Below, one piece after another: positions 1 through 64,000 of a DNA stretch of 64,000 bases. A program made the translations under genes and the position numbers. The first letter of the stretch is position 1, and the number at the start of each line of letters is the position of its first letter. Under the pieces are notes generated by a model. The model was not told the DNA's origin and did no database searches. It saw only the letters and a list, made by a program, of their open reading frames with translations. The DNA comes from Coffea arabica. Its lineage: Eukaryota > Streptophyta > Magnoliopsida > Gentianales > Rubiaceae. The DNA lies in assembly GCF_036785885.1 (NCBI RefSeq), contig NC_092323.1:10176501-10240500 (forward strand), in the 5' to 3' direction.

Positions 1-322
1 CTAATATTGCTTCTTAACATAATTTTGTTCATAGAGTTTATCGTTTCTTCTTGTTGGCCTTTCCTATTGAATGGCAAAATATTAGGACTATAATATAGCA
101 TTTGTGAGTTAAAATGTGGAAGGAAATATCTATTGAAAATTATGTAAAATCTGGAGTGGCCCAATTTGCTTTAATTGGTGGGGTTGACAATTTCAGGCAT
201 TGAGGATCATTTTGGGGGTGTCACTTAATATTGATACTTTTCAATCCATTGTCCATCATCCAGCGTTTGTAGTGCCTTACGCTTTTTCAATCAGATTCAT
301 ACTTATGCTTTTGAGATTGTAG
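1..322 (+). other. Intron of the SAC phosphatase gene
   Basis: No coding similarity is seen. The stretch ends in TTGAGATTGTAG directly before the exon at 323, so it is the intron (or part of it) upstream of the catalytic-motif exon. Confidence 0.7.
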
Positions 323-3300
323 GTACTTTTTGTTAAATGAAAAAGGTGAGAAAGTTGAGGTGCAACTTGGAGTTGTGAGGACCAATTGCATTGATTGCTT
401 AGACCGCACAAATGTTACCCAGGTACATTTCTCCTCCTATAATGGTGATGTTCGTTAATGTTTAAAGGTAATTTGCTGCCCCTCCTGTTCCTGTACTTTA
501 TTTATGGTTGTTCAACTCTCCGAAAAAGTAATGAGCCAATCACCCTCATTTTGAATACTTGTGTCCTTTGTTTGTGTAGGAGCAGGTTGGATGAATTTTG
601 ATACCTCTTCTTAATTTATATCTATAGCAACATGTTAGAATGGGTTGTTTTGTGTCATATTTGCTATATAGTTGATGTGGAAAAACCAATTTAAGTGGTA
701 TGATCACCCTCTACCTCCTTGAGGTTGATGTGAGCATATGCATGTTAATGTTGAGGTTAATGTTGCATAGATGATTTTGTAGAGACATCTTACTTGAGTT
801 TCAGTTTTGGTGAATTTTATAAAAGCAACTCCCTCTCTTAAAAATTGAATGCGTGTTCTTTACTTTTTCCAGTTAAGCTGTTGTCTCCTAGAGGTGCATC
901 TGTTTGATCTTTTTAAGCAGAAATACTTAAAAAGCATTAAATAATTGGGAGATATGTTTGTGTGGAATGACTTGAGAAAATTCTACTATGCGGGAATTTG
1001 GCTTTCAGAAAAGTGTAATTTAAGGATTCTGATACTTTAAGGAACTGACCACTATCTGATCAAGTAAAATCGGGTAGTAGATTTCAGACTAAGTAATAGA
1101 CTCTGAGTACTTCTGTGGAATAATTTGAACGAGGACAATTCTGCCCATGCTTTGATTAAAGCCAGGGTTTAAGATTAAGTTAATTTTCTTTGCCACTTTT
1201 TTCTAGTTATACTAATTTCTTCTCATGATGGTTTTGGTTACAGAGCATGCTTGGTCGAAAAATGTTGGAATTTCAACTTAGAAGACTTGGTATTTTTGAT
1301 GCTGAAGAAACTATCAGCACACATCCAAACTTTGATGAAAGTTTCAAAATTTGTGCGTATCTCATTGTAGTCTGTTACAATGAACCTCTGCTGACTTGGT
1401 TCTACTGAGTCTTTTGTTATGCTTGATGTGTACTTGTTAACTTTGGTTTTTATGATTCTCTTTACGACTCTGGCTTGTTTTAAACCTTATTTTTTCTGTC
1501 CTTTCCTTACTTATGCCTTTGTTGTCCTTATTTCTTCCAGTGTGGGCTAACCATGGTGATGACATAAGCATCCAGTATTCTGGTACTCCAGCTCTAAAAG
1601 GAGATTTTGTCAGGTACCCTTTTATGATCTTCCTTGATTGCATTTTCTGCATCCCATAGAAGATATTAGTCAAGGGCAATGTCCCAAGATACATATGTTT
1701 GAGCTTCTAGTCAAGTGTTTTAAGTTGATATCCTTTTGGGAGCATAGAGACTCTTGTATATAGAAATGGTTCAATTATGTAGGTGAACCCTTTTGTGTAC
1801 GCCAAGGTAGCCAGCAAAGAAACAAATCATCAGTAAACACTATCATGGCACCGGAATTTTGTACTAAGAATTCTGTTTTTTTTTTTTTTTTTTTTTGGAA
1901 GCATCAGTTGTACTTCCTTTTTCTTTCACTTGTTATCTGGAGAAGAGAGGACCAAAAAGCTGGAGAATAATAAAGGAAAAATGAATTACATATCCAAATA
2001 CTTGTGTTACTATAAGACTATTGAGTATGTGTTTCATTAGAAGAGAAGAAGGGACTGGAGAAAACAAACAAAAGACAGCAGTCTAGCTTACCTTGTTCTG
2101 GTGAGATTTGATACACAAGGCACTTTTCTGTGGGCTTCGCGGAAAGGAGTCTAGTTGCTGCCTCCATGGTGTTATTTCAACAGAGTTTTCCTTGTGGAAA
2201 TAAATGTTTTGTGGGAAAAGCCAAAATGAATTTCTTTTCTGCCTCATTAGCGTGATGAACTTGCAATGTTCAAATATTCATCAAATTTGTCTTCTGGTCA
2301 CTTTGTAGATACGGTCAGCGCACAATCCAAGGAATCCTGAAAGATGGCTGGAATGCTCTTATGCGCTATTACTTGAACAACTTTTGTGACGGTACAAAAC
2401 AGGTTTGTACACTTCAGCACATATGCCTAAGACGACATTATGATACATAAATCAGTTCCATTAAATTTTATGTTCTTTCTAACATGACACATTGAGATTT
2501 TTGCTTATTGTGTAAGAGGTGAAGAGTCAAGCCTCTTTTTGTATATGAATGTTTCACTGGCATCATTGATGTTGAATATTGGAAATCTTGATTGTTAGTG
2601 AAGCTGCGGATCTGTTTTCTTTTCTGTCTTTGGATATAGCAGATATAGCTTTTTGAATGAATTGCAGTTTCTTTCTTTGTAAACTTAAGAGAAAAATTTG
2701 GGTTGGCGTGCAGTAAGATTCTCATTGTTCCACTGTTTTGGTAATAGTTTTTTCCTTACCGTCTTCTTCCTCTTTTGCGTGCTTTTGAAGGATGCAATTG
2801 ATCTGCTACAAGGACATTTCATTGTTTCTGTCTCTCGAGATATGACTCCCACATCTCAAAAGGGAGGAATTGAGGCTATAGCGGTGAGCATGAATTCCTT
2901 GCATTTTCTGATTTGTTCTGGATGCTACATTTTAATACTAATTTAACACTTTAACACAATTCTATTTCTCTCCTCTGGTTTTACTAAAAGAACGCTAAGC
3001 AAATTTTTGTACCAAAAGATCATCATTAACCTTTCTTTCTTGTTTTGCAGTCCTTCCCATTAGCGTTATCTGTGATAATGACTGGATTCTTTTTTGCACT
3101 CATGTCACTAAGGCGAGGTGAGTTCACATATATATCAACAAATTTCTTTTCTTCTTATTCACAGCAATTATGTTGTGTTTTTTTTCCTCCCAATTGTTTT
3201 CATGAGTTTTTCCCTTTCCAGCTTTAGCCCTCACGCTCAAACGCATAATATGCCTTTGGATCTAGAATTTTTAGAGAAAAAGCATATGTAAATTAATATT

Positions 3301-3957
3301 AAAATTGACTGGACAATCACTTGTAATTATCCTTATGAATGAAAGAAGTCAGTCTTTACACTTGAAATTCGTTTTGAAGCATTATTCAAACAAAAAGGAC
3401 CTTGCCAGATAGACAGACGAGTCATGGCTATTCGACTGTAATTCTAAGAGGAACTGTTGACCTTTGAAAAGGAATTCTTTTGAAGGCATTCAAGACAAAT
3501 CCTTTTCTGCAATGCAATATACAGTGCTTCCCTAGGGATATAGACCCATAAAGAGAATGTCTTATTTGCTCATTTTCATCTCGACGGAGCGTTTAAGATT
3601 GGTAACCCCTGTTGATTGAGCAGCAGCATTTTACCATCAGTCAGTTGTAGACAATGCTCTGCATCGCATCTAGTAAGATGTTGTTGTGAAACCTAGCAAG
3701 ATGCTTTTGTCCCATTTTAGTCATAGACAATTCTGCGTCGTACTTATTTTTCAACTCTCAATAGCTTTTTCTCTATACTAAATCTTTGCACATAATTGCT
3801 TTTTTTGTTTTCCCCTCTCGGAACAGTTCGAAGTGATTTCTGGCAATTGTTATTCTCAATTTTGTGGGCGGGTGGAAGTTTGGCAATAGCAGCTTTTGTG
3901 AAGGCAAATGGTCGAGTTTTCTGTAACCGACCTCGTCTGCACCAACCTCGACGTTGA
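323..3957 (+). CDS. SAC-domain phosphoinositide phosphatase, 3' part (SAC6/7/8 type)
   Basis: Seven coding exons by GT-AG junctions with consistent phase: 323-422, 1244-1352, 1541-1613, 2309-2402, 2791-2883, 3051-3117 and 3827-3957 (stop TGA). They give about 222 C-terminal residues; the start lies left of the window. The first exon encodes [15 protein letters not shown], which contains the SAC catalytic CX5R motif (C-I-D-C-L-D-R). The protein ends with two hydrophobic segments ([19 protein letters not shown] and [18 protein letters not shown]) followed by a basic tail. This SAC domain plus a C-terminal membrane anchor is the layout of the plant SAC6/SAC7(RHD4)/SAC8 group. In Arabidopsis these are endomembrane-associated enzymes that remove phosphate from phosphoinositides such as PI4P; RHD4 acts in root hair growth. 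Family and exon structure are clear, but the exact paralogue cannot be decided. The gene converges on the cis-prenyltransferase, 0.7 kb away. Confidence 0.93.
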
Positions 3958-4639
3958 TTCTGGATCGAGGGAGGACACCGAGCATTTTGATGTTTATCAG
4001 TGAATTTACAGCATAAGATCTTCTTCATATGTATGCTCAGACTAATTCTTTGCATTTATATGGTTTCGCACATCGCGTTTTTGGTTACACGAGTCTTTCT
4101 GTTGCGCAAACTGACGCACCATTGGCGCCTTCAACTGCCAAAATTCATTTGCTCAGAGCCATTTTTGGTTAGACAAATTGCTCTGTAAATCGAGTACTTT
4201 TTGTCCAGTTATATCAATTGGGTAAACTAAATCAAATTTTCAATTTGTTGAATCTTTGAAAGGATGGCATCCTCTCAAGTCACAGGTGCCGCTAAGGTCC
4301 TCCTACTTCTTCAGGTGGATTCCGAGAAAGATGAGCTGACAATTTTTACTTTTTTTTTTCTTTTAAATACCAAGATGCGACCGTCGAGAAAGACAAGAAA
4401 AAGAAATCTCAGAAAGAAGGATGCAACCTTCAACTACCAACCCTGCAGTTTTGAGGGATTAGGTTGTAGTAGTCATTCGTTATTATTGCTGCAAGTATCT
4501 GGGGTGGATAATTGAAATGACAAGAATCAATAATTTCCAGATCGAATTCGGAGTAGCATTCTTGTCCCATCATTACCTGTGAATTTGTATGAACTCCGGA
4601 CGAAAAGCAGAAGATGCAGCTTAGGTTGCTTGAAGCTTT
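3958..4639. other. Convergent 3' regions between SAC and cis-prenyltransferase genes
   Basis: The stretch between two stop codons of convergent genes should hold both 3' UTRs and polyadenylation regions. Short open frames here have no recognisable protein content. Confidence 0.6.
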
Positions 4640-6010
4640 TCAAAATTGCTTCTTTCTCTTCTCAAAAAGTGGATGAGCTCTCTGGAAATTCAGTATAGCC
4701 CAGACAAGGTGCTCCAAACCAACCTCGGGCCAAAGAGCCTTTGGTGAATACAACAGGCCATTCCATGTCTGCCAGAGAAGGAAATTGCTAAGCCGAGTTT
4801 CCCCTGAAGATCTTACCAGAATATCCACATCAGGTGCCACTCCCATGTACATGTTCCTCTCAATATCTGATAGCTTTATATTTGGTTGAACCTCCTTCAT
4901 TTCTTTGACAAAACCCTTCTGCTCTTCTTCACTCTTCTCCTCCAGCTTTCCATTGCTCAACTCCTGTTTTTCTTCACTTGCATTCTCCAGCTTTTCCCCG
5001 TTGGGGAAATCCCCCTGCTTTTCTTTGCCCAATTCCTCGTGCTTTTCTTCTTCGCTCGGTTCCTTGCTCTTTTCTACACTTTTATCCTCCTGCATTTCGC
5101 CATTTGCCTCCCCTTGCTCCTTTTCTTCAGGTTTCTCCTCCTCCTTTCCATTCATTATCTCGCTTATCTTCCCAAATGGAGCTCCACTTAGCTTTTTTTT
5201 CGCTATCTCGTTTACCTTCCCAAATGGAGTTCCACTTAGCTTTTCTTTTGCTATCTCGTTTATCTTCCCAAATGGAGCTCCACTTGGTTTCAGTGCTTGC
5301 AATTCATTGCCCAGCTGTTCAGAAGATTCTTGAGCAGCATGCACCATCTCATGCAATTCCTCGCTTATCTTACCAAATGGAGCTCCACTTGGTTTTAGTG
5401 CTTGCAATTCATCGCTTATCTTCCCAAATGGAGCCTCACTTGGTTTTAGTGCTTGCAATTCATCGCACAGCTGTTCACAAGATTCTTGAGCAGCATGCAC
5501 TATCTCATCAGTCGAAGTATAAGCAACGCAGATGAGGAGAATGCTCCTGCTGTTCTTCGCTGTGGCTTTCATTGCCTGTTCAGCTGCATGCCTGACATTA
5601 TCATCCAGAAGTTTCAAGTCCCCTATAAAGTACACCCTCACCCCATATTCTTCCACTATAGTCCTTTCCTTGAGCATCCCTTCAATCTTCTCCAGCATCA
5701 AATCCATCAAACACTTGACCTCATGAGGCTTTCTTTTGAAATTATCAATGCTGAATGCATAAATGGAGATGTACTTGATCTGCAACTCATAGCAATACTT
5801 GATCAAGGACATGAGGGAGAGAAATCCAGCTCTATGTCCCATTCCTTCTCCCAACTTCCATTTCCTAGCATACCTTCTGTTTCCATCCAAAATGAAGGCA
5901 ACATGGTTGGGGATTGGACCAGCAGACAGAACATCAAACAGAAATCTTCTCATGTGGCTAATTGAGCTGCCACATAACCTCCCAACAAGGCTGTGCTTTT
6001 GAGGCTCCAT
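4640..6010 (-). CDS. cis-Prenyltransferase (dehydrodolichyl diphosphate synthase type) with repeat-rich insertion
   Basis: Single-exon frame of 456 residues from ATG at 6010; the frame stays open further upstream but without ATG. It is a UPP/DHDD synthase-fold enzyme that adds isopentenyl units in cis configuration to make dolichol or polyprenol precursors at the ER. Visible motifs are HVAFILDGNRRYARK (36-50, catalytic Asp about 42), GHRAGF (58-63), YAFSIDNFKR (84-93), ICVAYTSTDEI (160-170), and the region-V motif DILVRSSGETRLSNFLLWQ (396-414) followed by LWPE. Between the third and last conserved blocks sits an extra segment of about 200 residues (178-378). It has five copies of an SGAPFGKI-like unit, a second copy of the VHAAQES segment, then a Glu/Lys-rich tract. 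Typical plant enzymes are about 270-310 residues and have only a short variable loop here. All catalytic blocks are intact, so activity is plausible. An AG just before the ATG (GGCAG/GAAATG) could be a 5' UTR intron acceptor. Confidence 0.92.
   Translation of the reverse strand: MEPQKHSLVGRLCGSSISHMRRFLFDVLSAGPIPNHVAFILDGNRRYARKWKLGEGMGHRAGFLSLMSLIKYCYELQIKYISIYAFSIDNFKRKPHEVKCLMDLMLEKIEGMLKERTIVEEYGVRVYFIGDLKLLDDNVRHAAEQAMKATAKNSRSILLICVAYTSTDEIVHAAQESCEQLCDELQALKPSEAPFGKISDELQALKPSGAPFGKISEELHEMVHAAQESSEQLGNELQALKPSGAPFGKINEIAKEKLSGTPFGKVNEIAKKKLSGAPFGKISEIMNGKEEEKPEEKEQGEANGEMQEDKSVEKSKEPSEEEKHEELGKEKQGDFPNGEKLENASEEKQELSNGKLEEKSEEEQKGFVKEMKEVQPNIKLSDIERNMYMGVAPDVDILVRSSGETRLSNFLLWQTWNGLLYSPKALWPEVGLEHLVWAILNFQRAHPLFEKRKKQF
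4877..5479 (-). repeat. In-frame tandem-repeat and Glu/Lys-rich insertion in the cis-prenyltransferase
   Basis: About 600 bp, read in frame, with no stop. At 5155-5460 a 48-60 bp unit recurs whose core encodes (K)xSGAPFGKI(S/N)E; five copies are seen with single substitutions (SEAPF, SGTPF, GKVNE). A larger unit, VHAAQES(C/S)EQL..ELQALKPS, is present twice. The first copy belongs to the conserved enzyme core, so the expansion began by duplicating enzyme exon sequence. The rest (4877-5150) encodes EEKPEEKEQ-like low-complexity sequence. Confidence 0.9.
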
Positions 6011-9000
6011 TTCCTGCCTAAAGCTAAGCCACAAGATTGCTGCAAGGTGAAGTGGAAGTTAAGCACATTTACACCGACAGGGCAGAAATGGAAAAAGGCA
6101 ACGCCGACATAAAAGAGGAACATTATTGTTTTTCAAATTCATCACTGATTAATCACAGAACTTGCATGCAAATAAACTGAAAAGTCCAGATGAGAATAAA
6201 TAACTCATCCTATACATCACAAGATAAGACTAGTAAACTCTAGAAATACACACACCTTGCAAGAACACTGTTAAGACTCGTTGTAAAGCGGCAGAAACTA
6301 AAGGTCCGATTCTGAACTGGAATATTCTTGAGATACAAAAACAAATGAAAGCCCCAAAGGAAGTGAACAGAACACTCCCGAAAGTGGGATTTACCGTTTT
6401 CCCCTGCAAATTCTTGCAACTACAGCCCACTTCATATTAAGATTAGATTTGTGTGTATCAAATTATTAGACTTTGTTTACCTTCCAAAGAGAGATTAAAT
6501 CATTAAACTAGCACTAAAGCACGAATTTAGAATCGTAGGTAGAACTGTAGAAGCGAGAGCAGCCTAGACATTAACCTGTATGCAGAATCCCCGGTAAAAG
6601 AAGTCGTATACCAGTTCAGAGCTTGCACCAACATATAATCAAATACACTGGCAACTACAGTGACGGGACTTCCAACAACCAGATCTACGCTGATTTGTTA
6701 CCATCTTTTGGTTTCAGAACTAAAAATAATTTTCATGTTGCCATCAATCACTGTTCTTGGTTAAGTGCCTTACTTTCAAAAGCTAACAGCTGTTCTTAAT
6801 TCGTTCTGTTTGTTTTCCACTTCATTGGCACCTAAGACATAAGAACGACAAAAAAATGGAATAAAACTAAACCAACTCTTAGTTAGTTCAAAAGCTCTTG
6901 TTTTCTTTCATTCACATCCAAGCCAGGACACGGAAAACACATGCAGATCAAAGTCAAGCCCAGGAAACAGAAGAACAACAAAGTCAACAAATGAAACTTC
7001 ATCACATTCACTGAAAGAGCTCGAAAACAACGAAGAGTACATCCGAGTTCCCTTGATGGATGAAATGGAAGTATCAAAAACCCTTTATATTCCAACAAGA
7101 ATATAACCAATTACTTCAAAATGTAGTAAAAGAAACCAGATGAAAACGTGAAAATAATTATAACTTCTCACCTAGAAGACAAGAAGCAGAGTGGAGTGAG
7201 CAGCAGAAACTATAAGCTATGGGAACTGGTAAGGAATATGGTACTACAATATATTGTTGTTAATGGCTTGTCTTAAAAAGTCTTGAAACGCACCAGCGTT
7301 TGGAAACTTAATGGCCTGGGCTTGGGTAGTACCGGGAATATCTACTTATAGGCCAAGCACAAGCAGTACGTACCACAATGGTTTATATGTTGAACGAAAA
7401 ATCAATCCGAATTTATGGTTCAAAGACTGGGCCGAGTCATCATCAGGGCGCTCCGAGATTGTTTCTAGAGATTTTCTTTAATAAATTTTTTTTTTACTAT
7501 TTTTGTTTAGCATTTTTTAAAATAATTATTTACAATTTTTAAAATAATAAATGCTGTAAAATATGCATGTCGTTGAAACATAACTGATATGTCGAGATTG
7601 ATTTGAAATGAGACAGATCTAAGAGCTCAAGGTTATTGAGAATCACACAGATTTTGTGTGTTTCAGAATTTTCTTCATGCAATCCCATGTCTGTTGAATT
7701 CTTCCTTAATTTGTTTGTTGTATAAAGCGTTCGATAGCGTAGAAATAATGCAATGGTCCCGTGTTCTCATTTCTCACTTCATAAAAAAGGGAAGAACACC
7801 CCAAAAGTGACGCTTCCTTTCTATCTGGCTTTTTGTGGATGTAGATTTTTGTGATCCATAATTCAAGCTTACCTCTGAGTTTGCGCAGTAGAATTTATGA
7901 TGATAAAGCTAGCTTTTCTTTTCCCTTCCCTGCCAAAACCAAAAGGTAGAAATTATTAGTAGAATCTTGAAGTAGTAAAAAATAAAACAAATAAATAAAA
8001 GAGTGATTCGTCTTTTGACTCTCTGGAGATACTTTTTGGGGCAGAAACTTTTTGGTGTCTACATTTATTTTTTTTTAATCTGAGTGCTCAAATGATTGTC
8101 AGATTGGTGGGACTGGAAAGCATTCAAGTAAATCTACTGTAACCTGACACGTGATTTTTGTGCCCTATGAATTGTATGTACGTACCCTTTTGCTTGCGTT
8201 ATTGCCATGTGTGACCGGAGCAGTTAGGTTAGGTGGTGTAGAATAATACTAGGCTAGGCCGGGTTTCGTTACTAGAAACTGCATAATGATGATCGGATGA
8301 TTAATTTCTTTAGAAGTGGTCAGTCAATCTTGAGGATACTTTTCCACTAGAAAAAGAAAAATGGTTCGGAAATGTCCTTTAAGATGTTGGGATTTCTTTC
8401 TAATTGTTTTGGCCTCTCAATTTTCTCATGATTTTTATCTATCCCCTTTGGGGATGGGAGGTCGCTTGGAAAAAAAAAAATATATATATATATATATAGG
8501 ACCTTCCCCTTGTTTTTTTCCTTTTTTTTTCTGTGACTTTAGATTTTTTTTGTTTATTCCAAGATAAAAACCTAGGATTTTCTAGATGCTGGTTTTTGTT
8601 TCTTCTTTCATGTTTTCATTATTTTCAGATGGTAGTATTATGTGTTGTTGCGAGATCATGACCTCTATAAATTTGGTGAATTTGCGCCGCCCATGCATGC
8701 TCTGATACGGACGAATGAAGAATCTTGTATGGTTTTAAAATTTCTTCGTGTACCAATAAAATATAACTTATCTATTCCCCAATTTGATCAACCCTGGCGG
8801 TCACTAATACCCCTCCAAGAAACATCACACCAAGTTTTTCTTTTAAACTAAAAATATTAAAATTGAAATTAATATATTTGTCCAAAATTTTTTTATTGTT
8901 TAGCACATAAATTGGATTTATCTACAAGAGTTGGATGCCAGACACCGCACCAGTCGATGTCAAGACCACGTTGGCAGGATTGCGGTCATACGGCATTGTC

Positions 9001-9052
9001 TCGTGGCATCAATTTCCAGTGGAAACCAACAAGCAGTAGGGCAGACAACCAA

Positions 9053-9222
9053 CCTCCCCCACCACCTCTCCCTCCCCCTGCCGGAAGTTGCAATAGCATA
9101 AACTAAAAAAAAATTATTTATTTTTCCTCTCTCCTCCTCTCCTCCCCTTCCCCCTCCCCCACCACCTCTCTCTCTCTGCCGCCGGAAGTTGCAACAGCAG
9201 AAACAGAACAAAAAAAAAAATT
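9053..9222. repeat. CT-rich imperfect direct duplication
   Basis: Two units, 9053-9114 and 9154-9222, share CTCCCCCACCACCTCTC, then CCGGAAGTTGCAA, then an A run, separated by a CT/CCT-rich tract. They differ by small indels and substitutions. It looks like a local duplication enlarged by slippage; no coding role is seen. Confidence 0.75.
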
Positions 9223-10489
9223 TCTCTCTCCCCCTTTCTCTCCATCTCCTCCCTCTCTCCCTTGTATAGGCTAAATTAAGAATAGAATAGATGTTGCCGT
9301 TTGATAAAAAAAAAAAAAAAATACCAGTAGGGCATATACTTTAACACAAAACAACCAGTAAAGCATATATTTTACCTTCTTCACAGGGATTTTCTGAAAA
9401 TTTCACCGGTGAGTGCACATGCATCCATTTGATCCGATGATAGTTCAATTCTCTTTCTCGTGACATAAGATAGAAGTAGATGCAGAATAAAAATTATTAT
9501 ATATACACACTCTTTAGTACAGTGGACAAAAGCTTTAATTGCAAAGGACAAAGACGTGACCAGAAGCACTCCTCTTTTCAAGTTCAATCTTTTTTTATTT
9601 TATGCCTGCGAGTGAATAGGATCATAAATAATTGTGGGACGTCCATTTAAAGGTTCCGCTGTATTCAAAGATGAGTGTGCGGATTTATGCGATCTCGTGC
9701 TCTTTCAAAAGGCGAGCCTGGATCTGCATGGGGTCTTGTCTGTGTCTTGACTTTTGTGCTGGGCGGACAATCTAACCATGATGAGAGGAGGAACCCCTGA
9801 ACGTGGGGAATAAAAAAACCCCCTATCAATGGGGGCACGTAGCACTCTTTAACACGACACAGTGCTTGCTTACATTTATTATGAATTCTCTAGCAAATTC
9901 TTATATAAAAGGGTAAACACTTTTTGTCTGTGCTGTTGGGTAGCAGCAAAAGGTTAATAATGATTTCAAAATAAGTACTGGATGGAACAAGATCGGTAAA
10001 CCTAATGGTGCATCAATTATGAGATGAATTTCTTTTATTCAACGGCAACAATAATCTGCCCTACTCCTCGACTGCTCCTATCCTATACTGGGGGAGCTGA
10101 ATCGGGTTCACTGCACCTATAGAAGAACTTTTCTTTTTTGTTGCCCTTTTTGGGTTGGTGGGGGGACATTTCGTGGTAATTTCTGAATTGTATCACAGTT
10201 TGTACTTTGTACTGGCTGATCGAATCAACGCAGGAATCCAGATCGATGCATGCCCGATTGGTGGATCAATCATAAATGTTTTTGACCTCACGTCCAATTC
10301 ATATCCGAGACATTGCTAAATCACAACAACCACCCTCCTCGTGAATCATATGTTGCTGGGGTCACCTAAGGAGAATGATATTAGCACTAGAAAAAAAAAA
10401 AAAAAACTCTAGCACTTCATACCCTTTTTTATGCTTCTAATAAAGAAAGGATGGAACGGAACGTTAGCGGTCTTTTATTAAGTGCCAAT

Positions 10490-10729
10490 GACATATCCCA
10501 TAACAACCAGAGCTTAGCTCAGCGGCCACTAGGAGGGACTTGGACTGTAGGTAGCAAAAAAAATCTAAGAATAGTATCATAGCACTTTCTCTTGATCTAG
10601 TTGAGTCTGTTCCGTATATCCACTAGTTCCTAATATACAATTTTCCTTAAACTCCTCCTCCCCATAGAATAGATTATACGATGTATTTTTGCTGGAAAAA
10701 AAAAAAAAAAAGACATATCCCATAGCAAC
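10490..10729 (+). mobile_element. tRNA-derived SINE with 18-bp target site duplication
   Basis: The body is 10508-10711 (about 204 bp). It starts with a pol III A-box-like TTAGCTCAGCGG at 10514-10525 and ends in a run of 16 A. It is flanked by near-perfect direct repeats: GACATATCCCATAACAAC (10490-10507) and GACATATCCCATAGCAAC (10712-10729). The B box is degraded. A-tail, tRNA-like head and long target duplication together identify a SINE; the one mismatch in the target repeat suggests moderate age. Confidence 0.82.
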
Positions 10730-11485
10730 TGCGCCTCACGTGTTTATCGTGGTTGGTTGGGAATTGGGATGCGTGAACCGAAACCCCAAAATTCAATTCC
10801 GCAAACGCAATGCTAAGACCACACTCTAGTCTCGTGCGATCAAGCCATTGACTTCAATCGTTCATTTACTGTCAGGAAACATGTGCACGCTAGCCAGTTC
10901 AATGGAATTGGCCCCCTGATTTTGCACCCCACCAATCCGTGACTAACACTTGTTTTCTAGTCAGGACAACACCAAGAAATAATCTTGTGACAGACTGCCA
11001 GACCCATTTATCGTGGTTTGTTTTTTACCCGTTGTTCTTACCTTAATGATGATGGTATTGGCAGTTTTTGTGCTTTCGTCTTCTCCTGGGAAGAAGTTGG
11101 GCAACCAGAACACAGGAATTGGTTTGTACGTTTTGATGACGGTCTAAATTTTTTTATTTTATTTTTGGGTCATTCAAAGAACATATATTATTATTATTAT
11201 TATTATTAATCTAATCTCATTAAAGTACAATATTTGCCACATCTACATAGCTACTTGCAATTAACCTGGCATTCTATCACACGATACAGAAAAAATCATG
11301 GTTTCTTTTTCTCACATTACAACACATTCTCTACTATAAAAACAAAAGATGAAGGAATAAACCAAAATTGGCAAAAAGAATTGACTACATGGCAGAAAAA
11401 AAATTGACAAAAGTTGTGAGTGATCAAAATTTGCTGCTACACATTTCAGGTAAGAACAGACAAATTGACACCTTGCACTGTAGTG

Positions 11486-14400
11486 TCAACTTCCAGCTCC
11501 AAACCCAGGCCCATGGTGGCTTGGATGATAGGGAGATCGCCGATGACTGGAAAGAAGGTCGCGATGAGAAAATGAAGAGTGCGAGGAATTAGAACGGACA
11601 GACCCACTTTTGGATTCTTTGGGCTTCTCTTTGATAGCCTCAATCTGTTCCAGTATTTCTATCACTTCTTTCATGGATGGCCTCTTTTTGGGCTCTGCTT
11701 CTAGGCATCTTAGAGCAAGTTGAGCAGCCTGCAAAGCTGCTTTCGAAGAATACTGCCCTTCAATCCTAGCATCCATAATGGTCTTCAGCTTTCGTTTATG
11801 AGAAATCAGCGGCTTTGCATAATCCACCAAATTATGCTGCCCGCTAGGCCTTCTAGTATCTAGTGCTCTTAGGCCTGTCAGCATTTCAAGCAGCACAACC
11901 CCAAACCCATACACATCACTCTTCACGTATAAATGACCTGGTGTTTTAGGAAACGAGGTCAGAATTTAACAAGACAAGTTTGTCACAAAAAAACATCATC
12001 ATTGAGATCAGTTGAAGCAGCAGTGAGAAAGGCTCCTAACGCTATGAAGGCTCCCGCGAGTTATGTTACGCAGCCAGTAATGCTAGATTAAAGAGATGCG
12101 AGTTGCTCATACATGTTGGTACCAACCTATCATTCGCACATCACAGTTACTCGTCCTGAAACCCCAAATTTGCTGCTTTGGCAAAGTACATATATTCTAA
12201 ATGACTTTCAAGTGCAAGGAAAACCATCCAAAAGTAACTTCCAATGCCCTCATTCTCAAGCAATGACAAAAGCCAAACTAAGGCTCTCATGGCTAAAATT
12301 GCACCAGCTGGGGCAGGATTCCCTTCTAAAGATTCCTCCACTAAAGTTACAAGACTATTTGTCCTACCTAGAACGTTTGCTACAAGAGAGCCATCTCCAG
12401 CATCAAATTATGCTAATAACAGTATAGCATTTCCCACAATCCACTCCTATATGCCCGCTTGCACTAGCGCCGTCAAAATGCACCTCTTTCCATTGTCAGA
12501 CACCTCAACATTGGCCACTTCCCCAAATCAGCCACCAATTGCAATGTACTTTCATCAGGAAGAAAAACCACTATGACCAAAAAATTACCAGAATTGCCCA
12601 TCACAAAACCCTCAATTAGCTTGCATAAAATCTATCCACAACCACCACATCAATAGCAACTATACGCATCCTTCCATTATTTCACCAGTCATTTCATTGT
12701 GTGTGTGTGTGTGTTTGAGAGAGAGAGAGAGAGGGAGAGAGAGAGAGTCATATTAATATTGCATATCAAGATGAGAAGAAAGGTTTTGGTGCACTTTTTG
12801 GGTTACTTCTAATCCAGTAGAGATGAGGTACTGGCAGTATAATGTTCGTGGACATTATACATAATCCAGGTGGTTGAAGGTTTGCATAAGGGTAAGGTTT
12901 GGTGGGTATTCAACTTCAGCATATGTAGGTCAAGTTTTAGTCTAGTCAACATGGATTTTATTATCCCTAGCAACCACAAGGATTTTACTATCCCTAGCAA
13001 CCACAAGGATTTTACTTTTCTACATCTAAGCAATTATAGGTAAACGGTTTCATTCCCTTCCCTTGATTATGGTGCCAAAATAATGCTAATTGAAACTTAA
13101 TATGAGACCCAAGTAAGATTCCCTTCTTTGTTTAGTGCACAAAGCAAAATGCACAAATTAGCTTAATTATTCTACCCTTTCCTGTATATTCTCTTATCCA
13201 GCTCCCAATCAGTAGCCACCTTAATAAACTCCTGCTTCAATACGCAACTTGCAACCACGAGTATCTATAATCACTGCTTCCATAGATTTCAAAAACATCT
13301 TTTTCACTTGAAACAAATGCCTACCTGTTGCAATGTATTCAGGAGCAGCATAACCATATGTGCCCATAACTCGTGTTGTCACATGGCTCATTCCACCTGA
13401 AGGCCCCAGTTTTGCTAAGCCAAAATCAGCTAATTTTGCATTATAATTCTGCAAGCAACAAAGCAAATCTAAATCTGTAACATAGAAAAAGTTTCCTTTA
13501 CCCTAACTCCACAATTATGACAGGGAAGAAATTTTCATAAGCAAATTACGCTATAACACAAAGGCATGAGTTGCAGAAACTTACCCCGTCAAGCAATATA
13601 TTAGAAGCCTTAAAGTCCCTATAAATGACTTGCTTTTCCGAAGAATGCAGAAAAGCAAGGCCACGTGCTGCTCCTATGGCAATTTTCAACCGTGTATCCC
13701 AAGAGAGTGGTTCGACAGCTGAGCTTCCTGCATAACAAAAGTAAGCCAGGGATCAAAACTATGTATCAGAAAATATTTCACACACCCCCTCCCAACTCCT
13801 TCAAGGGTTTTAGTTCAGAATGAGTTCTTACTCCTAAAAAGATGGTTTTCCAGGCTTCCCCTCTGCATAAATTCATACACAAGCAGCAGTTCTTTATCTT
13901 CCCAACAGTATCCTAACAGCTTAACTAAGTTGGGATGTGAAAGTCTTCCCAAGAAGTTAACTTCTGACTGCACTTTCAAACAAAGAGACCTATAATTAGC
14001 CACAAAGGAAATGTTTAACTAGTGATAACATTAAATACAAAAACCAGTAAAACAAATAGTACTACAATTTACGGGAAAGATTGAAGTGTACAACAATAAA
14101 AGTCCACTTGTCATCATTTCAAATTGAATAATCAAGAGTAAACTTGTAAGTTGATTCCCCAAAAGTGAGGTTCATCAGTATCCAAAAAGTATGCACCCCC
14201 AGTGACAACACAAAAGCATAAAAAAAAGATCATGTAACCAAGTCCAGAATTTAGCTAATGATCTACAAGCTATCAGATGAGAAAAGGATGCATAGAAGAC
14301 ATATGTAGGAAACATCAATCTTTCCAAGGAATACATCAAACGGACCTGGTAACAATCTATATATAGCTCCACTAAGAATTCTTAATGCTGCCCAAAAATA

Positions 14401-16029
14401 AGATTCTAGAAGATCAGAATCTTAATAAAAGCATTTGGCCCGTTAACAGAGAAAACTCACAGCAAATCAACAAAATAGGTCAAAGTAACAAAGACTCAGG
14501 TATTTGTTGCAGGAAGATGTCACAAACTAAAAGCAATTGAAATGTAAACAGTTAGACTCTGCCAAGGGACAAAGATCAGATCATTACAAGTGTTGTAGAT
14601 GTATAGTGTTAGATTATTGCTTGTAAAAACATCTAGACATTTGATAAAAATAGACTTCACCATATATATGCTCAGGCACTCATTAAAATTCCCATAACCA
14701 ATTCCAAAAATTAAATGTATCTGTAACAGGGCAAGTTAGTTTTTAATATTTCAGGGGCCATTCAGGTGACCAATAGTATAAAGGGGTCAAATTGTCAAGA
14801 AATTAACTTCATACTTCACAAACAAAACCACTGGACCATTTAATTTAGATCATACTGAATCCAATTTCCATAGAAGCAGTTTCCCTAGCCTAAATACCAG
14901 CTAAATAAACTATTTCTCAGCCCCTTAAAACCACAAAAAAATTCCATGATTTGATTTGGGTTAGTATTTCGGGAGGAAGCTACTTTGGCATTGCCTAGTC
15001 TAGACACATATTGTCAAACATATAGCCTACGACCATATTATCAATTTGGTGTACTAATTCATTCCCAAAATGCCGATCTTTTGACTGCAACCACCACATG
15101 AATGACATTTCAGAAGAATATTTGTTTCTTAAATAATCTATTCAACCACATCTACTATGGGAATCTGAAAACGGTAATTGACAACAATGCTAAGCCACTA
15201 AAACAGTAAACAGACAATTTAAGGTGTAGTACCTGCCATTCTTCAAAGCCTTGCATACTCTCAGGATTTAGTTTCTTAATAGCAACAATCATCCCACTAC
15301 CAAATTTAGCAGGTGCAAGAGTCTTTTCATCAACCCATCCCTTAAATACAGTCCCAAAACCTCCCACTCCCAACACTGTATCGGACCGGAAATTCCTTGT
15401 GGCACTCTTCAAATCAGCAAAACTATACATCTTCAAATTTGGAGTGGGCAATATTTCACCTGGCGACAAAGGTTCCTCGCTTATTGCTGCCGAAAATCGG
15501 CTTTGGCCAGCACTGCTGCTTGTGGCAGAAAGACCACCACCATTGCTGTAATAATTTGATGTTCCTATAATCACAGATCAAAAGTCAACTCCAAGTATCC
15601 TTACTCCCACCTATTATGCAAATAACTACATTACCACAAAAGGGGTAACAAAATCCGGCTCTGGACAAATTTGATATGCCAATTACAGCATTATGTTCGA
15701 ATAAAATCGAAACTTTAACATAACCCCGTGGATGATCTTGCAAGAATAATAAATTTCAACCAAAAAGATCACAAATTTACAAGAACATGCACTAGAACAG
15801 TGTCAAAGCACTTGATTTCAACTTTCGAAAATGACCTAAAAAGTTAATAAAGGGGGAAAAATCAAGAAACACGTGAAAACAATAAAAGCCCAGAAAAAGC
15901 AAAGACCATAAATGTAAGAATTTGGGGTCATTTCAGAAAATTACCAACACTAGAAGGCTTGGTTAAGTTGCTGGAGTTGATAGTGCTAGGGCTTGTACTA
16001 ACTGATTTTGATCCAAAGCAGTTTCCCAT
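11486..16029 (-). CDS. Receptor-like cytoplasmic kinase, RLCK subfamily VII, CST (CAST AWAY)-like
   Basis: Six exons with matching phases: 16029-15945, 15564-15233, 13967-13832, 13727-13585, 13448-13325, 11937-11486; 423 residues. The N-terminus MGNCFGS has a Gly2 myristoylation and Cys4 palmitoylation signature, so the kinase should sit at the plasma membrane. The kinase domain shows a Gly-rich loop GVGGFGTV (94-101), VAIKK lysine (about 125), [10 protein letters not shown] with Asp222 (the YRD form typical of this subfamily), DFG (240-242) and activation segment [10 protein letters not shown]. All catalytic residues are present. A Ser/His-rich tail follows ([14 protein letters not shown]). 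The [21 protein letters not shown] and [20 protein letters not shown] segments resemble Arabidopsis CST/At4g35600, a membrane-associated kinase that restrains abscission signalling; other PBL kinases are close alternatives. I chose the ATG at 16029 for the acylation motif; upstream in-frame codons lack an ATG. Intron 5 (1.4 kb) holds microsatellites. Confidence 0.93.
12699..12747. repeat. Compound (GT)n(GA)n microsatellite
   Basis: A run of GT dinucleotides followed by a GA tract with one GG interruption, inside intron 5 of the RLCK gene. It is likely length-polymorphic. Confidence 0.9.
12954..13015. repeat. 27-bp tandem repeat, 2.3 copies
   Basis: The unit GATTTTA(T/C)TATCCCTAGCAACCACAAG occurs at 12954-12980 and 12981-13007, followed by GATTTTAC. 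It is intronic (RLCK intron 5) and has no coding role. Confidence 0.9.
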
Positions 16030-16341
16030 TAATCGCAACCCCCAGATTATGCTTCTCAGATCTTCCTCTGTAGCTTTAGCAGTAGCATAACTAAGAATCT
16101 CCACCAACCAAAAATGCAGAATAAAATTAATTAAAAAAATAAGTGGCCAGGAAACAAGAAGGCAAAAAACAAGAAAAGAGAAATGGGGTTTGGCTTGTTC
16201 TTTACTGACAGAAATTCCAGGTTTGTTTATTAATGACTTTCTAGGTTGGACTTTGGACGCCTTCAACAGTTAGTTATTTTCTAGGGAGTGATGATGTTGT
16301 TTCTCTCTGATTTTTCTTTTTTGTGTGGATGGCAACAATAT

Positions 16342-16352
16342 GTATATATATA
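16342..16352 (-). promoter_or_regulatory. Possible TATA box of the RLCK gene
   Basis: GTATATATATA on the minus strand, about 315 bp before the start codon; this leaves room for a 5' UTR of roughly 280 nt. It rests only on sequence and position. Confidence 0.35.
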
Positions 16353-18231
16353 CGGGTACAAAACACTTTTTTCTTTGCGCCATTTTTTGGTACTGTATTC
16401 GTTTTATCTTCTTGATAGCCGCTAATTCTTGCAGTGATAGAATTTTTGCAGTCAACGGAGCCGTGTTAATGTTTTGAGTCATGTGCGCCAAAAAATGGGC
16501 TTGGACCTTTTGGGCACTCGGGTCTTAGTTGAGATTTTCATGATTACATATTTTTTTCTCCACAAACAAAAAGTTATACAAGTTGTAATACAGTTAATTT
16601 AAACAATGATGTTACATATGAAGTGACATAAATACATTTAAGTAGAAAGATATCTTTTTTAAAAAAGTTCAAATATATCTAAGATAACATGGAACCCATA
16701 ATAAATTTACAAAAATTAAAAGATAAAACTGAAATTTGAATCTATTAAATTGATGAATTATTAAAGTACTAAAATCCTAATATATTGAGCATATTCTGCA
16801 TTAAATAATAAGTCAGCAGCATATCACTTATTTGTCCCGAGTAAAATTTTAAGTTATATTTTTTATTATCAAATACGTTTGAACATATTAAAATCTAAAT
16901 TCGTTAAATTTAAATATTGAATTTAGTTATCAAACAGGATTAGTCATTCACACCGTATTAGTAAAACATAACAATCGAAAATCTGAAATTTCAAATTTTA
17001 AATTATATATATCACCAAGAACTCTGGTCTAATCTAAATCAAAAGGTATGACAAATAAACTAATAACCGGATTTTGAGTAGTGGAGGTTGATAGTAACTT
17101 GAATGAGAAGTATAAAATGATTAAGTGAATCTTGAACATTTGAATGTGTGAAAATGATAGGACATTACGCGCACCTTCCTTAATGGTCAGAAGGATGTTA
17201 AGCAATGAGGAGGAGGAGTAATGATTTGTCAAGGAGGTTTGACAGTTAAAAAACTGTGAAATGATTTATGCGTTGAGAGAGACTAAAATGATTTATTGAG
17301 GAGGTTTGGTAGGTTAAAAAACACTTAAACTATGGGAGAAAAAAACAGTTGTTGACATGATTATTAAAGATTTTTGTTCAATGAGACTTCACCAGACGAG
17401 AAGCGTAAGAAGGATCTGACTAGAAAGTCATTCGGACTTGATGGAAAAACTAATGTCGAATGAAGCAAAGAGTTGACTGTAAACAAATATTTATTAGTTT
17501 GAAAGGCTTGTTGAATTAATTCTTTTAGAATTATGGATTTCAACAAGAGGAGATTTCAGGTAATCGACAAAAACGCAAGAATTTAAAAGGCGAATTAGTC
17601 ATAGAGAAGTAAGCATTTACATCTTGATAGTATACAAAGATTTTATAGTTTCTCCTGAAAACCATAATCTCAAGTTTTCTACCGTTTGTAGACATATATT
17701 TATAGCATTTCAACTTCTATTTTTTCCTCTTCTCAAACTTGGAAGACTGCGAACAGATTGAGGGCCAAACAAAATCAACCTCATGTCTAGAGAACAAAGC
17801 GACATTTCTAATCTTTTTTTTATTTTAAAATACGGGTGAAAGATTTCAAATCGAAAACTTCTCACTTATACTTCTTCCTCCCTCTGTACCACCTAATTCA
17901 TCTCTCTCCCCACAACATTTTTAATCCTAATCCAACCTTAAACTCTTGTAATCATCTGCCCTTCTTCTTCCACTCACGCAACTCCCTCCTATGAGCTTGT
18001 TCCACGACATATATGTGTTGGAAGGACAAATTCTGTCAACTCAAGGCGAGGCTTTAAAAAGAAAAAAAAAAGTCAAAAAGAGGATGCAATATTTTCTTCA
18101 GTCAAAGCCTAACTTCAGTGACAAAATTATTTCTAGAAAGCTAGTATAAATTTTTATACCAAACTCTGCATGATTTTTCTATCTCTCCCTGCTAATACTA
18201 ATTTAAAATGGAAAATTTTCAATCAAAAAAA

Positions 18232-19806
18232 CAGATGACTAAGAGTATATGTGTCAACGGGTCGGATTCGAGTCAGAATTGAAAATTTCGGACCCGTTTT
18301 TATGTAGCAGACCCCCACCCAACCAGTATACCCGACGAGTCTCGACCTTATAGTCCAGAAACCGGGTCTGATAGGTCCCGAGTCGGGTCCAAGTCTACCC
18401 AAAAAGAAAAGATCCAAATTTAAACATTCCAAAATTAAATCCAAGACCAATCTCCAAACTTAAACAAATTAAATTACAAAGCTAAATCACAAATAATTCG
18501 CAATATTCAATCCAAAACTAATCACAAATCAATCTATAAATTGGGGCTCTAAATTATTATACATTCATTATGCTCCTCAATGATTTAAAAATTATTGCCG
18601 ATTTGATCCCCAAATTTATTCATAATTTAACACATTACTCTTGTTCTAATCATTTTGTATTTTAATTGGTATTCATTTGATCACTTATACCTAGTTATAT
18701 CTTGAATCCTTAATCAATGATTTAAGGAACAAATAAAAATTGATTAATTTAAACTAGAATACACCTTAGACTGTAAAATGATTAGTTATAATTTACAAAT
18801 TTATAATTTACAATGATTAGTAATAAGTGACATTAGTTACAAACTTATAATTTACAATAATTAGTGATAAGTTACTAAGTTACAAACTTATAATTTATTT
18901 CAAATAAAAATACAACTTACTTACTTACTTATGTTGTTGTGTAGTTGTATACACAATGTCACTTATTTGCTTATAAATTACAAATTATGTAATGCATTAC
19001 ACTTACATTTATTCTTATTTCTTATATAACTTTTTTGGAAAAATTTGCAAATGACTTAATTGCTTTTAATAGTGAAAACCAATATACTAATATGTTGATG
19101 TGCAATTCATATGCATTCACTTAGACTGTTTAGTTGTCTTGTCTATGCTTAAATCCTTGAAATTAGTGAATAGAGAATATGAATTTTCATATTAAATATG
19201 TAATGTAATTTTAGAGCACACCAATACTTGTAAGTTATAAGTTACGCATTCAAATATTCAATAATTCAAACATGAATGATGTACCAAACTACCAATATCT
19301 AAATTCTAATTATATTTATTATTTAATATTTAGTATTATACCTATACTTATTAATTATTATCTAATTTTAGTCATGTATAAAATGATAAGTATTATAGTC
19401 ATGTTATGTATTGTTATATATTTGTATTATTATAGTCATATAACAATTAACAAATACTAAAATAGTATAATGTACATCATTATATATTATTATTATCATA
19501 AGTACATGATAATACCATATACTAACTATTATTAATAGCATTTACCTATATATTATATAATTTTATAAATTAATTTGATATTCGAACGCGGTAATACGTA
19601 TTCTATTTCATTTTATCGAATTTAAATTCGAAATCGATTATTAACAAATTCATAATTTCATTACCTATTTCATACCATATTAGAATTCGATAAATTTACT
19701 AAATACCGCTTTTGTACCAAATTACCAAATATACTATTTTAAATTACCAAATTGAATTTGAACTCAAGTATGAATTCGGTTTCGTACCGAATTTGCTCAC
19801 CCCTAC
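18232..19806. mobile_element. Possible non-autonomous hAT-like DNA transposon remnant(s)
   Basis: The left part (18240-18400) is rich in GGGTCGG/GACCCG words (ACGGGTCGGATTCGAGTC). The right edge (19560-19806) ends TTCGTACCGAATTTGCTCACCCCTAC. Both styles are common at ends of plant hAT-like elements. Between them is about 1.1 kb of extremely AT-rich DNA with no transposase frame. I could not prove matching terminal repeats or an 8-bp target duplication, so the two ends may be separate remnants. Confidence 0.3.
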
Positions 19807-20105
19807 CTTAACTAGGTGGAATTGCCATGAAAATTGAAATTGTTTTCCTTGAATCTTCCATTAGATGAGAAAAGAAAGTGGCGTAGTACGCAGTAGAATA
19901 TACTCCAAAACGATGTTGACTCGAGTGTGGAAGCACGATGCGTCCTACGTGTGGGCGCTTGTTTGGTTATTCGGGCATTTGCAGTTTAAGTGAAGTACGG
20001 TACAGTTATTTCGGCCGGCTTTTTATATGCGGATCAGAAATGCTTCCTTATTTGGATATTTCATCTCTCTGTCTCAATTGAGGGTTGGTGGTACGAAAAA
20101 GGACG

Positions 20106-20334
20106 ATGACTAGTTCGTAATTTTTTTTTTTTTTTTTTTTGCGCAGTAGGGCATCTGGGTCCATGGACTGGTAATACCGTACGGCCCAACTAATCCTACT
20201 GCGGGCTGGGAGAGGCCTGCCCCAAGCGTCACCAGCCTGAATAATGCGGGGACTCGATCCCTGGACGTGGCTCTCCCCCAACTGGGACTACAACCACGGA
20301 ACCGAACCCGAAGGGCTATGACTAGTTCGTAATT
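20106..20334 (-). mobile_element. tRNA-derived SINE with perfect 17-bp target site duplication
   Basis: The body is 20123-20317 (about 195 bp). Read on the minus strand it has an A-box-like TAGTCCCAGTTGG (20290-20278), a B-box GGATCGAGTCC (20260-20250) and a terminal A tail (T run 20121-20140). Identical flanks ATGACTAGTTCGTAATT are at 20106-20122 and 20318-20334. The perfect repeat suggests a fairly recent insertion. Confidence 0.92.
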
Positions 20335-21231
20335 AAAGTCAATTTTGTGAATGAATACTGTTCTCATGTAGCTGAATTTTGGAAACATCATTATTATTTC
20401 CACTGATGCATTTCTTGCTTGTATTCTCCATTTTTTTCCCCATAATAAAGGAATATTTTGAGATAAAAAGTTAAAACAAATTTTGATGATCAAAGAAACA
20501 ACTGCCGAAAAATTGCAACAACAAGCTTTTCGCTTTTTTTTTTTTTGGCTATAAATAAAATAGTGTAAAAAGATTATTCCGAGCATCTTATATATACCTA
20601 AAAAGACCAAAAAGTGAAAGTATTCTCTTATGAAAGTCATTAGGGCACACCAAGAATGAGGTCGGGGTTCAATTATTACTCATCCCAAGTTGTGAAAATT
20701 TTTAACCTGAAAATCTAAAACTTTTGCAGGCAAATTAATCTGGAAATCATCTTTCATCAAAAGAGCATGGAATAGAGAAACCCAAAATTAAATTGAACCT
20801 TGTAATTTTCTTGAAATAAAAACTATCAATAGGTGGGCTTGTCTCGTTCTTTTAAGTTGTTAGGAACGAGAACGAGCAGTGTATCATTTTCTCATAAATC
20901 TCAATATACTTAAAAGCTTAAGCGAGTCTTAATAATCCAAGTTCACTAACCAAACAATGCCTAAATCCATGTGAAATTATTCCATGACGGGATATTTTTT
21001 CAATCGAGTAAAAGAACCATTAAATTATCTTCATCCAATCTATTGCCGGGTCGAGAGAATTGCCACGGTTATAACACGTAATGAAAGCCATTGAAAGTGA
21101 CAATTAGAAGACTTTGGTTAGATGCATCTTCCCTGTTTCTTCCTGCCGAGACTCGCATGCATGGAGATGGAGCCCCCTCCTTCACTCGTTTTCCAAGACC
21201 GGCGGGACTTTGTTGAATTTCTGGTCAATTG

Positions 21232-21310
21232 GATCCATCCTTTTCGTGATATGAATGGATAGAAAGTCTCTTTTTTCCTTCCAAAAAAAAAAAAAAAGAT
21301 CCATCCTTTT
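21232..21310 (+). mobile_element. 53-bp A-tailed insertion with 13-bp target duplication
   Basis: GATCCATCCTTTT occurs at 21232-21244 and 21298-21310. Between them is a 53-bp segment ending TCTTTTTTCCTTCC followed by 15 A. This is the form of a severely 5'-truncated retroposed copy. Its 3' end resembles that of the insertion at 43202-43254. Confidence 0.6.
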
Positions 21311-22100
21311 CCAAGTCTAATAGTATAACGAAAAAGCTTACATTCCTTTGTCCCTACTTTTCCCAATCATGATTCATGAACTAAGCTGTAGTGTTATTCA
21401 TTCATGAAAGCATATATATAAATGTCGCAACGGAATTCATGAACTCTACCGACCAGCTGCCATGTTCCAGACTACTCAGCTGTTATCCACTTTCTACATA
21501 CGTGATTCGTGAAACACTGCACCAGTTCCCCTCGTGTGGCTTCTTTTAGATTCATCTGGATTGGGTGCGTAATGAATCCATATAATTTAATGATGATTTA
21601 ATTCTCTTCGGTTTCTCATGACTCTCTGTTAGGTCATCTCCTAGAATAAGTTCATGCCCCTTTAAAAAAATAAAATAAAATGCTGTGCCAGGAGTTGGAA
21701 TTTGACCTAAAGTGGGGATGTTGCTTGCTCCACAACCAACAGGGAGCCAGTTCTATTGGTCTATGTATTGTCTCTAGCACTACATCTTTCTTGCACTCTT
21801 GGCCAATGATAAGCACTTTTAATTCCTTCCTTCCTTCCTTCCTTACTTCCTGTGACCAAAAAAGGGGGGAAACGAGAAAAAGAAGCAAGCTGTGGTTGGT
21901 GAAAGAACACCTATTTTCTTGAAGGATTTAGCACAAGTACTAGTTAATTGGGCTCGACCTTTGATTGCTCGTTGGTTAACAAAATATTCAACCATAACCA
22001 GCAGAAGTTCCAAGTTTATATAATCAATCACCAAGGGCAACTCCTTAGAGCTACAAGCTCAAGTACAAGCTCAAGTGTGTTTTACAAGCTCAAGTGTGTT

Positions 22101-22126
22101 TTATATATATATATATATATATATAT
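22101..22126. repeat. (TA)n microsatellite
   Basis: Uninterrupted TA dinucleotide run, preceded by a twice-repeated CAAGCTCAAGTGTGTTTTA segment. Confidence 0.9.
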
Positions 22127-22427
22127 TTAAAGTTGTATTTAGTGTGTGCGTGATACTGCTAGAATCGAAAGTCTATTTTAGTTATTAAATCTAATTTCAT
22201 TTGTATTTCCTGAATTACTAACCGGAAAATACTCAATTACGTGCACAAGCTTCGGTTGTTTATTGGAATTTGTTGATCATATACTCTACTCTCCATAAAT
22301 ATTAATGCAAAACGTCGTGATTATGAATTATGAATAATTCATTGGTCAAATAAATGACCGGCAATGTATCATTGTCAATTGACTAAGGCAGCATATGACC
22401 ACTGACGAGGAGACCCAGTTAAACTAA

Positions 22428-22648
22428 GGGCCTGTTTGGCAAACAACTTTTTAGCCAAGTTTATCTGTTATAAGTTTTTTAATAACTTTAGTTACAGTAA
22501 CTTTAAAAACTTTTCAAAGTTTTTAAATTATATATTTCAAAATATCCAAAAATTTATGCACTTTAAAAATTTTTCCTATAATTTCTACAGTAAGCTACAG
22601 TAAAATTTTAGACAAACATCCAAAAAATTTATTTGCCAAATGGGGCCT
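22428..22648. mobile_element. MITE-like element, family 1 (terminal inverted repeats)
   Basis: About 220 bp, with left end AAGGGCCTGTTTGGCAAA and right end TTTGCCAAATGGGGCC, which are imperfect inverted repeats. TAAACT flanks both sides and may be the target duplication. The interior is AT-rich, non-coding and clearly similar to 31803-32020. Confidence 0.65.
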
Positions 22649-23292
22649 AAACTGAAGGTTGAAATATATTTTCCAGTGTGCTCCAGTGTTATGTCGCCAA
22701 CATTAACTGCTGTCGTCAGCACAAGTGACGCTATCCTTTCCTTTGCTACCATTAGTTTTATTTTTCACCAAAAATTTAGTTGTATTAAAAAGGACAATTA
22801 GTTTTAAAATGAATCTATTGACTTCTAAAATGAAACTCCAATCTCCCTTCTTTGACCGTTGCCTGGGAAGCTGCCGGAAGAGGTGCCACTGGATTTTTGG
22901 TTAGAGGAATTGGACAGCAATTTCCAGGGAAAGAACACTACAAATATTTGTTGTTGTTTTTTTTTTTTTTTTAAATTCCCTTTTGGCTGCATAAGAACAG
23001 TAGAAATTCTGAAATTCATGCTATATTGGAAATGGCATCATTACGGTTAAATTATCTACTATTTGATCCACATGCCTTATGGGACGAATTAGACTCGATC
23101 CATTCAATTATGAAAATAACAGTTGGAGAAGTAACTGCCATAAAAATTTACAGGACAGTTTGCAATTTGCCTTATTTATTTATTGATAAATAAAAGTTTG
23201 ATGCATTCGACTCCGATCACTATCAAGGATTAGTACATACTCATGAACTCATAAGTCGTAAGTCGTTTATAAAGGTTCTTACAGACTACTCA

Positions 23293-23592
23293 TTAATACA
23301 GTTGTTATATTAGCAGAATTCGAACAAAATCGTCCTTAAACACAGCTCTCATATCAACAGCGAAATTCGAACACACACTACCTTTTTAAGCGGCCTTGTC
23401 TTTAATAATTAAGCCACCTTGTATTGATGCCCCTATTCCCAACTTTGGCCAGCACATAAGATAAGTATTAATACAGTTGTTACATTAGCAGAATTCGAAC
23501 AAGATCGTCCTTGAACACAGCTCTCATATCAACAGCGAAATTCGAACACACACTACCTTTTTAAGCGGCCTTGTCTTTAATAATTAAGCCAC
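23293..23592 (-). repeat. Duplicated tRNA-like (SINE head) segment
   Basis: Two copies of about 125 bp, at 23293-23417 and 23468-23592 (offset 175), differ by only a few bases. On the minus strand each begins GTGGCTTAATTATTAAAGAC, like the D-arm side of a tRNA. It continues with GTGTTCGAATTTCGC, similar to a pol III B box. They are probably SINE-derived and locally duplicated. Confidence 0.65.
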
Positions 23593-24208
23593 ACAACACA
23601 ATCCCCCAATACACACAACAACCCAAGCCCACAACAAAGGGAGAGCCAAAGGTCCTTTGATTCTTTTTGCCAGATTTGGCCGGCCCAATTAAAGTGAAGC
23701 GAATGTTCATTCATTCATTCATTCTTCACACGACAAATTGTGTTCTGCAACAACTCATTCCATCGATCATATTTTCCGTTTCTCCAACTAATAATCGATA
23801 ATGGCAGATTCCTAATGTTTGATCTTAGACATGATTTTGACAAGTTATAGTATTTGATGAAAGAAATCAAACAAAATATGACACAAAGTGCAACCTTCGT
23901 TGGAAAAGACCCCGCCCACTTTATACTGCTGAAACTGAAAAACCTATATCTCTTTTATCTATCTCGTGTTTTAGAGTAATGAAGTTTTGTAAAATAGCAC
24001 GTTTTTAATAATAATTTTATTTTTAGTACACAAAACTGTCTATTAAAATCACTATATACATTTTCTTTTTTTTTTTCATTTACTTGTACAAGTATTTAAA
24101 ACACTTTTTTATCACCTTTTTTTTTTTTTTATCTTTCCTATCATTAAAAGTGTTATAGTAATTGCCCTATACAATTTTTCCAAACACACTCAGCCTGTTT
24201 TGGATAAT

Positions 24209-24276
24209 ATTCCAATAAATATACAATCTCATTACACCACCTATTCCAATAAATACACAATCTCACTACACCACCT
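24209..24276. repeat. 34-bp tandem duplication
   Basis: ATTCCAATAAATA(T/C)ACAATC... is repeated at 24209-24242 and 24243-24276 with two substitutions. Non-coding, just beyond the 3' end of the RKD gene. Confidence 0.88.
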
Positions 24277-24684
24277 AGCTAAAGGTTTAGAGTAACAAAC
24301 TTGCTTAATGTACATACAAGTATATGTATTAGAAAAAAGGTAAATATTGGGACAGAAAAGTGCAAACATTATATAAACCTTCAGCAAGTTGTCATCCATA
24401 ACCTGCAAACAAGCCAATTCTCTCTTTCTGTATGGCCACATCTACATTGAGAACTTATAAATCACAGAAAATCATCCAACGAAGAGACAAAAAGGCAAAT
24501 TTGGCGAATCATATAGGAACAAGATCATCAACTATATTCCAAAATGATCAAACTCTAAGATGGAATAAAAGTTTAAGTTAAGTTGAACCTTAGTATCAAA
24601 AAGCAGGGCATATGGTGAGAGATATTTTTACAGTTTCCATATGATGATTCCTTGTTGCTTTAATCCCTAATTGTATTTCATGCT

Positions 24685-27600
24685 CTAAAGCAAGGATAAT
24701 GTTCGAGATTGGTTTTCAAGAGCTCTAGCCCTATGCCTTCTCTTAAAGATATCTTGCCTGAACTTTTTGGTTTCCCACTGTATGTCCAAGAAGGGCTTCT
24801 TCTCTATGCTTTCTTTTTCACTTTCTATCATTCGCTGCCTTTTTGCCACTGCCATTGCTGCAGCTTCATCCTCCTCCAGCTGCCTTTTCACCTCTCCCTG
24901 CAGATAATAACCATAGCTACCATTAATCATTCTACACGCGCACATGCAGTGCCACATGCAACCCTGAATTCATAATTGATTAGGTTGTTTGTATCTTTCA
25001 ATACGATAAACTCTATTGACAGAAGTCCAAAAGTACCTGTAAAGACTGATTGTATGTGATTTCATTTTCCCAACCTTAAAAGCATTCACATAATTATTTT
25101 CAAATGCAACTTGAACCAAAAGTACTACCAAGGCAACAAACCCTTGGTAGGATAAATGCATTTGGGAAGCATAATGTGAATCATGATATGTATTGCACCT
25201 ACGCTAACCTGCTCAAAAAGTGTTTAAAATACCAAAAAATCTGTGTTAATCAAGATTGTCCATTGTCTACTTCATTCTTCACTTTATACTAGACAGATTT
25301 GGTCTAGATCCTGAGGAATTTGTGGCTGCTTAGTCTCGACTCGCAAAAGACAGGGAGTTAGGCCAGACAATCCCCAAAGCACTCCAAACCTCTCACAGTT
25401 TCATTAGAATCCATTTGCAAGAAGGTGACTTCTGAAAATTGGAGTAGACTGCTGAAAGAAAGATCTATAAATATGGAAGAATTCTAATCAAATTACTTAG
25501 ATCATTCCTAAATGAATGTAAACGCAACCGAAGATAACATTAACAAACAGAGGATCATAAACCTGGAGGTCCTGAATCAGACTATCAAGGGATTTGATCT
25601 TTCGATGTGGCCAACGAGGAATACCAAATTCTCTGCACTTCTTCTTGAGTACTGTAAGACCAACTTTAAGATTCTTTGAAGCTTCAATAATTGGAAGATC
25701 AAAGTACTTGGCAAGATCTTCCAATGCAAGTCTTGCTATATCTTTGGTTGCAGCCCTCTTTTGCTTCTTCTCTACTACACCTGCAATCTTCCATCTATTT
25801 ATAAACCAGTAGACATTAACAGAAAACAAATTCCCACATGGAAAAACATTTAAAACTTATATCCAGTTATCTTCTATCGTTCTGGTGAAAATGGTAAAAG
25901 AAACCTTCAAGACAGACTTGTTTTCCAACATGCAAACTTTCTCAACTGGTCTACAGGTTTACATATATGCTGACACCATTTGCCTGTGATTAAGATCAAA
26001 ATTGAGTTCTAGCTCTCATCCTGAAACCTTGCTAATAGCAACCTTCTTAGAACTCGTGACTTGAGCTCCTTCGGAATTATATCTCAACCATGAATATTAT
26101 AAGGAAGTTAGGATTTTCCAGAATTTCAGTTTAGCAGGTTCGTTTGTGAAAAGAAATTGGATGATATGGAGTTCATGCCAAAGCATTCCAAAGAGGCGAT
26201 AGAAGTTAGAATTCATTTCTGTCAACTCCTTCAGAGTTCTTATGTGTATCACATTCTGTAGAGGACCACAACTTCAATCGGATACCATTTAGAACAGATG
26301 TAGATGGAAAAAAATCTCTGACACCCTCCTTCAGCTTATTTTGGCGCATTAAGAAGGATAGTAATGCAAAGCAAAAATGTCTACATCCGACCATTTTCTC
26401 AATAGATAAACCATCACCTTTTATAATTCTTGGAGCTTGTCAAACCTCTTCTTTTCCATTCCATGGGTTTTAGAAGAAATTGATTTCTTTGAATAGTAAG
26501 AGACGTGTTTTTCTTAGTAGCATGAACATCAATTACAAAGCTCTAGTGACAGCTGATACTTGGACAAGTATGATTTTGTGTAACTTTTTGAAAGTGGAAA
26601 ACAGATGTGCTACTTGCTAATACAAGTTATTCTTTTTTATCCTAAAACAGCTCATAAAGAATTGATTGGGTTTAATATAACAACCCTAAAAGCCTTTTCG
26701 CCAAATGACGAACCACAATGTGTGTCATTCCCATTCCTTCTCATGACACCATAGTCCAAATGAGAATGAAAGTGTAGCTTTCTAAGATGTAATTGGTTAT
26801 ATAGTTGAAGTAAAATATATGTAATTGGTTATATAGTTGAAGTAAAATAAACATTAAATCATTGAAATACGAGAGGTAAGTATTTTAAGAGAATTCCTTT
26901 CTTCATGCCTAAATGTCAAGAATCACATTTACAACAAACGACCGTGTGAAAATTTCAAGTCTCTAGTTCAAAGACCACCTGTCCACCACAAATGAGTGAG
27001 GGGTACCTAAAAACTATATTAAGCATAACATTTGTTTTTTAGGGTACATAAGTATATTGTTAAGGAAAAGGGTGGTGGGAGAGAGACAGGTAGGATGCTC
27101 AGCTTCAGGTTTTGGAGGACAACATTGATCATACACCTTAGACATTCTCTTTTCTTTTCAGAGACCACAGAAGTCGAGCGGCTCAGATAGTTGCATTTTG
27201 GTACATATTCATAGTATATATAATGACCACAATTCATGTATACTTGCGTTTTAAGTGTCACTCTCCATCTAAGGAAAGTAAGTCATTGTGATCTGAATTT
27301 ATCTATTTCATTTAATATGTCAAGGCCACGTACTTTAGAAGCACACTTCCCACGTGGACAAGGCGTTCGGCTTCAATTCTGTGGATCACTGACGCAACAA
27401 GGAAAAACCAATGAAAACACTTCACTACGTCAGTCGTATTAGTGACCTCTACTAATCTACCCCACCCTTGAACTTTTTCCGTTTTCCTTGCGTAATGATA
27501 AACTTTATTCGTTTGTCATAGCAAATAAGTATATTCTGCGTTCACATAATACACATGGACTTTACTTCAGAATCACCGAAGACAAGCTTCCAAACTCACT

Positions 27601-29508
27601 GATCATCTTTTGTCATGGAGAAAGAAAATGACTTTCTCTTATTCATTTAAATAAAGAGTTTTGAAGTTTAACCTGCTGCATTCTGGTTATTCTCTTCATT
27701 ATCAGATCCAGAACACGGAAGTGAGTTAAGATCCAACACAGGCACATGCTGAGCCCTTTGAGTAAGATGACCAACATCACTGTGAATTTCCTCTCCTTCC
27801 TTAGGTAAAACTTTTGATGGATCTCCACATTCTATTTTGTGTCCCAATTTGAAGATCATTTGAAGATCATTTGACAAGGACGGGATTGATGCCAGCTTAG
27901 GGTTTCTACATGACAATGGGCAGCAACAAAGCAAGTTAAAATGACCTTTAATGAAAGCAAGATAACAACTATCAAACTTGAGTGCAGAAGAAATCATTGT
28001 GTCTTTGGGAAGACATCAACGTCATGCTAACCTGAATTTGAATTTCTAACCCGTCTTGACTCTTGAAGAGTAAGCATATCACAATACATCATGATGTTTG
28101 ATGTAATTGTCAGACAATTACAGAGCAGAAATCACTTCCACAAGGAGTAGGCCTTAGCCAAAAGTTAAATACTAGAGCTTAATTTGTGAATGTTCAACAA
28201 AAATTCAATTGTTAAATGGGAGAAGCTTCAATGACGTAGATGGAGATGTTTTGATTGGGGCCAAAGACAACTTTTAAGGCTCTTAGAATACGACTGGTGC
28301 CACAAATCAATACCAATTCTGGTTTATCGCCCACTAGTATCCTTTCAGAATCATCATGTAAAAGAAGCATTAATAACATGAAAGTTGAATTTTGAAGAAT
28401 TCGTCCTGAAACAATCTTGAAAATAATTTTGTCATCAACTCTTATACATTCAAGCCATATCACTGGTGAAATGGATGAGGTATAGAAGAATCAAGTTCCA
28501 AGATATGGAACAACTTGGTGGATGTACCCTATATTTTCTTAGAAATACAAACACCTTAATCAATCAATTTAGCAAGTATACAGTAAATGTTCAGCCAGCT
28601 CACAAGGTTATGGAGCCATAAATGACATCAACAAGTTTTCCTACTGAATAAATCAGCCTTTTAGTTTCACTGTCTGCCTTTTACAGGAACAAACGTAAGG
28701 GGAAAAATGTGCATTTTTACCATGTTCAGTCACCCCTGTTGCTATTTTTCTCAATGTTAGTTTCATCAATTCATTAAATTTCTGAAGTCCCACATCCAAG
28801 AACCATTGCTAACAGCAGCGAATTGCACAGCGGGTCAAAATAAACAGTTCTTGTAAAATATAAATAATCAGAAAATTAATTAGACTTAATCAGGGATAAA
28901 TATTATTAACAAAGAAAAAAATATAGGAGATGGAGAACTCAGTAAATTTGTGATACCTAGTAATTGACAAATCCTCCGGAATCATTTCCAGATTAGGCTG
29001 CTTGTCTAAGTCCATGTTAAACACATAAATGCAATCCCAAACACCATTAGCCATCCCTGCAAAATGTGCTGAGACATCAAATTTCTGCAGGGTGAAAACT
29101 TTGCCAAGGAACTTCATCTCCTCATATTCAAGATTCTCAAGAAACAGATACTCCCTCTCTACGACCTCCTCTGCCCCTCCCTCCAATTGGTACACATGAA
29201 TACTCCTGATCAGCTCTGAGAGAAAAGTTCAAAATTTTCAAATAAAAAAGAAAAAGAAAAACATACATGCAACATGAAAAAGTTGGCAAACATATTTTAT
29301 CTGCATATTTAAGGATATCCCAAATGGAATTTTTTTTTTTTTTAGTTAATCATGCAAAACAATTCAGAACCAATGAAATTGAATAACCGATGAAATCGAA
29401 TAAAGAAAAAAAAATAAAGAGTGAAAATGAAAAAGACTAACCTTTGTGAATGCGGTTTCGAAAGACAACAAGTGCTTTGAGAGGCGGGGATGCTTGGAGT
29501 GAAGCCAT
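24685..29508 (-). CDS. RKD5: RWP-RK domain transcription factor, RKD5 type
   Basis: Nuclear DNA-binding protein of the RKD group. Supported exons: 29508-29442 (starts MASLQASPPLKALVVFRN), 29215-28957, 28808-28721 (LQKFNELMKLTLRKIATGV), 27905-27673 (acidic LPCSGSDNEENNQ), 25780-25563 and 24897-24685 (stop). The 25780 exon holds the RWP-RK domain: ASKNLKVGLTVLKKKCREFG, then IPRWPHRKIKSL with the RWPxRK core intact. The last exon is charged and probably coiled-coil (KRQLEEDEAAAMAVAKRQR). The conserved N-terminal block (ALVVFRN...SIHVYQLEGG) is the feature that suggests RKD5 over RKD1-4. Exons 27905, 25780 and 24897 join in phase. The junctions 28957/28808 and 28721/27905 do not agree in phase with the obvious GT-AG sites, so an exon or splice site there is missing from my model. 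RKD factors in Arabidopsis act mainly in egg and reproductive programmes. Confidence 0.85.
26788..26850. repeat. 32-bp tandem duplication in RKD intron
   Basis: TGTAATTGGTTATATAGTTG with its following AAGTAAAATA is repeated head to tail. Intronic. Confidence 0.88.
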
Positions 29509-30013
29509 GGAGAAGAGAGTGGGGAAGTGATATTAGTAACTGTTTTGGGAGAAATGAGAGAACAGAGAAGAAAAGAAAAAGATGAAGTAGTAGTAGTAGA
29601 AGAAGAAGAAGAGGAAGAGGCTTAAAGAGTTAAGAAGAGGCTTGCATGAGCCTCAGTTGTCACTTCCAAGAGGACAGAGAGAAGCAGAGTGGAGAAAGGT
29701 AGTCAACATATTTATTGCAACCTTTTTTCTTCTTTTTTTTTTTTTTCTGTGTGCTGTATTTTGTTTTCTTTTCTAACCTCTTTTGTCCCTTGGTGCAATG
29801 AAGGCATGGCATTGAAAGCTGATGAAGAGCTCATCTTTAAAACTACTTACTACCAAACACTGAATTTCACTGGATTTTGATCCCTTTTTACCCGTCTTTG
29901 CAAAGATTTTTCCCTTTTCGAGACTAAGGATACGAGTGAGGAGTATCTACTGCCTAATGCACAGAGTCAGGTTTTGATAAATGTGTGTCTGTGTGTTGTG
30001 CCGCCGCCCGCGC

Positions 30014-30035
30014 GGGGAGGGGGGGGGGGGGGGGG
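30014..30035. repeat. Poly-G tract
   Basis: GGGGAGG followed by a long uninterrupted G run, next to a CCGCCGCCCGCGC block. It is very unlike the AT-rich surroundings and may be G-quadruplex-forming or slippage-prone. Confidence 0.85.
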
Positions 30036-31466
30036 AGCTATTTGATTTTATTTATGGAACGTCTATAATAACATAAATCACAAGCAAAAATGTAGTTATC
30101 TTTTAATTTATCTAAAATACCCTTATTCAATGTAGGTTGTTATTAGTATAAATTACCTTATTTAATATAGATTGTTATTGAATATAACCTACCCTATTTA
30201 ATGTAAAATGAGGATTGATTTTTTCTTGACCATCAATTCAAATTCTCATAAACTATTAATTCAAGTTCCCATGAATAATTAATATAAAGTTGTACTCTGT
30301 TTAATGTAAGAGTATTTTAGAAAAATAGTAATTTAAATTTATTTTTCCAACAAAGTTAATTTCTTTTTCTTAAATTGTGTGAAAAAAAAACTAGAACTAT
30401 CAAAATGGGACAGAGGGAATAACATAAGCCACTAGCATATTACATTCAACTGGAACGTCTAAAAAGGATAATTAGCAGTACATTAATGAAATAGAAAAAA
30501 AATTAATTAAATACTAGAGCATTTATTAGTCAAAAAGCATATGGTAAAGATTTAATTTAGTCATGTATCCGTAACCTTATTTTTGGTGGAGGTTTCTTAT
30601 GGTACGAAAGATGTGATTTCGAGAGTCATAATCACATATACAAATTTAAATTATGAGATTTTAAATAATTATTACATAATTGTCTATCTAATAAGAGGTG
30701 AATATGCCATCATTATTCTTGAGAGATTCAACATGTAATACCTGTCTACGTTAGTAATTTTCCCAGGAACGTTGGGAACTAATATCGAATTTCCTTTCCC
30801 ACAAGTTGTAGTAGTTCAATAATGCATTTAAAGGCTTGCGGCTTTATGAGATTACTGCCTTCTCTAACAACGACGACCTTTAAAGGCGTGTTCTTGCACT
30901 AGTTTCCAGATTCTCATGCCTTGAAACCGTCTCTTGAAAGCTGCACTATTCCCAAATGTAAATTCTGAAGGCGCAGACTCTGGCCTCTAAGTATCGAGAG
31001 TCTTGATAGATTTGCCAACAAAGGCGTGCTTTCTCCGCTTCCCGCCTTTTTTTATTGAACTTTTCCCTGTTCGAAGGAAGGTTTTATCCAAGACCAAGTG
31101 TTAAATATTTCTTCATTCTGTTCCTCGGTCGAATTAATCCTCTTCATGTTTAGAGTAGAAAATGAACATCTCTGAAGATGTTCACATTTTCCTTTTTTTT
31201 TATTTAAAAAAAAACTGGCGTTGTTTGCATTTGCTTCCCTTTTGAGATGTGGATAGGCACGATGCTCTATCTGAAAAGATATCTAAATCAACGCAAATTC
31301 TTTATGTGTTATCGAGTAAAATTTTTATATTATCTAAAACCAATTAGTGGTGAGGAAACAAATGTCCAAGAGGGCAAAATCGATGCTTTTCTAATGTTCA
31401 AATGACTATCAACATTTTGCCGAATTCGGCAAAATATAGATAGATAGGAACACCCAATCCATTGTT

Positions 31467-31615
31467 TGGATAGGGTATTATTTGAAATAATTACTGTAGC
31501 ACTTTTTGTGATGTGATGTATGTAAGATAAAAAGATGGTTGGAAATATAAAAAAGTGAATTGAAAAATGTGTTTATAATGCAAACGAAATATTATTTGGG
31601 ATAAGTTAACTATTT
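31467..31615. mobile_element. MITE-like element, family 2
   Basis: Starts at TTGTTTGGATAGGGTATTATTTG and contains ATAATTACTGTAGCAC then TTTTTGTGATGTGATGTATGT. The same core is found at 55380-55552 and, in part, near 57690. AT-rich and non-coding; the right end is not sharply defined. Confidence 0.5.
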
Positions 31616-31802
31616 TAGTAGATTATTAAATGGTTCTTGTAGAATGTGAATGAAAAAGAAAAGCTCAACTTCCCAAATGTGCATAGAGGAGTCCTAATCC
31701 CATCATTGACTTGAAAGATCGTAAAGATGAAAAATGACCCCTTGCACCAATGCACCAGCTTCAAAATCAGAACTTTTTAGCAGTTTCAGTTCTCCTATTA
31801 CT

Positions 31803-32020
31803 GCCCTGTTTGGCACGTGAATTTTTTGCCAAGTTTGTCTGTTACAAGTTTTTTAAAAACTTTAGTTATAGTAATCTCAAAAAAATTTTAAAATTTTTAA
31901 ACTATACACTTCAAAATATTTAAAAATTTATACACTTCAAAAAATTATTTTAAAACTTTTACAATAAGTTATAGTAAAATTTTAAGCAAACATCCAAAAA
32001 ACTCACTTGCCTAACGGGGT
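31803..32020. mobile_element. MITE-like element, family 1
   Basis: The left end GCCCTGTTTGGCA and right end TTGCCTAACGGGG form an imperfect inverted repeat. The interior (GCCAAGTTTGTCTGTTACAAG ... CAAACATCCAAAAAACTC) parallels the element at 22428-22648 along its length. Confidence 0.65.
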
Positions 32021-32433
32021 GGTTTTCAAGGCTCGAAGGGCAGGGTCTGTTTCCTGGAAGTATTGTCCTTCCAATCCAAACAAATGGAAGATCATAAAGT
32101 CCTGGCCCAATAATCAAGAGCCTGGAACCAAAATGCCTAAGAGGGCTTTCTCACAAGCCAGTTCCAGACTTGCACGCAACATCACGGGGTTAGACCTTCC
32201 ACTGTTGGTGCTGGATTAAATTTGACAGTCCGATGAGCAATCCTCTGCGCCTCTCATTATCAATTTTCTTTGTATTTGGTCAACAAGCGAACTCTTTTCT
32301 TTTGGGTCAATTCCAGTAATTTTCCCCTTGAATGTCTAATTAAATCAATTCACCTCAAATTTCTCAATCAGCTACTGCAGAGCCCAATTTCAGGCTAAAT
32401 TTGAACATGTTCAGTTGACCATTTTCACGAGAC

Positions 32434-32562
32434 AGTTTGGATAGCTGTTATTTGGTGCATCACATTTTCAATTTTCAACGCACTTTTTTATCTCACGTAC
32501 ATCATATCATAGAAAATGATATAATAATTATTTCAAATAATCTCAAATCCAAACACAAGTGT
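32434..32562. mobile_element. MITE-like element, family 2, inverted orientation
   Basis: GTTTGGATAGCTGTTATTTG at the left and CAAATAATCTCAAATCCAAAC at the right are imperfect inverted repeats about 130 bp apart. The interior word TTTTATCTCACGTACATCA is the reverse of the GATGTATGTAAGATAAAA word of family 2. Confidence 0.6.
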
Positions 32563-33106
32563 TGATACACTCGAATACTAGGCTACATTGTGTGCAGTGC
32601 GTAGCGAAACGTTTAGGCAGAAATGTCATCTCAATTATTATCGTACGTATCTTTTTTGTTCTGCCAAACTAGAAATGCGTTAAAATTTGATCGAGCCATT
32701 TGCTTCATTATACAAGAGACTAAAAATGGGCAGGTTGGGACTCACCTGCGCTAAGAATGAAGCCAGGTGACAAACTGCAAGAAAAAGGAAAACAAAATCA
32801 TTGGCATTAAAGATGAAACCGTCCAATAGTACAAGTATAGATATAACTCCACAACTCAGGTGATTCAAATACGATGCCATACAAGATGTACATCAGGGGG
32901 ACTTTTATCATCTCCCAGCTCCAACTAAGCGGGAAAGGACAAAATTTCGATAAGTAAAAGAACAAAACGGAGCAAAAATTACAACATTATGGTGCTTATC
33001 CTCCGGAGACGAGCATCAAAAATTACCCCGGGTAAACTAGGGAGGGAAGATCTTTGGTTTTTGTTTTCTCAGGATCCTCATTCTCGCTAGAAAAAGATCA
33101 AAACAC

Positions 33107-36100
33107 CTAGGAGTCTAATTGCTCAAACGCGCCATCTTCTGCAACCTCAATGGATGAGGTCGCCTCTGGAAAAAATTCTTCGTTGGGATACATCTTGTGA
33201 AAAAGCTGCCATTAACAACACAAGTGTCCTACTTCAGTAAACATGTTAATGAGCAAAAGAAAGAATTCATCTTTAAGTGTCAAGATAGAAATATTAAAAT
33301 GGCAGTTTTTCTAAATCTAAATAGAGCATCTTATACCTTAGTCGTAGCATCTAGAAGGTTGTTGTATTGTAGATTCCCATCAGGCATAAAGGTTGAACTC
33401 ACACAACCAAATGCACCCTACAAATTACAAACAAATAAGGGCCATTTGCTCAAGAACTTAATGCACATTCTCAATCAAAATAATATAGGGATATGGAAAC
33501 CAACAGAGAAGAACTGGAAAAACAAATGACAAATACTTCCAAGCATAACCATTAACACAATGAGAATCTCAACGAGTAGCATAGGAACAAAATACCAACC
33601 ATTGTGAGCTCCTGTATATAAACTGTACTCCACAGTAAACTGGGTTTCAATCCTAACACTGTATTTTCACCATGAGAATCAGTAGAGTTTTCCTCGGGTT
33701 TCCCAGAAATAGGAATTGAAAACAAAGCATTCATTGCTTCATTTACTATCTTCTTCCCTTGTCCAACATCTTCGCATAGAGTCGATAGGTAAACAACAAA
33801 CCTGAACCAGGGAAGGAAGAGCATCAATCAGTGCATTGCACTCAAAATCTCTGAAAGACTCATTAGAGGGCAAGGTAACCATGCAAGGGCTAAGTGAGAC
33901 AAATTTATTCGGTAACTTACATGCCAGAGGGACAAGCAGCAACATTGCTACTCAATTGGAAAACTCGGACGGATGTCATCTGCTCTGCAAACAAAGCTGG
34001 AGACAGAAAGTTAAATGTAAGCTAGTTAACTAAAATCAAAAACAAGAAATGACAAGATAAATGCAGAACTCACATCGAGGGGGAAAGAACACCAGACAAT
34101 TTGCAACATCCAGTTTTAGGGAACTTTTTGTGATGCATATTCCCCTAACCACCTTTACTTTTTCATCTAGCAGGCCAAAATCATGGCCACCATCTGGCTC
34201 AGGATACAAGTAAGAAGGAGCGAAACCTGATGGAAGAATGAATGAGGGATCAAGGATCAGCTTATGGCTGAATAATTCTTGACCAGAAAGCAACTTAACA
34301 CCCTTATAATTCCCAACTTCCTGCAAAATGATGAATACAAATTCATACCTTTCTCATCATTTTTTAGACAACTATATATTCCAACAGGGGAAAAATATCA
34401 ATTACCCAAAAATAACATAAAATTCAATTAGACCTTATCTGCTAGTAGACCAACCACAGGCATTCGCAGGACCTGCATGAAAATTTTGAAACTTGAGGTG
34501 AGCGTGGGATTTCAACAAAATAATAAGAACTCTATAAAACTCACAGCAATTAAGCCCTGAAACAGAATAGATTTAAATAAAAATAAAAAGTACAGAATGA
34601 AGTAGGATAAGAATAGTAGATACACTTTGGGAAATCTTTCTCCTGTCATTACGTTTTCTCTTCCTAAACTGATCTATTCTTTTCCCTTCCACTTTTGGTG
34701 ACGAAAACCAAATAAAAAGAAATCTAGCACAAAATAAGCAAACCAGAGTTGCTCAAAAAATATGTTTAATCTATCAGGCAGTACTTACATGGATAGAACC
34801 TTTAACGGCAGCACGACGGCAAAATGCTTGTAGAAGTTCTCCTTGCCCGTAGAGTGGATATATCATGGCACCAGGTGCATTAGGAAACCTAAAAGCATAA
34901 TACGAGCACAAAGCACCCATTAATGTGAACCTTAAGGAGCGCACAGAATCAGCACATAATATCTCTATTCTTGGTTGACAAGAAAAGAAAACTAGTTGCA
35001 ATAAAAAGTTGAGACAACTTTGCTTCAAGACAGAAGCCAATCATTGCACCTAGCATTGTGGTAAATTCATACGATTAATCTTGATAAAGTAGAGGATGCT
35101 TATTGAAGTCAATGTCCTGTAAGCTCTCCACCTCCAATATTTCAACATGAAAGAATCTGTTCCTATCACCATATATAAGAAATGTCAAGCAAACAGGGTA
35201 CACGAAATAACCTGCCTCCAGATTTATGATAGAGTATTAAAAGATCGATTCCGTCTTTCGTCTCGAGGACGTCCTTGCAGACTTCCAAGTTGTCTTGTTC
35301 ATAATGTGCCATCGAAATTGCATACAAAATAATCCTAGACAAGCAGAAAGGTTGTGTAAAACATATGCTAGAAATGCAACTCAACTTTAAGTGAAGTGGG
35401 AAAATAAAAAGGGGAAGGAAAAGGCCTGGCAGAAAAAAAGAACAAAGATATAATTTAAGAACTTTTGAGCATTACAAAATGCAAAAAGGCATCAATAGTT
35501 ACCACAGGAGGATCAAGCATAATCAGATCACGTAATAACAGCTTTTTAACAAATGGATCCAAGCATATGTCCAATCATTTCCAAATGAAGCTTATGAAAA
35601 ACCAATATAACACACTCAAAGTTAAATCCTTTCCGGATCACAATTAGAACCAAAACAGCAACAAAAAGAAAAGGACAAAATTCCAGGATATAAGAAATGC
35701 AAATTAAAATTCAAGTTGGATTCGTAACTAGCCTAATATTTCGTAAGCATATGAAAGCATAATGAAAGTGTAAATAAACAAAGCGCTCTCACTAACAGAG
35801 AGAAAGAGCAAGTGCAAGAGCAAAAGGCGAATCGGATCAGTACGATTTTAGCTTCTGCGACAACCCAATCTTCCGGCTCAAAAACTCCACAAATGGACTC
35901 TTTAAATCTTCCTCAGAAATTTTCTTGCTTTCCTCGTCACTCCCATCACCAAAATGATCCTGAACAAGCTTGAAGAACCTCATCAACTGATTCTTCTCTG
36001 TAAAGCTCAAGCTCTTATCCTTGAATATGGCACTTCGCGAATCTGGTACATTCCGCAAATTCCCCTCCTCACCCTCACAAATAAAGCTAGCATCTACACT

Positions 36101-36538
36101 CTTGAACTCCATGCAGTGATTAATCTCCGTTTTCAAAATCAAGTCGATCATCTTATCGGCACAGAACAAGACCCTAGGCCCTGCTAAATCGAGGTTGAAT
36201 TGGTTTGACTGCTGGAGAATTTCGGGGGAAAACACGCTAGTTTCGATGGAGGAGTAGACAGGGCTAGTGGTGAGGGGAAGAACGTTGAATTCGCCGGAGG
36301 AGCTGGGTTGGGTTTCGGGAGCGGAGGGTAGGGAGTGGGTCTGGAGGAATTCGGTGAAGTCGTGGAGATGTAGAGAGGCGAAGTGGCTGCCGTAGTAAGG
36401 GTTGGGGTCGAGGTGGAGGACGGTTTTGCCGGAGCTGGACGCAGCGGCGGCAAGGATGGATTCCGGGAGGCCTGTGCCGATGACGATTAGATCGAAGTTG
36501 GCGGGTTCTATAGGAGGATACGACATCGCTTCGTCCAT
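33107..36538 (-). CDS. REP: Rab escort protein (Rab geranylgeranyl transferase component A)
   Basis: Nine exons, all GT-AG and in phase: 36538-35844, 35334-35212, 34888-34789, 34472-34434, 34320-34074, 33996-33921, 33801-33600, 33417-33337, 33205-33107; 553 residues, close to the Arabidopsis REP length as I recall it. REP binds newly made Rab GTPases in the cytosol and presents them to the geranylgeranyl transferase, a step needed for membrane trafficking. The N-terminal GDI/REP signature is FDLIVIGTGLPESILAAAAS (about 17-36), followed by LDPNPYYGSHFASL. Later blocks are SIILYAISMAHYEQD, RFPNAPGAMIYPLYGQGEL, VLRMPVVGLLADK and LLWSTVYIQE. The acidic C-terminus ends EDGAFEQLDS. The start ATG at 36538 gives MDEAMSYPP; a second ATG four codons later is the alternative. 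No damage is seen. A damaged tandem copy lies 0.8 kb upstream on the same strand. Confidence 0.95.
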
Positions 36539-37332
36539 GACAAAGGAGGGAAAAAATTTTATCACCAAACTAGCGAAGCGCCAGACTTTATGACTTTATT
36601 CCCTGGCATTTCTTTTTCTCTTTTTTTTTTTTTACTTGTGAATCAATTTTTCTTTTCCGCATATCATATATTTCTTTTATCCATCCTTCCATAAAAACAT
36701 AAATCTGGATACTATTTTGTTTTGTTCCTTCTCCAATATAATTCTATCATTTAGTTTCTTTTTATTTTTTTTGTTCACACAAAATTATCTTCTTTGCTTT
36801 TATCTTCTTTTTGCTCCTAATCATTTCATCCGAAAATATACTTCATTCTTTTACATCTAAGAAAATTTTCCGAGGAGAATAGTGTATCCACAATTCGGGT
36901 ACAGAATATTTTACTCTCATACCATCGGCAATCTTGCATCTAGTGACTAGTTTCCTTTTAGTGGAGATTTTTCTATGGCGATTCTTAAGACGGAAGCATT
37001 CCAGTTAGGAGTAAGGGCCGTAAACTTGCTTTATAGACCCTGTGAAATACTTCTCAAAAGTGAATAACTGGAAGTTGATTCAATTTGAGCTTTGTTGCTG
37101 CTTTCATTTGTTGTGAAGCAGTTATGTTGTACTTGTTGGAAGCACACGCTGTTCAGAGAAATGTAGATAGTAGTGTGTACTAATGTTAGTTCAACCGCGC
37201 TGCAGCAAAAGCGAAAAAATTCAACTGAACTTACACAACATTTAGCTTTTGATGTATTATAGAATTGGTTAGATCCCCAGTGTTTTATATTTGTTGTTTC
37301 CTCTGAATCCTCACTCGAGCAAAAATCCCAAC
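36539..37332. other. Spacer between tandem REP copies
   Basis: AT/T-rich DNA (for example a T run at 36621-36632) that serves as the upstream region of the intact REP gene and the downstream region of the decayed copy. No other feature is seen. Confidence 0.6.
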
Positions 37333-40300
37333 ACTTTCGCTCGGATGCACCATCTTCTATGACCTCATTCGATGAGGTTTCCTTTGAACGAATTCTTCAT
37401 CACGATACATGCTCTGAAATAGCTGCCATGAAAAGTACAAAAGTCCCCATCGCAGTGAGAGTCTTAACATGCAACAGAAAAGGTGTCGAGATTGGCGAAT
37501 AATACCAAGACAATTTTCGTTAAACTAACTAAAATATCATCTACCTTTTCTGATGCATCTACAAGATTGTTGTGTTGAAAATTTCCGTCAGGCGTAGAGG
37601 CTGAAATAACACCATCAAATACACCCTAAAAACCAAACAGAAATAAGGGCGATCAGCTGGAGAAGTCAGTGCATATATCAGACCAGGAAAAAAAAGACAT
37701 GGAAACAAAGGGGAAAAATGTGAGAAACAAATGAATAGAGTAATTAGTTGCCAAAGTAAAGATGCGATGATTCAAAAAGTAAAAGAAGGAAAGCAGTAAG
37801 ACACAAACCACAGTTTGCTCTTGTATATACACAGTACTCCAAAGCAAAGTGGGTTTTACTTTCACTACTGTATTGCACTCTGATGATCCTCAGAATCTTC
37901 CTCAGAGTTTCCAGAAACAGGAACAGAAAACAAATCATTTATGGCTGTAGTTAGTAATTCTTTCCCTTGAGCTGCATCTTCACAAATTGTTGATACATAA
38001 ACGACAAACCTGTAGCATGGGAGCAACAAAACGAGATCAAATTTGACTCCACAGAGCAGAAACCTAGTTAAACCAACTTTCAAGATTCAAAAGGCTGAAG
38101 ACTGATGAGACAAAATTTGTCATTAGGAATCTTTGCCCGACAGCCTAAACCATATTTTGGCACCTATTCAATGTGTCTTAGAAGATGAGTTGTAGAAAAT
38201 CTTAATTGCATGTCATTTCTCTCTTTCTTTCCTTTCTTAATGGACACTGTGATTGGGCTTTTCATTTTCCCCCTTCATAAAATCAACAAACTAATGCACG
38301 AGTAGCTTACATGCCAGAAGGACAAACATTCATATCACTGCTCAAATGGAGGACTCGGATTGATGTCAGCCGCTCCGGGAACAAAGCTAGACACAGAAAG
38401 TTTGGTCATAACTACCATACAAAACCAAAGACACGTTAAAGGAAAAAAAAAAGAAAAAGATTGAATGCAGGGCAGACCTTGAGGGGGATATAGCAGCAGA
38501 CAATTTGCTATATCTGGTTTTAAGGAACTTGCTGTGATGCATACTCCCCTAAGTACCTTGTCTTTGGCATCCTGCGGCCTAGAATCATGATTATAGGAGC
38601 TAATCCTGAGGGAAGATTAAACGAAGGAGCAAGGATGAGCTGGTGGCTGAATAATTCTTGACCACAAACCAACTTAACACCCTTATAATCCCCAACAACC
38701 TAAAATATAGGCAAAATGACAGATATAAGCACCTGTAGTTCTTATAACCAGATATGTTTACTGCAAAATCCAGAAGAGAAAAATAAAATACAACAAAAAC
38801 AAGAAACTTGGTCAAACCTTGTCTGTAAGTAGACCAACCACAGACATCCCTTGACCCTGTTTGAACAATTGCAAACATAAGATAAGCATAAGGGTTCAAC
38901 AAAATAACAAGCAATCCTCTAGATGACTCATAGAAATTCTGCCCATCAGCAAATTGGATTAAGAAAACAGAACAAACAAGAAATAATGGGAGTAGATGAT
39001 ATTTCTTCTCCGACAGTGATGTTTGTCTTTGCCTAGTTATCTTCCCTTTTCCCTTGTACATGGGGTAGACCATAGCCCAAACCAAAAAACTTAAGCTAAC
39101 TGGTAACCGAAAAAATCCACCACAAATAAAAATGTAGCACAAGTCATCAACTAGAGTTGTCTAGATGAAATACTTAGCGTAAGTTTTAGCACTTACATCA
39201 AGACAATCCTTGTCAGCAGCATGAGCACGACAGAAAAATGCTAGAAGTGGAATTATGCCTTGCCGGCAAGGTGGATATATCATGCCACCAGGTGCATTAG
39301 GAAACCTTTACAAACGTTGATAGTACTATGACATGCCTTAAGTATCAACTTTCAAAATTGGAAAAGGAAAATATAAAATAAAAGTACTAAAACATAGGGC
39401 TTTCGTATCTATTGACAAGACAAGAACAATAAATGACAATTTTGCTTCAAGACAGAAGCTAATTACCAACAGATAACAGTGCCAAATTGATAGACAAATT
39501 AATCTCAAACAAATTCTGCTTGCGTGTAGATTAATTGGATATGAAAAGAACTGCATTTTACTGAGGAATCAATATATCAAATGTATATTAAACAGGGGAA
39601 TGGATCTGTTCTAATATGGACATGCATCATGTATGTACAACAGTAAAAACATGCAAGAAACGAGGTAAAAAATATCCTGGCAACTGATGAATGACAAAGC
39701 ATTAAGCGATCTATTCCATCTTTTGTTTTAAGAATGTATTTACAGTCTTCCACATTGTCTTGGTCATAATCTGCCATGGCAATTGCATACAGAATAATCC
39801 TAAACAGGTGAAAGAAACTGAAGTAAAAAATGCTGAATGCAGGTAAAATCAAAAGTTAAATAACTCAACAACAGTAGTGATTATAAAGATATGAAATTCT
39901 GAACTAACTGAGCAAAACATGAGCTACAGAGTATAAGTTTTAGCTTTGAGAAACCTAATTATTTTGTTATTCTTGAACATAATCTATAAAGAAAAGAGCA
40001 AGGGCTAAATGGGTATCAGTTTGTACGATTTTAGCTCCGAAAACGGACTCTCTAAGTCCTCCTCTGGAATTTTCCTATCTTCTTCGTCATTCCCATGTCC
40101 AAAATGCCCCTGAACCAGCTTGTAGAACCTCATCAGCTGATTCTTCTCTGCAAAAGTCAAGCTATTATCTATAAATATGGCGCTCCGCGAATAAGGCACA
40201 ACATTCCACAAATTTTTACCGCCATCTTCATCAGTCCTACATATGAAGCTCGCATCCATTCCAGGCAATTGAACCTAATGAACTCGTCTATATCCACATT

Positions 40301-40690
40301 TAAAATCCTATCAGTTTTCAAAATCAATTCCATCATAGGATCAGCACAGAATAAAACCCTAGGCCCCGCTAAATCAACGCTGAATAGTCCATAATTGTCA
40401 ATAATTTCTGGGGAATATACGCTAATTTCGACAGAGGAGTACATGGGGCGAGTGGTCAGAGGAAGGACGTTGAATTCGCCGGAGGAGGATCCGGGTTTGA
40501 GTTCGGGCTGCGGGCATGATTTTGAGTGGGTGTGGAGAAAATCAGTGAAGTCTTGCAGAGGGAGAGAGGCGAAGTGGCCACCGAAGAAAGGGTAATGGTC
40601 GACGATGAGGACGGTTTTGCCGGCGAGGGATGCCACGCAGGCGAGTATGGATTCTTCGAGGCCGGAACCGATCACAATTAAGTCGAAATT
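37333..40690 (-). pseudogene. Decayed tandem copy of the Rab escort protein gene
   Basis: All nine REP exons can be matched in the same order, with comparable intron positions. The first is 40690-40030 (FDLIVIGSGLEESILACVAS); the second is 39799-39677 (IILYAIAMADYDQDN); exon 7 begins near 38009 and the last ends near 37333. Damage is extensive. No in-frame ATG precedes FDLIVIG. The frame changes in exon 1 between the RILNVDIDEF and MDASFICRTDE segments. About 11 residues are missing at the exon 1 end (SPFSELKS against SPFVEFLSRKIGLSQKLKS). The exon 2 donor reads CCAG/GATATT instead of GT. Exon 5 has lost a block and its frame after LPSGLAP, exon 7 stops early (EDHQSAIQ), and exon 9 ends early. 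It is most likely a non-coding relic of a tandem duplication; transcription is not excluded. Confidence 0.88.
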
Positions 40691-41296
40691 GGTAGGTTGG
40701 ATGGAGGAAGGAAATTTTTGGGAAATCTGTTGAAAATTGCCGGGAAGGGGGAGGAGACCGTTAACTTGGGACGTTAAGGAAGATGTTGGATTTTGGAGGG
40801 AAAGTGTATATAAGTTAGGACTGGTTCTACACGACTACATGTGATATTATTGGATTACGAATCTCAGGGCATGTTTTGTTTGGTTAGGATTTTACAAAAA
40901 CTAATTAGAATTAGTCAAAACCTATTTACAAAAAAAACTTTTTAGTAAATTATGAATTTTAGATTTTTTGACTTTTAAAAAATCTAAAATCTATCTACAA
41001 AAAAATCTAAATAAAAAAGAACATCAAGGGAAAAAAACTAATTATCCAATATCAAAATATATAGTTTGGTGAAATAATTGATTAAGAACAAGCGTTCCAA
41101 TATCAAAATCAAGTAAAATAATCAACGGAAAACAAGCACTCTAATAGAGAAATTGGAAAAAGTATGCTCTATCTCATGAATTCTGATTTTTACCACCAAG
41201 GGAAAAAATATTCATGCAACCTTTCACTTTAACCTTATTTTATCTAAGGAGATAGCACAACTTTCATTCTATTTGCAATTATGCTAATTTAATTAC

Positions 41297-41493
41297 TTTG
41301 TGCATATCATCTTTTTTTTTTTTTTTTTGGTCAATTGTCATCCCTACTCCTACTCCTACTCTATCTACGGGGAAGGCTCAACTGAGTCTATGGGGATCGA
41401 TGGGACAAAACCACCACCGGACCAGACAGGTGTGTAGTGCACCCGTCTGGATTTGAAGCAGAGCCACAGGAGTGGCATTTTGTGCATATCATC
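41297..41493 (-). mobile_element. SINE (copy in duplication unit A) with 15-bp target site duplication
   Basis: The body is 41312-41478, minus strand, with its A tail appearing as T run 41312-41328. TTTGTGCATATCATC flanks both sides (41297-41311, 41479-41493). The 5' part reads TGGCTCTGCTTCAAATCC, where GCTTCAAATCC resembles a pol III B box; a TACTCC/GGAGTA repeat precedes the tail. Confidence 0.85.
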
Positions 41494-41661
41494 ATACTAG
41501 ATACTACTAGAAAAGCCGTTCTTGACGAGAATATTAACTTTTTTTATATATATAAAATTCAAGATCTCTTAATTATTCATGCAACCTTTCACTTTAACCT
41601 TATTTTATCTAAGGAGATAGCACAACTTTCATTCTATTTGCAATTATGCTAATTTAATTAC

Positions 41662-41855
41662 TTTGTGCATATCATCTTCTTTTTTTTTTTGTCAATTGTC
41701 ATTCCTACTCCTACTCCTACTCTATCTACGGGGGAGGCTCAACTGAGTCTATGGGGATCGATGGGGACAAAACCACCACCGGACCAGACAGGTGTGTAGT
41801 GCACCCGTCTGGATTTGAAGCAGAGCCACAGGAGTGGCATTTTGTGCATATCATC
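41662..41855 (-). mobile_element. SINE (copy in duplication unit B)
   Basis: Same element as at 41297-41493, copied by the tandem duplication rather than by a second insertion. The same 15-bp flanks are at 41662-41676 and 41841-41855. Confidence 0.88.
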
Positions 41856-43201
41856 ATACTAGATACTACCAGAAAAGCCGTTCTTGACGAGAATATTAAC
41901 TTTTTTTATATATATAAAATTCAAGATCTCTTAATTACAATTTTCCCCACTTCACCGCTTCGCGCATAACGTTTAGATTGTTTTCTTTTAAGCCAACGTC
42001 TACACTGCCTATGCGACGAATTGAGTGGAGGAAGCCATTTGCGTTAAGTTGATTGTGCTTCTCGCATAGACTTTTAGGCATCGGATATAGACTTGAGGAA
42101 GCAAAAGGACCTTTGGGAAATCTAGTGAACTTGGACTTGTTCTGTTTAAAATTTAAGTACTGGCAAACCCGTCTTAAAGGACCTCGTGGACTGCCTGAAC
42201 CTTTGCAAACTCTTTGGTAGAAAGATTGCGATGAGGAAGACTTCCCAGTTCCGTCCTCCCATCCCAATCAATAATATATTTCCATTGGACGACAAACGAC
42301 GACGTCTCTTTCGCTGAACTGACCCAAAAGCTTACGCTTTCACATCTTCTATTCGCTCCTGACGGATAAAGCTACCATTTAATTCTGATTCTATACTTAC
42401 GATATCAATTTTGAAAAACAAATAAGTTTTTTTTTTACTACACGTCGACAGAAGAAACCTCATATTCTTTCTGTCATTGCTAAACCTAAACTCATCAACT
42501 TTTAAGTACGCTTTATAGATAAAATTGTGGTTCTTTCACAATTCCAAGGAAGATTATGGGAAATTCCTGAAATCGACGCTAGGTACGCTATTATATTCTC
42601 TTCCTAATTTTTCCTCATGCACACATCGCGCTACTGATCAGGTGTAAGCCTATGTTATTTTTTCACTGTCAGGGGTTTAGCATTCAAATCCTATAACCAG
42701 GAAATTGGATGTGAGAAAGGTGCGAGGAGGAGGGATGGAAAAGTATATAATAATAATAATAAAGTATGAGCCCATCCAAGGCCTCTACCAGCTCACAATA
42801 AATTGACACGTCTGTATCATAAGCTCACCGGGTGGGTGGAATTCCGGAAGATTTGACCGAAAAGAATGAATACAGAATCTCTTTATTATTAACAGTACAA
42901 TGTGGCCAAAGTCAAGCAAGTAAAACAACCGAAGTTATATCTTTTGCTCCTCGCAGGAAAGAACACAACAAAGTCGCTGGACTGCCATCTATGAAAATTC
43001 AAATGTCGATGCTTACACTCAGGTGCGTGCCAACGAGAAAAGGGCCAAAGGGATCTTCTGACCAAAGGAGGCGGTAAGCTGCGGCTACTCGAATGATTTC
43101 ACAAACTCTCTGATTACACCGCATCAGGTCAGGTCACATAGTTTAAACAGTTCAACGATGAAAAATTGAAACCAGGTTTAATGTGTTGTGTGACATACGC
43201 G

Positions 43202-43254
43202 TTAAATCAAAGCCCTCTTTTTCCTTCAAAAAAAAAAAAATTTAATCAAAGCCC
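43202..43254 (+). mobile_element. 25-bp A-tailed insertion with 14-bp flanking repeat
   Basis: TTAAATCAAAGCCC (43202-43215) and TTTAATCAAAGCCC (43241-43254) bracket TCTTTTTCCTTC plus an A run. The shape is a target duplication around a nearly fully truncated retroposon end, similar to the 3' end at 21245-21297. Confidence 0.5.
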
Positions 43255-43282
43255 CCCAAATAAAGTAGTACGACGACGACGC

Positions 43283-43293
43283 CTATAAATATA
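43283..43293 (+). promoter_or_regulatory. TATA box candidate for the 196-residue membrane protein gene
   Basis: CTATAAATATA lies about 140 bp before the ATG at 43432, a normal plant TATA-to-start distance. Confidence 0.6.
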
Positions 43294-43431
43294 TCCAGCA
43301 TCAGCATTCACAGACGGTGCTAAACTAGGTGCCATTCTCTTTCTTTTCTTTTGCCTTCCGTTTGCAAGATTGCTCTGTCTTTTGATCAAATTCTTTCAAT
43401 GGGTTCGTTTTTTTGAAGTCTTCGTAACCCA

Positions 43432-44022
43432 ATGGCCGATCAAAACACCGGAACTTACTACCGGCAACTGTTCACAAGCTTCTCAGAAAACTTTATGGCT
43501 GCCTGGCGCAACATTTCCGACTTTCTCTCTGAATTTGAGCTCCCCGCAGCCATTTTCCCTAATGACATCTTCGTATCCACTATGACGGCTATCCTTGCAC
43601 TTCTGCAGCTGAAATATCACCAGGACGGCTCAATAAATCCGTTTGAATCGCACCCCATAATTTCCGCGCTTGCCATTACTAGTTTGCTGCTATATGGCTT
43701 AGCATACAGCGCTGAAGTCAGGTTTTCATCCGATCATTCCGGGCGTTTCAGAAATGTAGTTCGCTTCAGCATGTGGCTCACTGGTTGCTTTTGTTTAGCT
43801 TCCATGGCATCGTTCCTGTTCCCTCAATCGGTCAGGCCTCTAGTATTTGCATTTTTCTTCATAATGCTGTCAGCTGAAATGCTGTATTGGTTTTATCAAA
43901 GATTTCATCAGGAACTTGGAACATTTCACGGAGGATGGAGGCGCATCCGACAGAGCTTCATGGGCATCTGGAGGCGCATCACTCAATGCTTTACTAATCG
44001 GGGCCCAATTCTTCCACTTTGA
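43432..44022 (+). CDS. Unknown four-helix membrane protein, plant-type, single exon
   Basis: Intron-free frame of 196 residues starting MADQNTGTYYRQLF. I do not recognise the family. Hydrophobic stretches near residues 45-60 (VSTMTAILALLQL), 75-93 (IISALAITSLLLYGLAYSA), 112-128 (MWLTGCFCLASMASFLF) and 133-152 (PLVFAFFFIMLSAEMLYWF) fit four membrane helices. Between helices 1 and 2 is QDGSINPFESHPI. The C-terminus is basic and aromatic, with a repeated GGWRRIRQSFMGIWRRITQ pattern (two copies of G-x-WRRI). A TATA-like box, a 5' leader and a clean ATG context support a real gene. The next gene is on the opposite strand and converges on it. Function is unknown; a role in a membrane compartment is the most that can be inferred. 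Confidence 0.75.
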   Translation: MADQNTGTYYRQLFTSFSENFMAAWRNISDFLSEFELPAAIFPNDIFVSTMTAILALLQLKYHQDGSINPFESHPIISALAITSLLLYGLAYSAEVRFSSDHSGRFRNVVRFSMWLTGCFCLASMASFLFPQSVRPLVFAFFFIMLSAEMLYWFYQRFHQELGTFHGGWRRIRQSFMGIWRRITQCFTNRGPILPL

Positions 44023-44819
44023 CCACATTGATTGTTTGCTTACTTGGAGTGTTACAGCTACAGAGATCACATTTGTAATTTGTCATTGCTAGATGATCCA
44101 TGTTTCTTTTTTTCTTTCATTGTTTACTTGAAGCGATTTTTACATCAGTGGCGATGGAGTGCCCGAAGAACGTAATTCCAGGCAATATTGCGACCATTGA
44201 GCCCCAAAAAAAATTGTAGGAACGCGAATCAGGCACTTAAAAAGTCTTTATAATTATCAAGCTTGTCATTAATGGGGGTGAGTCCGTTAATTGTAACTGG
44301 AAAACAAAATAATAATCATACTTTTTCTCTTTTGTGCAACACATGCACTACCACAGGCATTAAGAACCAGAAAGAAGAGACTGTTCTTCGAAAAGAACAA
44401 AAGAAAGGACACATGCATCACCGCTGATTGATTTTTCTACCCATGAATTCCTTCCTTTTTCTAAAAGAAAAAATAACAAAAGAAACCAAGTCATCAAACA
44501 GGCCTTTAAGGACCACATTACTTGTTTAAACAAGCGATTTAAAACTCACAAGACAGTTCCAAGTATTTAGTCCAAAAATGAAGTGTAAGACCTATAGATA
44601 TTCAACCTGTAATCAACACAGAAATACTGTTCTTGCTTTTCATATCAAAGGTGTTTCACTGTTCTGGCTTTTCATATCACAAACCAGACCCAATAATTGT
44701 CACAGAGTACATCACAAAACCCAAGACAAGATACAGTTGTCATGGTAAAGAAACCCAAATGACCCATTGGAAGAGATGACAAAACTAACATATCAGCTAT
44801 TTCTAAACATCATTTATCT
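44023..44819. other. Convergent 3' regions
   Basis: Lies between the stop of the 196-residue protein and that of the hnRNP-like gene; presumably two 3' UTRs. Nothing else is recognised. Confidence 0.55.
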
Positions 44820-46866
44820 TCACTGTCTTGATCTTGACTCTGCTCGTCTAGCTTCATCTGGCGTTGAAGGGAACAGCTCTATGTACCGTGTACCAATCAA
44901 TTTGTTGTCCCTACACATGGCTTTCTTGGCCTCCTCAGCAGAACTAAACTCAACATATGCTTCTCCAGTAGCTTTTCCATCATGACGATACCCAATATGC
45001 ACTTTGTCATCTGTCAGATTAAAGTCTCCAAAAAACTTCACAATATCTGACTTCTTCACAGAGTAAGGGAGGCCTCGCAACTTCAGCACCTCAGTATACT
45101 CCAACTTATCCTTGTCAAGAGATCTCTTTGGACGAGGAGGCGGCGTTCCATGATAGTCATCATAACCACCATCATAATGCATCTCAGCAGCTATAGCATG
45201 ATAATAATCCTGCTTTTTGCACCTGAAAACTTCCACATATCTCCTTCCCATGTTCTGCCTATCTCTCTGAAGAGCAAATTCAGCCTGCACAGGAGAAGCA
45301 AAGACAACAAAAGCCTCCCCAGAAAACCGTCCACCTTTGCTTACCAGGAAAACATCCACAATGTCCAGCCCAGCAAAGAACTTGAAAATGTCAATATCTG
45401 TGCAGTCGAATGGAAGACCCCTCAGACGAACCACAGGAAACACAGAGGACTGATATCCACCGCCAAAGCCATAACCGCTTGAACCGCTGCCAACTGCGAA
45501 GTAGGGATTCGATTCCATCATTCTTGGTCTCTTTGAGCCGATCTCGTACCCGTCCGAAACCCCCCCGCTCCCCAACATTGCCCTTCAATTATTCATACCC
45601 AACAAAAAGGAGAAACCCCCACTCAACCTTGTTAATAAAACCAAACCCAACCCATGATGTTCCTAAAACCTAGAAGTCATACTCCTATTTTGCCTACAAA
45701 CAATTTATTCATACTTAAAGCAACCCACCTTTGAACAAAAAAACACATACTCATATACACTTACCTATAAAAATAATAACACAAATACAACCAGAACAGG
45801 GAATATTTGAAATGAGAACGCAAACCTATATTAACCATGATTAGAATTGCATCTTTATGCAAAATAAGATCCCCGAAACATCTATTGATATGCCACATTA
45901 CCAGGGCAAATGACAATTAGCTGACAACGTAACAGATTAGGCTAAATGTGAATCATTGTGCAGGGAGCTCGTGCAGGTAACTTAGTAACTAAAACCTGAA
46001 TTTATTTTATACTTGCAAACCTGAAACACTTTTTTTTCTAAAATTTCATATAAAAATTAACTAAAGAAAGCAATCAGTTATTCACAAGTCAGGACCAAAC
46101 AAGAAAAAAGAACAGCTTAAGAAGCTTCATGCATAGGAAATTGATTAATGATCTCCAAAAAAATCCCAAAGTTTGTTACAAAATTGACAACCACCCTAAA
46201 TGCCCAAAGAATGTAACATATATAATTACATATATATTTTTCCTAATTCTAAACTAGCTAATGGGCCTGGGAAAATAGGGAAAACAAACAGCAGGTCATT
46301 TGTTTTATTGATTTCATTCAAAAGCTTTCGATACCTTTTGATTTAAAAACATGGAATCAAAACCAAACCCAGGACAAGCTGATAAAAATCAGAGAGGAAA
46401 AACCAACAATCAGATAAAAATCAAAGAGAAAAACCAACAAAGAAGAACCCCCCCCCCCCAAAAAAAACTTGTACCATACCACAAAAACAGGGCAAACATG
46501 ATATATAAAACAATAAAATTTGACATTTTTTAATGTTTGTAGCAAGATTCTGAATAGGTTTTCCGTTTCCGTTACAACATAACTTTTATTCCCTAGCAGT
46601 CAATCCTAAGGAAAAGTCGAACTAAACCTAAATCAAGCAGCAAACAATTAAAGAATTAAACCTAAATCAAGCAGAATATACAGATAACCCAGAAATCAGA
46701 TTCCATGACATACATCAATTATTAATCCCTTCGTAAACCAAAAAAAGAAAGAAGCAAAGCAGCCCACTACATAACGATTTTAATCCACAATCACTGACAT
46801 AACACATAAAATATCCAGAATGAACCAAAAATCTGGCTTAGAAGCTTACCCCCTTGATCCGTACAT
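44820..46866 (-). CDS. hnRNP F/H-like RNA-binding protein with two quasi-RRMs
   Basis: Two coding exons: a 17-nt first exon 46866-46850 (MYGSR plus two bases of the next codon) and 45582-44820; 259 residues. The donor is GGGG/GTAAGC and the acceptor TTGAAG/GGCAATG; joining them gives MYGSRGAMLGSGG in frame. The N-terminus is Gly-rich with a basic GSKRPRM. Quasi-RRM 1 spans about 54-128 (VVRLRGLPFDCTDIDIFKFF, GEAFVVFAS). Quasi-RRM 2 spans about 169-244 (VLKLRGLPYSVKKSDIVKFF, GEAYVEFSS). RLRGLPF/KLRGLPY in place of a standard RNP2 is typical of the F/H/GRSF1 class, which binds G-rich RNA and influences splicing. Both domains are complete. If only the second exon were used, the protein would start at MLGSGG (252 residues). 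Confidence 0.92.
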
Positions 46867-47447
46867 GGCTACAGAATCTTCTTGCGAAGTCCTCCTCCGG
46901 AGAGAGCAAAAAAAACCCTAGAGAGAACAATCACGCGCGATGACACTGATCGTAATGTAGAAGTATGCCCAGCTGGCGAATGTGATACTGTCATAAATAC
47001 CTGTTCCCGTTGATTCTCTGGTCATTTACATAAATACCCTTATAGCTATAACACATAATTTAACACATAAGGGTAATTTAGGAAGTAAGTAAAGACTGGA
47101 GACAAGGTCTTTCTTCCGTCTCACGACACCGTTTTGAACGGTCAAATAAGGAAAGTAAATACCGTAGTTCATCAAACGTGTTAATTCTTGGAAACACAAT
47201 CAACAAATCTTTCTGAGACTGAGTTACCCATTAAACTGAGACTGAGAAATCTTTCTGACCTCTCAAACTTGGCCCAGCAGTTTGCCTTTCACCCTACTAT
47301 TGCTACATATAGATAGTACACTAATCAACAAATATTGCTCCGTCTTTTTTCAGTTGTAGTTTTGCTCTGCAGTCTCTCCTTTCTTGCGTGTAAGAAGAAA
47401 TATCGTTGACAAGTAAGAACTAGAAAGAAGGCTTTCAACTTTCAAGG
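46867..47447. other. Divergent promoter region: hnRNP-like (-) and MADS (+)
   Basis: About 580 bp shared upstream DNA. It holds the hnRNP-like 5' UTR (near 46867-46930) and the MADS gene leader (near 47340-47447). No other feature is recognised. Confidence 0.5.
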
Positions 47448-47948
47448 ATGGTGGCAATGGCTACCAATTCAGGAGAGGAGAATCGGGGGAAGGAAGACAA
47501 GAAAAACAAGCGCATTCATCCTACCATGAGAGCCAAAAAGCAGAGTTTCAGGAAAAGAAAAGACTGTGTTCTGAAGAAAAGTATGGAACTCTCTGTTCTT
47601 TGTGATATCAAGGTTTGTGCTATTGTCATTGATGCAAACGGGAAGGTTGAAACTTGGCCAGAAAACAAAGATGATCTGATGAAAATTGCTAAGTTGTACA
47701 AGGATTCTCTTGATAGGAAAGATGGCTGTGATAAGAAGAGGGTTGTTGAAATTGAATGCGGGCAGGAGGCTACCTCAGAAGCTGCTGATCAGCATCAGAT
47801 CATTTTGCATCCGCGGCATGAATGGGAAGATACTGAAAGTTGGATTGAGGGATTATTAGGACCATCAGAGAACGGATTCTTGACTGACATAAATGATCCT
47901 ATGAACGATGATATGCCTGCCTGCTGCCCTGTATCAGGATTCTTGTGA
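47448..47948 (+). CDS. Type I (M-gamma-like) MADS-box protein with frame-shifted C-terminus
   Basis: Single exon, 166 residues as it reads. The MADS domain (about 20-76) starts NKRIHPTMRAKKQSFRKRK and continues VLKKSMELSVLCDIKVCAIV. GKVETWPENKDDLMKI follows, a W-P-E/S-N pattern seen in AGL80-type M-gamma proteins. There is no K box and no intron, as usual for type I MADS genes, which act mostly in female gametophyte and endosperm. The MADS start is degenerate (RIHPTMRAKKQ where KxxYIxN(D/x)xxR is more usual). The C-terminal region is an imperfect duplication (LYKDSLDRKDG... and LYQDSCDGKDG...), each half ending INDPMND(D/N)MPA. An extra four bases (GCCTGCCT at 47914-47922) at the end of the first half shift the frame, so translation ends PACCPVSGFL. 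The second half (to about 48234) is left as an untranslated open frame. Confidence 0.82.
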   Translation: MVAMATNSGEENRGKEDKKNKRIHPTMRAKKQSFRKRKDCVLKKSMELSVLCDIKVCAIVIDANGKVETWPENKDDLMKIAKLYKDSLDRKDGCDKKRVVEIECGQEATSEAADQHQIILHPRHEWEDTESWIEGLLGPSENGFLTDINDPMNDDMPACCPVSGFL

Positions 47949-48234
47949 TGGAAAAGATGGGAAGGAGGCTAACTCAGAAGTTGCCGGTCGTCAGCTTATT
48001 TCACATTCCCAGCACGAACCAGAAGAAATTGATAGTTCCATCGAGGGATCATCAGCGGACGAATTCTTGAGTGACATCAATGACCCAATGAATGATAACA
48101 TGCCTGCTGCACTGGTTGCGCGTGACGACGAACAAGCAATGGAACCAGGAATTATGGATGATCAGATCAATCCCTGGTATTCCAATCCTTTGATGATCGG
48201 CAAAACATTGACGAGTGGCTCAACGCACTGCTAA
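47924..48234 (+). pseudogene. Out-of-frame second C-terminal repeat of the MADS gene
   Basis: Open frame encoding PAALYQDSCDGKDG, then FLSDINDPMNDNMPAAL, and ending GSTHC. It mirrors the in-frame C-terminus of the MADS protein and directly continues it once the 4-nt insertion near 47918 is allowed for. It was probably the original C-terminal tail. Confidence 0.75.
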
Positions 48235-49181
48235 ACTGGAACAGTTTTGAACAGGATGCTCTAGTGCTTGATACACTTGATACAAGATTTTTGGTGTAAT
48301 ACTACCATCTGATTTGCATGTATCACATTAAAAATTTTTGTTGCTTCAGATTATTTGTTTCAGGTTATTAGTCATAATCTAACTTTTCCTTTGACTTTTA
48401 AATTTGGATTTTTTTTTTTTTGGGGGCTTCTGCTTATTGCTTCCAAGAGTAGTATCTTATCTTATGCATTCAGGAACTTTATTAATTAAATAAATAAAAA
48501 TATATTCAACTAATTGTGACCAACATGAATTTAAAAAACATGACATTGGGTGAAACTTTCTCGCAAAATTCAAGAATAAACGCTTCATGCTTTAGTTTTA
48601 ATTCAAGATTATTTACGCACATTTGTTCTTTACTAAGAATAAACACTTCCTTCAGGTGAGATGTTTCCGAGTTTCTTGTTTTTGTAAATATAAGATTAAT
48701 TAGAGAAAGAAAATAAATATAAAGATGGTAGGTAAGATTAAATATAAAAAAGCATATAAATACAAGAGAGGGATAATTGTCAATATATATATATATATAT
48801 GAACAGGTCAAAGCAGATTTTGTTTGGTTGACAATTAAACTACATCAACTTAAGTACTATTTATGATCAGTGGGGAGAATCTTAAAAAAAAAAAAAAAAT
48901 CAAAGTGCGGGGAGAAGGCTATGGAGTATATATATCGTCTCCCGTAAATAATTAAACTAAGTTTCCGAACTTGCTTCAATTTGATATCTACAATACCAAA
49001 CAAGATTTAGAAGAACTTCGTCCGAAGCAATTTACCAATACACTGAATTGTGGATACGCATAACGGTGAAAAAAGAAATACACAACAAACTCAAATTTCT
49101 CAAAATAAGCTTTGTATCTATAACCAATTTCCTGCTCTGCTTTAGAACCTGAGACCTTGCCCGGCCGCCTGCTCAGCAATT
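48235..49181. other. Convergent 3' regions between MADS and GET1
   Basis: Contains a T run (48411-48421), an AT microsatellite (48783-48800) and an A run (48885-48899). No gene is recognised. Confidence 0.55.
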
Positions 49182-52100
49182 CTACTTGAATACTTTTCGG
49201 CTGATAATCTTGCTAACCCTGGAAGAAACTATTAGCCAAGGTATAATCCCAACCTGAAGTTGTAATAGACAAGTAATCAGAAACCTCATAAAGGTAAAAA
49301 CCTAACTGCATTCATGGACTAAACAATAATTTTCATTTCCACAACCCTCTGTAACCTGCCTGCCCAACCCAGGAGGAAAGACTGGAAGTTAAAGATGCAA
49401 AGAAATGACATCGAACAGAAGTGTGACAAAGAATGAAAAGACTAAATCGAGCTGCAGGTGTAATTAAGGATTGAGTTGATGACTTATAATACAGGATCGA
49501 GTATAACTCAAAAAGCACAGGAAAAAGTTGAAGTATATGTGACAGGCTGGTAACCCTATGGCGAGGCAGCAAGCATCTTGATCAACACGCAGCCAGATAA
49601 AATTTATGATTCTAATAGACCATGCTTCGAACAATATACTGTTAGTCTAACGGCCATAGATGGAGAAATTAATTGCTCCCATGGTCACAAGAGTTTTATG
49701 CATATACAACTATCCACTCTTTGCATGCCCTCCTAATGCCTTGGAAAAAGTGTTCCCCACAACCTTGACAGGGTTCAACTCAAGACAGTAAACCGTGAAC
49801 TTAAAGCATGCATCAGACACTAATGCAATTCTACTTTCCAGAGATTGTACTGTATTTTAAGGCCACAATATGAAAATTACTCTATTTACCATGACATTGT
49901 CGTTTACAGAACCTCCAGCCCTCCATGACAAAATTTTACCTGAAAGGAAAAGAAGTATTTCACCAAATCAACGTTGCACTTAATTCATCAACCAATAAAT
50001 GGATGTTATTGTCTAAATATTCAAACATGTAGGAGCAAATTAATTCTTTTTGAACAAAAGAGGTGATCAGCACATTTCAAATGCCATTTGGGTGTAAATT
50101 GCAAATGCTATAAAAAAAAATCGGCATAAGAGTATTTACCAAAAGGTTGCACAAGTCTCTCAGATATGGCAGCTACAGGGATCCTCCAAAACCAAATAAT
50201 CAACACAGCATATGCAAAAACCTGTAACAGTTAACTGGTTACCAAAAATTTAAGACCTCTTAGGCATCAAATTCTTCATCTATGAAGTATTACCTTTACC
50301 ATCTTCAGGACCTTTGCGTGTGAGTCGTATGACGATTTCATTACATTGCTATGCATTTCTTGAACTGCATACCACATAAAGCAACACATCAGCTTCCCAT
50401 TACTCAAGGAACATCATATCCGTGCGTCCTTTAAAAAATAAGCAATGCAGGCTACATTCTAAGTAAAGGAAAAATAACGACTAAAGTAGCCCATAAATAT
50501 AAAAACAACAACCAACTAGAAGAAAGAACTCAGGATGTGATTAATTCAATGAGATTACTTGGAAACTGGTTATGCAAGAGAACAGAGGCAAAGAAAGGAC
50601 GAACAAGTTAGTCTCATCATTGGCCTACTGACACCTGAACAATTTTCCCTAGGCCTACCGTGTGTTTCATTGGTTAGTCCCAAGATACCATATCAGAAAC
50701 ATTCAAAAACTTCATTCTAACAATTTCAGGTTCATAATATATATTTGGAGAACCAGCAGAAGAATGAGAAGTAAATGTGTTGGTGAAAACCTCAGAATAA
50801 ACCTCGAAAAGTGACTTCTGGTCAAAAGGCTGACTTTAAAAGCCTAAGGTTCCGATGTAACACTTACACCTACCCCCCTTTCCTCCAACTTAAAAGAAAC
50901 ACTGGACCTACTCCATAGCAGAGACATAGATAGAATTGTAACTTGTGCTGCAATCCTAGCCAAAGCCTAGTAGGCCACATTGTCAAAGGTTCCATGAGTC
51001 CCAGGTAGTATTTAACCAAGAAAGCTTAAAAAGATTTGTATAAACGAGTCCCCCATAATCAGGTGATGTTTTGCAGTGAATTAGAAGGCTCTCAAAACCT
51101 GCTTCTGACTTCAGGGTGTACTGAAATATCAGATATTTCACCAAGAAAGGCACCTTCTTTGGAAAGAAAAAGAAAAATAAGCAGAGCTCAAGTTAAGAGG
51201 CAGACTCTTTTGAAGAGAATGTTGTAGAAATTCTGGAGTATTGTCCACCTTAAAAACATCTGATTTTGAAAACTGATAAAGTAATTCCTTATTGCCCATA
51301 AGAAGTGACAAGAAACCATCTGTGTATCTCTGCATTTTTCAGAAGTTCAAAAATCAGTTTATATATGTTTGTTATTTTCTACCCAACTGGAAGAAAACAA
51401 TTAAAAGACAGATGCCTGGGGATCTATAAAGCAGGACCACAGAAGCAAGATAAGTCAATTGTCTATCTCTGTTGTATCTCTACTTCAAAGGGAAAAGGAT
51501 TAAATAAGAACATAGCTGACAGACATATAAAGTTCAACCAATTGCATACCTTTCGTTAGCTCCTTCTCCTTAGCTGCTGCCATCCTCCTGAGTTTTGCAG
51601 CTTGTGCAAATGTTGAAGGCCTGAAATAAACATAAAATAAGAGTTCCACCTTGTTATAAGTACAAGGAATGAGCACCCAATACAAAACAACTTCTACAGG
51701 ACACAAACGCCAAAGAAACCAAAAAGACCGAAAAAGGGAACATGTGCAATAACCCTGGAGAAGTGAGGGATTCACCCACCACATGGAAAAGAAATTAAAA
51801 TTTATTAGTTATCAGAACCATAAGAGTCTTGAACCTCCAACTGCGACCATCTGTGGCAGTAATATTAATGATAGAATGTGCATTAAATTTCAAACAGAAA
51901 CCATGCGTTCTAGTGTGCATTAAATTTCAAACAGAAACCATGCATTCTAGAGTTTCTGTTGCCAAGCTTTTTATAAGCAAAAGTTGGTCAGATAAAACTA
52001 TTCTTCTAAGGACCTACACTTTTTCAATAGAAGTAAATGGGTTCAACGATCCTTTAGCAAACTAAACTTTCATGCATTAAATTTGAATTATCATATGCAT

Positions 52101-53215
52101 CATTTCATACTTAGGACAATAGGTCTAAAAACTCAAAAGAGAAGGGCATTAGAAACACAATGAACTTAAACCAACTGAGCCTGCTTGCAAAGCAGACTCA
52201 TGATACAAAATAAGCACTTACTAGGTAGTTAACCACAAGAAAATAAAGATAAGTGCGATCAAAGGCCTGTTAAAGAACTCCTAATACAAAAGCAAGGTTA
52301 GAAGCCGACCACACTGGGAAAGAACTCATTGTACCAAACTGAAAGGAAGCAGTAAGCAATACTAAACCACATGGGCAACTATCAGGGACAGGCAGCAATA
52401 GAAATGATAGATTTATGAAGGTGAATGAATAAAACTGAAGTAGCAGAACGCACTGATGGTAACCCACCATCAAGTTCACATAACAAAAATCTCATGTACG
52501 TTTATGGGTGACTGCAACAGTTTCTCCATGCTATCCCGCAAAGCAATCAAGCTAAGATATAAATCATAAACAATCAACTTGAGTCTCAAAATGCCTATAA
52601 TCAAATATCTAATCACACTTGCAAAACAAAATACAACCTCAAAATTTTGAAACTAAATATTTCTTCACAAAAATTCACACACCAAAAATGCCGAAATTAA
52701 TCAACCCTATAGAACTATTAAACTAGCAGTACAGCATCTTAATGAAAAAGCAGCCCTCACCCTGAATAGGAATTAGCTTCCTTCAATAGCTTCTTAATCT
52801 CTTCCCGCAGCTGAAGCTCTTCATCAGGCTTAATTCCTTTCTGGATACCAATATTTTTGGGAAAAAATGATAGCATGATCAGGAAAAATTTTAAATTAAA
52901 AGTGTCAATTTAGCATAAATTTCTTCATAGCTTAACACGTAAAGCATAAGGTCATTATCAATAGCAATACGAATAATATCATCCCTAATTCATGGTCTCA
53001 ACTTTTGAGAAAAGAAGACAGTATATTAATTTGCCAGCAGTTAATGCTTACCCAAAACAATAGAATTCGTAAACTTGATTTGCTAGAAAATCACTAAAAT
53101 TGCATACCTTCTTGTTGAGTTCGAGATATCTGGAGAGCAGCTGGAAAACCACAACAATGAGGAAAACCAACGGAGCTGCCAGAGATTTTCCATGTTCTTC
53201 CAATCCTTCCGCCAT
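49182..53215 (-). CDS. GET1: GET1/WRB, ER receptor subunit for tail-anchored protein insertion
   Basis: Seven exons in phase: 53215-53108, 52840-52761, 51620-51550, 50358-50294, 50221-50140, 49939-49890, 49253-49182; 175 residues. GET1 with its partner forms the ER receptor that accepts tail-anchored proteins from the GET3 ATPase. The layout is typical: an N-terminal membrane helix (APLVFLIVVVFQLLSRYLEL, about 14-33), a cytosolic coiled-coil (ELQLREEIKKLLKEANS, then PSTFAQAAKLRRMAAAKEKE), a second helix (VFAYAVLIIWFWRIPVAAI) and a third (VMVGIIPWLIVSSRVS), with a basic tail KIISRKVFK. The PSTFAQAAKLRR block is the conserved CHD5/WRB signature. Start MAEGLEEHGK has no in-frame alternative. Introns 1-3 are long, and intron 3 is over 1 kb. 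Confidence 0.95.
51877..51950. repeat. 37-bp tandem duplication near GET1 intron 2
   Basis: TGTGCATTAAATTTCAAACA and the following GAAACCATGC(G/A)TTCTAG occur twice head to tail with one substitution. It lies in the intron between exons 2 and 3. Confidence 0.9.
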
Positions 53216-55379
53216 TTCTCTTTCGAATCTATTTATTACCCCAAAAAAACGCCTAGATTTTTAGTATATTATAAATAATTATTCTGGTTTTGCTTACTCG
53301 ATCAATTACCATGACGATCAGGATCCAGGAAGACGGAATTTCTCGGTTCCTTTTTTCCCCCCCTTCAACAATTCCTTTTGATACCGGGGCTGGGTTTACC
53401 TACAACTACAAGGCCGAGGACCATGAATTGGACCAATCGACGCGGAGGTTCGACCGCTCTGGCCCAAAGAGGAGCTTCAATCCCTTGAACAAGAGAGTAA
53501 TAATTAAGAAATTTTTTTAAAATAATTCAAATGAATTAATATTTTATACACCAACTATGTACAATAATAAGATTATAATGCACATCATATATATATATAG
53601 TTTATATTTTAACTTCAAATTATGATTAGTTATCATATATTAAAAACTGACACTATAACATTAATTATAATTTAAATTGCATTATATGTTTTTTGCTCAC
53701 TAATATGAACCATTTTCCATAAATTTATGAGAAAAAAAAAGAAGAAGAAACTCCTGAACAGGTGACTAATTTTTTTGGAAAATTTCTATACTAAGCCACA
53801 ATATGACTTAAGACAAAAATAAATTAAAGAAATAATTTTAGATGCCTCCCCCGAAGTTTCTCACAGTATCACTCAGTTCTCCTAAAGTTTTAAAAATTCA
53901 CTTGCCTCCCTTGGATTAATATATCATGTAACATTTTAATTCCTTCGGAGGAAATACATGAAAGGTAAAAAACTTTATTCCAATACTACTCGTATGTTAT
54001 TCTACTTATAAAATTTATAACAACAATAACAAATAAAATAAGGTGTAAATTTTATAAGGTGTAAATTTCTCGATGTAAATTATTTAATTTAGCTATATTG
54101 GAACAAAAGCAAAATTTACACCTTGAAAAATTCACACATATGAAGATATTACTTTAGTTTTCAATACAACTTAAACTACACTATTAATTAAAACATATTT
54201 CCCCCAAAAAAATCTTGACTTTCTTAATTATAAATGTGCATGAAATTTTTTAAATGTTAATTACTTACATTAATCCGGCTAAATGGTTGATTTTGATTAG
54301 ATTTAATTTATCTATGCCATTTGTTGTCCTACCATGACCCTAATGTAAAAAAATATGGACCATTATTAGCTAGCGATCTTTTTTTTTTTTTGCATTTTTT
54401 GGTTAAATAGTTATTAAGAGCAAGGTAATGTTGTCAAATTGTGACATTTGATAGGAATATTTAGTCTTATCAAAGTTGACAAATGAGATAAGTGAGATTT
54501 TAAAAATTTTAAGGGAGTTTAGTGATAATTTGACAAACCTCATGAGACATATATAAAATTATCCCTATATTAAAATATGGCTCAACTCCTTAATTTTAGA
54601 AATTCCATATTTATGCCTATCATTCAAAAATATTGTGATTTTAAATCATTTTTTATAAGTAAACTCTTTGTTGCACACGCATGCATGGTTAGTGGGTAGG
54701 TTTTGTTATTGGAATTTTGCTACAAGGAATTATGCTCTGTAGTTTTTTTTTTTCTAAGAAACAATTAGGCCCTTACATCATTTGCATACGCACTAGTCAA
54801 GCAACTTAATTGCTAGTGATAAAAAAAAAAAACCCTATTAAATAACACTATGCTAATATGCGTTTACCTATGGAACATTTTAGTTGGAATAGTTAAACCT
54901 AGCTTTATTAGGACTTGAAGTACGTGGCCCCGAGTTTTTTTATTTTAGTAATATTTTATTCTCTGTGTCACTCCGGTAACTTTGGCAAGCCGCTGGTTTT
55001 ATGGTTATTTATTCAGGGAGCCTTAGAACATCAGGGCAGGCCACTGTTTGAGATTTGTACACATATTTATTTTTGTAATTGCCAAATCTTGAGATTCTTT
55101 ACAAAATTTGTTTTGTTTGATCCGATTTGATCTAGCATCAGCATAGACACTGTTTAAAAATTATAAGATCCAGTAATGCATCGATTTGTACGTTATTTGT
55201 TAGAGTTTGGCTAATTATTTCAATATCAATTACTTTTTTTTTATTTTTGAGTTTTACGTGTTCCGGCTCATCATTCCAAATACTTTTTGCTGATCATTTA
55301 TCACTCCATGTGAAAATTCTTCGACTCTGTCAATAAATTTTTATATATAAAAAAAAACTTGGTAGAAAACGCATAAGAG

Positions 55380-55552
55380 CTGTTATTTGATAGGAGGTTA
55401 TTTGAAATATTTATTTGAGATAATTACTGTAGCATTTTTTGTGATGTAATGTATGTGAAATAAAAAGATGGTTGAAAATTGTGTTTATAATGTAAGTGAA
55501 AAAAATTTTGAAATTTTGTTTGCAAATCTTCCTATCCAAACAAACTCTCGAA
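55380..55552. mobile_element. MITE-like element, family 2
   Basis: TGTTATTTGATAGGAGGTTATTTG at the left and CAAATCTTCCTATCCAAACAAA at the right. The core GATAATTACTGTAGCATTTT and GTGATGTAATGTATGTGAAAT is shared with 31467-31615. Confidence 0.6.
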
Positions 55553-55643
55553 ACAATAGACTTGAAAAAAAAAAAGCTCCGCTACTTCTTTTTACCACTT
55601 GAAGAGTAACTTTAGCTTTTTAAAATAATAATAACAATACTAA

Positions 55644-55819
55644 TGGGCTTGTTTGGTACGTGAGGTTTTTCCACGAGTTTTTCTTATGCAAACTCTTTAA
55701 CCAATCTAACTACCGTAATTTCAAAAAAAAAATCAAAATTTTTAAAATACACACCTCAACTACTCAAAAAACAAACCAAAAAAAAATTATTTCTTAAAAA
55801 ACTCACCACCCAAATAGAT
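55644..55819. mobile_element. MITE-like element, family 1, diverged
   Basis: GGGCTTGTTTGGTACGTGAGG at the left and CTCACCACCCAAATAGATC at the right form an imperfect inverted repeat. The ACCGTAATTTCAAAAAAA interior parallels other family 1 copies. Confidence 0.5.
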
Positions 55820-57703
55820 CTTTCTTTTTTTTTTCTTTTTCCTTCTCGTACCTTAGTTTCACGATTAGCACATAAGGGGGAGAGAGAAGGGGTCCAATGA
55901 AGCGGGAACGGTAGATGAGAAAATAGAAGAGGGAGGGAGGGAAAAAAGAAAGATAGGGACTCATCGGCGTTGAGGACCGGGAGGAATGGGGTGGTGGCAG
56001 GTTGGGGGGATTATAAAGGAAAGGAATAAGAAAAGGAATAGGTAGAGGCAGATAAAAAACAAAAACAATCCTTTTTTCAATCCTTAAAAAGTTTTTCTAC
56101 ATTTTTTGCACTAAACTATAGTAAAATTTTTAACAAACACAAAAAAAAAAATCGCATGCCAAATAAGTTGCATTGATAGAAGATTATTTGAAATAATGTT
56201 GTGTTGTGAAAAATCTAAATCGTAAGTCATTTTTCAACAAAATAAGTCGCATGGCGAGATTTAACAATCAAAAAATATATGATTTGTTAAGTCAAAGGAC
56301 GGGGACGGAATGTAACCGTAAAATGCTACGTGACATTATTATTGAATATGCAGCACCCCATAAAAATAATTATCCCCACTTTTTTATTAAAAAAATAAAG
56401 ATTCAAAATTCAAATACTAGTAACATTTTTGAGTTATAAGTATATCATATTGTAAATGGCTTTAACAGATGTTGGTTGCCACTTACAGATGCTAAAGGTT
56501 TTTTTTTTTCCACAACGATAACATTTTTATAACCGATTCTATTGTATTTTAAGAGGAAAATAAACCTAATTGACAAGCCACGAAAAGTAACTAATGGGAG
56601 GCCACCCTTAACATCCCACACACAACCAAAATTTGAAGTTTTGGTGGTGACCAACAGAGATCAAATGGCGATTGGCACATATGCTCAAGGCCAGTTTTCA
56701 TACACTTGAGAGTGAGATCAATTGAGTTAAACTTTCTACAGTTAATGCATGCTATGATTAATCATATACATATTCATTTCAAAATGCAACTTTACCATAT
56801 TTCAGATTAAGAAATATGTACTGATTTTGTTAGACAACAACAAGTGCCTTTGCCTTCTGGATGACATTTTTAATTATGATGTCTTAGGTTTGGTACATTA
56901 GTACTGTGTACCTGTGTGTGTGGTAAGCGTCAAGTGACTTAGAAGTTGCGATGACACCAAGTACATTTCAAGCTTAACATAACAAGCAATTGCAAAGTTT
57001 AACTTAATACTATGAGATAAACATAACAAGCAATTTCTGTCTTTAAAAGCTTTAATCATTTTTTGCATAAGAGGCGGTATGAACTGTTAATCCTATCATT
57101 TAAGATTGTGATTAACTGACTAGTATGTTGTAGTAATCGTTTTAATTGAGAAAAAGGTACTATTATTGGCGTACAAATAATGCATAGAGGTTCTTGTACG
57201 CCGAAGGATAAATGCGGGATTAATTGACTCTACCAAAACTTGGTACGACACCAATCTTGTTTGTATCACCTAATCTACACACGGTCACATATTAGATACA
57301 AAGCTCGCTTTAACCAGCAGATTACCCTAATATGTTGAAAACTTGTTTGTTAAAATTTTTGGACTTCCTTAATCAATCAAATAAAATTCAATCATTATGT
57401 AATCTTTTATTGGAAGGGATTTCAACCTTGTAAGTGAGAAAGTTAAAGTTTGTTTGGATTGTTATTTTCTAATGTTTTTGTAGAAAATTATGCTATAACT
57501 ATTTGACGTATATGAAATAAAAATATAATTTAAAAATGTAAAATTTTTGTGGAAAAAGTGTGTTTGGATATCTCATTTTTTCAAATAAAATATTTCACTT
57601 GTATCATAAACACATATTTCAACTTATTTTTTGACATTTCTAATATATTTTTTTATCTCAAATACATTGCATCCAAAAAAGTGTTACAGTAATTATTCTT
57701 GTT

Positions 57704-57905
57704 TGGATTAGCTGTTTTTTGAGATATTTGTTAAAAAAATTACTGTAGTAATGTATATAAAAAAATTTTTATTATAAATTTTTTTTGAAATATTTGATAT
57801 TTTATATGGATGAGATGTTTTTTGAGTTATGTGTATTACTGTAACATTATATTTCAAAATTTTATTTTTGAAAAAATGACCAACCCAAATAGAGCTACTG
57901 TACCC
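57704..57905. mobile_element. MITE-like element, related to family 2
   Basis: TGTTTGGATTAGCTGTTTTTTG at the left and CCAACCCAAATAGAGCTAC at the right bracket AT-rich DNA with ATTACTGTAG and ATTACTGTAAC words. Immediately left (57451-57703) lies another element of similar composition starting TTTGTTTGGATTG. Confidence 0.45.
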
Positions 57906-58792
57906 AAACAATTCTACATAGAAAATGTAGAAAAATACTTTTGATCTACCCATATAATGCAACTACAATTACTAATACTTTTGTTATACATAGAAAGTGT
58001 CGAGGAAAAATTTAAAAATAGCAAAACAGAAGAACCAAGATGAAGAATATCACAACAACACACAAAATGACAAAAATGTCCCTAGAAGTCACTAACGCGG
58101 ATTTCAATCATTTCATATATATCGAGAATTCTTTAATAGGGCCACAACGACCCCGACTGAACCGTCATAACCCAAAAGAAGGGCTAATTCCGTCATTTCA
58201 CAGCCAAACTACGACACGTATGGATCAATTACCAAAAACCCCTCAAGAGATCCCATCCCTCCAGGTGTCCGCTCTGTTCCGCCAGCGATCCATCGGAAGG
58301 CCATTATCCTTCCCCAAAGAAGCACAGAGAAAACACAGAGCCAAGCGACCCCCAACGAAGCAATTCCACAGGGGCTTACCTCCAATAGAATCAATTCACT
58401 CGGATCGATGACGTGGCCGGAGATTTTTGAAATCCCGCCCAAACCAGACCGCGGACTTGAAATCGTTTCTGTGATTCAATTTTCTCTCACAAAAATAACA
58501 CTACTCTAACTAGTCACACACACTAGTTTCTCTCTCTATCCCCCTCCTTCAAACCCCTTCTTATCTCTCCCTTTCGCAACGCAGCCCACGCACACAACAC
58601 AACACGCATTACCAAAGGGCTAAAGCATATCCCTTTGCTTCCTCTCTCTTTCTCTTCTTCTTATCTCTCTCTTTCTCTACCTCGAGGTATGACTCGGTCG
58701 CCTGCCTCCGCTCACTCGCCCGGTTCGCACCGGTTTTAACCGATTCCTGAACGATTCTCACTGGTTTTCGTGGTTTTCTTGCAGGTTTCGTC

Positions 58793-60000
58793 ATGAAGGG
58801 AGGAAAATCGAAGGCTAAGGCTGATACCAAGTGAGTTTTGTGGCTTTTCGTTTGTTTTCAGTATTCAATTTTTTTAGATCTATTGCGTCTGTTGTTCGTG
58901 TTTTTTTTTGTTGTCTTCGTCGTATCATTTATCTGATCGTTTCTATTTTTTTTATTGAATTTCTTGCAGGCTTTCTGTGAAGAAAGGTGCTGCCGCCGGG
59001 AAGAAGCCGGTGAAGAAGGGAAAGGCTGCCAAGGATCCTAACAAGCCTAAGAGGCCTGCTAGCGCTTTCTTCGTTTTCATGTAAAACATTCCTCGCCTTC
59101 TGTTTTTCGATTTTTTTTGGCCTATTCTGATTTTTTTTTTTGGATCTGTAAGCGATTGATATGTATTTGATTATTTGAATAGCTGTTATTTCCTTTTATT
59201 TTTTTAATTTTTAGTACGTTTTTTTGTCGAATTAAATAGGGAGGAGTTTAGGAAACAGTACAAGGAAAAGCATCCAAATAACAAATCTGTGGCAGCTGTA
59301 AGTTCATTTTCTGTAATTTCGATAGTGTTTTACCGTTAGATCCAAAAATCGCGCTATTTCTGTTGATGAGCCTTTTGACCTTTTGACCTGTTATAAAAGC
59401 TTTTTTTAATTTTAAATTCATTTTGAATTTAGGTTGGTAAAGCTGGTGGAGACAAGTGGAAGTCCATGTCCGACGCTGTGCGTAATTTTTCTAAATCTGA
59501 AGTAGATTATCCCTGTTTGTCAAAAATTTACTGTTTCTAAATCGACCGTTTCTCTTGTTGTTTTCCTTGTCGATTTTAGGAAAAAGCTCCATACATAGCT
59601 AAGGCTGATAAGAGGAAGGTTGAATATGAGAAGAATCTTCAGGCTTACAACAAGAGACTGGTATCTACTTTTAACGTTTGAATTCAAAACCATAATTATG
59701 TCTGTTCTGATTTATTTTGTCGTTTCTGTAGATGTTAATGCTTTGAAAATATATTATTTCAATACAGGCTGATGGACCTGGAGCCGAGGAGGAGGAATCT
59801 GACAAATCTAGGTCCGAGGTTAACGATGATGAGGAGGATGATGAGGAAGGAAGTGGAGAGGTCCTGTGAATTAACAATTAACTACAGTTCTTATTTTATT
59901 GGTCAGAAGATAATTATTTATGCTGATGTTTTCATTGATCTATATGTTGCTTACAATAGAATTTAATGTTTGTTTACAGGAGGAGGATGATGATGAGTAA
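58793..60000 (+). CDS. HMGB: HMG-box chromatin protein (HMGB2/3-like)
   Basis: Seven coding exons in phase: 58793-58830, 58970-59080, 59240-59297, 59433-59477, 59580-59660, 59768-59860, 59980-60000; 148 residues. A 5' UTR intron is likely (58687-58784, donor CTCGAG/GTATGA, acceptor TTGCAG/GTTTCG). HMGB proteins bind and bend DNA without strong sequence preference and remodel chromatin in the nucleus. The N-terminus is basic (MKGGKSKAKADTK ... AAAGKKPVKKGKAAKD). The single HMG box (about 38-108) starts PNKPKRPASAFFVFMEEFRK and includes NKSVAAVGKAGGDKWKSMSD and EKAPYIAKADKRK. The acidic tail is EEEESDKS ... EEEDDDE. Basic tail, box and acidic tail with this exon pattern match the plant HMGB1-4 class; the sequence resembles HMGB2/HMGB3 more than the divergent HMGB5. 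Confidence 0.96.
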
Positions 60001-62204
60001 AGGGACTGTGGGGGGCCAGAAGTTTAGGATGTGAAGAAAAATGTCATGACCTCTACCTTTTGATTAGTAGTATCCTAAGATGAATAGTTTCTTTTTTACC
60101 TTTTATGGTTTTTAATTTTTTTTTGAAGAGGTTAGTTGAAGAAGAAAAGAAAAAATTAGTTTTCAGTAGCCAGGCAGTTGCTTAAGCTGCGTCCATGGCT
60201 TTGTACTTTTATCCTTTTCTATTATGCTTAATGATAATGTAGTTAGAATTTGTCTTCGTTTGGCTCGCATTTTGTTCTTTGAATTCTTATCCTAAGCTTT
60301 AGCCTTGAGCCCTGATTCACATTAATTGAGTGTATGTTTTATTGATGTGGAAGAGGTATGAATCCGTGATAATTGTTGGAGGAGGTTGCTTTCTTTGCCT
60401 TTATAATTTTGGGACCAATTTGTTATTGGCTGTGTAAACGCCAGCAATTTGCTAGGTGCCTGCCGATACAAGGAAAAGATGCACGATAAGACCAGAGACA
60501 GCTAACTGTGCACAAAAAAATATCTTCGTGAGATATTTGGTCAAAACCTAATCAAGTGTTAACCTGTGAAATGGCTGCTTCTATTTGTATGACTTGGCCT
60601 TTAAATAGGAGTTTAGGGAATTACGTTTTCCATTGACGAATAATAATAGGAGCAAGAAATTACTTAGGACTTGAATGAATGCCTGTCGATAGTGATCATA
60701 TTAATGGAATTTCACGGGATTTCGAGCTTCGTATTCTTTTCTCAACCTGTTACATTGGCCAATTCCTCTTGCAAGTTACATTGAGAGGATACTATAAAAA
60801 ATAATTACACGTTAATGCATAAAAAGATAATTTTAAAAAATTAAAATTGTTGTAATGTTTTTGTAAATTGAGAGTTTATGTTTGTTTGCATCCTTTCAAA
60901 ATCAGAAGTACTTGTACACTGCTGCTTAATTCTCTGCGTTCGAGTTGCCTTTGCTTGTTTTTTTTTTATTCCTATATTGCTTTTGTTAGGATCACGTCCC
61001 CTGGTCTGGCAATTCAATTTTCTAACTGTAATGCCAGCAATATTTTGTATTTCAATTCCAATTGCCCTTACTTTTTAGTGCTGTAGCGTACCTATTTGTC
61101 CTTTTCAATTTAATAAAGATTCGGGTTTGCCCAGTACGGCGTTTAACCTGGAAAACCTTGCACGCAACGAAATTCTATGGGCTCTCATGAAAAATCCGTT
61201 TGATAAAGAAAAGTCTGAAAAGTCAATTGGTTTTCACCACTTGGGGCGAAAAGATATTCATTGGCCAATGGGAAGATATTGAACGCCAGGCCCCTTGGCA
61301 AATTCAACGATTGGATGACAAATATCTTTGGCATATTGTACTGTTGGGTCCATGTGCCTTTCATATTTTATTTTTTTTTTCTGTATGTTCATTAATTGGA
61401 GTATTATTCCTTCTCCCTCTCCGCAGTGGTGAGGTTGAGGCTCAAGAATGGATCTGTGTTTTTGTGTGCATCATCGTCTACATTTTGGCACATGGAAGAT
61501 GGAACCATTATTGTTAATTTCTCTATTTATTTTTCTGTTCAGTAATTGATTGCCAAGTTCTTCTCCTTTGCCGTGCACTTGTATAAGTGGCATCTTTCCC
61601 ATATCCCACGAAGCTTCTTTTCACCATAATTATTTTCACTTTTCTTAGTCAAGAAACAGAGAGAAAACAGCCGTTTTACTAATTAGTCTCATCTTCAAAT
61701 TAGATTTTTCTTAGCAATATATCTATCATGTGTTTTCTGGAAAAGGGTTAGATTGAGTCGTAAAGTGTGAGGAGTTATTTGATTTAAAACTCCCTGTTGA
61801 TAAAAAAAAAACAAAATCTCTTATTCTTTGGTGCATTAATAAGTTATGTTTCACAATAAAAAGTTATACTAGCACTTATCATCAAATTAAAGTACTATGA
61901 GTTTACATATACTCCCATACAATATTCATTTCGACCGAGTTTAGTTAATTAATTTTTTTTGGAAAAGATTTTCGTTAATTAAGTTGATCACACTTGAAAC
62001 TTCTCGAGCCAAAACTCTAGCCCACAATATGTATAAAGTCCGCACCCAGCTAGCAACTAGGCTCGAGTATTCGAAAAGAGCGCCAAAACTACGTCGTTGG
62101 TCTAAATTTCGCTTCAAAAAGTAGAGTGAGAGAGTTTTAAAAACCTGCGAGAGCGAAGAGGAAGAAAGAGAGTAGTGAGGCAGCGTCGGAGGAGAAGAGG
62201 AGAT
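60001..62204. other. Intergenic between HMGB and THEP1-type NTPase
   Basis: HMGB 3' UTR (to about 60260), then DNA with no supported gene. Open frames at 60868-61086 and 61200-61517 show no motif. The THEP1-type leader lies near 62130-62204. Confidence 0.55.
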
Positions 62205-63908
62205 ATGGCAGCGGCTGCTCCGGCGAAATGTTTTCTCGTTACCGGTCCTCCGGTAGTTTATACTCATTTCCAAAGCTCTCAATGCTTTTTTTTTTTTTTT
62301 CTAGATAAGTTTTATGATGTTGAATAATTGGTGAATTTTTGTCCGCAGGGCGTAGGGAAGACGACACTCATAATTCGAGTGTTGGAAAGCCTAAAAACTG
62401 CTTACCCAAACTTGAAGGTTCAAGGTTTCTATACTCGTAAGCGCTCTTTCTCTATCTATATTTCTTATTCTTATTTCGAGGGAAAAACGTAGCATTTGAA
62501 AAACCTAGTCGAAATGAATATTTGAATTGAAAAAAGGTGAAATAAGAGAAGGAAGTGAGAGAGTAGGCTTTGAAGTGGTGACAGTCGATGGACGTACTGG
62601 TCCTCTCGCTTCCAACAAAATCTCCAGGTATTATTTCGTCATTTTTTTTTCTCGTTTTTGTTTTTACTGCTTAGTTACCGTGACATTTTCTCGTCATTGT
62701 TTGAGATGAACCGTATGTCATATTTGATTTTTTCTCTGAAGTGGAGAGAAGCAGTTGATCAGGCTCATTGCTATGTTTTTGTTTTGTCTGCATCAATTGT
62801 TATGCTCGATTAGTTGAATTCTTTGAATAAGTAATGCGAGCTTCTGGATAAAATTAGTGTAAGATACTTCATTACTTCTGTATTAGCATGAATATTGTTT
62901 TAAATTCTTATTAGCTCGAAGTTTTTGTTAAATTTAGAAATTTAAATTGAGTAGGTGACCTTGTTTAGCTCCTTCTTCTATTTCTTCTGATTTTGGCTGA
63001 GAATTTGTTGTTTATTCCTATGAAGAGGTGTGTGCAGGTGATTGAGAATTGTATTGTGTTTGCTCAAACAAGACATGTTTAGTAAGTTTTGGAAACATTC
63101 AAGTGATGCGGCTGTTAATTTCACTGTTTCTTTCTCTCTGTGGCTCTTTGGTTGTGGTTTGAGACTTTGTCCAATGTTCGCGAATTTTTAAGTAGTGAAG
63201 TAATGCTGACTTCCAATCTTCTTAAAGTGGATTCAAGGGAAGAATGGTAGAGAACCTGATAGGTTACTGAAGATTGTTTCTCTAGTTATATCTTTTGACT
63301 GACTCTGGCATTAGATGGATCTGCAGTTTGGCTTTGTCATTTTCAACTCTGTTCCGCATTTTCTTTTGAATTAGCTGTCTTTGGTTAGATGATCAAGCCA
63401 TTTGTTTTCCTGCTTTGTCTTTTGGAATGTTGTCATGTTTCTGACGTGGAGTGGGTGGTAATGGTGATTTGAATTTTTTTTGGCATTCTTTTGTCCTTAT
63501 TTTTCCATGGCAGCGCTGAGTCTCTTAGATGGCCTACCGTAGGGAGGTACAGAGTAGATGTGGCTTCCTTTGAATCACTAGCGTTGCCAGAGTTGCAGGT
63601 GGCTTAAATAACTGTCAAATCCAGATTTAAACTTGTATTTATTTTTTCATTAGATCTTTAGGTTTGATTCATTTGTTAAGTTTGCTTGCATTCTAAAAAA
63701 CTCTGTTTACTAATTGATGGAATTTTTATGACGATGATTTTTGTTTCATAGGTCAAGGAAGATACTGAACTTTTTATCATTGATGAAGTTGGTAAGATGG
63801 AGCTGTGCAGTTCCTTTTTCTTTCCTGCTGTACTAAGAGTCCTGCAGTCAAATATTCCACTCTTGGCTTCTATTCCCATACCAAAATCTGGCAGAGATAT
63901 ACCTGGAG
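62205..63908 (+). CDS. THEP1-type P-loop nucleoside triphosphatase, 5' part
   Basis: Five exons fit in phase: 62205-62252, 62349-62436, 62537-62627, 63514-63598 and 63752-63908. The gene continues past the right edge. The product starts MAAAAPAKCFLVTGPPGVGK, a Walker A motif split by intron 1 (GPP/GVGKTT). It continues LKVQGFYTREIREG, GFEVVTVDGRTGPLAS and RYRVDVASFESLALPEL. ELFIIDEVGKMEL follows, the DEhGKMEh Walker B form diagnostic of THEP1/NTPCR enzymes. These hydrolyse nucleoside triphosphates in vitro; the cellular role in plants is not established. All motifs seen are intact. About 157 residues are in the window; the family is usually near 170-200, so little is missing. Confidence 0.93.
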
Positions 63909-64000
63909 GTTTGTGTTTGTGGACCTCTAACTATTTTACTATAGTTGCATGCACCACCTATTTGGAGCTCATTGCTGGAATCAATTATCTATTGATTTTA
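63909..64000 (+). other. Start of next intron of the THEP1-type gene
   Basis: Begins GTTTGTG after CCTGGAG; no coding sequence is seen before the window edge. Confidence 0.7.

Follow-up and report, generated by a model that had tools for sequence, protein, structure and literature searches.

A cis-prenyltransferase gene of Coffea arabica carries, inside one reading frame, a loop expanded by tandem repeats, and we consider it probable that this loop is a tolerated coding-minisatellite expansion of a DHDDS-type enzyme's own loop, probably with little effect on catalysis. The gene lies in the window (the whole stretch of 64,000 nucleotides analysed) and its frame runs uninterrupted through the repeats to the stop codon, which is included in the coordinates given here. 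Its parts are as follows.

4640..6010, minus strand: cis-prenyltransferase frame, putatively DHDDS-type, 456 residues (open reading frame, PF01255, human DHDDS match)
5477..6010, minus strand: N-terminal core, residues 1-178, with the conserved blocks up to the helix containing VHAAQES (profile, alignment, pLDDT mostly above 90)
4880..5476, minus strand: expanded loop, residues 179-377 (199 residues), before region V (residue counts from A173 to D396 against relatives)
5162..5476, minus strand: putatively younger repeat block, residues 179-283, with five SGAPFGKI-type units (tandem repeat and unit analysis)
5417-5443, 5366-5392, 5261-5287, 5213-5239 and 5165-5191, minus strand: 9-residue cores of the five units
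5414..5500, minus strand: first 29-residue copy, VHAAQESCEQLCDELQALKPSEAPFGKIS, residues 171-199
5258..5344, minus strand: second 29-residue copy, VHAAQESSEQLGNELQALKPSGAPFGKIN, residues 223-251
4880..5161, minus strand: Glu/Lys-rich tract, residues 284-377, a degenerate array periodic at 24 and 51 nt (autocorrelation; pLDDT below 50)
4643..4879, minus strand: C-terminal core, residues 378-456, with region V (DILVRSSGETRLSNFLLWQ) and lacking the G of the C-terminal RxG (profile, alignments)

The protein is a member of the cis-prenyltransferase / UPP synthase family by its profile, its conserved residues and its fold. According to a Pfam profile scan of the whole protein, the match to PF01255 (E = 7.9e-62, 209.1 bits against a curated cut-off of 27) is split into two stretches that flank the tract, profile positions 1-141 before it and 137-215 after it. 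Human DHDDS (6w2l, 6z1n), named in the entry titles as the catalytic subunit of a complex with NgBR, is the solved structure that matches best in both sequence and fold; the alignment with 6w2l (E = 2.7e-51) spans residues 17-178 and 378-454, and only 12 DHDDS residues lie between the aligned halves, where the window protein has 199. In an alignment of 53 rows, 49 of them prokaryotic and picked by hand from 80 loci mainly for coverage, 20 columns are invariant throughout, including H36, D42, G43, N44, R46, G58, H59, S87, N90, R93, R400, R406 and S408. All 20 are kept both by the window protein and by a second copy on contig C13, in line with the earlier note's statement that the catalytic motifs are present. 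The window protein deviates at six of another 16 columns that are nearly invariant (Y47, D89, N417, L419, P447, E450), and the deviations at Y47, D89, N417 and L419 are common to two paralogues.

The RxG motif marks one-subunit cis-prenyltransferases. All 49 prokaryotic rows keep its columns, R447 and G450, where the window protein and the C13 allele have P and E and the paralogues R and S. The absence of the motif from the C-terminus of the catalytic subunit suggests the DHDDS-type (heteromeric) subclass, and because the G is missing, an NgBR/Lew1-type partner subunit is likely to be needed. A critical RxG is placed in NgBR by the title of a reference in PMC6695881, an excerpt of which also gives AtCPT1 as a reported plant exception to the complex with an NgBR/Lew1-type subunit. 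The gene is presumably translated, and from its sequence the product is probably competent, and may be active, as an enzyme.

The tract had been located and described correctly in the earlier note, down to the single uninterrupted frame. Its five SGAPFGKI-type units read SEAPFGKI, SGAPFGKI (three times) and SGTPFGKV, and the reported second copy of VHAAQES belongs to a 29-residue segment, VHAAQES...PFGKI, which starts within the core helix and is present twice, beginning at residues 171 and 223. The estimate of about 200 residues holds for the whole loop, but not as a gain, which is 166 residues net over the two paralogues of the same genome. Tandem Repeats Finder scored two arrays, at 225 and 202, and the autocorrelation of the repeat block peaks at 48, 51 and 105 nt. 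The Glu/Lys-rich tract, also correctly reported, contains 30 Glu and 16 Lys among 94 residues (51% charged, net charge -16, GRAVY -1.99) and itself looks repeat-derived, an apparently older part of the same expansion process. It holds a 34-nt repeat at spacings of 45, 51, 51 and 51 nt, and its autocorrelation peaks at lags of 24 (z = 5.05), 51 (z = 3.56) and 72 (z = 2.99), the best lag being equalled in 0 of 1000 codon shuffles, although the lag-24 signal could in part reflect charge patterning rather than duplication.

A collinear copy of the region was found on C13 in a search of the genome (1.198 Gb in 131 contigs), aligned in blocks of more than 400 nt across the 64-kb window at 87-98% identity. 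Near the gene, 98.7% of the aligned sites are identical in the 3' flank and 94.5% in the 5' flank. From this collinearity we infer that the C13 copy is the other haplotype. It encodes a protein of 415 residues with the same tract without 17, 16 and 8 residues, all in frame, and has three SGAPFGKI-type units against five in the window. The lost lengths match the repeat periods, and they correspond in the window to the following stretches.

5414..5464, minus strand: 51-nt unit absent from the C13 allele
5162..5209, minus strand: 48-nt unit absent from the C13 allele
5030..5053, minus strand: 24-nt stretch of the Glu/Lys-rich tract absent from the C13 allele

With tandem units and a length difference between the collinear copies on C13 and C14 (the window's contig), whose status as haplotypes is inferred, the tract is a coding minisatellite.

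Other features of the window also stood out. Two neighbouring frames at 35837-36595 and 40169-40834 (minus strand) match the GDI/Rab escort family PF00996; in the latter the haplotypes differ by one gap of 18 nt and four of 1 nt, and it may be a decaying duplicate. A tandem duplication of a 362-nt unit (97% match) occupies 41209-41937. A frame of 201 residues at 43417-44019 (plus strand) has no Pfam match, and its haplotypes differ by 21 replacement and 9 silent changes and one 9-nt gap.

Could the tract be an artefact of assembly, or an intron removed by splicing, two of the outcomes that the earlier note had named as refuting it? Introns do occur in some plant CPT genes, as an excerpt of PMC6695881 describes for AtCPT1, but nothing in this sequence supports either reading, and we regard both as extremely improbable. 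An assembly error is strongly disfavoured because two collinear copies of different length both carry the tract, at the same place. In a scan for splice signals, no in-frame GT-AG pair of modest strength that would remove the tract passed the thresholds: the best donor in the scanned region scored 7/9 and the best acceptor context had 6 T in 15, while at least 7 T in 15 were required, so that the count of zero follows from the acceptor threshold alone. The scan used the known splice consensus, and the T content of the coding strand, 20% and 11% in the two parts of the tract, is unlike the composition of plant introns. The paralogues, moreover, read through the same loop without an intron. On the gene's strand there is an A-rich run at about 4340-4365, some 280 nt beyond the end of the frame, which together with the intronless gene might point to a retrocopy, though introns are missing from the paralogues as well.

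Where does the repeated element come from? Insert-free paralogues of 290 residues are encoded on C3 (39.26 Mb) and on C21/C22 (29.57/44.11 Mb), and shorter or broken family copies also occur in the genome. Unlike the open C3 frame, its C4 copy (40.27 Mb) is interrupted by a premature TAG and is altered in conserved blocks. These paralogues share with the window protein the family, the motifs, the place of the loop and an intronless open frame, at 56-59% identity, but each of the two has 56 residues between A173 and D396, against 222 in the window protein and 181 in the C13 allele, and the repeats are absent. In the 49 prokaryotic relatives the same interval holds 24-38 residues (median 35).

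The loop of the C3 paralogue starts CEEKWDEGSALESKGAGNGLV. Of 21 aligned positions, the first repeat copy of the window agrees with it at 8 (a score reached by 7 of 100,000 shuffles), the copy of the C13 allele at 9 (0 and 2 of 100,000 in two runs) and the second window copy at 7 (98 of 100,000), in a test that was devised after the likeness had been seen and in which the register of the first copies is fixed by the adjoining conserved helix. Against the C21 loop the first window copy, the C13 copy and the second window copy match at 7, 8 and 6 of 21 positions, respectively (41, 6 and 690 of 100,000 shuffles). Because the unit resembles the paralogue loops at the same place, the repeated element is most likely the enzyme's own loop; the poorer match of the second copy (6-7 of 21) speaks against this reading. 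The earlier note was right in placing the tract at the naturally variable loop, but its term "insertion" misleads, as the repeats resemble native loop.

A foreign domain was considered and rejected. Within the tract no Pfam family scored above its cut-off, the best others being DUF1833 (E = 0.064) and SnoaL_5 (E = 0.091), and the tract alone returned three matches from the PDB, all Cas12k (E = 0.84 to 0.95). A protein search of the genome with the tract gave, beyond C13/C14, four weak matches on C3, C1, C5 and C20 (E = 0.010-0.040) that we take as chance. A transposon origin was likewise set aside: the unit resembles native loop, and the genomic DNA search, which skips simple repeats and very common words, gave no match beyond C13 and C14.

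Among the genome-wide matches listed, only C13 and C14 carry the tract. The four full-length paralogue copies that were translated (C3, C4, C21, C22), the 49 prokaryotic relatives and the five solved relatives among the alignments listed all lack a comparable insert, and a literature search brought up no CPT with such a repeat loop in titles or abstract openings. In the portion of PMC11820359 at hand, Taraxacum kok-saghyz has eight CPTs and two CPTLs of 244-307 residues; these are likewise plant CPTs, with five conserved regions, but the window protein and its allele, at 456 and 415 residues, lie well outside that range. Among the relatives compared here, a loop about four times as long as that of the paralogues is unusual.

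The structural model that the earlier note had proposed, an AlphaFold2 prediction on 53 aligned sequences, has a mean pLDDT of 74.4 and a pTM of 0.62. Both core halves are predicted confidently (pLDDT mostly above 90). Over residues 191-270 the block-mean pLDDT is 46-75, with helices at 196-204, 213-243, 247-259 and 262-274, and over residues 273-357 the pLDDT is below 50. The tract is thus predicted to be disordered or weakly helical, with the repeats as weak helices and the Glu/Lys-rich part as disorder. The first Foldseek match is human DHDDS (E = 4.1e-20, r.m.s.d. 5.6, TM by target length 0.71, with DHDDS matches spanning 0.68-0.71), and for bacterial UppS the TM by target length reaches 0.90, a match to be read with the UppS relatives included in the model's own alignment.

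Does the kept frame argue for selection, as the earlier note had it? We find this argument weak, because the units of 24, 48 and 51 nt are multiples of three, so that slippage would preserve the frame unaided, and because multiples of three also make up 19 of the 42 length differences on the two sides of the gene (6 of 13 and 13 of 29), against 3 of 3 in the coding sequence (about P = 0.09). Dinucleotide shuffles of the 199 loop codons were stop-free in 0 of 2000 cases (mean 9.9 stops), and those of the Glu/Lys part alone in 3%, but such tests are inflated by the copying of a stop-free unit. Over the whole gene the alleles differ by 16 replacement and 4 silent changes, the ratio that the numbers of sites predict under neutrality, which further weakens the argument. 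They divide into 10:2 in the core and 6:2 in the tract, and the latter give no sign of constraint on the tract.

For the core, the comparison with the paralogues yields dN of 0.36-0.37 with saturated silent sites, which, judged from the sequence, marks a long-constrained protein. Between the alleles, the core dN/dS is about 1.3, whereas in seven neighbouring control exons (silent:replacement 4:2, 3:0, 2.5:7.5, 2:6, 9:21, 1:0 and 2:6) it ranges from 0 to about 0.9. The paralogue pairs gave silent:replacement counts of 3:13 (C3/C4, with C4 broken) and 1:0 (C21/C22). Because the core value tops all seven control exons, the gene as a whole may recently have been under slack constraint, although the numbers are small. 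All 10 core replacements lie at positions that the window allele does not share with the C3 paralogue (P = 1.8e-4), as do 8 of 10 when the other allele is compared instead (P = 0.017); 111 of 257 core positions differ from that paralogue. Because the replacements fall where the protein differs from its paralogue, the core is probably still constrained at family-conserved sites.

The expanded loop might instead be functional and selected, binding an NgBR/Lew1-type partner or a membrane or altering product length, with repeat number as a means of tuning. Neither copy has an interrupted frame; the duplication takes in the end of the core helix, with helix predicted again at 213-243; and the missing G of RxG makes a partner subunit likely. 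The allelic changes nevertheless fit neutrality, within the tract as in the whole gene; the repeat copies within the protein differ at similar rates at replacement and silent sites (pN 0.089, pS 0.119, from non-independent pairs); the pLDDT of the repeats is low, and lower still in most of the Glu/Lys-rich tract; and units that are multiples of three keep the frame by default. We therefore think this reading unlikely. That the gene is a weakly constrained duplicate heading to decay, its growing loop a symptom while the C3/C4 and C21/C22 copies do the cell's work, we judge likewise unlikely. Insert-free paralogues do exist, one of them with a C4 copy already broken by a stop, and the core dN/dS, highest among the exons compared nearby, favours decay and speaks against a tolerated loop with some core constraint. 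But both alleles are open and keep the 20 invariant columns of the 53-row alignment, the core has diverged little from the paralogues relative to its saturated silent sites, and the allelic replacements avoid positions common with the C3 paralogue.

We therefore favour an account in which the enzyme's own loop has expanded and is tolerated. Slippage or unequal exchange would have duplicated this loop, which lies between the VHAAQES helix and region V, step by step in tandem, in units of 24, 48 and 51 nt that keep the frame. Older units would have decayed into the disordered, acidic Glu/Lys-rich tract, while younger ones would be near-identical and still changing in number, leaving the plant heterozygous for forms of 456 and 415 residues. 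The loop would exit the folded core as a flexible excursion; it may be tolerated, and nearly neutral, because the core can close around it, with probably little effect on catalysis.

Could the loop act as a heritable length dial, its repeat number altering partner binding, membrane docking or chain length? This seems to us quite doubtful. A loop about four times that of the paralogues (222 against 56 residues) that differs between chromosome copies is nonetheless a natural insertion experiment, showing where the cis-prenyltransferase fold may tolerate growth. The paired natural alleles of 456 and 415 residues suit a test of the loop's effect on chain length or partner binding, and if the loop is neutral, it would be an example of coding-repeat growth from an enzyme's own loop.
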